Assembly (NCBI GenBank): GCA_963924555.1
Contig: OZ004589.1
Span: forward strand, 2,666,001-2,730,000
DNA length: 64,000 nt
Direction of reading: 5' to 3'
Source of the DNA: Crambe crambe
Lineage: Eukaryota > Porifera > Demospongiae > Poecilosclerida > Crambeidae
The notes under the pieces are model-generated. The model saw nothing but the letters and a program-made list of their open reading frames with translations. It was not told the origin of the DNA and made no database searches. Every line of letters begins with the position of its first letter. Position 1 is the first letter of the stretch. Shown piece by piece: positions 1 to 64,000 of this stretch. The position numbers and the translations under genes were made by a program.

Positions 1-484
1 AACTGTAATAATTCTCCTTGAGTGTCAGCTAGCTGAGCTATTGATGCTTGCTCTACCTAAAGGTACAGGAATGATACGTTAACTCAAGTTTATAGCTACG
101 TAAGTATTTCTCCATAGTCAGTATTTCCAAAGTTACCCCATGAAAGGTTCCTGGAGTTAATCGCCCCACTTTGCCTTATACACAATGAGTTGGAGTGCAC
201 AGCCTTATTAATAATGACAGTTGTGTGTTAATAAGAAAAATTACTGTTGCTACATGGTATAATGTACATTATACAGCTTCAAGGAAGACATGCATTGCTA
301 TAAGATGCATGCAGGAAATGTTGTCAAACAGAGAAGCCATGGATGCTATAGGCTTGAACATTTAACAGCATTTACAGAGTCACACCAATAAGTGTGAGGA
401 TGTTAAATATAATATGAAGCTGGTAATATTATGATTCCAATGAGGAAGTAGTTATACAGGTCATTGATATGATATACAACTCAC

Positions 485-2321
485 CTAAGGCTGAAATCCC
501 AACGTCTTCACTGTGACCGTTTGCATATCTGGCATGCTTTGAATCATTCCTGTTTACTTTTCTCTTCCAGATGATCAAAATGCCAACCACAACAGCAATG
601 ATGATCACTAGCAGGCCTGGGACGATCACACCCACTATCACTCCAGTGTTAGCTTGGGCCGTTGGTGACGGACTGCTGCTGCTAGGCTTAGTGCCTGGGA
701 CTGAACTGCTGCTGCTAGGTTCAGTTGCAGGGACTGCATTGCTGCTAGGTTCAGTGGTTGGGACTGTGCTGCTGCTGCTGCTAGAAGATCCACCAGGCTC
801 TTCATAAATTTGATAATCAGTAAAAACAATGTGTATTACCATATGCACACTTCATTTTAACAGCATGCTTCTCTCTCCTAAAACTTCCACAATAGCTGAA
901 CCAATATTGATATGTAGCTACCATCATGGCCAGAGAGCTAGCATTTTTTCGATGATACAGCTCAAGTACACACACACATATATACGTACGTACACACACA
1001 CATATATATGTACACACAGACATAATAATTATAGTATATACATGCACACAATGCTATAGAGTTGAGGCTACATATTCACCCCCACCTCTCCTTGTTTTTC
1101 ACTTACCTGATATGTATAAATGTAAGGCAATCATTTCTTGTTGCAAATCTGATAGCATCAGGTTTGAGAGTTTTTGCTGATTTGGATACCTACTAATAAA
1201 GTGAACACTTTCACTTTGAACACTTTCACTTTGAATCTGACCAATCAGAGGTATAGGATTTTGAGGGGGGAGTAGCACTCCTACCACATCTCCTTGTCTG
1301 ATTTCTATATGGTTAGCAGAATCTAACTGCATTTGTGTACAATAAATGGTGGCTAGTGTAGCCACTGGATTCAATCTTATCTCTGTGATGCTTCCAGTCA
1401 CTAAGTCATACTGGTCTGAGCTGTTTCCTGGATGCCACAATGCCACACTGGCAGTATAGGTCCTTCGTAACATATTTGGGTCACTGAATGTATAGTAGCA
1501 GAAGTGCCAGGCTGTCAGCAAGCCAACATGCTTAGCAGGAAACTCCATATTAAGATAAATGCCTCGAATATTTTGTTGTACAGCTGAAGGAGGTGGGTTA
1601 TTCCCTGCTATGAAAGTCATTCCTGAATCTGTATATTAAAATTCATTAGCTAAAATTTAATTTGTTATAATGTACGTACCTATAACAGCTGATAAATGCA
1701 GAGTATTGCCACTAAGTCTTGTAAGATTTTCTGTATTTACTGATTGAAGCATTTCTTCAGTGCATGGACTATTTAATTGATATGCATCTCCAGTATTGAT
1801 ATTTCCAACAATGAAGAGTGGATTGAATGTTGTATTACGAATGATACATCCTCCAATAATGTCATTGGATTGTACTTGGAATTGCTGATTTCTGTTCAAG
1901 GTAACAGTTCTACACTCAAACACCATAAGCTCATTAAATTTCAATTGCACAGCATAGATACTATTAGGAACAACATCATAGAGACCATCATTCATTCTTC
2001 TATATACCAGAAGCTTCACACCAAAACTGATTTGGAAATCAAATGAAGTGTTGACTGGATTGTAGTAGCAATATCTCCAGCTGGTAACTGTTCCAGTACA
2101 CAGAGCTGGATTATCAAAATTCATAATAAGGCCTTCACTTGTTGACCTGTCCATACTTCTAGTTGCTGCCAATTCTGTACCAAATACTGGACATGAGGGT
2201 TCTTGAGAAAACATCCCTAAAATGTGTGATAAAATTTTTTATCACACAGAGCAAGATACTGTATTAGCAACTACTTACTTTGGAAAAGACCAATGATAGT
2301 CACTATCAAGAGCTGCTTCAT
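485..2321 (-). CDS. Single-pass receptor with two tandem unknown extracellular domains (3' end missing)
   Basis: Exons read as 2279-2321, 1680-2216, 1107-1628 and 485-799, all joined in phase 1 with GT-AG borders. Exon 1 gives a signal peptide (MKQLLIVTIIGLFQ). Exons 2 and 3 each encode one copy of a roughly 175-residue domain sharing the pattern W-x-x-C-Y-Y, then a Y-x-V strand pattern, a Cys about 70 residues later and a D-x-x-G stretch; no known family was recognised. Exon 3 holds a small internal repeat (SESVQSESVH). Exon 4 encodes a Ser/Thr/Pro mucin-like stalk, a TM helix (GVIVGVIVPGLLVIIIAVVV), a basic stop-transfer WKRK and a short tail ending at a phase-1 donor. The neighbouring kinase receptor has the same TM-exon layout and donor phase, so a kinase domain beyond the left edge is possible but not shown. 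No kinase motif was seen in 1-484. Confidence 0.75.
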
Positions 2322-2608
2322 CTTGTCTATAGCCTTAGGGTCAGCTCTGTCACAATTCAACACTAGCTAGACTACGAAGTCCTATGATGTACTATCAACA
2401 TCCTGTTGCACCGGAAGTTTAAAGTCTCGGTGCGAATTCTAGGTAGATGATGCGCATATGCGTGCATGCAGATTACTATAAAAAAAAGTAGGCGTATTAG
2501 CTAGCAAAAAAGCAAAAACAAAACAGCTATGATCAATGCTCAGGCTCCAGTAATTTGATAATGGAACTGATGCATCAGCAACAGGACTATAGCTTGAGTA
2601 CTGAGTTT

Positions 2609-2716
2609 TCAGGTTTGGTACAGTGCAGCATTCACATCCAGAGGCCCTCCAAGATCACCCTTGATCAGGGCAGAAACCATCTGATGTAAGCTGGGACGAA
2701 ATTCAGTTCCTGGATC
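2609..2716 (-). pseudogene. Orphan last exon of a tyrosine kinase domain
   Basis: A 36-codon frame follows a plausible acceptor at 2717-2718 and ends in TGA. It reads DPGTEFRPSLHQMVSALIKG, matching the C-terminal kinase pattern W-x-x-x-P-x-x-R-P-x-F-x-x-L. Its reading phase does not fit the donor of exon 9 in the complete kinase gene upstream, so it is not an alternative end of that gene. No other kinase exons were found between it and 4034, so it looks like the relic of a duplicated receptor kinase. Confidence 0.5.
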
Positions 2717-3155
2717 CTGGATACGTAGCCATCCATGATCCCCAGGTATTGTGTGTAATCATGTGTGCATAGCTACATGGAGTCTAGTAATTACTATCAT
2801 TTCAAGCATGCAAAGTTGTAGCTATACAGAACTCATATAGGTCTGATCTCATTTCAGAGAGGAAGGAAGCCACAAAATTACTACTCAGGCAGTTCTGGCA
2901 CAGTGTAGTATAATTGTACCCTTTTAGGGGAGAACGTACTACATTAAGCCTCATAGCTAAGCATCACTGCATGCACCTATTTTATATATCTATAGCTAGG
3001 TATGTAATATGAATATAGGAAGAGGGAGTGGTAAAGCTATAATGTAGCAGCTACTACAGCTATTAACTATATAGCTATAGGGATCGACTCTTGTATTGAC
3101 TGTCACAGTCTTCCCCACTAGCTATATATATATACATGTATGCATATGTTTATTG

Positions 3156-3220
3156 CACACACACACTCACACCACACACACACACATAACACACGCACAC
3201 ACACACACACAACACACACG

Positions 3221-3259
<39 letters not shown>
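3156..3259. repeat. (CA)n microsatellite
   Basis: Nearly pure CA dinucleotide tract with a few interruptions. Its conceptual His/Thr translation is not a gene. Confidence 0.95.
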
Positions 3260-3261
<2 letters not shown>

Positions 3262-3523
3262 GCATGTGAGTTATAACACTTGCAATTTCCAGGATGATAT
3301 AATTAACATGAAGTGCCCGCTCAGCTATATAAGCTGTTGGTGTGGGAGGTAATAGTATATGCCACAGGATGTAGCTATGACCCTACTACAATTATTATAG
3401 CCAAGGTCATAATATTATAGCCAGCATGTCTGTTAACTTTATGATGTTTTGGCTATACATTATCTCTACATCCTTAATTTTCACTCTACATGATTATACT
3501 TATACTTTCATTATGTCATCATT

Positions 3524-3912
3524 CTAATAGTTGACTGAAAGTTTAGTTAAGATATAGCTATGCACGGATATTTTCTGTTGCACAGCAGTCACAAAGTTAA
3601 TATCATAATATTCTCCCTGACCCTTCAGTTTCACCTTCACAAGAACTTGGTCATCATGTCTATAATGTATATGCAAACCAATTCCTTGCAAGTAGTTATG
3701 TTGGTTTCCTACACTCCATGAATAGCTATAACAACATTCTATTGTCATTAAACATAGCTAGCTAGTATAAATATAGTAATAGTGCATTTAGACCACGAGG
3801 CAAATACGTACACTTGAGGCTGTTCATTTACGTAGGTGCTTGGATTTCTAAGTGCTTGTGGTAAGCATTCTCCTGTGTATGCAGCTGCCACCCTGACAGC
3901 AATATCTTAGCC
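3524..3912 (-). pseudogene. Receptor ectodomain remnants (FN3-like)
   Basis: Two short frames lie here. At about 3830-3910 the minus strand reads DIAVRVAAAYTGECLPQALR, which resembles the F-G strands of a fibronectin type III domain, directly after an in-frame stop. At 3524-3748 an unrecognised 74-residue frame follows. With the orphan kinase exon at 2609 these may be scraps of one decayed receptor gene. Assignment is weak: no start, no continuous splicing model and no TM segment were found. Confidence 0.35.
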
Positions 3913-4033
3913 TAAGAAGTTGACCTTTGCCAACTGCTTCACTCGCCAACATGAACATACCCTAGTAATATTAATGGTTGTATTTAAAAAACTGAATAAT
4001 GAGGTAAACTACCACACTATACATTTCTTATAG

Positions 4034-7000
4034 CTAACTGATAGTAGTATCACTGCTGTTGGTATAAAGTGTCTGCATGTCTTGATACATCAGCTTTCCG
4101 AAAGATAGTAATCCTCCCAGTTGTGCACATTGGGGATGCTTGCCCATCAAGTCCTGCGGGATGTTCAGAATAAGACTTTCAACTCCCGTCAAGTCATTCA
4201 CAAGGCTTGAAAAGGATGGACGTTGTGAAGTCTCTGGGTTCCTATAAAGAGTTGGGTATCATCATTAGCAATGTAGCTGTAGTAGAACCTTTCATGCAAT
4301 GTGGACATTTTAATTTATGGGGCATTAGTCCACCCATGGCCACTACAGCATCAGGATAGTCTGTGTGTCACATTTGGCAACCCTATATACCAGTGGTCAG
4401 CAGGACTATAGCTACAGACATCAGCTATTATTTCAGGGAGCTGGTTCCACTGTTTTGATATGGACTCACCAGGCTTGCATCATGAGTCCATAAATAACTT
4501 TTGGACAGCCAGGAGGTGGAGCAAGCCTCCTCCCAAGTTTCAAGGACTCTATCACCTGGAATGAAAATAGGACTGTTATACACCTCCATAATAATTATAC
4601 ATCGATCAATTTCAGCTTCGTAATAATAAATATAGCTACGTATGCGTAGGTGTTGAAATAATAATTATGGAGCCACTGCATGTATGTATACAAATCAAAT
4701 GTCAATGCTATGACATGTGTAGATTTGCCATGGATATCTCAATCTTCCTTGGTAGTAATGTTACTGTATTGCTAATCATCTGCATGGCTCTCACAATCAT
4801 GTTGCTTTCTCCTTCATATGGTTGTCTTCCCAAACTCCAGACTTCGTAGAGCAGACAGCCATAGCTCCACACATCACTGGCAGTGGAAAAATCGTTATAA
4901 TTTATAACCTCAGGGGCACTCCATTTCACTGGCACATCCAAGTCCCAAAAATTTTCATCAGATATGTCTTTGGAGAGGCTAAAGTCAGTGATCTGTTGGT
5001 AGAATACATAAGTGTAAAGTCAATGGTTGGGGGTATGGCCTATATCATACACATTTTGTATTGAGTAATATCCTCATTAGAATTAGAATGGTAAACTGGT
5101 AAAGTAAGATAATCTTTACAAACTCATATATAATAGCTAATTACCGTTACTTGTGTACAATTTATTTTCATCCTGAACTAGCTAGTTCTTTTAATTCATG
5201 TGTTGTCAATACTATTGCTGCTTCTGTGTGCTATCACTAAGTTACCACACATAGCTAGTGTCTATCTGAACTGACCTTACACACTTTCGTGTCTGAAACC
5301 ATTATGCTAGAGGCCATGATTTTCCCATGAACAATATTCTTGGTTGACAAATACTTCATTCCAAGTGCTATTTGTTGTGAGAAATTTAGAAGTAGTTTTG
5401 GTGTCCCCCTTGGTACAACAGCTTTAGGCCTATGACCAAAAAAAAAAAAGAAGTATTTTGATCATTGCTAGCTACATAATAAGAAAAACTTCATGGATCT
5501 ACTTTTTTTTGAAAGGTGATACATAACTTTACGTACATGCTAGCTATTACCCCCTACTTGTCACATGTACACATGTACACAACAAACCATACCATGAATT
5601 ATACTTTCCCACATGAATACTTAATTGTTATGTTATGATTAGCTAATAGCTTCTTACTTTGGTTTTATTGTCTGCAAGAATGATTTCAAATTACTGTGCA
5701 GTAGCTCTTCTATAATTGTAACCTACATCATATGAAAATGATTTATGTAATAGCTAGCTGATAATAATTAGCTACTGTATTTATGTATCAATGCTAGCTA
5801 CAGTGCATGGGACAGAACCTGATTTTAATCACAGCAGGTTATATTCATCATTTTTACTGTATTAAGTACTGGTTGCATCTTGTTTGGAAGTAAACTGAAT
5901 TACTAACTTGAAGTACAAGCTACGTAGGTGCATTTTGCTTTTACAGGATACACCTGGCTATCATTACATAGACTCCGTTATAACAACAGCCTTGTGTATC
6001 CCATAAAAATTAATTAAGAGAAATCCTGCATGGTTCCAAAGATATAATTATAGCTACATACTTGTACGAACTTAAAAAGGACAAAATTACACTTATCTAA
6101 TAAGAGCTATAATATTTACTTCTGAGATGTCATTGAGGATTCCATAAAAGAGAATAATATTGGGGTGCTTAAACTGGGCCATAGTGGCAGCTTCCTCCAG
6201 GAACTTCATCTTTTTTTCTGCTGAAGATTTTCTTAAGTGAACTTTCACCAGGTCTTCACCCTTTTTCCACACAGCTTTGCCAGGATTTTTTTTATCAATT
6301 CTACAGAATTATCAAATAGCTATAATCATGATAAAACCTCTTTAGCTAGACACTAGTAATTTAGCTAAGTCAATACAAAGGGTTGATATGGATTTCCAAG
6401 CACATGAACTTTATTCTACAAGGTCTTACGGATTGGAAATTGATGTATTCTCCCACTATAATCGAATCACATCTACAGTTATAGTACATCCAATGCCCAA
6501 GGGGTTGCTAGAAAAAAATTATGTAACCTTATACCAACTTACTCTATTTCACTGCGTTTCAAAGTATTGTTCTTGAGTTGCATATCAATTAATTTTTCAG
6601 TAGATGAAGGGAACTCATCACTGCCATGAAGTATCCGATCATCCTGTAAATAAAATTTAATGGCTGGGAGGAAAATAGCTAACCCCTTAGTGGTGAATAG
6701 TTCTCATTTCCTCACCCTTGCTAAAAGATCAGAGTAAACCACTCTAGTGGTGTCTATGCCATGAAATTCTTCATCTTTAGGTTTTTCTGAAACAGGCCAT
6801 TTGCTCTTGAACAAGCTGTTTGGTACTGTGTAGTTTCCAGACTGTGATAAGTTCTCTGGGCCAATGAAGTGAGGCTTTTTTGTACCTAGTTAATTACCAC
6901 AGAGAAAATTTTGTAGCATAGCTAACTAAATCCCTTTTAATTAATACAGTGGAACCAATATTAAGACCCTATTGACCTTGTAATGGGGACAACCTTTCTA

Positions 7001-7864
7001 GCTACAATTAAGATAGCTATGCCCTGCATGTGTCCTATAATAAGCGGTTCCACAGTATTTACTTTCCATAAAAGTGCACTCTTAGCTAATTGTTATTGAT
7101 TGCTGTGTAGTGGTGAGATAGGGAAATTTGTTGTGGGATAAATCTCTTCTGGATTTGTGAATGGTTTACACTTCAGTTCACGAAATTTTCATCCACAAAA
7201 AATTTCCCACCATAATAGTAGTCTGGCGTAGCGGCGACCCTTACCAACCCAAGGTTTGGTAAGGGTCGCCGCTACGCCAGACTACCATACTGTATACTAA
7301 GTGGAATTTCACTATCTGCATGATTATTAACCTACCAAAAGCAATGTAATCACGGCTACTTCCATTGGCATCCACATGAACTGGCTTGTAGAGAAGAACC
7401 CGAGACCTCCTTCTTTTCCTCCACTTGTATGCACAGATTAAACTTGTAAAAATGCATGTAATGATGATGATTAGAGCTATTCCAATTGTAATGCCGTAAA
7501 TCCCAACAAGAGGCAAGCCCTGCTGAGTATCACCACTAGAATCACTTGTTTGTGAAGTGTACTGAGTTGATGTACTTGAATCTGCAAGAAAGAAAGTAGC
7601 TATTATGAAAACTTTGGTCTTGAGGAATGGGATGCATGGTAGTAGATCATCATGGGGTGGGGTACATAGCTACTACCCCATTAATACTTCCATCTGATTT
7701 GTGAAATTTTTCGAGTTCCACCAAACTAGCTAGCTAGCTACTGTCCTACATAATTATATATGTATATAGTATATCTTAGCCATAGCTAGCTACTTACTTG
7801 ATGGTGCTAGTGAACCCAAAAGGATGACACATGTAGAGAAGTTCAATTTCCATCTGGAAGACAT
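4034..7864 (-). CDS. Receptor tyrosine pseudokinase with minimal ectodomain
   Basis: Ten exons can be joined in consistent phase: about 7802-7864, 7336-7581, 6720-6885, 6555-6643, 6120-6300, 5658-5725, 5275-5430, 4770-4997, 4470-4557 and 4034-4240, giving about 490 residues. A signal peptide (MSSRWKLNFSTCVILLGS) is followed by only about 25 Ser/Thr-rich residues, then a TM helix (near 48-75) and a KWRKRRR anchor. The tail carries a long juxtamembrane region and a kinase fold. Fold residues are kept: FLEEA in helix C, HPNI, SAPEV, DVWSYG and RPSF. Catalytic residues are not: no Gly-rich loop is visible, the beta-3 VAVK Lys aligns with His in LVKVHL, HRDLAARN is HGKIMASS and DFG is DFS. Family knowledge says sponge receptor kinases are numerous; loss of catalysis here is inferred from residues. 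It probably signals by scaffolding or dimerisation. Confidence 0.85.
7219..7284. mobile_element. 66-bp palindromic MITE, TAGTCTGGCG ends
   Basis: Near-perfect hairpin lying in an intron of the pseudokinase gene, just downstream of its TM exon. The ends are TAGTCTGGCGTAGCGGCGAC and its complement. The flanks CCATAATAG and CCATACTGT are only a partial 9-bp duplication. The ends resemble those of the elements at 13488 and 32581. Confidence 0.75.
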
Positions 7865-9023
7865 TGCTAGCTGTAATACGTGTCCATGTATCAACTGTGT
7901 ACTGTATACAGGCATAGCTATTATAGTCATAATCTATAATCACATTGTTTATATTTGGTTAATTGTGTGTGACTAAACTCTTATTTAGATAGAAAAATGA
8001 GTAGCTATAGATATAATAGCTATAGCTAATTGCTATGTACATATATAGACATGCAACACCAAAGCTAGCACGTAGGGTATAATTATACACCATACGGTAA
8101 CATGTAGCTACATAGCTGGATCCAGCTAGACCAATGAATATTATCTAACTATAGCCAGCTACATGATAGCTAATGTTATTATGAGTGTACCTATAGCTCA
8201 TGGTTTCAACGTGATAACTAGCTAATTATCATAAGCCATCATATTGTGTATTAATTAAGACACCACCACTAAACCACACTTTACTTATAAGGAAGATCAG
8301 TTGTGTAATGCTTCTGAATATTATACATGGTATGTACGTATAATAGCTAAGTGATTTTGGTGTCACCTGATTGGTCAATAGACCAATATGAGGTTGCATG
8401 GAGAGGGGATCCAACATTCATGAAGTTGCCTTGGGGGAGGGGCACTGCTGGAAACATAGTCCTTATAGCTTAGATGACTTATAGTTATACCAACTGATTG
8501 CTTAACCCCTTACTGCGCATGCACAGCGGGGCAATTATGTGGATCCAGAAGTTTGGGGATAATACACTTAGCTATTATAGCTGTTAGCCAGCTCAGAATT
8601 TACATAGCTAGACCCAGTCTCATAATATGGTTTAGCTACTGAAGTGACTATTGTATCAGGGAAATCAGGAAGTCATCTCTTAATACAATTACCACAAAAT
8701 GAACAAAGTAAGCAAATTTATAGTGCAAGTATACCATTTTGACAAACAGGTTGTAGATTTTAGGGGTGTGGCTTAGGTTTTTGTGCACCATTGTGCAAAA
8801 GGTATAATAGTTAATGAAAAAAGGCTAGCTATATAAACTAATAAGGGATGTCAGCTTGTCACAATGACGATGAATAATATTGCACTTTGATCTTATTCTT
8901 GGCATTAGACTTTCGATGGGTGTTCACTATCTTGAATATCTTTTGTAATTCTTCTTCATTTTCGACTTCAGATATGTTCATAGCTTTGATTGAAGAGCTT
9001 ATCTTCATGCAATCACAGAAAAC
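7865..9023. other. Intergenic spacer
   Basis: AT-rich spacer between two minus-strand genes: 5' flank of the pseudokinase receptor and 3' flank of the NLR. It contains many TAGCTA/CTATAG words typical of this genome. No coding exon, RNA gene or clear mobile element was recognised. Confidence 0.6.
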
Positions 9024-12000
9024 TTAAAACACGTTGTCATCAGTAAGTTTAAGATCATCTTCTGCTAAGGAGATTTTTGTAATGGTGGTACTTTCACATA
9101 TAAAATCACTGATGTATTGCAAACCCAAAGAAGATATGTCATTTCCACCAAGTGCTAGCCTCGAAAGACCATTATTGAGTAAAACTGCACTAATCAAGGT
9201 ATTAATACCTTCATCTCCAAGATCATTATAGGACAGATCGAGTGCTCTCAAGGTTTCCATGGCCGGTATGCTAGCATGAATAGCAGTGAGTAATTCATCA
9301 CTCCAGCCCGTATAGCAATAGCCAAAGTCAATCTTTCTGAGCTTAGTCTTAGCACAAAGAGCAAGGAGAGTAGCCAAACCTTCATGAGTGATTTCATTTG
9401 AATTCAAAACAAGTGTGCGAAGAGTCAAATTACTCTGTAAAGCACTGGCAAGTAGGACTGCTCCTTCATCTGTGATCTCAGTTTGACTTGCATCAATATA
9501 TTGAAGACCAGAGTTTGTCGCTAGAACCTCTGCCAAAATCTGCATTCCAGCATCTCCAATTGCATTACCACCTATATCTATGTACTCCAAGGTGAGAATC
9601 TTCGCAATAACATTGGCAATGCTTTCAGCTGCTTCAAAAGAGAGATCATTTTGTGAGATATCGAGATGTGTCAAGTAATTATGCAGCGATAATTGCTGAA
9701 ATCCCCTGCCTGTAATTCCGTTGCGTGACAAATCCAAAAAGGTCAAAGAACGCAATCGCCTTAGAAATTCAGGAAAATTTGTGCTTTTCAGTAATTCATC
9801 AGATAATTTGTTATCACTGAGAGCTAGCTTTTGTAGGAATCGAAGAAATGGTAGCATTTTTATCAGCTCTTTGATACAGATTTCATCCATTTCATTTCCA
9901 TTCAAATAAAGTCTAGTAAGTTGACCAGAACTACCTTTCTTCAAAAAATGATGATTTAGCATAATGAAGTGATTGGTACTTAGATTACATTTCGTCATTC
10001 GAAGATGCCATTTACAACGGGACTTGGAATTAGCAATGATAAATCCTATGGCATTCACCTCATTAGGACTTAGTGATCTATCACTAAAAAACAAACGAGA
10101 ATCAAGACTGTCACAAATATGAGAACAGAGCGAGTGACACTGTGTTTCATACAGACACTTCAATGAAAATAAGATCTGCACCCTATCATCTTTGTATGAG
10201 TCAACTTCACCAATACGAGTAACACTTACACCACTCAAAGTTGTGCTAACACCTTCCAAACCACCAGTAGTAATTAAGATGTTATGACCAGTCAAGTTGT
10301 AGTCATCCAAATTCTTGAAAGTGACTATGGTACTAGATGGTGCAGCAACATCACTCGATGGAGTTGCTTCGCTATTAGGCATGGTAGAGAGAGAAGTAGA
10401 TGGAGGTGACGAGTCAATGTCAAGTTCATTAACTAGTGTTGTGGGATTTTGAAAAGATTCACTGATCGTAGTAGTAATATCAGTACCACAAAGCGAAATA
10501 GGTACATCTGAAATATCTTCATCTTCTTGAGGACCAAGTGTAGATGATTTCACAGTTCCTGGCATATCGAATAGTTGCTCATCATTATCAGAATCAAACT
10601 CACTATCATATGAATCATCATCTGAACTGCAATAGGAAAAGTTGTCATGAAATTTGCTGTCTGCATCAGCAGCTTCAGCAAGTCTGCTTTGTAGCATTTT
10701 GATAAATTTATTTCCAGATGGACTGTCCAATAATCCACAATAGAACTGCCAGACCATTTTGAAAGACATATTTGAGAAATGTCTTTGAATGACTATCTCT
10801 TGGTCTTCTCGATTCAAACTTGAAATGTAATTTGCAGCCATGAACTCTTGAAGAGTTGTATGCAAGAAGTGGAAGGTGGAAGATACACCATGAGAGTGGA
10901 AAACATTGACAGCTTGTAGTATGCCCAGATCATCCACATCAACTGTTACACTGTCAGATACTTTACAAACGGCTGCAATGTCATTTCGTGAATAGGTATA
11001 TTGATTAACTGCTATGCCATGATAAGAAAGTTTGCAAAGTGACAGATATAGGCTATTTGCTTCATTGGGTAGGTGGTCAAAATCAGGAGCATTTTTATAG
11101 AGTTCACTTCTCAGATCTACATTTCGAAGCAAACTGTTTTTAGCAAGAAGATCATAAAATCCAGTTAAAGTAGATGGCAGCTGTTGCTTACGAGAAAAGA
11201 CGTATGAAACGATAGAACAATTCATGGGAACATAGCAAATGCTCAATATATCAGGACGCTCACTCAATTTTTTTAAGAGACTCTTTTCTTCTTCAGGATT
11301 TTTGCTGAAACATTTATGAATATATTCATTAATGCAATCTTTTGAAAAGCCAAGAATGTCGATAGTGCGATTAAAGATACCATGGCGAAAGAGACCCTGT
11401 GAGGAAATGCTTCGAGATGTTACTACTACTGATGAAAAAGGCAGTTCTTTACCTTCAATTAGGTTGAGAAAAAAGCCAGAACTACGTGATTGAGTGAACT
11501 TTGCAGGAAGCTCATCCCAACCATCCAGAACGAACAGAACACCTTTACCACCTTCCCGTCGAACTTGTTTGACTACAGCTTCAGAAATTTCTCTGCTGTC
11601 ATGAAAGAATAAATCATCGATAGATGTGAAGGATTTAATGTGCGGATCTCGGAGAGCCCAGAAGATAACAATTTTGAACTGAGTAAACAGCTTACCAGCA
11701 GCCCACTTTTTACACAATGTCAGTGAAAACGCTGTTTTGCCAATACCAGGAGAACCTTGTACGAGTACAGAGTTGATAATCTCATCACCCTCACCAGGCT
11801 TAAATAGATCATTGAAATTGATGAGCTTATTGCTCACTCTATCAACATCACCTTTCAAGATTTTATTGATTTTTTTAGTAAGAATTTGTTCACTGTCGGG
11901 CTTATGCAATTCAGAAAGGGATAGGATCAGCGGCACATAATCTGAAGCTTGAACGGGAGGCCACTGACCATCTAGTGGCATTCGTAATCTTTTATATTTT

Positions 12001-14220
12001 TGCTTCAAGTATTTGCCATAGAGCTCGATTTCACCCTCAACTTCACTCTCAGTGCTGTAGTTTTCTGTAGGGAATGAGTAAGAATGTAATAAATACACTA
12101 AAAGTGCATGAGTAATTATTGGGGGTGAGCCTGAACAAGCCCCATGCATACTAGTGATTCCCATAATTATTAGCAAATTGGCCTTTCTGCAACAACCATA
12201 GGTATATCTATAACATACACATATGCGCCAAGAGCACCATTAATTTTAAATACATAAACCACACCACAACCATTGCCTTCAAAGACCAGGTGAGAGCTCT
12301 CAATAATTATATCAAATACATGAATCAAGCAATCACAATAAACATCTAACCACATCGATCAGGATCATCAGACTTGCCCCACGTGCAATGCAGAACTTTC
12401 CAGCTGGCCTACAGTGAGCTGGTATTCTGTGTGCGTCATCTTGGACTGGGCAGGCACAAAGTACTTATATCCCAGGGAGTATCCATATTAATGTCCTCTC
12501 AGCCTCCAGCTTTAAAATAGGATGCACTCCTCACATTTGGGTTATAGCTACACATTGAACACGGGTTTTAATGTTATTCATTGACCATATTCCTGATATT
12601 CATTGATCACATTCGAACCCCATGTAGGTCAGTGCGGCACCGATCATGGCACTGTGCCATCTTGGACTATCTGAGCTGCACTTGAGCTTTGTGCAGCAAA
12701 CAATGTATCACATGACACAATTATGCTACATGAATGTGTGGGTTTGCCTGACCATGATCCTACCTGGTTCAGAATCCATATTTGAGTCCTTCATTTTCTT
12801 GTGATTGGAATTACCTGTACCAAAAGAGAAGGATATGAAAGCTACTGAAGGCTGAGATGTGAGTAGTTGGCTCTTTCCAAAGCCAACAATTTGGCTCAGT
12901 ATGCCCACCACAATCTTGAATTGCTCAGGCTTGACAGATGGACACCCTAGCTGCTCAAACTTTCAATTATTTCAAGCTCCATTTAGCTAGAAACAAGTCC
13001 GGGCAATGAGACTTTTCATGTTTGGAATGCTTTTAATTTTAATACTGCAATCTGATTGGAGCACAACTATAGCTGCGCTGACACAAGTTCAATATAGCGA
13101 CTACACCAGACCCATTCCCTCCCCCACCGGGCCCCCAAGAAAAGGATTAGCTATGCCAGACTATTGTTTGACTAGGTAGCTAATGGGTTGGCTCACAAGA
13201 CTACCCACCACTAGCAATTATACTATAACTTACGATTAATCTGTCTTTCCATGTCCATTGCTATATGTCTCAACTGAGATACTTCTTTCAGGATACTTAG
13301 AAAGTGTTGGAAAACCTTCAGACTTTGAGAACTTTTAATGTGAGACTCTAAAGCATCCAAAGCTTTCTGTGCTTTGTCTCTGAAAGATATTCCTGGAGTG
13401 TTATTGACTGAATCCTTTAGTGCCTTTGGCAACATTTTAGCACTGTAGAATTCCGAGGTCAGTTTACTCAATGTAGCTGGCACAGACTAGTCTCTGTCCC
13501 AGCCCCCTAGCTCACAGCACTGGATGTATTGCATCACCAGCACGCGAGGAAGGGGTCTGGTGGTCGGGCTGCAGCGGTCACGGAACTGCGCCGGAATTCA
13601 GGCGCACCCAATGATTAGATTTCCACTTTACCACACATTAACTTTCGCGCGAAAAGGGGTGTGGTAGGTGAAACTTGATAAGAGGCCAGATGTCTGCAGT
13701 TCATTTTGAATCTCTTGAACTCGCTTTAACTCTTTATAGCATGGATGTTTGCAGATCCAGGGTCCACCACTAGCTATTGGAGAGATCATTGCAGGGTTTA
13801 TCCTTCCCTGGGAGATATACTTCTCTAGAACAGGTAGCACTTCCTTGTTAGCACTACTGTGGAGAACCCTGCGCTCTCTGTGATCAGTGAGCTCTTTCCC
13901 ACAGACCCTGCAAGAAAGCTGCCTCATTGCTGCTGCATGCAATAACTTTTTTCCCGCGGCAAAATGAACACGCATGCGCATAATTATTGAATTTAAGTAA
14001 ATTCCAAACATTCCTCAGTTCCGTGACCGCTGCAGCCCGACCACCAGACCCCTTCCTCGCGTGCTGGTGATGCAATACATCCAGTGCTGTGAGCTAGGGG
14101 GCTGGGACAGAGACTAGGCACAGACATTGCCTCCACTAGTCGGCTATAATTCTCTGTAATTAGTGAGACAATCAGCTGAAAGTCTTTCTCCGGTAGATGG
14201 AGACTAGCCATTGGGCTCAA
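9024..14220 (-). CDS. NLR-type receptor: CARD-like domain, NACHT, LRRs (first exon split by an insertion)
   Basis: Three exons: 14126-14220 plus 13234-13478 (one exon split by a mobile element), 12764-12814 and 9024-12064, with matching phase-1 joins (C|GT and G|AA). The first exon encodes a helical death-fold, most CARD-like, containing FYSAKMLPKALKDSV and FRDKAQKALDALESH. The large exon encodes NACHT with Walker A QGSPGIGKT and Walker B VLFVLDGWDELP, a helical region, an acidic Ser/Asp-rich linker (SSDDDSYDSEFDSDNDEQ) and at least eight leucine-rich repeats to the C-terminus. Such proteins are cytosolic pattern sensors that oligomerise through NACHT; sponge NLR families with this order are known. 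In this sequence the frame runs from exon 1 into a stop inside the element, so this allele is probably null unless the element is spliced or excised. Confidence 0.88.
13488..14116. mobile_element. 629-bp Mutator-like non-autonomous element in the NLR gene
   Basis: Two 101-bp terminal inverted repeats (13488-13588 and 14016-14116), apparently identical, begin TAGTCTCTGTCCCAGCCCCC. The element is flanked by a perfect 9-bp target duplication, GGCACAGAC (13479-13487 and 14117-14125). Long TIRs with 9-bp duplications are typical of the Mutator superfamily. It carries one small frame rather than a transposase. Confidence 0.9.
13628..13927 (-). CDS. Small zinc-binding (ZAD-like) protein inside the element
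   Basis: A 99-residue frame between the inverted repeats, taken from the ATG giving MRQLSCRVCGKELTDH. An upstream ATG at 14011 would extend it into the TIR-proximal region. It has a CRVC pair near the start and WICKHPCYKEL about 50 residues later, followed by a basic helical tail. The CxxC and CxxxC spacing resembles a zinc-finger-associated domain, a protein-protein or DNA-binding module. It is either cargo or a remnant of a transposase N-terminus; expression is unknown. Confidence 0.45.
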   Translation of the reverse strand: MRQLSCRVCGKELTDHRERRVLHSSANKEVLPVLEKYISQGRINPAMISPIASGGPWICKHPCYKELKRVQEIQNELQTSGLLSSFTYHTPFRAKVNVW

Positions 14221-14332
14221 TAGTCTAGCTAGTTAGCAGTTTTGTGTGAATTCTCGAGGTAAAAGTCACGGTTGGTAAAGGGTCTAGGCGTGGGGGCGTG
14301 GCGTAGATAATATCGCATATGCCATTTCTCCA

Positions 14333-14713
14333 CAGGGGTGTAGGAAGCAATTTTTGATTGGTCAGGCCATAATAAACCACACCCATCACCACACCCACAC
14401 TAATTAATTAAAATTTGCCAAAAATCTATTGTCTATGTTCTGAATCAGTTATAAATTCATTTCCTATGGTAAGTTGGCCGGTTAGTTTGTTATAAACTTT
14501 CAGAACCATGAGATTATTGAGCCTGCACTGTGACATGACCTCTCCGAAACAGCGTTCGTTGCTGGCATGACGAGAATTAGTTCGTAAACGGTACAAACTT
14601 CAGACAAAAGGGATCTTTGTGCAGGAGATGTTTAAGCTTTTAAATTTGAAAGGTCAAAGCCCAAATATTGGTCAGGCCATGGCCTGACCTAAAGGCCTGT
14701 TCCTACACCCCTG
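14333..14713. mobile_element. hAT-like MITE
   Basis: About 381 bp with 14-bp perfect terminal inverted repeats CAGGGGTGTAGGAA. An internal palindrome GGTCAGGCCATGGCCTGACC lies near the right end. Flanks share CTCCA, a partial target duplication. The CAGGG start suggests hAT but this is not proven. It sits about 110 bp upstream of the NLR start codon, within its likely promoter region. Confidence 0.7.
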
Positions 14714-16459
14714 CTCCACCCATAGATGATGACCTTATAGTAATGGTGCACCAAAATGGCTGTCGTTGGCATGAAAAGATGCATTGCAAATGCTCTATTT
14801 TTCTTGGTGTCCTTTGAGATACAACCAACTCTGGAGGTTGTGAAGATACATGCAAATATTCTTCCTTACAAGCCTCAGTGTAGATATGAATGAGAAGAGG
14901 AGAGCTTAGAGGAAATGCATTTTATGTGTAGAGTAATTACTTCAAGGGCATTCCCAGGTAACTACATTTCTAAGGATTCAGCTAATGCAATGAAGAATCA
15001 ATCAACCTGTCAAGAAGTGAATGAGTGAGTCATGAGTGTATAATTCCTTGACCATGATATACTTCTCTAATCCAGCTCAAGTCTTCAAGAACAAAATCAC
15101 TTATGTAATACTTATGTAATACTCTTTCCACATTAAGACACTGATTTTACATTATTGTCGTTAATAGCAAGGGTTCTGGATTAGAAATTGGCAGGCTAAA
15201 AAAGAGGGATAACCGTGGGAAAACGAAGGATACTGGGAATGAACCAGCTATTTTTTGTTTATTTGTATGCATGTTTGTGGTAGCTATATATCTACCAATT
15301 ATATGGAACCTTAGCCTCGTAACCTATGGAAACATTCAGGCTCCCTCAGCATATCTTATAATTAATCTTCCTAGAAATGAAACATAATAATTATCATGCA
15401 TAGCTATAATATTTTCTTACCTGCATGGTCCACGGCTCTGAATACATAGGACATGTGATCTAATCAATGGACCATCTCATAGCTACCCATACTTTGTTAT
15501 AATTATACAAGCTGCGAAATTAAATAATTATGTGACATCCAGCTTCCTCAATCTGTTCTCTTTTTTTGCAAAGAGTCGAAGAGCCTAAAGAACAATCAGA
15601 TGAATTGGACATTATTATAACACTTCTAATTAAGTGCCGGGTATAATATTTTTTCCAGTATCCTTCATGCTGGAGTGCTATACATTATACATCTTAAATT
15701 TACAAGCCTTTTACATTAATGCTGGAATGAATAATTACAATATCAATCTGTGGGAAAGGAGCAGTGATTTCATGAGGATTTCATTGCAAAATATATTGAT
15801 TAAATTATGTGATAGTCTTGAGAAAGGGTCTTATCAGGCAGAACATTAAAAAGCTTGTAAATGTACAAGTTACGTACATACTCATGGTGCATGAATTTGA
15901 TTTAATACCACTTAAAACTACATTACTGATAACTGAATTTTTGCTCCTTTTCTCAATTCTAGATATTGAGGCAATAATATAATGTTATGACACACTGCTA
16001 TATTGTAATTACGATTGCTCCCTTCCCATTATACATTGCTTGTTTATAGCTTCATTAACCTTCTGCGCATGCGCAAGGGTTATAGTCAGTTTGTCCTTCC
16101 GTCTGTCTGTCTGTTACAACTATTCCGGAGCCAGTGGCGCTTACCACGCTTCAACTTCACGATATTCTCGAGTGTTTAAATTGAGCGAGGCAAAGAAGGG
16201 CACGATTCCAGCTCCATATAATGCACACTCTGTGCTGCCGACCATTACCTACTCCATCTATTCTACAACAAGGTGAGTTGGTTAGAGCAACAGCATAAAT
16301 CTCAAGGCCGTAGACAAAAATGTATATATATATATATATTTTTTTTTTTGGGGGGGGGGGGTGGATTTACTAATGACGTTAAATAAACACCACATGAACA
16401 TAGTTATTGGCTATGAGTAAGCAAATACTATTAATTGCTGTGATTTATATCCCAGATAT
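14714..16459. other. Intergenic spacer with one MITE
   Basis: No supported gene. It contains a TGTGATAG-type MITE (15808-15965), a TCTGCGCATGCGCAAGG palindrome near 16062 that resembles the end of a mobile element, and a T/G homopolymer pair at about 16340-16362. Confidence 0.55.
15808..15965. mobile_element. TGTGATAGT-family MITE, copy 1
   Basis: Starts TGTGATAGTCTTGAGAAAGG and ends in a diverged complement (CCTTTTCTCAATTCTAG). Inside are CTTGTAAATGTACAAGTTAC and the TTTGATTTAATACCACTTAA stretch shared with the copies at 27598, 38037 and 52958. Confidence 0.6.
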
Positions 16460-18133
16460 CAACAATCGGCACTAGCTGCCGTCTAAATCTATGATTCGTT
16501 CATCATCATCTTCTTTGACGGCTGTAACTCCATGATCCTTTCACATACGACAATCAAATTCATATCAATTTGTGCAGTTATAATCACACAATGTGCTTTT
16601 ACCATCGTTATTCACAGTTTTCTCCAAAATAATTAGTCATATCAAACGACTTTTCATTACAAACGATACTGTCAGCCATTTGAGATTAATGACGTCATTT
16701 GTCACGTGCGAGCGTCTGTCACGATCACGCACATGTACACATGTGCCAACCAGTACCTAGCTAGATAAAAAATGAGGTCATATAAACAAGTGAAAGGAAA
16801 CAATTGATGCTAAATGTAGTGTTAATCAGCAGTTTCTGTGAACAAACATCAAAATTATGCTGACATGAACAATTAAAGCAGTTGGTAGGAGGCAGTGATG
16901 TAGGGATTATTATTGAAGGCAGCATAATTTTGATGTTTGTTCACAGAAACTGCTATAGGTAAAAGTACAGACTAACACTACATGGCCTTTAAATTTTTTT
17001 CCTTTCACTTGTGTGTGTACTGAGGTTGAGATGGTCAATACACAGCCCATGGACAACAATCCCAACATGCATCCTTTCTCTTTGTAGATTGGTTGTCAAA
17101 GGGGTTTAGATGGATACAATTTGTACATGACTGAAAGGGTCAAGTGTACAGCTAGTGAACGACTTTTCATTCCTTAAGTAATGGACTACCCATCTCCACC
17201 TCAGTCCCATACAAATTGTTACTCCCCAAACCCCTTTGACAACCAACCTGCAACAATGGCACACTACAAATTGAAGACAACTAACTTTAGCTGGAGTATT
17301 ATTGTTTATTGACCTCAAGCAGCACTTAAGAGCTTGTTGAAAATGTTCATTATGAATTCAATAAAAAAACGGGACTGCATTTTAAAGTGTCCCACTGAAA
17401 CCATGAAAATAAGAGAAACAATTTTATTGCTGGAAAGTGAGGACAATGGAAATGGGGGAGCATTTTGTTTCTGCATTGAAAGGGGTCCAGTAGTGGTGAC
17501 TACATGCAGTTTTCTGTAATACTTTTAGCATACCAGGTAGTAATTTTTTAAAGTGAAAGCCATTCTTGAGGCGGAGAATCAACACAAAATTTTGCACACA
17601 TGACAGCACCCTATAGCTACAAAGGATAAAGAAGTATCCATTTTGACAACACAATGTAGGGTTAGTCTGTACTTTTACTGCTATAGGACAGACTAACCCT
17701 ACATGGCCTTTTTATTTATTTTCCTTTCACTTGTTTGTTTACTTTTTATATGACCTCATTTTTTATTTAGAGAGGCTAGCTAGGTACTGGTTGGCACATG
17801 CGTACATGCATGTGAGCGTGACAGATACTCGCACGTGACAAATGACGTCATTAATTCAAAATGGCTGACATAGTAACGTTTGTAATGAAAAGTCGTTCGA
17901 TATGACTGATTATTTTCGGAGGAATACTGTGTGGATAACAATGGTAAAAGCACATGATTATAACTACACAAGTTGATATGAATTTGATTATCGTATGTGA
18001 AAGGATCATGGAGTTACAGCCATCGAATCTGATGATGATGATGATGATGATTATAAATAAATCATAAAATTTTATAAATAAATCATAAAATTTTAGAATT
18101 TTAGATTTAGATGGCAGCTGGTGCCGATTGTTG
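16460..18133. repeat. Large composite fold-back repeat
   Basis: Arms of about 340-410 bp (16460-16805 and roughly 17720-18133) are inverted copies with many substitutions; both contain GGATCATGGAGTTACAGCC-type sequence on opposite strands. A second, nested inverted pair (CAGTTTCTGTGAACAAACAT, 16830-16860 and 16930-16956) lies in the left part. The PWP1 pseudogene C-terminal exon lies between the arms. Confidence 0.7.
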
Positions 18134-18732
18134 ATGCTGTTCTGGAGGAGCTTGAACGGGCATATCATCTTCTGCATTGTTTTCCAGATGTAAGAAGTTT
18201 AGTTGAGCCTGTAGCAAGAATAGTAGAGATACAGAGAGTCCAGTTTGTATTGTTCTAATGAGAGAAGCCATGCCCATTCCGCTGAAACCCTACATAGAGA
18301 GTGCTACTGCACTCTCTGATACCATACTGGTGCACTGAGGTTACACATTTATATTAATAACTAGCAAATTACAGCATTAGGACACTGTAGGGTGGGCATT
18401 ATTTTACAGCCAGAAAACCAGTACAGTTGGAAACCTGTAACAAGACCACCCATCTCTATTGAGGCAATTAACTCAGCTGCCATTACTGACAGCACCCATT
18501 TCAGTCCTGGCTCACATATTCAAGTGGTTGCATTAAGTGCAGGCAAACAGTTACATAATTGTAAGCATTATGGGGTGAGCACACACATGCTCAGTTTACC
18601 CAAAGGTCTTCAAAAAAAGGAGCTAACATATTTTCCTTTAGTTAACTCCCTAGTGTCACTGTGGGGGCAAGCGCAGTGAGCCCTAATAATTTCAAGACGA
18701 AATAGACCAGTTAAAGTAGCTATTCCAGTCTT

Positions 18733-19207
18733 TTTAAAGGTGTTATCATGTAATGAGATGGTGAAGGAGGATTGAAGAAAAACTGGCAACCCAAGTGACC
18801 CCGCAACCCACCAGCTGAGTTTGAACCCGCAGCATCTGACTTTAGCCGTCATAGCCACAGGACCCAACCGAATGAGCCACCAGGCACCCAGGAACCAGCT
18901 CTCTCCAATCCACCTTATATACTGCATTGGTGGTACTGCAATACTGCAGTCTCACACCAGTGCAGTACCACCAATGCAGTATATAAGGTGGATTGGAGAG
19001 AGCTGGTTCCTGGGTGCCTGGTGGCTCATTTGGTTGGGTCCTGTGGCTATGACGGCTAAAGTCAGATGCTGCGGGTTCAAACTCAGCTGGTGGGTTGCGG
19101 GGTCACTTGGGTTGCCAGTTTTTCTTCAATCCTCCTTCACCATCTCATTACATGATAACACCTTTAAAAAACATGCTTAGATGAGAGATAACCATCGTTT
19201 ATGAATT
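18733..19207. mobile_element. Inverted pair of tRNA-like SINE copies
   Basis: Two arms of roughly 215 bp (18733-18950 and 18958-19172) form a nearly perfect palindrome with a tiny loop. Each arm holds a Pol III-like pair: GGTGGCTCATTYGGTTGGG (A-box-like) and GCGGGTTCAAACTC (B-box-like) about 50 bp apart. A 12-bp direct repeat TATTCCAGTCTT (18721-18732, 19208-19219) flanks the whole unit. The paralogous sequence near 40810 lacks the insertion. Confidence 0.75.
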
Positions 19208-20376
19208 TATTCCAGTCTTGTTGTACAGTGCTTATGATAAGAAATTAACATGATGTATAACATTTAACTGGATATTGCATCAGTGTGCATTTTGACAAGT
19301 ACTTCATCCTGACAAACAAATTTACCAGACATATGCCAATATTGGCCGTAAATGTTAGGTGTCAGGCTGTTACCATAAGCTCTGTTGTGATTATCCCGTC
19401 AGATGTGAGGTCATCTGGAGGCATTGATACTAGTTACTAATTTGTTAATAAGTGCTCATCCTGTTATGTTTGATGTGTTGTGTGAGAAATTGATTCCCAT
19501 CTGGATCGAGGCATTGATACTAGCATGTTAATAAGTCATTTCATGCATCATTAACTTATACCTCACAGCTTACCACATGCATTTCTCTGCTCATTAGGAA
19601 AACTGATTTGTCATCCTGGAGTCAAAAAGAAAAAAAAAAGAGAGAGAAAGAAATGACAGCAAATAAACAACATTTGAACAAAATAATAAATGAACAACCT
19701 GAATCCCTGCTATGTCTAAAGTACATTATGGATCATTTAGCCTCCCACCACACAGTGAATCCAAAACTACTACTACGAGTGAATATTCCATGAAAAGACA
19801 AAATATAAATGTGTTATCCCCATGATAAAGATATAGAGGTATAAGACATGTAACCCATGTTGATGTCATGGGTTAATAAGTCATGCCACTCTAGCATGTA
19901 CCTGTATAAAAATGGGGTGTCACGGTAACACCAAATTTGGGTGTATTTTTTTTTGTGCGAAAATAACACCAGTGTTGTCATAATACCATCAGTATAACTA
20001 TAACACCTTTCAATATCACTTTGGCACCCTAATACAACACCTTTTTAGGTGTTACTGAGGTTTTCAGGTTGGTTGACACAAAATTTTCCAACAGTGCAGA
20101 ATTAAATTTGTGCTCGCAAAATTTAAGAGCATTGCATTTGTATGACAGTATATTTTGCTCGCTTGAATTTATCTTGCACATGCGCAAATTCTACTGGTCA
20201 ACCAACCTGAAAACTTCGGTAATGGTACTACAAATTTTTGGTGTCATTTTCGCACATGTTGCGTTTTTACAGGAATTTCTGCTAGTATTATTTTTTATTA
20301 TGGAGAGCTACTAGCTAGAGAAAGAGGCTGATTCTATTTGAAATAAGGGGGGAAAACATTTCCATGAAATAAAAAT

Positions 20377-20985
20377 CAATCTTTGTTCAGTATATCCAGC
20401 CAACAATCCCTAGATATATGCACTATTATCTGAAGCTACCCAACATAAGGGATTGTTGGCTGGATATACAGAACAAAGATTGATCCCATTTCCATCCTTC
20501 ATCCCTACCTTTATTTCCTTGCTTCGGTATACCTATTATATAGAACTTCTTTTTTTTTTTCATTCCACAGAAATTTTTTTCCCCTTACTTGTTCCTGGTC
20601 TTTATACATGTAATAATGATGATTATTACTATGTATGTGATAATCAGAGAGAGCATGCACCATGTAGGGATGACACAGACGGCTGTTTATGCCACATATA
20701 GACTAATACAAAAGTGAAATTCTAGTTCCTCAAACCACTCAAGCTACAGCTATATGATTTCTGGATAAATCCACTCCAAATTCTATCACCTACGATCTTT
20801 TGTACTCGTCAATCCTTGAAAGAGTCTATGTTAATGCCTGTTGTGGCACTATCACATACACAAATTGCAAGTTGGTTGTCCAAATATAAAATGGAAGTTT
20901 GACTGCATGCATCTATTGAGGAAAAGCCACACATCTATTCAGGAACAGCCTCAAGTTTACACAGCTCTTTTAGATTGCATCTTGC
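20377..20985. repeat. Hairpin and dispersed repeat, inverted copy at 27840-28070
   Basis: A stem around AGCCAACAATCCCT lies at about 20380-20413 and 20450-20482. The following sequence (GGAAAAGCCACACATCTATT and AACAGCCTCAAGTTTACA, 20918-20965) recurs in the opposite orientation at 27950-28010. No coding capacity. Confidence 0.6.
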
Positions 20986-21469
20986 ATTGGACAATTCACT
21001 GTACGTACCTGTTATGGCACTATCATGAGCATGGATTTGGTAGAGAGTTGAGCCATCATCTTTATCGAAATACCACACTGCCTTATCCTCTGAGCTAGCC
21101 TATAAGCACATACATTATTAAGTCAAGACAAGACATGTAGAGTGACAGATAGGATTTCTGAATTAAAGTCCCTGTGTACTTTATTGTATAATACCAAGCT
21201 TCTATTGAGTATAGGTTAGATCACAACTGACTTAGACAATTGTGTATAGTCTTATGACAACCACAGGTCTCTATGTGAAACCACATGTAGGTCTCTATGT
21301 GAAACCACAGGTCTCTAACTGTGACACATAGATACCTGACCACTTGCAGGCCTAGTAAGTGGTTATAATTGCCTCATTACATCAAAGGTAAGATAAGCAA
21401 ACCCTTCATACATACTCGTGAGTAGCTAAGACCTAGATGACTTTTGATTCAGTAATGTAGTATGAATAC

Positions 21470-21471
<2 letters not shown>

Positions 21472-21504
<33 letters not shown>
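21472..21504. repeat. Poly-G tract (33 G)
   Basis: Uninterrupted G homopolymer. Exact length is likely uncertain in the assembly. Confidence 0.9.
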
Positions 21505-21505
<1 letters not shown>

Positions 21506-21828
21506 AGATTTTTGCACATAATGTAAGGGTATACATAGCTATAGTTTTAACAAGTGTACGTAGACACACCTTTGTATGAAGAAACATTTTTGAATGTTTA
21601 TGGATGCAGGAACGGTGCTTCTGAACAGAGTTATATTTGGTGAATTATGCATGTGCCCTATACTAATAATAGCTCTTAAAAGAGAGATCAAAATTGACAT
21701 TAGTGCTGGTCACATGACTTGTGACCAATCAGATTCTCTGAAAAGTGTACTTTAAATCTCATAAAGCACACTTTCATGTGCACTAATAGTGCACACTTGA
21801 GGAACTGTGCTGAAGGTACATAGGAGCC

Positions 21829-22640
21829 TAAAGTCTATTCGCGTTCACCTCGACCCCGGAAGTAGCTGTGGTGTAGTAAGCTTACGTAAGAACGCGTATT
21901 AATCCAATTAGCCACATAGTTGTGGCTATAAGTATGCGCGGGTAATTGGAGCCAAGCCACGTGTTATCAGTTTAGATCAAGTTATTTTCTCGTTTCTTTT
22001 CTCGTTTTTGCGTGACTTTCTCTCATGCCTGCCATGACTCTCCCTGGACTTCTGCCTTGTTCTTCTACTGGACAATCCCCAGAGAGGTAGGGTGGTTCAG
22101 CTGACATCTCAAGCCTGCTCCTTCCTTTCCTGATCCCAGCAACTCCTGGAGGGTTTAGCAATGAATGTTCTGTATAAGCTAAACTGCCGGGAAGATTAGC
22201 AGTGATTCGAATATTGTAGTTAAACTTGAAAATGTGACTTCTCATTGATTCTATCGATCTAGTTAGCTAAAAGATTCTGTGATTCAGTTTTCTAGTTAGC
22301 TGAACTATTCTATAATTCATATTTCTTAGTTTTAACCAGCAGTTACTTGCGTAAGCTAGCTAACTTACTCGAGATTCAGTAGCACTTGGCAGCCATTGTT
22401 GTTGCTCTATCGCGCGCAATGCGCGCGCACTACATTCCTTGTGGTGAATGGCAGCTCCATACTTTGCTTATGGGACATACAGCTAACTTCTTACTGGTAA
22501 GGACTAAGTCTTTATAAAAAGTATCATCATAAATCTCGGATAATTAGCTAGCTGCTGGTATTTGAAATTTTGAAATTGGTCAAGAATTGAGCAAGTTATC
22601 ACGGATATAAAAAGGTCGAGGTGAACGCGAATAGACTTTA
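21829..22640. mobile_element. 812-bp TIR element
   Basis: Terminal inverted repeats of about 25 bp begin TAAAGTCTATTCGCGTTCAC at 21829 and end with the complement at 22640. An internal CGCGCGCAATGCGCGCGC palindrome lies near 22412. No clear target duplication. Outside it, a second inverted pair (CACATGACTTGTGACCAATC at about 21710 and its complement at about 22837) surrounds the element. The 87-residue minus frame inside resembles no known protein. Confidence 0.65.
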
Positions 22641-22869
22641 GTGGAAGATCCACTAGGACTATGACCTTCCAGCCTTTATAGACTTTAACATTTCACTTTT
22701 TACATTGGGTTTCAAACAGGAAAACCTCAGGAATTTACCTCATTTATTTTATTAAATTAGAGCATTCTTACTGAACCAAAGTGTGTCAGAGCTGGCTAGG
22801 CTAGGGTTCTGTAAGGACCAACTGGAATTTGATTGGTCACAAGTCATGTGATCAGCACTAAAATGTTTA

Positions 22870-22975
22870 GATCACTCTTTTCTAGCTCCATGTGTTTTAA
22901 TGCATGGTGCACTCGAATGATGCTATAATGCTCGTGCAGGTGCATTAAAACACTTAGAGCTAGAAAAGAGTGAAC
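22870..22975. repeat. Hairpin repeat
   Basis: CACTCTTTTCTAGCTC followed by TGTTTTAATGCA is repeated in inverted orientation (TGCATTAAAACACTTAGAGC then TAGAAAAGAGTG) with a spacer of about 40 bp. Confidence 0.7.
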
Positions 22976-24044
22976 TAAATATTACATAATACGTAAGTGT
23001 ACTCGAGTGTTTTCCGTGTGCTGTATATGAAGAGGTTAGAGACCCATTCTATTCTTTCTAGGGAGGAGCAAAGTTATAGTGGCTATAATAATGACTGCAG
23101 CCTATTACTCTGTTTTTAAGCCTATTATACTGGGATTCCAGTGAGGCCATTATTATGCTAGCATTATTATTAGCCCCATGCCTATCTATAGGTCGGTTAG
23201 ATCATTCCAATGAGTGACTACTCCTGTACATTAGACAATTTTTCACAGGATTTTACAAACATAACTTTTTGTATAAGTATAAATTATATCTTTACCCATC
23301 ATATGCACCAGTAGCCAAGAGGTCTGGCTGGTATGAATGCCACTGGCAACACTGGACCTGTAGATGTAGAACACGGAGTGCAGTCAGGTACATAATAATT
23401 AATGTATGTAGCTATGCTGCAAACCTTCACAAAGTAACGTTGAACATACATTACTGAATTTTTCATTGTTGTTCAACCAAGTAAGCTGTAACAGTAACAT
23501 ACTAGCTGTTATTACCCAACAAGTGGATTGGAATTGGAATTTGTACCTATGCCGCATCGATCATCAAAAATGAGCCATATCAAAACTACAGGAAGGTGTT
23601 GTATCAGATACCCACTACTTATATCAGACTATTATGGTCTGATCTCCAAGACAAAATATACTGGTTCTGAAACATCCACTGTATCCAAGCCCCATACTTC
23701 AACAATATATTTTTTACGTGACTCACAGTTTAGTCATAATTATTTCTGGTCTGCAAGCTATCACATTTAACTGATTTTCAATAGCCAAATGTGAGTCTCT
23801 TAGCTATATTGTGTCTACCAAAAATAATTAATATGAAAGATTATAATCTTAATTATAATCTCAGGATAAGGAATAGACCATGTGCTCCATTAATCTTATG
23901 CATAATGTATTAGTTTGTGGTAAATTGTGTAGTTCTTGTATAGGCAGTGGTAGGGATTGTATTCATACGAGGCTGCAGTACATTATAGAGCCCAGCTAGA
24001 TTTTAGAGTGCAAACTATGCACCATTCCACCCAATATTTTCACT

Positions 24045-24310
24045 ATGTCAGGCAGGCCAGACCTCGTCATAATCTCAGGCACTGAAATATCTATTCTGGA
24101 ATTAACCATCTATCATAATTCCCCAACCGGAATTAGCTGTTCAAAGTTCATTTTTCAAGCCCACGAACTAGGTATCCTACCTGGAACTCATCAACTCATC
24201 TATTTAACACATAACAGCTCTACTTATCTATCACTGTGTTTATTTTATCATCCCTGTTTGTCATTCCTTCCTTGCCAAGTTCACTCAACCACTACTTATA
24301 GTAAATGAGT
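24045..24310 (+). pseudogene. Retroelement C-terminal fragment, copy A
   Basis: Short frame with RPDLVIISGTEISILELT, a motif resembling the region downstream of reverse transcriptase in non-LTR retroelements. Compared with the copy at 36572, about 165 bp coding the next motif are missing. Lies 300 bp upstream of the GPCR start. Confidence 0.5.
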
Positions 24311-24596
24311 TAATAATACACTTGTGTCTGAGATTTTTATCTATCAAATTTTTTATACTCATATTACTCTCATCTATTTAGCTATCTTCTATCTTTTAAT
24401 AGAAATTTTTTACGCGAGCGCGAGTAAAGTGCTATAATTAGAGAGTAAAATTAAAATTGTGCACCGCAATTGATCGAGTCTGGTCTGCGAAACTAATACT
24501 AGCTATAGCTAGAATTCAGTGACTCAGTACTCTGTCCTGGAATCAAAAGTAGCTAGCTAGGCTGTATCTAAGCAGCTAGCTTGTAGTAGCTATAAT

Positions 24597-25814
24597 ATGG
24601 ATTTGGATAATAATTCTCTTGGAGTGTGTAATGATCCTAGCGTGAACAGCACTGATGAAGTCAGATGGAAACTTGATGAAGACTTTAGAGCTGGTGGGAT
24701 TGTTTTGAGTGTATTCTTCTCCATCCTCCTGGTGGTTGGTCTGCCATGGAACATAATGGTAGTGATAACTATAATCAAGGAAAAACTCTATGTGCAACCA
24801 ACAATCGTTCTGCTGCTGAGCTTGGCAATAGCCGACATACTTGAGCTATTAATGTTACCTTTCTCTATCATCATAGGAGGGGCAGGTGAATATATTTTTG
24901 GAACAAACGACCACACAAGGTGTCAAGTGTGCAAAGTTTTACTTTTATTGACTGGCATTTTCTTGATGGAGACCCTCTGTACAATCACTGCAATGTCAGT
25001 TGATCGATTAATTTATATCCGCAAACCACTCCAGTATGAACGGCTTGTCAATGCAAGATGGATGTTTTTCATAGTCCTAATCATATGGATCCTTTCTATA
25101 ATCCACTCGTCCATTAAATTTGCGGTATTTAGAATTCCTATCTTCCATCCACTTTTCTTGTTATGTGACTGGACGATAATTAGATATTCACCACAATTCT
25201 ATTTTAACCTCATCTACCACCTACTTATTCTCAGTGTCCCACTAACCATTATAATCATTTGTAACATGTGGGTAGTGTGCATAGTACAAAAGAACATCAG
25301 AAAAATATACAAAGTTCGCAAGTCATTGACAGTTGAAACTGACATAAAGACCCATCAGGAAAAAAGGAGGAAAAAAATGATGTCAAAATATCATCAGAAG
25401 CAGCTGCATCTAGTGCGTGTATTTGGTGGACTCCTATGTTCCAATATAGTATCGTGGCTACCATACATCATACTTATCTTTCTCAGTTTAGGTCGTATTG
25501 AAGATAATATATCTATCTCTCGATATACGTCGTTTTGCAATGCCATCCTTCTATCTCAAGTAGTAATTCATCCCATTTTGGAGACCACCATGATCAGGGA
25601 TGTTCGACTTCCCATGCTAGAAATGATTCAGTGTCGCTGCTTTAAAAAGCATATGAAGTCACTTGAAAACGATGCTAAAGTTTCGATCCCTTCTTCTTTC
25701 TGTGATTTTTGGCAAGTGTGTGCAGCAGCCGTAATGCCTACTCCTAACAATAGTATCAATGTTCACGGCCAGAGCCAGGAAGAAGTTCCAGATGATAAGG
25801 ATACAAAAGTGTAG
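24597..25814 (+). CDS. Rhodopsin-like G protein-coupled receptor
   Basis: Intronless gene of 405 residues. The N-terminus has glycosylation sites (NNS, NST) and seven hydrophobic segments follow. Class A landmarks: GLPWN in TM1, LSLAIAD in TM2, a TM3 Cys (RCQVCK) pairing with LLCDWT in loop 2, DRL in place of DRY near residue 136, SWLP in TM6. TM7 ends HPILETTM rather than NPxxY, so the usual activation switch is altered. Intracellular loop 3 is very basic (HQEKRRKKMMSKYHQK). Ligand and G-protein partner cannot be inferred. A degraded paralogue lies at 32489-33672. TTTTACGCGAGCGCGAGTAA near 24408 is shared with the paralogous upstream block at about 37118 and may be promoter sequence. Confidence 0.9.
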   Translation: MDLDNNSLGVCNDPSVNSTDEVRWKLDEDFRAGGIVLSVFFSILLVVGLPWNIMVVITIIKEKLYVQPTIVLLLSLAIADILELLMLPFSIIIGGAGEYIFGTNDHTRCQVCKVLLLLTGIFLMETLCTITAMSVDRLIYIRKPLQYERLVNARWMFFIVLIIWILSIIHSSIKFAVFRIPIFHPLFLLCDWTIIRYSPQFYFNLIYHLLILSVPLTIIIICNMWVVCIVQKNIRKIYKVRKSLTVETDIKTHQEKRRKKMMSKYHQKQLHLVRVFGGLLCSNIVSWLPYIILIFLSLGRIEDNISISRYTSFCNAILLSQVVIHPILETTMIRDVRLPMLEMIQCRCFKKHMKSLENDAKVSIPSSFCDFWQVCAAAVMPTPNNSINVHGQSQEEVPDDKDTKV

Positions 25815-27597
25815 CTAGTGTTATTAGTGTCATTTGATCCACTTTCTGTTGCATTTCACCAATTTGGTCATGTTTGATGAGTAATTGTAACTAAAAATTC
25901 ATACAAATGTAATTATTATTCTTGCTGCCATGCATGAGGTAATTGAAGATCACACCAGCTGCTTGTAGCTACAAGGAAGATATCATTAATGTGTTTTGAC
26001 GGTTATGGCTCAATCTACGGAGAAGTAGCTATAGTAACTTCCACAGCAATTACACCAACAGTTTGTATTACATGTATAGTGACCCAAGCTAATCACATGA
26101 CTTCTGCAGATAAAAATAGCTGAATTCTGTAAACTGTAGTGTATGTTTTGAAGGAAATAATTATGTGAGGACATGGCATATGACTTCCACTCTTCTGTGG
26201 ATGAGGGCATTGTTAATCTGCTGATCTTGCCAGTGATATCATCCAGAGTGAGTTTCCACGTCATCCTTGATATTGAGGAACTGGCTTTTCAACCATGCAT
26301 GTAATGTTGCTATACTATAGCTAGATACTGATTGGTTAGATGATATTGACAAAGGGTGTTAAATTCTGCAGGGCCATATGCACATGCAACAAATATTAAT
26401 TGTGGGCACACTTGATGATTATTCATGGCTGTGTTCCCACCAGGAGCATTGATTTGGCTTAATTGTACTTGATGAACCATCATAAGAGCTAATACCAAAG
26501 CTATTGTGCAAATACTTCCATTATGGGATGCATGAACTTATATAATGAACCTCATGTCCATGTTGTGTGAAGATGTACTTTGTTTTCACCAGTTTTACTG
26601 ACAAGGGCATACTTACTATTAACTTCACACTGAATCTTGCATACTAAAATTAATTGCCTCTACTATATACTATGGGTGGAGGATGCATGCATTATAGCAA
26701 AAATTTCCCCACCCATTCAATCATGTAGTGGAGTAACCAGTGATAATGCAGAATTCTGCAGGCCATTGAAGTTGCTACTGGCTCCCTTCATTCATAATCA
26801 CAAGTAGGCATGCCTTGTAGCAGGAAAAAAAAAAAACTTCATTAAACAAGATAAGTTTCCTCTTGAGATATGAAAGCATGCCAATTGAAGCTATAATTAT
26901 ATGTACACATGTACGTACCTACATACATCTTTGGATACAAAGGCTTCATATTATGAATCTCAAGAGCTTTTCTAATGGAGTGGAGTCTGTCCATGAATTG
27001 ACAAAAATTAATTAATCAATGTCTAGACGAAATGGCAGGTACAATACATGGCAATTATAAAAGTGCAGTCAATAATATAACTAATAGAGTAAAATCCTAC
27101 TGATAAATGAAATTAAATTTTCTTTTTTCCTTCCCACATTTATTATGGTGAGAAATTACCTCTATACCACAAGCTATACTAGCATAAATAATTATACATG
27201 TCTGTACTAGGAGAATATGTAACTACAGGGCTACTTAGACAGCTACAGTTGAAGATATTCCTTATGCAAAATGTATCACATTATCATTGACACAGCACTT
27301 CTACATGTGTATTATATGGAGCTGGAATCGGAAGTATTTGGTACTGTTTTGACAACTGTAAAAACATAATTCAAGTATGCCACGCCCAGTCAAATTCTTC
27401 CCTTAGTTTTCAAGCACATGCAGTGTAGGAGTGAATTCTTGTCGTAGATAATACAAGTTCACACAGTAACATCAACAATAATCAAACGTTTCTGTTAGCA
27501 TTTGCATATTTAGTCCTCAATCCTTCATCACTTTCTTCATCTCTGTCATCTTTTTTTTTTTGTGTACATCCATTTTGTCTTCCTGTAGCAATAAATA

Positions 27598-27768
27598 TGT
27601 GAAAGTACCTGAGAAAAGGGATCTTATAGAGCAAAAATTAAAATTAAAAAAAAATCAAATTAATGCACCAATTTGTTCCTGAGTAGCTATGTAACTTGTA
27701 AATTTACAAGCCTTTACAGCTTTTTAATGTTTTGCCTGATAAGACCCCTTTTCTCAAGTACTATCACA
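27598..27768. mobile_element. TGTGATAGT-family MITE, copy 2
   Basis: Begins TGTGAAAGTACCTGAGAAAA and ends TTTTCTCAAGTACTATCACA. Shares TTGTAAATTTACAAGCC with the other copies. Confidence 0.75.
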
Positions 27769-28139
27769 TGTACATACAAGGGAAAAACATTTCCGTGAAA
27801 TGAAAAAATGTAGAGATGACTATTGCTCAAAAAAGTCAAGGGTATGGGATCAATCTTTGTTCTGTATATCCAGCCAACAATCCCTGCATTATTATATAAT
27901 CTGAAGCTACCCTACCTATAATATTATGTAGGGATGCTAATGTAAGAAGAGCTATGTAAACTTGAGGCTGTTCCTGAATAGATGTGTGGCTTTTCCTCAA
28001 TAGATGCAAGTTTTTATTGCAGTCAATTTGCACTTTACATTTGGACAACCAACTTGCAATTCACTGTAGTAGTGTGAGTAAGTCCAAGACAATAGCAACT
28101 TAATTATTTTATGGAGAAATGACTCCATTGGTTCCACCC

Positions 28140-28442
28140 GTAGTTGCCAACTTCTGGAAATGGAATATAGGGATAGTGTATATGCGTCAGAGGCGTGCGC
28201 GAAAATTTTCTCGACCACACCCACTTTTTATTAAACAGGCCCATTTTGATTAAACAAAAACCACATGATGTGTGCTGAGCACATAGATATGGCTGAGCGC
28301 ACATAATAATGCTACAGCTGAAGTATTTACTACCATAATAAACTAGATGTAGCTCCATGTAGGACAAGTCATTGTCAAAGCACTATGTCGGGTGGGACCA
28401 GGACAAGAGCGTCCCGGCCAAATCGGGACAGTTGGCAACTAT
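28140..28442. mobile_element. MITE with TAGTTGCCAACT ends
   Basis: Terminal inverted repeats TAGTTGCCAACT and AGTTGGCAACTA. The paralogous locus at about 39303 reads GGTTCCACCTGCTGAACCAC without it. Flanking TCCACC on both sides suggests a 6-8 bp target duplication, compatible with hAT. Confidence 0.75.
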
Positions 28443-29069
28443 GTCCACCAGCTGAACCACTAGAATCTCCATTAGGAGTTGAAGTGGTTATTTCACAACT
28501 GGTTGCAGAAGGTCACGCTTTTTGAACAATTCAGTGAGTTCAGAGTTATTATACAGTAACAGTTCAACATCTCCCTCTATAATTGGTCAAGGTATAACTC
28601 AGAACACAGCCATAGCAGCATACATACCAAACACTTTCTCCACAAAAATAAATAGTATATAAAACTAAAAGAGCGAGGGTTACTAGCTTAGTAAGCCTAT
28701 ATATGCACTCAAGGGGCACTATAACCTCTAATTGACCAATCAGATTGCTATAATTATTCAGATCCAAGGGCTAGCTACCAAGCTTAGTAAACCTATTCAA
28801 AGGTCAATAAACTCTTAACAAAATTGGTTCAAAATTATTTTTCGTGTTAGTACTCCCTGTGATCTCTTTATAATGGACACTCCTTGTGTGGCTTCAATAT
28901 TATAGACTCTCTGAAATCATGTATTCATTATTCATGTGTTCATTTTTGGCTACTTTTTGCCTCCGGCACTGGAGTGCCGAGGAAAAGTGCTGAAGGTGAC
29001 TATGGTACATACATACGTCTTATTAGTAGCACTTGCAAATAGTTATACTCATGTGCATGACCTTGACCT

Positions 29070-30222
29070 TACAAGCCACATGTACAAGTAAGTAACAGCA
29101 GGCAGGGCAAGTTAACACTGTCTGAGAGCAAACAGTGAGACCAGAGTGTACAAACCTCATGACAGTCTGAACAGCTAGAGTAAGGCTCAAATAGCGAATA
29201 ACAGAAGCTACGAAGTGGAGTTAAGACTCTGAGCCTGTTGTGAGAAAGAGAAAAAGAGTCAAGCTGTAATATCAGGCATGTTATAACAGAAAGTAAGCAA
29301 GAAAACCAACATGAAAGCCATAAATAGCGAGAGCAGAGAGTACAAAGCTCAAAATCATCTAGCAAGAGAGCCTGCAAGAAAGCCCTTAAAGAGCAAGAAC
29401 AGAAGCTACAAAGCTGAAAGAGAGCCAAGCTGTAGCTATAGCTATGACCACCCATTTGGAACAGAAGCCGGGAACTGGTCTTTTTCTGGACGAAAGTATT
29501 TGAAAAGAGCCATAACAGTTGAGGTGTTGTCGTGTCAATCGCGTGGTTACGTCTAAGGTTCAAAAGTCAATTTAATGCTTATGCGTAGTGCACAAAGAAT
29601 AAATTTCATGGACTCAGAAAGACCGCGAAAACCAATATTACTGAAATCCCAGGGTGGGTGAACCATTGCCAAGGCCCCCCCCCCCCCACCTCCCTTTCTG
29701 AAAGAAACCCTGGGAACTGTTCCGTTCCGTTTCGTAGAAATCCACACTGTTAATTCCTTCACTTTTTAAGAGAGACATAACTCACCAGATCACATCCCTA
29801 TCAAAAGAGTCAGGGTTGACCTGAATTTGTGAGACAGTAGCTGGCCATCAAGGATATTCTCTGTTAATGTTTTTCACAGTTGTCTGAGAGATTCCTGTAG
29901 CTGCAGGCCTGAGCTGTTCTTTCAACTACATTGGTCCTTTTGATGGTTGACCTGCACATTCTTTCCTTCTCAAAGAACAGTCTATTATTTTTTGAGTTAA
30001 CCTATAAAACTCTTTTCCCAGGTTGCTTTGCCACGTTATGCAGCTCTTGGGGCTCCTTGGGAGTTTTTGATTTCTTTTTCCCTCTACCATTCTATAGCTT
30101 CACATGGCTTGGCTTAATTGAATCAACAACGCCTTGCGTAAGCTAATCTACCACAATACTTCCTGGGTCAAGGTGCATGAAGACTTTGTAGTTCCTTTAT
30201 TGCAAGTGTTGGTGTTGTAGCT
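29070..30222. promoter_or_regulatory. TRIM-NHL upstream region
   Basis: 5' flank of the TRIM-NHL gene. 29100-29420 is purine-rich with degenerate repeats of the type AGAAGCTACAAAGCTGAAAG. A poly-C run lies near 29676. A CTATAAAAC TATA-like site lies at about 30002. The 164-residue Leu/Cys-rich minus frame (29069-29563) is the complement of the purine-rich repeats and is not called. Confidence 0.4.
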
Positions 30223-32337
30223 ATGGCTGAAAATACCATAAAAAAACTGGAAGATCAGCTCAACTGTGCCATCTGCCTGGACACCTATACTGACCCTAAG
30301 CTACTCCAATGCTTCCATATCTACTGCAGAAAGTGTCTTGTGAAACTTGTGGTCCGAGACCAGCAGGGACAACTCTCCCTTACTTGCCCATCCTGTCGTC
30401 AGGCCACACCTGTTCCAGCTAATGGAGTAACAGGTCTCCAGTCAGCCTTTCAAGTCACCCCCCTCCTAGAGATCTTGGAAGATCACAAGAAGGCTAAAGA
30501 TACCGCAGATAGTAAAGAGGTGGTGAAAAGTGACGTGGCACACCCTATAACAAAGAATATTGCCAACTGCTTTGAACATAAAGACAAAGAGCGAGAGCTT
30601 TACTGTGAGACATGTGAGGACCTGATCTGTTATGAATGTGCCATTAAAGGAGGGAAGCATCACACTCATGATCACTATGTATTGGACAAAGCATTTGAGA
30701 GGTACAAGGGTGAGATTGCACCATCACTCGAGCCAATGGAGAGGAAATTGGTGGCTGTCAAAGAAGCACTTGCGCAGTTGGACAAGTGTTGTGGGGAAAT
30801 ATCTGTCCAACGAGAGGCTATTGATGCCAACATACACAGCACCTTCGGACGACTCCATGAAGTCCTGGACATCAGGAAGACAGAGCTTATCAGTCAATTG
30901 GATCAAATCACTCAGAGAAAGTTGAAAGAACTTGCAGTCCACAGGGACCAGATCGAAACCATCCAGGCCCAGCTGAGCAGCTGTCTGGACTTCATTAAGG
31001 AGAGCCTAAAGACAGACAATCAGGGGGAAGTGCTGATGATTAAGACAAACATAGTGAAGCAAGTGAAGGAACTGACTACACCTTTACAACCTGACGTAAA
31101 TGAGCCTATCGCTGAAGCAGACTTGAAATTTATAGCCCCTCAAGACATGACTAACAAGTGCCAAGATTATGGACAAGTATTCTCATCTGGATCTCCTGAT
31201 CCATTGAAATTCCAAGCCACAGGTAAAGGTTTGGAAGAAGCAGAGGTTGGGGAGAAGTCTACTGCTGTCATTCAAGCTTTTGATTATGGGGGGGAGCCAT
31301 TAATGAAGTCAATTGATTCGTTTCAGTGCGAGTTCATGTCTGAGATGACTGGTGTCACCGAGAGAGGCAATTTTGAATACAAAGGACTCAATGAATATGA
31401 AATCAGCTACCAGCCCACCATCAAGGGGAAACACCAGCTGAGCATTAAAGTTGCAGATGACCATATCCAGGGGAGTCCATTCATTGTAGTTGCAAAGCTG
31501 CCCCTTGAGAAGCTTGGCACTCCAATACTAACCATAAGTGGAGTGGATACACCAATAGGAGTGGCACTCAACCAGAGGGGAGAGGTGGTGGTAGCAGAAA
31601 GTGGTAAACATCGTATCTCCATTTTTAGTCCCAGTGGGGAGAGAATTCGATCAGTTGATACACGTACCATACGTACGACACCGTTTCAAACGCCCTGGGG
31701 TGTGGCAGTGGATGGTGAAGGTAATATTCTGGTGGCAGATTCTGACAATAATTGCATTCGGAAGTTCACTGAGAATGGTGACTGTCTCACAATAGTTGGC
31801 ACATTTGGTAAAAGATCTCTGCAGTTCTCTGAACCTCGTTTCATTGGACCTCGTTTCATTGGATTTAATACGATCAATCATAAAGTGTACGTTGCAGATA
31901 GTGGTAATCATCGTATCCAGATTCTGAACTCTGACCTCACTTTCCACAGTGCCTTTGGGAAGGAAGGTTGTGGCAAGGGACAGTTTGATGGTGTGCGTGG
32001 TATAGGCTTTGATAGCACTGGGAACGTTTATGTTGCTGATTATAATAACCATCGCATCCAAGTCTTCACAGCTGGTGGACGTTTCTTAAGGATGTTTGGG
32101 AAGCAGGGTGATGGTAGGGGGCAACTGAATTCTCCTATATACATTGCTATTGATGCTAATGATTTTGTGTATGTCAGTAAAGGTTGCCCTAATTATCACA
32201 TCTCTGTGTTCACCTGTGAGGGTCAGTTCGTAACATCATTTGGTCAAGACGGGAGTTTACCATGTGGGATAGTAGTAGACAGCAATGGATTGGTGTATGT
32301 GTGTGATCTACGTAATAATCGTATCCAACTATTTTAA
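30223..32337 (+). CDS. TRIM-NHL protein (RING, B-box, coiled coil, filamin, NHL)
   Basis: Intronless, 704 residues, start [19 protein letters not shown]3HC4 at about 15-60 (CAIC, CFHIYCRKC, CPSC); B-box 2 at about 110-150 ([22 protein letters not shown]); coiled coil about 155-280; filamin-type Ig domain about 330-425 (ending IQGSPFIV); then six NHL repeats with VADSDNNCIRKF and VADYNNHRIQVF cores forming a beta-propeller. Members of this family are E3 ubiquitin ligases or RNA-binding translational repressors. A 15-bp tandem duplication gives FIGPRFIG in NHL 3. The last NHL linker is shortened (FGQDGSLPCG), lacking the G-x-G-Q-F turn that the pseudogene copy still has. It could therefore be slightly altered but remains fully open. 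Confidence 0.93.
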   Translation: MAENTIKKLEDQLNCAICLDTYTDPKLLQCFHIYCRKCLVKLVVRDQQGQLSLTCPSCRQATPVPANGVTGLQSAFQVTPLLEILEDHKKAKDTADSKEVVKSDVAHPITKNIANCFEHKDKERELYCETCEDLICYECAIKGGKHHTHDHYVLDKAFERYKGEIAPSLEPMERKLVAVKEALAQLDKCCGEISVQREAIDANIHSTFGRLHEVLDIRKTELISQLDQITQRKLKELAVHRDQIETIQAQLSSCLDFIKESLKTDNQGEVLMIKTNIVKQVKELTTPLQPDVNEPIAEADLKFIAPQDMTNKCQDYGQVFSSGSPDPLKFQATGKGLEEAEVGEKSTAVIQAFDYGGEPLMKSIDSFQCEFMSEMTGVTERGNFEYKGLNEYEISYQPTIKGKHQLSIKVADDHIQGSPFIVVAKLPLEKLGTPILTISGVDTPIGVALNQRGEVVVAESGKHRISIFSPSGERIRSVDTRTIRTTPFQTPWGVAVDGEGNILVADSDNNCIRKFTENGDCLTIVGTFGKRSLQFSEPRFIGPRFIGFNTINHKVYVADSGNHRIQILNSDLTFHSAFGKEGCGKGQFDGVRGIGFDSTGNVYVADYNNHRIQVFTAGGRFLRMFGKQGDGRGQLNSPIYIAIDANDFVYVSKGCPNYHISVFTCEGQFVTSFGQDGSLPCGIVVDSNGLVYVCDLRNNRIQLF

Positions 32338-32488
32338 ATGAAATCGTTATAATAATATTATTGTGTACTTTGTACAAACTTTATTTTTCATAATATTATT
32401 TGTCATGCTTGTTTGTGGTTCCCACTGTAAAAACGAAAGTCTGTACTGCACACTAAATTGTCCCAATACACACACCAAAAACTTCTGG

Positions 32489-33672
32489 AAACTTGATGAA
32501 GACTTTAGAGCTGGTGGGATTGTTTTGAGTGTATTCTTCTCCATCCTCCTGGTGGTTGGTCTGCCATGGAACATAATGGTTAGTCTTGCGGGCCAGACCA
32601 CTTTGCGAAAAAAAAAACAAAAAACATTCTGCGAAAAAAAAGCGGTCTGGCCTGCAAGACTACATAATGGTAGTGATAACTATTATCAAGGAAAAACTCT
32701 ATGTGCAACCAACAATCGTTCTGCTGCTGAGCTTGGCACAATAGCTGGCATATACTGGAGCTATTAATCTTACCTTTCTCTATCATCATAGGAGGGGCAG
32801 GTGAATATATTTTTGGAGCAAACGACCACACAGGGTGTCAAACGTGTAAAGTTATTGAGTGGCATTTTCCTGATGCAAACCCTCTGTACAATCACTGTAA
32901 TGTCAGTCGATTGATTAATTTATATCCACAAACCTCTCCAGTATGAAAGGCTTGTCAATGCAAGATGGATGTTTTTCATAGCCCTAATCATTATGAATCC
33001 TTTCTATAATCCACTCGTGCATTGAATTTGCCGTATTTCTAATTCCTACCTTCCATCCTTTTATATTGTTCTGTGACTGGACATATTCGTCACAATTCTA
33101 TTTACCACCTACTTATTCTCAGTGTCCCACTAACCATTATAATCATTTGTAACGTGTGGGTAGTGTGCATATCAGAAAAATATACAAAGTTCGAAAGTCA
33201 TTTACAGTTGAAGCTGACACAAAGGCCCATAGGAAAAAATGAGTGAAAAAATGATGTCAAGATATCATCAGAAGCAGCTGCATCTAGTGCGTGTATTTGG
33301 TGGACTCCTATGTTCCAATAATAGTATCGTGGCTACCATACATCATACTTGTCTTTCTTGGTTTAGGTGATATATCTATCTCTTGATATACGTCATTTTG
33401 CAATGCCATCCTTCTATCTCAAGTAGTAATTCATCCCATTTTGGAGACCACCATGATCAGAGATGTTCGACTTTGCAATGATTCAGTGTCACTTCTTTAA
33501 AAAGCATATGAAGTCACTTAACTTGAGTGAAAACGTTGATGCTAAAGTTTCGATCCCTTCTTCTTTCTGTGATTATTGGCAACAGCCGTAATGCCTACTC
33601 GTAACAATAGTATCAATGTTCACGGCCCGAGCCAGGAAGAAGTTCCAGATGCTAAGGATACAAAAGTGTAGC
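32489..33672 (+). pseudogene. GPCR pseudogene
   Basis: About 90% similar by eye to the GPCR at 24597 from codon 24 (WKLDEDFRAGG) to its stop, including flanks. It lacks the first 23 codons; homology begins 152 bp after the TRIM-NHL stop. It has several small deletions and frameshifts in TM3 to TM7 and an 82-bp MITE in TM1. Confidence 0.9.
32581..32662. mobile_element. 82-bp MITE with 9-bp target duplication in GPCR pseudogene
   Basis: TIRs TAGTCTTGCGGGCCAGACC and its complement with one mismatch. Perfect 9-bp duplication CATAATGGT (32572-32580, 32663-32671). The intact GPCR holds the empty site ACATAATGGTAGTG at about 24751. Confidence 0.9.
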
Positions 33673-34457
33673 TAGTGTTATTAGCTATAATAGTGTCATT
33701 TGATCCACTTTCTGTTGCATTCCTCCAATTTGGTCATGTCTGATGAGTAATTGTAACTAAAAATTCATACAAACGTAATTATTATTATTCTTGCTGCCAT
33801 GCATGAGGTAATTGAAGATCACACTAGCTGCATGTAGCTACAAGGAGGATATGCATGGATCGTGAATGTGTTTTGATAGTTATGGTTCGCTCTATGGAGA
33901 AGTAGCTATAGTAACTTCCACAGCAACAGTTTGTGTTATAGTGACCCAAATTAATCACATGGCTTCTGCAAATAAAAATAGCTGAATTCTGTAAACTGTA
34001 GTGTATGTTTTGAAGGAAATATGTGAGGACATGGCATATGACTTCCACCCTTCTGTGGATGAGGGCATTGCTAAAATAATCTGCCGATCTTGCCAATTTA
34101 TCATCCAGAATGATTTTCCGTGTCACCCTGTCATGGTTTTGATAAAGGAACTTTAGACCTTTAGGAATTTCAGTGACATCACCCATGTAATGTAATAGGT
34201 ATATCTGATTGGTTAGATGATATTGACAAAAAGGTGTTTCTGCAGGGCCACATGCAACAAATATTTATTGTGGGTGTACAATTTACCACACTTGATAATT
34301 ATTTATGGACTGCATGTGTCAAGTTCCCACTAGGATTAAAATTGGTACATGCTATCAACTTCACACTGAATCTTGCATACTAAATTGCCTCTATGTACAT
34401 ATACTATGGGTGGAGGATGCATGCATTATAGCAAAAATTTCCCCACCCATTCAATTA

Positions 34458-34827
34458 GGCCACGTCAACTTAATTACTTGTTTATCATCCCCTCCCTCTC
34501 CTAATTTTTGCTCTTCTGGACTTTTAATTTTATTTCTACTGAGCATGTGCATGGTGTACTTTATTTGAAATTTAGGCATGATTTTCAGTGTAATTTCAGT
34601 TTTGGCAACTATTAAATTATGGTGTTTGTTATTCTTCAAATAAAGTGTGCAGCTACTACTTTTAACTTAGCTTTTTTTTGTGGAACTTCAGCTTTTTGTA
34701 TGTTTTCATAATAGCTTTTTAAATAATTGCCATGGAAACCAATAAAAAATAAAAATAAAACCCTCCCCCCCTCTCCTAATTTTTGAAGAAATTAGGATGA
34801 TAAACAAGTAATTAATTTGATGTGGCC
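34458..34827. mobile_element. PIF/Harbinger-like MITE (370 bp)
   Basis: TIRs of about 33 bp starting GGCCACGTCAACTTAATTAC, with the right end its complement apart from two mismatches. TTA lies on both sides (34455-34457, 34828-34830), the 3-bp TWA duplication typical of PIF/Harbinger. The paralogous position at about 26722 lacks it. Confidence 0.85.
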
Positions 34828-36571
34828 TTATGTATGTATATGTAGTGGAGCAACCAGTGATAATGCAGAATTCTGCAGGCCATTGAAGTTGCTACTGGCT
34901 CCCGGCCGGCCTTCATTCATAATCACAAGTAGCTAGGCATGCCTTGCAGCAGGAAAAAACAACTTCATTAAACAAGATGAGTTTCCTTCGAGTTCCTCTT
35001 GAGATAGCTACATGTCATAGCTACAGACTGCAATTTATTGAGGCTATGCGCACATGTACATACCTACCTACATCTAAGGCTTCATATTATGCATCTCAAG
35101 TGCTTTTCTAATGGAGTGGAGTCTGTCCATGAATTAATCAATGTCTAGACGAAATAGCAGGTATAGTACATGGCAATATACCAAAGTGCAGTCAAGATAA
35201 CTAATGGAGTAAAATCCCAACAAAATAGCTATTGACAAACGAAATTAATTTTTCCTGCTTAATTTTTTTTTCCTTCCCACATTTATAAAAAAAAATTACC
35301 TCTACCACATGGAGAATCACAGAGAATTCAAAGAAAAATGATAATAATGGTGATACATGATTTGTGCATAAGGATGTCTTCAACTGTAGCTGTCTAAGTA
35401 GTTACATATTCTTCTAGTAGAGACATGTATAATTATAATTATTTATGCGTAGTATAGCCAATAATGCATGCATAAGCAACAAAAAGCCTAAAAGTGCTCA
35501 CTATTGGATGCTCCAAGTGATATGGATACCTGCAGATGTCATTACTCCACACTTGTGTGGGTAGGCATAGCAACCAGTTTGTTCATGGCCATTGTGAATG
35601 AAGCGGAAGTATCCAAGCCCCATACTTCAACAATAGTACCAGGGGTGTATCCACCACTCCGGTTGGTCCGGTTTTCACTGGATCACTTTTATTATCCAAT
35701 TAATAGCATCCCATGCCTGCAGAGTTAGCTAAGTGATTATATGAACCTTCAAGAATCATGATCACATTAGCATCCTTCTGATAAGTGGGTAAAGGATAAA
35801 GAGGGTATGGTGATCCCACGCACAAGCACACCAGGCCACTCAAAATACTGTGGATACACCCCTGAATAGGTAGGTGTGTGTTGTTTGAGGGGGTTTTTAA
35901 AGCAGAAATAATATAAATACCAGTATAACTTTGGAAATGACCTTGTCTACTGTGCTAGCTGCTGATTGGGACCAAGTTACAGCCTATTATATAGTACGAG
36001 TTAGTCAGCATCTGATACCAGTTATCAGGGGAGAACCAACCCAATCCGATCAACACTAAGCTGTGGGTTTTGGTCCCATTATATAATTTCCCGATCCATG
36101 GCTAGCTCCTGGAAAGGGAGGGACCACTCCCACTAATGGAGTCTGGTAGCATCAGAAATCACAAAGGCTATTTCCTAAGGAAGCTTTTTCCTATCACATA
36201 GCAATTCCCACTACCCCACATGACCCACAGTTTAGTCATAATTATTCCTGGTCTGCAAGATACCACATTAATTGATTTTAGATAGCCAAATGAGAGTCTC
36301 TTTGGTTACCTAGCTATATTGTGTCTACCAAAAATAATTAATATGTAAGATTATAATCTTAATTATACCTGATGGAGTAGGATCTCAGGATAAGACCATG
36401 TGCTCTATTAATCTTTTTACTGTTTCATGCATAATGTATTAGTTTGTGGTAAATCTTGTATATAGCTTGTGTTTTATAGGCAGTGGTAGGGATTGTATTC
36501 ATATGAGGCTGCAGTACATTATAGAGCCCAGCTAGATTTTAGAGTGCAAACTATGCACCATTCCACCCAAT

Positions 36572-36810
36572 ATTTTCACTACATCAGATAAGCCAGACCT
36601 TGTCATAATCTCAGGCACTGAAATATCTATTCTGGAATTAACCATCTGTCATAATTCCCCAACTGGAATGAATACAATACACTCCTCTAATTTCCGACCT
36701 GCAAGCAAGTGGCAGATCATGTTACTCTTGAAATTGGCTCATTGGGCCATTTCACTAAAGAAGCCCAAAGAAGTCTTCACTCTCTAAAGCCAAGTTAAAC
36801 TCCATCCTTC
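36572..36810 (+). pseudogene. Retroelement C-terminal fragment, copy B
   Basis: Reads KPDLVIISGTEISILELT, then, after a frame change, HVTLEIGSLGHFTKEAQRSL. The paired E-I-x-x-L-E-L-T and E-I-G-S-L-G-H-F motifs are typical of the region downstream of reverse transcriptase in non-LTR retroelements. Both ends are missing. Confidence 0.55.
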
Positions 36811-37740
36811 TTCTCGTGTCAAAAACAGCAATAAGCTGTTCAAAGTTCATTTTTCAAGCCCATAAACTAGGTGTTCTATACCTGGAACTCGTCAACTCAT
36901 CTATTTAACACATAACAGCTCTACTTATCTACGTATCACTGTGTTTATTTTATCATCCCTGTTTGTTATTCCTTCCTTGCCAAGTTCACTCAACCACTAC
37001 TTATAGTAAATGAGTTATATACACTTGTGTCTGAGGTTTTTATCTTTATCCTCTTATTATTTATCTTCTTTGTGTTGCAATAGTAATGCGTTTTTCTCTT
37101 CTCTCTATCTTTAGAAATTTTTTGCGCGAGTGCAAGTAGAGTGCTATAATTAGAGAGTAAAATTAAAATTCTGCACTGCGATTGATTAAAATGTAGCGAA
37201 AACAGTAGGAGGACCGGCTAGAAATGACTCACAGTGAGATTCAAGATATTTTGTGAGATCCAAAATTATTATAGTACTATTATACTAGCTGTGTAGCTAT
37301 GCTGCAAGAAGTGATGAAACAGAGGACTGAAGAAGGACCAAGAAGGATGAGTGAAGGACTGGATTTATAGGGCTCACAAAATAACAGTCAGTGACAGGAC
37401 ATATTCCGGTCAATTTTTCATTCATCCAGAGCCTTTTCTGACCAATTTCTATTATATATATATAGCTATACATTTGAAGCTGCTATTAGTTTGAACCCTG
37501 CAGGTGTTTGAAATCACAATGCCTGCATGCGATTGTTAGATTATTTATTTTTCAGAACAAGGACGCAAATAATTGGCATCTAAAGTTTAAAATACCTGAC
37601 CGTATGTCCTTCAGCTCATCTGTTAAACAAGCTATAGATACTGGAGTAGTTTCATCTAAAGCCCGTTCTGAAGTGGTTCGTGTTCTTCGTACTCTGGTTC
37701 TTCAACACACACACGTTCCTAATCATGTTCAATATGAACA

Positions 37741-37741
37741 T

Positions 37742-37806
<65 letters not shown>
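37741..37806. repeat. (CA)n microsatellite
   Basis: Pure CA tract of about 66 bp. Confidence 0.95.
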
Positions 37807-37812
<6 letters not shown>

Positions 37813-38036
37813 TTGAAAGTTACAGCATGAAAGTGTGATGAGTAATACTTAATGTTAGCCTCTAATGTTTTTTCTTTTTAGTTCTGGTATTTTTCTTTTT
37901 GTTTCCATTAGCATTTGCATGTTTACTATTTTTTTTAGTCCTCACTCCTTTAGCACTTTCTTCATCTCTGTCATCTTTCTTTTCGTGTACATCCATTTTG
38001 TCTTCCTGTAGCAATAATTATAATAAAATTAATTAT

Positions 38037-38264
38037 GTGATAGTAATTTTGAGAAAAGGGTCTTATGGAGCAAAATTCAAAATGGAGTTATTGGTAACAT
38101 CTTGATCTGTAGTTTTAAGTGGTATTAAAATCAAATCTATGCACCAATTTGTTCCCGAGTCATATTTTATATTTCATAATAACTATGTAACTTGTAAATT
38201 TTACAAGCCTTTTACAGCTTTTAATGTTTAGCTGATAAGATCCCTTTTCTCAAGTACTATCACA
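38037..38264. mobile_element. TGTGATAGT-family MITE, copy 3
   Basis: Begins TGTGATAGTAATTTTGAGAA and ends TTTTCTCAAGTACTATCACA. It is the most complete copy, with an internal GTTTTAAGTGGTATTAAAAT segment matching copy 1 in reverse. Confidence 0.8.
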
Positions 38265-38995
38265 TATTTAATCAATAATAGTTTATTTGTATAGTAAACT
38301 ACGAAATTTATAGCTGATATATAATCTTGGCACATGCTTGAAATAGTGCACTGTGTTAATGCACATGTGCGTACACAAAGAACAACCACTAGTGGATTAA
38401 TCCAGTAAATAGCACTCAGCTTTGCCTCGTGCTATCAATCCCAAACACCATGCTATCACATATACCAACTCCTTTGACAACCAACCTGCAACAATGACAC
38501 ACTACAAATATTGAAGATGACTACTGACTGACTTTGATGGGCTGGATATAAGTACATGCAGCTGTAAGTTTGGATAATCGGCAAGCGAGCGAGCCACACA
38601 CTATTGAGATTCGCGATATATGTATATTTTTTATTATTTATATATTTGGTATGTCAATAGCTAGTGTGCATGCTCCAATAGTTAATAATACTGCACAGGC
38701 TCCAAACTCATTGCTAGGACACTAAAAGTATCAACTAGAAACGATAAACATGGAGAGCTCTAGAGCGACAAAAAGGAAAGGACCACAGCCACAAGAGACT
38801 GAGGAACAAAAAAGGTTTGTTCGCTCGCCCAACAATGCATGAGCAAAAAAAAAAAAAAGAAAAGAAACCATGTTAGCAATGTAATATAGTCTAACTCTGC
38901 AGTTCTTCTAGAATCTCTTCAAAGTTAAGTTGACCATACGTTATGTGATCCAGCAATATTGGAGGCCAACCATTTTTGTTTACTTGTAACAAATT

Positions 38996-39063
38996 TTTGT
39001 GGCATACCTACCCATTGTTTAGTGGCATACCTACCCATTGTTTAGTGGCATACCTACCCATTG
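38996..39063. repeat. 24-bp tandem repeat, about three units
   Basis: Unit GTGGCATACCTACCCATTGT followed by TTAG, repeated three times. Confidence 0.9.
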
Positions 39064-40190
39064 TTCTAGTACATTAAGTGCAGGACAAAATACATGAACT
39101 TCCTTCTCATGTTTAGAGCAACTCAATTATGTGCATGATCTCCACTTGCCGTGGTTATATCATTCTTTGAAGGAGAAAAGATTGTTCTAATGATAACTAG
39201 TAGTGTGAGTAAGTGCATGCAGGACAATGGTCTAGGCCAACTGCATAATCTCAACTTGCCATGGTTGTGATATCACTCTTTGAAGGAGAAATGACCCCAT
39301 TGGTTCCACCTGCTGAACCACTAGAATCGCCATTAGGAGTTGAAGCGGTTATTTCACCAGAGTCAACAACTGGTTGCAGTAGGTCACGCTTTTTGAAGCA
39401 CTGCATAACTATAGGAACAATTCAGTGATTTCAGAGTTATTATCACCCTCTATACTATTCAAAACACATACAGGAGATTGCAGAATGATTGCACCAAAAT
39501 GTAAAATATGAACAGCTCACTGCCTTCCTTATAACTGTGGACCTAATACTGTTACTGCGTATACTATTCTATTGTTTACTGACCCCAAGCATGTTGCAAA
39601 CATTCCTATAGCAGCATACATACCAAACACTTTCTCCACAAAAATAAACAGTACATAAAACTTAAAGAGTGAGGGTTACTATAAGCTTAGCAAGGGGCAC
39701 TAACCTCTAATTGACCAATCAGATTGCTATATTCAGATCCAAGGCCTACAGGGTTTTGCAAAATCTTTGCAACAAGAATGCTCAAATTGTGGTGATAGAG
39801 CTATACTTGCTGTGGTCCAGACCTATTGTTTTAGCTACCACTACTCTGCTACTACTTCCAAATAAGGGCTTCAGTCTTCAAGCTCTGTTGCAAAGATTCT
39901 GTAGCTAGTAAACCTATTCAAGGGTCATTAAACTCTTAACAGATTGCTCTATTCATTGTGGGCTTCAATAGGGGCTCCCTGAAATCATGTATTCACATGA
40001 AATCATGAAATAATTATCATATTCTGTGAAATCATGAAATCATTATCATGAAATCATGGAACTATTAAATTTTAGTATTCATTTTTGGCCACTTTATAAA
40101 CTTTGGTTCATCATAAGACATTTTGGTGTAGAGATAGTCGAACCATTACAAAATAAATGACAGAAGTTTGATCAAAGCATATTAGTGAAT

Positions 40191-43100
40191 TCAATAAAAA
40201 ATGGGATTTCTACATGGATTGTCACTTATTTTATCAGGAGGATTTAAAGTGTCCCACTGAAGCCATGTAGTTTGCTGTAATACTTTTAGCATACCAGGTA
40301 GTAATTTTTGAACATTGATGACATGAAAGCCATTCTTGCGACCGCCGACTGCCAAAGAGAATGGAGAATCGACACAAAATTTTGCACACATGACAGCACC
40401 CTAAACAAAATGATAAAAAAAGTATCCATTTTGACAACAATGTGTACCATACTGGTCCACTATTGAGTCCTTAATCATTTACACATTTCATTTACTAATT
40501 TTCCCTATCCTTTTAACGTTATATTAATAATTAGCAAATGACACTGTAGGGGTGGGGATTATTTACAGTAATCATTTCGCAAGATTACAGCCAGAAAACC
40601 TTAGACACAATGATAGATCAATCCAAATCACCCTGTAACAAGACCACCCATCTCTATTGAAGCAATTAACTCAGCTGCCATGTTAGAACGTATAATATGT
40701 ATGAGAAATAAAGAGATCCTTTAGTAGTGTGGGGGTGAGCGCAGTGCTCGCTGCGAGCCCCAATAATTTGGTTTCAAGACAAAGTGGACCAGTGAAGAGT
40801 AGCTATCCTAATCTTGTTATAATTATGTGTTGTGATTGTCTGTCAGATGTGAGGAATTGATTCCCATCTGGAGGCAGTGATACTAGTTATAATTATGAGA
40901 AAAAAAAGTCGATCAAGTGCTCATCCTGTTATGAGGTTTGATGTGTTATGATTGATTACTTCCATATTGGCATGCTTTACTTGTGACACATCCATCACTC
41001 ATTCTGGATAGCTCTTGATTGACATCACTAACTTGTACATATCCACATCTCACAGCTTACCATATGCATTTCTCTGCTCATTAGGAAAACTGGCTTGTCA
41101 TCCTGGGGGGAAAATGAAACAAAGCAGAATGAAATATTTGTCACACCATGCACATAGTGGATTACTGGACAATGTTTCCACGAATGATGATTTTTTTACA
41201 GGGAAAACCTAGTACTGTGAAAAATAATAGTCATGCCATTCTAGCAGGCTGCAAATATGTGCATGTACCTGAACATCCCAGAACTTGATGGTGTCATCAG
41301 CACCAGCTGTGACCAGAAGACCAGGCATGTAGCAGCTAAGTGATAAATCTAATAACAAAACAATAACAAAAAATAATTATCACATTATATATGCACTTGC
41401 CTGTTCATTATCACATGATTATTATTATTACATGAATGCACTCACATACCTATTATGGCACTATCATGAGCATGGATTTGGTAGAGAGTTGATCCATCAT
41501 CTTTATTGAAACACCACACTGCCTTATCCTCTGAGCTAGCCTATAAGCACATGCATAAGTCAGGACAAGACATGTAGAGTGGCACACAGGATTTCTGAAC
41601 TAAAGTCCCTGTGCAATTTAGTGTATATGGTAAGCTGTGAAGATCTGGTTTACATTGAGTACAGGTTAGATCACGACTGTGAGTGACTGACTACAAGGTT
41701 TATAATAGATACAAGGCCAAGCGGAGGTGTCCATAGTACACCAAGGCAGTGGAATAGAGGTGTCTATTGTCCAAGTAGTCACTCACGGGAGTGATCTAAC
41801 CGACTCAGACAATAGTATTAACTGTGTAGTCTTATGAACAACAGGGAACCACAGTGAGAACCACATTTAATCTAAGATACATTGCATACAACAATAACAG
41901 AGGTTCCACCCAATGCTTAAGTAATGACTCACTAGCAACTGTTCTGGTTTGAAGTGGTTCCATATCAGCTTCTCCACTTCACCACTCAGATTCCAGCTCC
42001 TTGTCGCACTCTACAAAATCACAATTTGTACTGTATTTTCAGAGTATGTATTATGTAAAAACCAAGTCAATCAGCTTGATATGTCATTAATTACAAAATC
42101 AGCAGAAATTAAAATTCCATCCTAATACAAATTATTCCACATGTAGAATCAGCATACCTCCGAAGACTTGCAGTTGTAAAGTCGAATCACACTGCAATGA
42201 AAATTAATTAGAAACAACATTATATTCTTTCAACAGTACCAGGGGTTTCCTGGGGTTTGCTACATAAATAAATACTGCGGGCAAATATGTTTTTGCATGG
42301 GTCACCAGTATGACATAATTATGCTAGGTGACCCGCTAACTCAATTCATCATTAGTTACTTAGCCTGGATTCTGCCATGGGGTCTCTAACCTCTTCATAC
42401 AGCACATAGAAAGCACTCGAGTACCATTTATTAAGGGGTCGATTTTGATCTCTTGTAATAGTAGGGCACATGCCAATTCACCAAACATAACTCTGTTCAG
42501 AAACATTGTTTTGCATCCATAAACATTGTTTCTTCATCCTAACAATGCCAAACTTACCCAAACTACAAAGGTAAGGTTTGTTAAGCCCTTGCATTATATG
42601 TACAACAGTAGCATGCCAAAGTGGTTTTTTTTTGTGGTTGTTTTTGTAAGTATTCATACTAGTGCTTATGATAATTGATATTGACCAGACATGATGTCCT
42701 CACAAAGTATAGTTTGTCCTAACATTTAACTGGACATTGCATCAGTGTGCATTTTGACCAGTACTTTTGTCCTGACAAACAAATAATGTCATTATGACCA
42801 GACATACCGTACAGCGGGATAATTTCGATGGGGATAAAAATTCGGTAATTTCGGTAATCAGTCTATCTATCGAAAAAAAATTTCCAAATGAAGCCACCAT
42901 TTAGACGCTCATACATTCAACTATGCAGTGTACGGCACTATACGTAACTTATCTAACCTTCTGGTCCACTTTCTTCTTAGCTAGCTAGATTCCATCAATT
43001 AAGAAGTCGCAACGATCGCAAAGAGGGCTATACCTGAAGAAATGAAGGCCAAAAATAGCATGCAAGCCAAGTGAAAATGGAGATTCAGCAGCTGTGAAGC

Positions 43101-46100
43101 GAAGTCTGGAGCACATGCGCTAAAATGTCAGGTGTCAGGCTGTTATCATAAGCTTTGCTAGGTTTCATGCAGCGGAGGGAGAAGGGGAGAGATCCCCTTC
43201 TGATTAAAATCCCCCTCCCCACGCACCAATTATTGAATGTGTCTTAAAAATCTCTATATAGCACATCCTGGAAAGGAAAATATCTTCCCTTCCACAGTAC
43301 AGCTAAATGTACATAAAACAAACAGTCACAACTTTGCTTTGAATTTTAAGTGCACATGAAAATAATTAAAGTAACTTTTTTTTCTCACACAAGCACGCCC
43401 ATATGCATAGTCCCCCCCCCCCCCCCCCCCCCCATCCATCCAAATTCGATGTGTATGAAACCCTGTTACTGAATCAAAAGTCACCTCAAAGGTCTCACTA
43501 TCATTACTCACGAGTATGTATGTATGCTGCAAAGGGTTTGCTTGAGTATAAGGATGTATCTTACTTTTTGTAAAAGTATTTATCTTACCCATCATATGCA
43601 CCAGTAGCTAAGAGGTCTGGCTGGTATGGATGCCACTGGCAACACTGGACCTGTAGATGCAGAACACGGAGTACATATCATATAATGTAGCTATGCTGCA
43701 AACCCACAAAGTTATTATAGTAGACCTGTATCTTTGAACATGCAGCACTGAATGAGAATGAAGCCACCTCTCCCTTTGCTTTACTTTGTATGTCTGAGAG
43801 TAGAGGACTTTGTGCCATGCATGCCTCCTACTCCCTCACCCCATGCTTTACCTTGTCTGTATGTCTGAGAATGAAGAGGAGTTTTGGCCATGCCTCCCAC
43901 CCCTCCCCCTTTTGCTTTACCTTGTCTGTATGTCCGAGAGTGAGGAGTTTTGGCCATGCCTCCCACCCCTCCCCCTTTTGTTTTACCTTGTCTGTATGTC
44001 TGAGAGTTTGGCCACACCTCCCACCCTTTTGCTTTACTTTGTTTTGGACACACCTCCAACCCCTCCCCCTTTTGTTTTACCTTGTCTGTATGTCTGAGAG
44101 TTTGGCCATACCTCCCACCCCTTTCCCTTTTGCTTTACTTTGTTTTGGACACACCTCCAACCCCTCCCCCTTTTGTTTTACCTTGTCTGTATGTCTGAGA
44201 GTGAGGAGGAGTTTAGGCCACGCCATGTCCCACACCCGCACAGTGCAGTCGGCACTGGCACTGGCAAGGACGTTCCGAATGATCCTGTTCCAAGACAATC
44301 CTAACACTGCATCAGTGTGTCCCTCAATGGAAGTGGGTGTGGCTTTAGACTGAATGAGAGAAATACTCCATACAACTAGCAATTGTTCCTAGTTCAAAAT
44401 TCATGTTACAATAACTCCTACAATAACTTCTACAGCTTACACTAAACTTGAACACATTAATTTTTTGCTGAACATAATAATACCAAATACAATGATGTTC
44501 AACCAGTGTACAAGTAAGCACATACTGTTATTACCCAACAAGTAGATTGGAGTTGGTACCTGTGCCACATCAATCATCCATCCATATCAAAAGTACCAGG
44601 AAGGGGCTATAGCTATCCACTATTATTTTAACCTTGTGTATCAGCTAGGTATACCACTATTATTATTATGAACCTTGTGTTTCTTTTTCTTCTTTCCTTT
44701 TTCAAGTTTACTTTTTGCCTCTGCCACTGGAACGCCCGAGATTATAGTCTGATCTCCAAGACAAAATACTGGTTCCAAAACATCCACTGTGTCCAAGTCC
44801 CATACTTCAATAATAGGTGCCATGGTGCCGATGGCTATGTAGTTACCTGATGTGATGTGATGTGCGTACAGTACCAGAACATTTTTATACTTGAACATTG
44901 AGAAGGTGTGTGTGTGTGTGTGCGTGTGCACTTAAAGCCCAGAATGTCAAGGGCACAGTAGTATGGATGGCTTCAAGGTTCAAGGTGTGTGGGTGTGTGT
45001 GTGTGTGTGTGTGTGTGAAGGGGGGTCCCCTCAGAAAGGATGTTTTTATTCCCTTGATAATTGTATTGACAATACAATACCATATCAACTATTCTGCCAG
45101 GGCTCAACTATTTAGCCAGGGCTCAACTATTCTGCCAGGGCTATTGCATACTTCCCTGCTGTCATTATTGCATGTACTGCTATATGATCCAAGCTTCATT
45201 TTAATGGCTCTCCGACCAAATAACTATGCTTTGATGCATGCAGATATTAAAGCTTACACTAAGGGCAGCAGTAAGTTTTATTGCATTCACCCACAGCTGA
45301 TGTTTCAGATATAGAGGTGTCCTCAGATGAATAGTTCATACATGGGTTGCAACAGTCATGAATCCACACTTCATCTTTTTCTAAATAGGGTCACCCTACA
45401 CAAGTGGCTGGATTACCTAATTAGGTAAAGGGCTCCTAGAAATAGTCACCATATTATGCAGTACAACTAGCTAGTTAGCCCTGACAAAGTGCCTTTGTTG
45501 CAAGTTATGGCTGAAAATACCATCAAGAAATTGGAAGATCAACTCAATTGTGCCATCTGTCCCCAGTTGAAAAAACTAATCTACACCCTTGGGTCAGTAT
45601 AGGTGTCCAGCTGGGTGGTCTGGGGGCATGCTCCCCCCCCCCCGGGAAAATTTTGAATCTCAGGTGTTCTGAGATTGCTTCTGGTGTGATATAGGTGATT
45701 ATAATTATCACTATTCAAAAAGTACATGTTAGTCAATGAAAAACATGTACTGTACAAGCTCACATTAAACACTACAAGAACAAAACTGACCATTCCTTTG
45801 CAAATTGAGTTCATACTAAATATTTGGCAATAATTATAGCTCATTCTAATAATATACGATCCGTAAAATTCAAAAATTCTGGGGGGGCTTTGTGACCCTA
45901 AGCTACTCCAATGCTTCCACATCTACTGCAGGCAGTGCCTTGTGAAACTCGTGGTCAGAGACCAGCAGGGACAATTCTCCCTTACTTGCCCATCCTGTCG
46001 TCAGGCCACACCTGTTCCAGCCAATGGAGTGACAGGTCTCAAGCCAGCTTTTCAAGTCACCCCCCTCCTAGAGATCTTGGAAGATCACAAGAAGGCTAAA

Positions 46101-49100
46101 GATACAGCAGCCAGTAAAGACTTAGAGGGGGTGAAAACTGACGTGACACAACCCATTCCTTCAAAAAAGAAGACCATTGCCAACTGCTTTGAACATAAAG
46201 ATAAAGAGCGAGAGCTTTACTGTGAGACGTGTGAGGACCTGATCTGTTATGCATGTGCCATTAAAGGGAAGCATCACACTCATAATCACTATGTATTGGA
46301 TAGAGCATTTGAGAGGTACAAGGGTGAGATTGCACCATCACTCGAGCCAATGGAGGGGAAACTGGTGGCTGTCAAGGAAGCACTTGCACGGTTGGACATG
46401 CGTTGTGGGGAGATATCTGTCCAACGAGAAGCTACAGTGGATTGCAGTGATCTTGCAACATGAAATTCAGAACACCAAACCAAAATTTACATAGCTTCCT
46501 TTTAAGTAGCCCAACCCTAAAGCCACAATTAAGTCCTTTGAAAGGAGGCTATGTAAATTTTGGTTTGGTGTTCTGGATCTCATGTTGCAAGATTACTGCA
46601 ATCCACTATATCAATGCCAACATACACCATACCTTCAGACGACTCCATGAATTCCTGGACGTCAGGAAGACTAAACTTATTAGTCAATTGGATCGAATCA
46701 CTCAGAGGAAGTTGAAAGAACTTGCACTCCAGAGGGACCAGATTGAAACCATCCAAGCCCAGCTGAGCAGCTGTCTGGACTTCGTTAAGGAGACAGACAA
46801 TCAGGGAGAAGTGCTGATGATGAAGACAAACATAGTGAAGCAAGTAAAGGAACTGACTACACCTTTACAACCTGACGTAAGTGAGCCTATCGCTGAAGCA
46901 GACATGAAATTTATAGCCCTTCAAGACATGACCAACAACTGCCAAAATTATGGACAAGTATTCTCATCTGGATCTCCTGATCTATTGAAATGCCAAGCCA
47001 CAGGTAAGGGGTTGGAAGAAGCAGTGGTTGGGAAAAAGTCTACTGCTGTCCTTCAAGCTTTCGATTTTAGGGGGGAGCCATTAACGAAGTCAGTTGATTC
47101 ATTTCAGTGTGAGCTCATGTCTGAGATGACTGGTGTCACCGAGAGAGGCAATTTTGAATACAAAGGACTCAATGAATATGAAATCAGCTACCAGCCCACC
47201 ATCAAGGGGAAACACCAGCTGAGCATTAAAGTCACAAATGTCCACATTCAGGGGAGTCCATTAATTCTCTATAGTTGCAAAGCTGCCCCTTGAGAAGCTT
47301 GGCACTCCAATTCTAACTATCAATGAAGTGGATAGACCAATAGGAGTGGCACTCAACCAGAGGGGAGAGGTGGTGGTAGCGGAAAAAGATAAACTATGTG
47401 TCTCTACTTTTAGTCCCAGTGGGAAAGAATTCGATCATTTGATATATGTACCATACGGATGACTCTGTTTCAAGTGTCCTGGGGTGTGGCAGTGGATGGT
47501 GAAGGTAATATTCTGGTGGCAGATTCCAACAACAGTTGCATTCGGAAGTTCACTGAGAATGGTGACTGTCTCACAATAGTTGGCACATTTGGTAAAAGAT
47601 TTCTGCAGTTCTCTGAACCTCGTTTCATTGGATTTAATGTGATCAATGATAAAGTGTACGTTGCAGATAGTGGTAATCATCGTATCCAGATTCTGAACTC
47701 TGATCTCACTTTCCTCAGTGCCTTTGGGAAGGAAGGTTGTGGCAAGGGACAGTTTAAAGGTGTGCGTGGTATAGGCTTTGATAGTATTGGGAATATTTAC
47801 GTGGTGGATTATTACAACCATCGCATCCAAGTCTTCACAGCTGAGGGATATTTCTTGAGGATGTTTGGGAGGCAGGGTGATGGTAGGGGGCAACTGAGTT
47901 TGTCCTACAGATATTTCCATCGATGCTAATGATGTTGTCTATGTCAGTGAAGGTCGCCCTAATTATCGCATCTCTGTGTTCACCTCTGAGGGTCAGTTCG
48001 TGACATCATTTGGTAGAGAAGGGAGTGGACCAGGACAGTTTAAGTGTCCATATGGGATAGTAGTAGACGGCAATGGATTGGTGTATGTGTGTGATCTACA
48101 CAACAGTCGCATCCAAGTATTTTAAATGGATTATTTTGAACTTGTGTGTTGTACAAAACTACGATCATCCATTCTTATATTTTGTACGTACTTTGAACTT
48201 TGTACAAACTTTTATTCTTTTTTGTCATGCTTCCTAATCTTTTAGTCATATGAATTAACATCAGCAGGATTTTGCTTGAGGCCCAGTGAGGAGGGGCAAC
48301 TACAAACCAGTACATGTATGTGGAATTCTATGATAATCTCATTATGAAAGCTAGTTATTTAGGGAGGGGGGGGGGGGGGGGGGGGGGCAAAAGTCCCTGA
48401 TGATTGTTGCTCTCTTTACAGAAGTATAAACATAGATATGAGTTTGTCCTACTCACTTCCCCTTCCTGCTAGTGTGGGGGTCACTTCATATTTACAATCA
48501 TACTGTATTTCAGGGTTGATAAGCGCATGAGCCTATAAGTCTATCTAACAAGAAAATATGTGCCTATTAAAATTATTATGTGCCTATTTGCAAGGGAATT
48601 AAATGTGCATGTGCATTACAGGACCGCGTGCACCTGGTACAGATCAGCTTTACCGTTCAATGGCTGATGCTAGTTTTGTTCTGGAGAGCATTATTCGTGG
48701 ACATTGTGTGTACAAAAACATATGGACTCCAACTATAGGAGAAGCTCTAGGAGTTATGTGAGAACATGGCAACAGACACAATTATTTTGCTGTTTCTGTG
48801 ATGAAAGGCAGCACTATCATTGGACATGTTAATAAAAATTGTGCACCTAATATCGAAGTGCACTTATTAACCCAGAAATACGGTATTATATAAAGCTGTG
48901 TTATTACTGTATTAGATACCCTTTAGATGTGGTTGCTCGGGGTCATAGTCCAACCACTCGAGGGTTAGTGGGAAAGCAGTAAGTAGAATCTCATGGTGGC
49001 TGTAAGAGTGGTCGTCTCCTTCACTGAAAACTGAAAAGAAAGGTATAGAGGAAAAATTGTTCAGTCATGCTGACAGTATGAAAACCAACAGCATCAACAA

Positions 49101-49614
49101 CAAGAACAACAACAATAACAACAAGTGATTACCATGTATCTCAATACTGCTGAAATCCTCTTCAGCCCTTCCAACAACCAGTAAGTTATCAGTGGGGAGG
49201 ACCCTGAACTCTTCCTCATCATCTTCAGCAGGTGACTAGAACAACAATAATATCACAATCTATTGATAATATTTACAGTTAATAGATTAACTGATAAAGT
49301 TTGTCTCTTGATCTAAAAAACCCTTACGTATCAGAGGTAAAAAAAACAACAGTATCTTCGTTTGGTAAATAACTAACTAGCTACTGTGATTGTATCTCTA
49401 GCTACTGCTCTGCCCTCCAGTACAATTAACACATATGCTGCTATGGCTATACTTTGGAAGCAACATACCACATTCTTAAGGGTGATGTAAGGATCACTGT
49501 CGTTGGACGCATAGTAAGTGAGGCCAGCTAGATTGTTGCCCATTCCTGCACCTGATACTTTCTGACCTAAACATGATAAAAAAAAATTTTTTTTAAACGT
49601 ATTCCATACACCCT

Positions 49615-49666
<52 letters not shown>

Positions 49667-49842
49667 CTGGAAATACATAACTGCAGCCACTGGATGATGA
49701 CCAACCAATTTATTTAAGTATTCTTTATAACCAATCAAATCTTATTCTTTCGTATGTAGTTCTGGTTGCCTCTCGTCCCCCTATCCTCTTAACCTCTTAC
49801 CCTCATAATTATTCTGGAAACATAGAAAAGAAGTACTTGCAC

Positions 49843-49877
<35 letters not shown>

Positions 49878-50829
49878 AAAAAGAAGGCCACAGCAACTAA
49901 TTTAAAAACAATCTCCAATCAAATTCTTGCACATACTTCATACAACTTCATACAACTTCATACAAGCAAAATAACCTTTTTCTCCATCGTCTTCACTATC
50001 ATAATGCTCCATGTCATACAAGTCTTCTATATCATCTTCTCCATTCTCATCAGGTCTCTCCTCCTCCTCCTCCACTTCTTCCATGTCAGCCTCATGTTTC
50101 AAACATTCTCTAACACCTTTGACATTCTCTTGTGATGCATCAAATTTCTCCAGATCAATACCTCTAACAAGAAACAAGGAATGTAATTAATGCACAACTC
50201 ATGGAGACATTAGGGTTTAGAATCACCTCTTAAACAGTGCATTTCTACCCTCTATTAGAATTTATTTGGAGGGGAGATGGAAATATCCTAGGGCTCCTCT
50301 GTATGAACCCCCTGCTTTTTCTGTATGGTGATATCTGCGTGCCATACATTTCAAAAACTCTTGACTCACACTTATTATTGCAAAGTTCAAGTTGGTAAAG
50401 GGTTGACAAATAGCTGGTATACTTATAAATTTCCATAGAACCAAAAATCAACAACGCTAACTGAGAACATAGTCAGCTGATGTTTATTAAGCTGTTGCTG
50501 GATATGAGTTTCATATTCATGTGTCTGAGATAGAATTATGTGGGCAGGTCTAGCTTCTAGAATTACTATGCATAGTCTCATACACTTGGACCTTTTTAAG
50601 TGATGATTTAAAGTTTAATCTAGTCTAATAGCACAAAAATTTGGCTTACTTTAACTGATCAGTTGCATTCTCCAATAATCTTTGGACTTCTTCTGGCGAC
50701 AACTCGACCTTTAAATTAATTTACACATGGTTATATTTTACAATAAAAAGAATAGCAATTTACCTTATCCGGTACTTCTTTGGACACACCCTTGGGGACC
50801 CAGCAAAGAGCAGGGACTAAAGTTGACAT
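40191..50829 (-). CDS. PWP1: PWP1 homologue, WD40 protein (about 15 exons)
   Basis: Exons in order: 50764-50829 ([20 protein letters not shown]), 50650-50708 ([12 protein letters not shown]), 49976-50163 (acidic, [11 protein letters not shown]), about 49486-49566 ([16 protein letters not shown]), 49150-49245 ([14 protein letters not shown]), 48920-49040 ([20 protein letters not shown]), about 44684-44856 ([20 protein letters not shown]), about 44193-44350 ([20 protein letters not shown]), 43592-43655, 42162-42197, 41932-42012, 41449-41541 ([11 protein letters not shown]), 41271-41350, 41060-41105 and 40191-40403. Phases agree where checked. The order and motifs match human PWP1 throughout: acidic N-terminus, then WD repeats. 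PWP1 is a nuclear/nucleolar factor in ribosome biogenesis and rDNA chromatin. The exon after VFCLG has a longer linker than expected before the basic KKKKK run. The 4-kb intron 44857-48919 hosts the TRIM pseudogene. Confidence 0.93.
43412..43433. repeat. Poly-C tract
   Basis: About 22 uninterrupted C in a PWP1 intron. Confidence 0.9.
43765..44215. repeat. Minisatellite spanning a PWP1 5' splice site
   Basis: Degenerate tandem units of roughly 65-100 bp. Each contains TTTACCTTGTCTGTATGTCT followed by GAGAGT and a C-rich CCACCCCTCCCCCTTTTG part. On the coding (minus) strand each good unit repeats the exon end CAGACAAG and the donor GTAAAAC; five units keep this donor (near 43850, 43920, 43985, 44080, 44178) and others have AAAGTAAAGC. 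The donor near 44190 continues the frame (RHTDK). Confidence 0.85.
44907..45017. repeat. Two (GT)n tracts
   Basis: GT-rich tracts at 44907-44930 and 44984-45017 in the large PWP1 intron. Confidence 0.9.
45089..45144. repeat. Short tandem repeat
   Basis: Unit GCCAGGGCTCAACTATT repeated about three times with variation (TATTCTG / TATTTAG). Confidence 0.8.
45508..48125 (+). pseudogene. TRIM-NHL pseudogene nested in a PWP1 intron
   Basis: Colinear with the intact TRIM-NHL gene at 30223 from ATG to stop and into the 3' flank. Breaks: after CAIC the RING is replaced by about 330 bp that include an inverted copy of the missing GGACACCTATACTGACCC; a 174-bp mariner-type MITE sits in the coiled-coil start; frameshifts occur near 47265 and 47900, with more changes at 47385-47460. 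It keeps the ancestral-looking NHL linker [12 protein letters not shown] that the intact gene has lost. It lies antisense to the PWP1 transcript. Confidence 0.9.
46435..46608. mobile_element. Tc1/mariner-like MITE in TRIM pseudogene
   Basis: 174 bp with long inverted ends (CAGTGGATTGCAGT, then ATCTTGCAACATGA, then AACACCAAACCAAAATTTAC), flanked by TA on both sides. The intact TRIM gene has GCTATTGATGCC at the empty site. Confidence 0.88.
48366..48387. repeat. Poly-G tract
   Basis: G homopolymer just downstream of the TRIM pseudogene. Confidence 0.9.
49615..49663. repeat. (CT)n microsatellite
   Basis: Pure CT tract in a PWP1 intron. Confidence 0.95.
49846..49880. repeat. Poly-A tract
   Basis: A-rich homopolymer in a PWP1 intron, with few interruptions. 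Confidence 0.9.
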
Positions 50830-51042
50830 TAGGCCTTACTTCACGTGGTAGGGTCGACTATTAATTTCGCGCTTATTATGTTAGCGACCCTCTACCCACT
50901 ATTATTAGGTAAGGGTCAACAGTTCGATAAGCAACTCGCGATTGGTCGACGACCCTTTACCTACCAAACTCCCATATAAATACCTAGTCTAAAAAGCTAC
51001 TTCCGATGATCAGATGTCTTGAAGAAAATCACCATTCTCATC
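50830..51042. promoter_or_regulatory. Divergent promoter of PWP1 and the acylated protein gene
   Basis: 213 bp separate two divergent start codons. Four copies of a GGTARGGGTCG-like word occur: GGTAGGGTCGAC (50847), CGACCCTCTACCC (50885, reverse), GGTAAGGGTC (50909) and CGACCCTTTACCTACC (50950, reverse). A TATAAATA site lies at about 50975 for the plus-strand gene. A short upstream ATG (ATGTCTTGA, 51014) precedes the chosen start. Confidence 0.6.
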
Positions 51043-51468
51043 ATGGGCTGTCTTTGTTTGAGTCGAGAGCCTTCTTTGCCTGATCTTCTAGGGGATCCGT
51101 CCATCTCCGCTCACGCAGATGTGAGAGATATTACGGTGGTGAGTGGACCCTACAATATGCCCGTGAACATCAGAGAAATAGCAGGACAAATGTTTATAAG
51201 AGAGGTCTCACAAACACTACACTATAGGACCAAGATTTGTTGCTTCACGATTCAGAGGAGCTTCAAGCTTGATGATATAGTAAACATTGAAGTAAAGAAC
51301 GAAATTATCCAATTGCCACTGGCTCGCCAGTCATATATATCACTGAAGCCTGGACTTATAATTTCACTGAAATCAGGCAGCTCAATCTTTGTGGCTATGT
51401 TTGATGCTGAAATATTTGCTCAGAGCCTGAAACGATTGTGTCAGATCAAAACAGATGATGGTTTTTAG
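51043..51468 (+). CDS. Small, probably myristoylated/palmitoylated protein
   Basis: Intronless, 141 residues from ATG at 51043. The start is chosen because it gives MGCLCLSRE: Gly2 suits N-myristoylation and Cys3/Cys5 suit palmitoylation, so membrane anchoring is likely. The rest is alternating beta-strand pattern with a closing helix (FVAMFDAEIFAQSLKRLCQI), which could be a PH-like fold; no family was recognised. It shares a divergent promoter with PWP1, which suggests constitutive expression. Confidence 0.75.
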   Translation: MGCLCLSREPSLPDLLGDPSISAHADVRDITVVSGPYNMPVNIREIAGQMFIREVSQTLHYRTKICCFTIQRSFKLDDIVNIEVKNEIIQLPLARQSYISLKPGLIISLKSGSSIFVAMFDAEIFAQSLKRLCQIKTDDGF

Positions 51469-52689
51469 CTCAATCCTTTCAATACAAGTATTAACTGTTT
51501 TGCTAGCTAACACCTAATCCTATCTTATTGCTCACAATATTATTACATACCAATTCATTAATAATTTTTATTGCCATTAATATTAAACTCAAGAATTAGC
51601 TACATGGTGTAAAAGTATGAAATACTAATGGACAAATCAGTTAACTCTCAACCATGAGCAGCTGCTCAATCACGAGACTCACATACAAAATGACATAACT
51701 ATAGGATGATACAATGTCATGTATAATAACTAATGGAAATACACAACTAAACATAATACTGTCACACATGGTGACAATAACATGAGTAGCAATTACATAG
51801 CTCTGGGCTAAGGAGTTCGATGATTAATTGAAATAATTAGCTATGTGGAATCTTTACATTTGAATTTCCATGCACATTGACATACTGTAGCTAAGCATAG
51901 CTACATGATGCCACATATTATTAGCTATAAAGTCTAGTCTCGCGAGGCTCTGCATGCAAGATATTTCCTGTTTACACTTTGGGAGGTTGGTGGTGGAATC
52001 CCTATGCATGCCAGTTTGTGGTGGTACCAGCCAACACATAAAATAGCTAGCTAGCTAACTCAACCAAGGCTAGACATGGCGGCATGATTCACGTTTTTTC
52101 TATAGCAGTCAATGTAAAAAATTTCTGGTCTTTAAGTTCTAAAGCAAAGAATGATGCACTCCATTATAGCTAATAGCTAAAGGCAGTGACACATGGTAAC
52201 CACGTGGTCACAAATTATACTACTCAAATTGATACAGTTGGATCAACTGAAATGTCCAAAACAAATTGAACCATGTATTTGCATACAACTACTAGCTAAA
52301 GGTGAACGAAATGACAGGGGCATAGCTAATGTCTTGCCCAGAATTTCAGATAGCAAGCAGTGGATGTCATGAGTAAGTAAGAAATAAACTAATTTTGTAG
52401 AATAAGAAATAGTTGACGACCAAAAATCAGCCACTCGATTGGTGAGAAATAGTTTTTTGCCACTGGCGTAAAGCTTTGTATCTTGGGTAAGGATCATTTC
52501 CCTTCATGTTATTATTATATCTTAGTTCTGTAGAGTTTCAAGTCCTTATCATTTGTGGTTTGTGAGATTGGCTTCCTTGGCAACCATGCGTGGGCAAGAT
52601 ATGCCACTACCCTACCACCCTTAAGCACCAACCTCATGAATTGAACTTTGGGAGGCAGTGACTTCCAAACTGGCTAATAAAATCATAGA

Positions 52690-52945
52690 AAGAGCAAGCA
52701 AATCCCCCAATTAACTCCAAGTCAATTTTGAAAGCTTAGAAATCCTAGCTAGCTATACCACAGTAATAATAATAATAATAATAATAGTAATAATATTTCG
52801 TGTTATTTTCATTGTTAGCTTTTAATTAGTATTTGCAGAAAGAGCAAGCAAATCCCCCAATTAATTAGCTATAGCACTCTACTACCCAAGTCAATTTTTG
52901 AAAGCTTAGAAAGCCTAGCTAGCTATACCACAGTAATAATAATTC
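52690..52945. repeat. Imperfect tandem duplication
   Basis: The stretch from AGAAAGAGCAAGCAAATCCC to CTATACCACAGTAATAATAA occurs twice (52689-52775 and 52839-52942); the second copy has a short insertion. Confidence 0.85.
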
Positions 52946-52957
52946 ATGTTTACAATT

Positions 52958-53214
52958 TGTGACAGTACTTGGGAAAAGGTACCTTTTCGTGCAAAACATT
53001 AAAAGCTGTTAAACACTTGTAAAGTTTATAAGCTACATATAAAATGTACAAGAGATGTAAAATTCAATTAAGTATAACTCAGGAACAAAGTGGTGTATAA
53101 ATTTGATTTAAAAGCCATGTAAATCTCCAGATTAAGAGCTTTAAAATGATACCAACAACTCAATTATGAATTTTTGCGCAAAAAGGTACCTTTTCCCAAG
53201 TACGTATTGTCACA
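52958..53214. mobile_element. TGTGATAGT-family MITE, copy 4
   Basis: Begins TGTGACAGTACTTGGGAAAA and ends TTTTCCCAAGTACGTATTGT plus CACA. Internal ACTTGTAAAGTTTATAAGCT and TTTGATTTAAAAGC segments match the other copies. Confidence 0.75.
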
Positions 53215-53944
53215 TTTATTTTCATTGTTAGCTTGTAATTAGCTTTTTAATTTTCGCTGTGAACATGACCAAATTTGATGTACTGATGGGGTACTATTGA
53301 GACCGACACTTATACATATAATGAGCCTCTGTTCATCACATGTGCACATATATTTTTGGCACCCTGGTCCCTGGGTCCCAGTTTCTCGGTAAGCAGAGAA
53401 GTTCCTGTCCATCAAAGGTGGCAACTTTACTACAAGATGATTGCTTCTATCTGACTGAAATAAAGTGTACAGTAATCATGGTTGAGAATAGTAGTGTTTG
53501 ACCCAGACTAAACAGTTTGTTTATATAATATGTAGCTAATGGCATCTGTGCATACAAGTCTTATAAGTGCTGCCCATGACTCCTGAGATAGTGATCACTA
53601 GTTACTGTAATACGTACATCACAACTACAAAATTAATACGAAGATTTAGCTATGTGTGATGATATAGCTAATTATTGTAGCTCAGTGTGAAGTAATAGTC
53701 ATGGCAATAGCTACTTGTATGTTTATTCTTCTTCTAACACATCTTGACAGATAAGCTACATGTACGTAGCTAGGTCAGTTAGCTATAATGTTTCAATAGA
53801 TTACTACTCTAGAGCTACATAATTTCAACAAAAAAAAACCTTATCAGATATTCTGGCAATGCTCATACATGATTTCCCTAAGGGCCTTGAGTCCTTGACA
53901 CATAAATATATATTTGCAAGAAGGGGAGGAGCAAGCAACTATTA

Positions 53945-54017
53945 CCGGACCATGTGCACGCGGCGCGTGCGGAAGTTAGTATGGGCCGCGCGCGCCGGGC
54001 GGGGCTGACTCAGCGCT
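53945..54017. other. GC-rich patch with AP-1-like site
   Basis: GCGCGCGCCGGGCGGGGC and the palindrome GCACGCGGCGCGTGC stand out in AT-rich surroundings; TGACTCAGCGC follows. It lies 120 bp beyond the 3' end of the homeobox gene, so it may be a CpG-rich enhancer or promoter. Confidence 0.4.
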
Positions 54018-54138
54018 AGTTATTTCTGCGCATGTTCAGTAATCTCAATAATCGGTATATACGTACACACACAAAAAAGCAGTCAGTGGATTGTGCTAGT
54101 CATGTGCTATATCTCAAGAGTTGGCATTGGGAAGAGGC

Positions 54139-56603
54139 CTATTTCTGAGGCATACTTGGCACAGTGATAGAGCTTGGAGGGGTGGAGCCGTAGGTTGGAT
54201 AGGGGGGAACTGAAGGTCCGCAGTTTTGGCTAAGCCCCATCGTCATGTACCCAGCAGGGATGGGGATGGAGCTCTTGATGGTGTTGAAGCTGGGCAAGTA
54301 ACTGGGTGATGCAACAGAGGTTTGAACCGATGCTACGAGACTGTCTGCAGGAGCACCAGAGGAAGACGCAGAGCCTCCAAGAGAATTGGGGATGTAGTTT
54401 GGAGGGAAGGCAAAGCCAGGCATGTAAGGGGACATAGACTGTGGTGAAGCAAGCATGGCCTGTGAAGGACTATTCCCACAGGACTGGTAGTAGCCAGAGT
54501 ACATTCCTGCCCCGGCAGACATGGCTGCAGCGGCTGCTGCTTGGTTATGCTGGAGTTTCTGAAGTCTCTTTTGTCGATATTTACTGCGCAGGCTGATGCT
54601 ACCAGTACGTTCCTGCTTGCGATAACGGGCACGTCTATTCTGGAACCAAACCTGTGCACGGGATAGAGTCACACAGAGCAAAATAATTTGATGCATTCTG
54701 GACCAAAATTTAATTATAATAGTGTGCCATGTGCCACAAAATGACATAAAAGGGGAAGTGTTAACATGACTTCACAGGAAAATAGAATAGTTACTAAAAT
54801 ACTCACCTGCATGCATGGATTTCCTATAGAGGCATTTTTTTCATGCAAATAATAATCAGTTACGTATAGGTATTAGCTATACGTATGTAGCTAGGTCAAA
54901 TTAAATTATGAGGCATGCAAGTCCACGTATCAACAAAGTATGAGTATACACACATATGGGTTAGCTTATTATTTGGAGTCAAACAAATTATAAGCTAGCT
55001 ATTATTTTCTTAAAAATACAATTTTTTAGAGCTCGAGAAAGCATGCCATGATAATAAGAATTGTTTAGCTACATTGAATCAGCATCCACAGCAGCTAACG
55101 AATGGTCTCTGAAGGTGCTCATCAGACTTCCATACAGTGTAAAGTAGTGAATTATGCAAATCATACCAAACTCCACAACTATTAAAAACAATCATCAACC
55201 TACTTGAATCCTATCTTCTTTGATATTGAGTTTATTAGCTAAATCCTCTCGAGTGAACACGTCAGGATAATGGGAGCGACTGAAGGCTAACTCGAGCTGG
55301 TCCAGCTGGTGGTTGCTGTATGCCGTTCTTGTGCGTTTTGGTTTCTTGGGCTCATCTACACTCTCAGCTTCTCCGTGACTGGACTGGGAGTGTGCCGAGG
55401 ATTCTCCTTCACTTTCATCTCCACTCTCATCCTCTTCCTCGTCATCGTGGTTCTCAGTTAGATGACTCCTTTTAAACACTGCAAATGAATACAATAGATT
55501 GAAAATGGGAACACTGTAAGAGAATTATTTTTATCAAAATTAATAGCTACCAATTGTTAACTGGCTGTGGCCATTAATACAATGGGTGGAACATTTTAAG
55601 ATAACTTCTGGTATAGAGGGGGAAAAATTAATGGCATATACATAGGTCCCTATGGTTTTACTTTTCTTAGACATTTAGCTACTGCACGTTATTGGCTAGA
55701 AATTCACCACTTCTTTCACCATTGGATAGAACACCGCCCTTCATTGAGGTCTCTTTGAAGTCCTTTACAGCAAATGAAGTCACTCCTGTGCTGGAGTCAG
55801 GTGACTGGGTAGGGTGATAGGTGGAGGTATTACCATAACCCACAGATTGGTAAGCACCTCCATGAGGCTCTTGAGTAAGACTTGCATTGGGAACCGTGTT
55901 TCTCCAAGCTGCATGGTGATAGCTCTTGGAAGGGATAGCTCCTTGGTCAGTCGGTAGGAGATTCTGCCAGCCTTGGATAGATGAAACTGTGCCATTATGA
56001 CTCTGAGAGTAGCCACAACTCCTGTACGAAACTGTAACTGCAGGCAAGTTAGCTGGCAGGCTGTGGCTGTTATTGGTATTGTATTGAGGAAGTAATCTGT
56101 TTGTGACACTGAAGTCTGTTTGGTAAGCTACAGAGGGGAAGGAGGAGGTATATTATTACAAATCAATTTGAAAAAAAAAAGTCATAGCTACCATGCACCT
56201 TGTTCATAACTGCTGACAGGAAAAAAAACAGCTGAATAGCTGATTATTTCACTTGTTTGACAAGATAACAAGCTATAGGATTATAGCTATTGCATTCCAT
56301 ACCTAGGATGGATCGAAATCAGTTTGCTTAATTGCTAGCTAGCTAGCTGAACAAAATGACCACCTACAGCTTGTAGTTGTGACACCAAATCTTAAAAATT
56401 GAACAAGTAGCTATATAGATGGGCTATCTGCATGCATGCATGCATCATTAGAAAGAATTATATAGAAAGTGCCAGGTATAGCTACATCTTCAGCTTTAAA
56501 ACAGCTGAATCAAAGTGAAGTTCATACCTGCGGATTCTTTTTCAACTTGGGCTTCGCTATCAGAAGAATGTGAGCAGTTCACTGAATCTGCGCCCTCTGC
56601 CAT
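54139..56603 (-). CDS. PRD-class (paired-like, Q50) homeobox transcription factor
   Basis: Four exons: 56528-56603, 55720-56127 (a second possible donor lies at 55708), 55204-55478 and 54139-54651, giving about 423 residues. An acidic Ser/Glu-rich stretch precedes the homeodomain (KRTRTAYSNHQLDQLELAFS through VWFQNRRARYRKQER). Homeodomain position 50 is Gln, and the intron between residues 46 and 47 (CAA|GTT TGG) is the site typical of PRD-class genes. No paired domain is encoded. The C-terminus is Ala/Ser/Pro/Tyr-rich and probably an activation or repression region. A nuclear DNA-binding regulator is expected; the exact family (Arx, Otp, Alx or other) could not be settled by eye. Confidence 0.88.
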
Positions 56604-58515
56604 TGTATTGAAGTGGGCGTTTGAATGAAATAGGTCTTCGCGGCGGCTGAGTCTGGAAAAAAGAAGCTGCTGTAGTTTGAGAAGCACTTGAAGAATGGGT
56701 TCAATGCTGCGAAGAATTCGGAACCTTGAGAGCTAGTCTTCAAAGTGAAGCAACAGCGCAGGTGAAATAAACTTCTCTAGCCTCTGAAATTTGCAAGTCC
56801 GTGTGAATATAGGGTGATAAATAAATTTGACAGGTTTCAGTGCCATGTACGAGTAAGGGTAGTGCAAACCCTGCTGCTCTATTGAAATTCCTGACAATAG
56901 TAAGTATGCTGTGAACTGATGTGGGATAAACAACAGCATAATATATCAGTGACAGTTTTAGCTAACTATCTACTCTGAGTCTGATGAATTCACCTCTTGT
57001 CCCTGACAATTATTAGCTATAAAGCTAGCTATATATATAGCTGAAAACTGAAGTTGTGGGTCTATCATTATACTGAGGGCAATCACAGCCAATCAACCTC
57101 TGTTTCAAGTCTAATTAGGTTCCATCATGAGTGTTCGTCAAACCCTTTCAAATACCATCTACACTGCAATTAGCTGCTATAAAACAAGCAACCACCAGTA
57201 ATGCTTAGTGAATGGAGCAGACCGAGCCATTGTTTAGAAGTAGTTGAGTAGCTATTTAGCAGTCATGTCAGGTCTTATGAAAGTCAATTATGTTTACAAT
57301 TAGTGCTAAAAACGATTAATGTAGGTAGAGCTATAGGCACTGTCCTATATGTATATGTATGCATAGCTATAGCTATAGAAATTGTAGTTAATAATAACAC
57401 ATTGTGCACAGAATTACCTATAAGTATAATTATTACGAATTCCCATGTAGTCAGCTAGCTATAGTCAAACTTACGAGCTTAATTGTATCTTTTGTACTAT
57501 TCTCTCTGTAGCTTTCCTGTTGCAAATTGTATATCCACTGCACTTCCTTACTTTGTATTTTATACAACTGAACATTATAAGTTCAAGGGTAGCTGTATAG
57601 ATTCCATAAGAAGTGATTCCGTAAGAAGTGATCCCATGCAGTGCGAATCAGTAGTGATTGTGATACCATTAATAGCTTTTTCACTTTGACGTTGGGATAG
57701 ATTTTTCCAGCCATGGAAGCACATAACACCAATGCATATTCCTCTCTCGAATCTAGACAGAGTGCTACCTTTTTAACTGATGCTCTATAGGAAGTCTATA
57801 TGGATTCTTCCCTTGTGACATGTTCTTTTGAAACTAGCTGTTCAAAAGATGGTGTGAGTTAATAACTTTTGTGCATAAAATTTGTGCTTGTATAGCAGTC
57901 TATTGTGTCCTCATTTGAGAAATAAATGCAGCCATGACTCTTACAGAGGGTGCAATCGATATCGGATTCTTTGCTCTTGATATTATCGGTTCCTTGTTAA
58001 TTTGTACTTGTTTTATTTTAATTAACAAAGAATCACTATCAACAGGGTGTAAACTGAATAATGTCAAACGATAAACAGGAAAGTGGCATGTTTTTAAAAA
58101 TCAATTACTACTTGATGGGTTGAACAAGTACATAAAGGTAGAACAACTGATACAGTCCCAGAAATATATGATATTGCATGCTTTCTTGACCTTTAGCTCT
58201 CAATATCGCTCTACATTTATAGTTTTGAGATGCCCAGTCATTAATTTTAGCATCAAAGTATGATTTTTTATTTATATTGAAGGCTTGTAGGAGGAACTGT
58301 TAGAAGTATGTATACATACCTTGTAGATAAAGTTGCCACAGTCAGAGTGCATTATTGTTTATGACAATAAAATGAATACTGAATGGGGTTTAAAAATCAT
58401 TATAGCTAACTAACTATATTACTTTTAAAAATGAAGCTGTGTATGCAGCTATAATCAAAATAAAGAAGTAAAAATTATCAGCTATAAGCTTATCATGATA
58501 GTCAAAGTTTCTAAT
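56604..58515. other. Spacer between homeobox and PTP genes
   Basis: 5' flank of the homeobox gene and 3' flank of the PTP gene. No coding exon or clear mobile element was recognised; the probable homeobox promoter lies just above 56604. Confidence 0.55.
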
Positions 58516-61500
58516 CTAGGCAGCATAGCCATTAGTCTTTAAGTAGTCCAGTAGCACTCGATAGCAGAAGACATACTGTTCCTGTGAAAATGAAAATTGG
58601 TAGCTAGCTAGTATCCATGTGCGGACCCATTGAGAGCTACTATTATTATCACAGAAGGAGGGATGGACCTTAAGCTCTTGAGTGAGTCTCTTATTATTTT
58701 ACCCTCTCCCAATGAATATTTCTAATCGCTATACTTCTTGTTCCCCTCCTCATTCATGATGTACAAGGAAGTGAAAGTACATGTAAACAGAGGTGGATCC
58801 AGAGCCCTCCCTCCCTCCCCCCTTGCTGTGTTAGATCATTAATTATATCCTTGAAAATAGTAAACAATTTATATTCCCTTGCTCCCTTTTGATAAATCCT
58901 GAATCTGCCCTCTAGTTGTAGTTACTTACAGTATCAAGGATTAGTCCTGCTCTCTGAATGCGGACAGATTTGATATACTGGAAGAGGTCAATTTCTCCTT
59001 CAGTTTTCAGCCTTTCCAGCTGGGAATAAATACCAATAAAAGCACCAGTCCTTCCAACACCATTACTACAATCAAAAGGTAGAACAGTTGTTAATAATGA
59101 CTATTGTATGCATATTCAATGGTATCTGAAATGTCTCAATATAGACACATTCAAACCTGCTAATCTGTTAACAGTCCTTGACGGAATTAATATGATAGAG
59201 CCTGATTGCTACCAACATACGTAGTTAGGGAGATGGATGCAGTATGATTAGCTTATTATGTGGGAAGTCCATTTTATGCATTGTTATATGTATGCACAAC
59301 ATAAATCAGACTGGTGTGGGCTAGCACCCAAAATGTAGACCGTCCAAGCATCACCTTCTTGTAATATAATGCCTCCCCTAAACCAAATATTCTTCCCCAC
59401 ATCTCTGAAAATAACCTATCCACTGTCACTGCATAATCCAGTGAAAGATAAACCCTAAAGATAATATTTACACTGAATTCTTTTTGAGGTTGTTATACAT
59501 AGCTAGCTAAAAATTTAAATTGATCACTTCAAAGTGGATTATGTGTAAGTGCTAACTAAAAGTAAATAGCGTTCAATTATAACAAGAGATAGTTAATGGC
59601 TCTCATAGTTGAGAGTGTGGGCAACATCAAAGTGTAGTTTAAATACACTGCAACCACACAGCTGCAGTTAAAAGCCATTCTCTAAATATCAGATCTGGTA
59701 ATTAGACTACAGCTGAGCTTGTATCCATGGATACTATGATGGATCCCACTTTATAGTCCAAACATAGTAAAAACTAGCAAAAAGCCACAAGTTTTTATTG
59801 GGTATAATAATATCTAGGTGTCTCATGAATATTATCCTGTTTTTAATTAGGTTTGGAATTTATAACATTTTAGAGAAATTTAATAAATAAAGCTCACTGT
59901 TAATGAGACCTACTTGTATGTAGTTATATATACAAGTTATGAGAAATTGTAATGTCAATTACACATAAAGTCAAGCTAGCCTCTCCCGGTGCTTTACAAC
60001 ATGAGTCTAGCCATTCAGATTTACTTCTGTACACATATTATCGACACCAAGTCCTATCACTTTACCCCTTGCTGCACTTGGCGCACGGGGTAGTTATGTG
60101 GAACATTTGAAAGTGAACAAGTGGATATAGCTAATAGCTTCTGTGCATGATCCAGCTGTAACAAAATCCCTCTCCCAACCCTCCTCCTATCCCCTAAGAG
60201 TGTACATAGTCTGGCGCAGCCAGTCCCAGGCACTTCCGCAACTCCAGCGCATGCAAGGATCTGGTAACACACAATACTTTGACTTGTCCCGTTTAGCAGA
60301 AATCCTGCCGAACAAGTCGAAGTATTATGTAATTACCAGACCCTCACGCTGGAGTTGTGGAAGTGCCTAGGGCTGGCTGCACCAGACTACTAAGAGTGTG
60401 CACATAGAGGCATGGCAATCAGACACATATAAATCCAGCCAAAATGGGGAACTATAACAGCTGATCATGAAGAAAGATTTTTGACTACCATAGCTTGAAG
60501 CTCCTTGCAATAAAAATCATCACTTTTCCTAAATACTATTGATGGGTTGCTTGAGCTGCTTCAGGCATGTAGCAATAGAAAAAGAATGTTACCCTTGATA
60601 AGTAAGGTATTTCGAAAATAATGATAATTATGATCACTGTTGTACATAATTATTATAGTCATGCACACTACTGAATTAATTTGTGATAGAATCTGAGAAA
60701 ACCACTCAAAATGTTTAGCTGCTACTGTAAATTGGGAAATTTTGCATAATTATTATTTTCATTGTTAGCTATGGCTTAGCTACTTGGAATAACTGGTTCA
60801 TTTTTTCATGTGGTTAATTATTTTCTTGTTGATCATGATAATGACAACAAAAGTTTAACCACGAGGTTTCCCAATTTTGGTATGTACAAAATTGGTAGCT
60901 ATGAAACCTTTGAACTGATACCATGATATCAATATTGATTTGTTCCAAGCTAGTGGGTCGTTTTCTCAGATCCTGGCCATTTTTTTTTTGTCCATAGACT
61001 AAGATTACTTATTTAATCCCTTGCTGGACTGACATGCATATCATGTGTAGATGATAAAGTGAACATACTTGCACATGACTGTGACAGCCTTATTCCCAGT
61101 AGTTAGCTGTATTCTCTCCACATTCTGAAGGACCTCCAGAATTGATTTGGTACTTTTCGGCACATCATGTTCAGGCCAGTTGATATAGTGATACTGAGTC
61201 ACCACAAAAGATGGTGAGAGCGAATTTTTCTTCATACTCATGGCCTTTGGTGGAATTGCATGGATTTCAAACTTCCTCATGATGTAATCTGGAAATGCTT
61301 CCTCGACTGTTTTTGTGACAGTGACTTTGCCATAAAATACGGGTGTAAGTATCTCTTCTGGCCAGTAACGGGCACTGTAGTCCTACACACAAGTATATTT
61401 TTTTTAGGGTAAAAAATTTCCCACCTAGTGAACTAGCTTGCTATGATGGTGGATGTGGTTTCAATGAAGTCATAATAATAGAGTACAATCATCTGAAAAT

Positions 61501-64000
61501 AATGATGACTAAGAGACCACTTTGTGTATAGTTCCCATGCCTAATGAGGGATTGAGGGTGAACCAAGTAAGTAGCACTTGCTATAGATGGCAACTCATTG
61601 CCTATTAGGGATGCACTAATTTGGAAAAGAGTTCATATTATGGAGGACTGTATCAATTTACACACAGAGATATTGTGGTAGCTATATACGTACCACTGCC
61701 TATTAGGGGTGCTGGAAGTTTTTCAGAGTTGCTATATGGAGGACTGTATCAATTAACACACAGATATGTTGAAACAAGGCAGGATGTTTGTGGTACCACT
61801 GCCTAATAGGGGTGCACTTAAAAATAAATGTAGAGTTGCCTTCCATAGCAAGATGACTGTGTCAATTAACACACAGAGGCATTCTAATAAAGGGCCACTG
61901 AGGTAGTGTTTGATTACTACAACAAGAATAAGTGGCCTTGATAGAGCTGAAAAAAATGGTTACTGATATTATCCAGCCTTTAATTTTCCTAAATTCCAGT
62001 ACTTTTTAATCAAGTGATTAAGTGATTACATTATGTTCGGAATTCTATACCAATTACATTAGCTATTTTGTTTTGTTTATTGTTTGTTTGTTTGCTTGTT
62101 TGTTTGTTCTGTTTGTTCTACCAATCATGCTGGCTTACTTTGCCATTTTCTTGAAATCTGCAGAGCATGACTATACACTTGCTTCTGAATTCATGGATCA
62201 TCCTCCAGAAGTCATCGACTGTATTTTGCAGGGGACCCTGAGTTGCAATTAAGGCCTGTGTGTTTTTATATCCCTACAGAAGATAATTGTAGTGTAGTAG
62301 AGATGACAACTAATGTGTGAACAAAAACATGCAGGCATGGTGACCTCACTTTTAAAAAAAGCTCAACAAAGGCTCTTCTTGCAGGTTCAATTAGCTACAT
62401 GTAGCTATGTACTTTGTATAGCTAAAAGGTATCTAATTTTTGACTTACGTCAATAAAGCTTGCATTGATGTAATCTGAGCCATCCTCACCATTGGGCCTC
62501 AATCTTACTCGAGTAAAATAATCTTTAAAAAATGTAATATAAATTAAAGTAGTGTGATAAACCGCTTAGTTATAGCTGATTACTTGGAATTCTGTGGGAA
62601 TATCTGTTCTTCTTGGCATTATATGCAGCCTTAGCATGTCCGTACTTGGCATCAGGCAGTATATGTGTCATGTGATTCAAAAGCTACATTTGGAATTTAA
62701 AAAGTATGAAATGGCTCTATTTAAGTACATATGCTATCTAGCAATGCTGGAATCATAAACTTTTACCTCGTACTGTTGCTCAAACCCAGTCTTTCCATCC
62801 TCTGAGACCTTGCTCAATTTCTCAAATGCTTGCTCTAAGTTGGAGGCTTGAATCTCGGTTTCCCCACATATGATATACTCATTGAGGGCATCAAAGATGA
62901 ACATGTACTGGGCCTGAAGTAATGACACATTATGCAACACTAAAGAGAGAGTTGGGTGGTTCTCAGTCAATTACATGATTATAGGTAACAAGGAGAGAGC
63001 CCCCCCCCCCCCCCCCCCCCCCAGTTTTTAGGAAAAGATGTTGAATAAAATAATAGCTACAAGAATGTACCTAGCACCCTACTATATATAACAAGTAGCT
63101 ACGTAGAACCAATTCCCTAAATAGGTCATGTGGTAAAGGGGCTTGTATGCAAAAACTTTATGGCCTGAGGCTAAGGTTATCACTTACATAGGGTTATATT
63201 GACAGTCTGAACTGTCAGTGCACATAAAGCAAATATTATTATGGCCTGGATTTTTGGACTTACGGCAGTCTGGACCATTAGAACTCTTTGTTTACGTATT
63301 TTGGAGACAAAGGGGAAAATATCGATCGTCTGCTCCTCTTTGATCCTCTCAAGCATGGAGTCCAGTGTGATGAAGGTCCCTGTCCTCCCCACACCAGCAC
63401 TGCAGTGCACCAGTAGTTGCATCTTGTTGGAATGGGGGTGGACCTTCCTGACACGCTTGATGAAATTGATCAGTGATAATGCATTCGTTGGCACACCGTG
63501 GTCTGGCCAGCCAAGAAAGTGAAACTGTGTCACCTCAAGAGGAGCAGTATCAGGTTCTGCAGCCTGTAGAGCACAAAAATACAACTAGTCAATTGTTATA
63601 ACCAAATTCATCATACCAGCGTTTTCTATGAGATTCTTAATGAGATATCCAGGTCATCTATGGCTTAATTATATTGATTATGGCATCCTTATTTTCAGTG
63701 GAAATTATTATGATTATACACAGCTTATAGGATAATTCACATTGATCAAGTATGCTTTAGCTAAATGGTAGTTGTTCCACAGTATTAATGTTGAGTGCTC
63801 ATGAGAAGTTGAATGCATGCAAGCTGCACTTGACTATAATCCGTGGATCTAGAGATAGCTACTTACACTTCTGACTGACATCTTCCGCATGATGTAGTTG
63901 GAGTAAGGTGTGACAGAGATGAGGGAGACAGTTAAACTTTGACCAGGAAGGAAGGGCTCCTCCATTTTTTCTGGCCAATACTGTACACACTTTTTCTACA
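58516..64000 (-). CDS. Receptor protein tyrosine phosphatase, tandem domains (5' end missing)
   Basis: Exons run from the right edge: 63867 to edge ([15 protein letters not shown]), about 63265-63563 ([26 protein letters not shown]), 62765-62914 ([14 protein letters not shown]), about 62592-62683, 62459-62525 (DYINASFID), about 62141-62252 ([18 protein letters not shown]), about 61070-61383, 58931-59069 and 58516-58581 ([14 protein letters not shown], stop). Phases match. The first domain has a normal WPD loop and a CSAGVGRTG signature, so it is likely active. The second has WPEHDVP and VMCNNGVGRTG: Asp to Glu and His to Met while the Cys-x5-Arg loop is kept, typical of a regulatory D2 domain. 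Ectodomain and TM lie outside the window. Confidence 0.88.
60207..60389. mobile_element. 183-bp palindromic MITE, TAGTCTGGCG ends
   Basis: Inverted arms of about 80 bp begin TAGTCTGGCGCAGCCAGTCC and close with the complement. CTAAGAGTGT flanks both sides (60194-60203, 60390-60399). It lies in the large intron of the PTP second domain. Confidence 0.75.
63000..63022. repeat. Poly-C tract
   Basis: About 23 C in a PTP intron. Confidence 0.9.

Follow-up and report, generated by a model that had tools for sequence, protein, structure and literature searches.

We found that a 629-bp DNA element interrupts the probable first coding exon of a NACHT-LRR (NLR) gene of the sponge Crambe crambe, within a window of 64,000 nucleotides (C12:2666001-2730000 of the 143-Mb assembly, which comprises 119 contigs). 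The element is probably a non-autonomous cut-and-paste transposon, a deleted form of a longer element carrying a helicase and a DUF6589 protein and most likely assigned to AcademH, which entered coding exon 1 very recently. The features at the site are listed in Table 1.

Table 1. Features of the interrupted NLR gene and of the inserted element (positions in the window)
Feature	Position	Strand	Basis
5' part of probable NLR coding exon 1 (28 codons + 2 bases, ATG 14211)	14126..14211	-	open frame, ATG
Target-site duplication copy GGCACAGAC	14117..14125	.	sequence
Non-autonomous DNA transposon, 629 bp, putatively AcademH-type, internal-deletion derivative of an L032-type element	13488..14116	.	
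Terminal inverted repeat, 101 bp, perfect	14016..14116	.	repeat finder and sequence
127-codon frame, the start of the CxxC-bearing frame of the family, truncated by the internal deletion	13628..14011	-	
Terminal inverted repeat, 101 bp, perfect	13488..13588	.	repeat finder and sequence
Target-site duplication copy GGCACAGAC	13479..13487	.	sequence
3' part of NLR coding exon 1 (opens with the 9-bp duplication)	13234..13487	-	C20 relative
Intron 1, donor GTAAGT 13233-13228, acceptor CAG ending 12065	12065..13233	-	rough splice scores: donor 2.05, acceptor 5.0
NLR exon 2, NACHT and leucine-rich repeats, 1012 codons and stop, no internal stop	9024..12064	-	

The inverted repeats at the two ends of the element and the 9-bp target-site duplication on both sides of it are perfect. 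The 101-bp repeats and the perfect duplication had been claimed in an earlier sequence-only reading of this DNA and were seen directly at the site. The boundary of the element was set by comparison with other copies of the family; the repeat finder itself reports arms of 102 bp (13487/14117), 1 bp beyond the true ends, because the outer bases of the duplication happen to pair. The insertion point is codon 29 of the exon. With the element present, the frame from ATG 14211 meets a stop codon inside the element, as had been stated earlier. When the flanks are joined with one copy of the duplication, 113 codons are open from ATG 14211 to 13235 and the phase then matches exon 2, which bears out the claim that removal of the element restores an open frame in the correct donor phase. 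Structure, frame, donor and phase all agree with the proposal that the element inserted cleanly into what is probably the first coding exon of this NLR. Searching the assembly with each flank separately, we found the filled site only and no empty site. In the whole window, a tRNA scan and an Rfam scan at gathering scores gave no matches.

The host gene lies on the minus strand and was recognized as an NLR through its Pfam matches to NACHT (E 7.7e-23) and LRR_6 (E 3.3e-22). Genome-wide, 103 NACHT matches were scored among 232 candidates and all were over the cut-off; the same model gave signals in 11 of 14 control prokaryotes, in three of them over the cut-off. Exon 1 leaves one base before its donor and exon 2 gives the other two. 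The best-scoring acceptor ahead of exon 2 is CTACAG, with the exon starting at 12064, and the junction reads CAA then AAC TAC AGC in matching phase. The open run across the joined site is 123 codons long, and 95 of 5000 first-order Markov resamplings reached the same length, so the open frame by itself is moderate evidence. Within intron 1, a stretch of about 270 bp (12878-13146) has many copies of about 70-90% similarity across the genome and is an older repeat.

A relative of exon 1 was detected at C20:1367736-1367972 (E 0.0016, 29% identity, residues 28-112 of the joined protein); in L094 it reads as an open frame of 121 codons that begins with an ATG of its own. The whole of exon 1 scored 94 against this frame (shuffles 29.5) and the 3' part scored 91 (shuffles 27.9 +/- 5.0), with 0 of 2000 shuffles as high in each case, and the local alignment spans residues 15-112. 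The 5' 28 residues alone scored 24, which 442 of 2000 shuffles equalled. Since the C20 score comes from the 3' part, the 3' part is a real domain. For the first 28 codons, a coding role is probable because the frame is open, an ATG is present and the start of the relative has a similar length, rather than because of similarity. The C20 relative was also considered as proof that exon 1 was once continuous; this was dropped because the 5' 28 residues match it at chance level.

These results bear on an alternative that we regard as unlikely: exon 1, or its first 28 codons, may have been already lost or never used, with the product starting either within the 3' part or shortly ahead of exon 2. The insertion would then be nearly neutral, because the normal product would be a NACHT-LRR protein without this N-terminus. 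Such a start is available, as the frame of exon 2 is open upstream of its acceptor to 12176 and holds ATG codons, and in the sponges treated in PMC12909245 no class is commoner than NACHT-LRR genes that lack CARD and DEATH. The 5' 28 residues have no similarity of their own, and genome searches for a second NLR with exon 1 found none. However, apart from the insertion nothing disrupts the frame, donor or phase of exon 1, and its 3' part has the C20 relative, at a score that 0 of 2000 shuffles equalled. A point against the insertion into a used exon is that its donor scores only 2.05. We prefer the reading that a used coding exon was hit by a recent insertion.

The CARD-like domain that the sequence-only reading had placed in exon 1 found no support from any of five approaches, namely Pfam, a single-sequence fold, Foldseek, a PDB profile and alignments of NLR N-termini. 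Pfam CARD was sought in the window exon and in the C20 relative and was not found; the best Pfam match of the relative was FERM_F2 (E 0.00099), below the FERM_F2 cut-off. Folded from its single sequence, the 84-residue 3' part gave a helical but weak model (pLDDT 66), and Foldseek with this model gave nothing at 0.001, CARD9 being third at E 2.7. A two-sequence profile matched 0 chains of the PDB. When exon 1 was aligned to two other NLR N-termini, 696 of 1000 and 293 of 1000 shuffles scored as high. Judging from the model, exon 1 may encode an unclassified helical N-terminal domain.

The element belongs to a repeated family. A genome search with it gave at least 130 matches from 40 of 66 candidates, and family counts are lower bounds since only these 40 were scored. 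From 31 fetched places, 24 two-ended copies were tabulated; one-ended copies and copies with broken or rearranged ends (behind L014, L023, L026, L027, L034, L039 and L040) were left out. A perfect 9-bp duplication of varied sequence flanked 22 of the 24, the exceptions being L012 with an 8-bp duplication and L024 with none. L015 and L019 share both duplication and flanks, and the 22 perfect copies therefore represent 21 independent insertions.

Seven copies, 589-650 bp long, were compared for divergence. The window copy showed 0/629 substitutions against L002 (C9) and likewise against L004 (C5), while the aligned bases that differed were 3/629 for L003, 2/619 for L005, 7/616 for L006 and 3/578 for L007. 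The window copy is without a 10-bp and a 1-bp stretch that are present in the majority of the seven. Considering the perfect duplications of 22 of the 24 two-ended copies and the 0/629 substitutions, the family is young. The window insertion itself is very young because it has no substitution in 629 positions against copies elsewhere, and the suggestion of a recent event made from the letters of the window accords with this identity to two copies on other contigs. The insertion may be young enough to segregate.

Longer relatives indicate where the short element came from. L032 is 5156 bp long, is flanked by the duplication GTGCAAATG and has both ends in common with the window element; in the latter, L032 positions 152-345 are joined to 4877-5308, so that it is an internally deleted form. 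One strand of L032 encodes a RecQ-like helicase and the other a convergent DUF6589, and at the element end lies a CxxC frame, the start of which persists as the 127-codon frame of the window element; a Pfam scan of the 127-codon frame gave nothing at the cut-off. The frames of L032 are broken up by stops or introns. Because the window element is an internally deleted form of a helicase/DUF6589-carrying element, it was presumably mobilised in trans: the short copy would be moved by proteins of a full-length relative working on its 101-bp ends.

The same plan recurs in a second, diverged family. L091 is 5345 bp long, has 71-bp ends starting with TAGTCTC and the duplication CTGTACTGT, and contains one helicase match and DUF6589 matches in its interior. 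L090 (C5), in which the left tip is missing, matches it at 97.4% identity over 5315 aligned columns; the DUF6589 part of L090 is 41% identical to that of L032. A RecQ-like helicase was found in L032 and L090, and a matching helicase hit lies within L091. The pairing recurs throughout the genome: among the best 37 of 97 helicase matches, compared with 44 of 110 DUF6589 matches, 31 had a convergent DUF6589 match within 3 kb, where about 0.005 would be expected per helicase match, and one helicase match was also near a non-convergent DUF6589 match. The DUF6589 model gave no signal in any of 14 control genomes. These elements form a single DNA transposon lineage, marked by the helicase/DUF6589 pairing, by TAGTCTC ends that they share and by the 9-bp duplication. 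A PDB sequence search with the DUF6589 part of L032 returned nothing below E 0.1, and a literature search for DUF6589 gave no match. In these mobile elements, which make 9-bp duplications, DUF6589, a Pfam family without function, goes together with a RecQ-like helicase. This association hints at the role of DUF6589, which may be the Academ transposase. A second class of DUF6589 matches lies in frames as long as 1861 codons; the three of them that were compared had no convergent helicase partner.

For the naming of the lineage, the duplication and the helicase were considered together. AcademH DNA transposons (Kojima 2020, as cited in PMC10045372 and PMC10799480) are described in PMC10045372 as making 9- or 10-bp duplications, against 3 or 4 bp for AcademX, a difference that the paper relates to helicase and nuclease. 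The present elements resemble them in the 9-bp duplication (22 of 24 two-ended copies, and CTGTACTGT at L091), in the helicase of the full-length members, in the inverted ends and in the animal host, with two families of the same plan in one genome, whereas the window copy is only 629 bp long and holds no complete gene. KolobokH elements are likewise DNA transposons with a RecQ helicase, but Kolobok duplications are the TTAA-specific 4 bp according to PMC9587614, and the 9-bp duplications of varied sequence found here do not fit Kolobok or KolobokH. AcademH is the best name because the 9-bp duplication and the helicase both fit it while Kolobok makes TTAA duplications, and the lineage is most likely AcademH rather than Mutator or KolobokH.

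A Mutator-like (MULE) identity was weighed on the same evidence and appears highly improbable. Non-autonomous MULEs share the 9-bp duplication and long inverted ends, which are perfect here, and maize Mu elements are described with ends of about 215 bp and 9-bp duplications. However, none of the ten frames scanned (6 of the 11 frames of L032 and 4 of the 7 of L033) matched a transposase model, whether MULE or other, and the helicase/DUF6589 pair recurs genome-wide and in the second TAGTCTC family with its 9-bp duplication.

Two nested elements were met among the fetched places. A gene of about 1100 residues in L033 was tried as the autonomous transposase of the family and rejected, since it belongs to a nested DNA transposon at L033 426-4024 (G000:C13, about 2909875-2913473) that has 34-bp ends of its own (GGCCACTACAACTTG...) and is flanked by a 3-bp TAA duplication. 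Three reading frames from this nested element matched no Pfam family above the cut-off; its middle frame has 117 matches genome-wide, 13 of them in frames of more than 1000 codons, and carries the motifs DDKH, TDGGPDH and NPVER, which by eye resemble a DDE transposase. The other nested element, L031 819-5527, is related to L034 and has a CCGG duplication; its inverted ends measure about 76 bp and are 97% alike, and no gene was identified in it.

As for the effect on the gene, a transcript from the native NLR start would read into the element and end there, and the interrupted allele most likely is without the normal N-terminal domain. The sequence-only reading had proposed a null allele, and the interrupted NLR may have this status; the allele need not be a full null, because translation could start at ATG 13435 or before exon 2. 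In that case a shortened product could arise, whether from ATG 13435 or from an ATG in the open stretch ahead of exon 2. The same in-frame ATG 13435, in the 3' part of exon 1, and the orientation of the 127-codon element frame, which is that of the NLR, would suit a different outcome, in which the element has become the source of a promoter or an exon and the receptor is chimeric or changed at its N-terminus. Rough splice scores speak against this outcome, which we hold improbable: all seven phase-1 donors in the element's own frame scored -2.8 or less, and the best of 96 in-frame splices that skip the element reached -0.7 summed. By these scores, no good splice passes around the element.

The earlier description of the insertion as reversible-looking fits the frame, which is kept by an excision that leaves either one or both 9-bp copies; both copies would add Ser-Val-Pro. 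Since the 9-bp duplication is exactly three codons, a footprint could stay in frame. We might speculate, though the chance is slim, that an active AcademH system inserts into receptor genes, and that its excisions can leave in-frame three-codon footprints (here a repeated Ser-Val-Pro), so that receptors are switched off and on with small changes.

More than 100 NACHT proteins were reported in each of 11 sponges (PMC12909245), and the 103 matches in this genome likewise reveal many NACHT genes. In difference from the present case, the strings 'transpos' and 'pseudogen' occur 0 times in the main text of PMC12909245. A general literature search for transposon insertions in NLR genes gave nothing on point among the matches listed. 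A transposon insertion in an NLR exon is an ordinary kind of event, here unusually fresh, and it offers a ready presence/absence typing marker for an immune receptor in a large animal NLR family.

Elsewhere in the window, an intact frame with RING, B-box, filamin and NHL parts (TRIM-NHL type) was found at 30223-32337. About 14 kb from it, at 45942-47929, there are shorter frames that by eye look like a broken copy.
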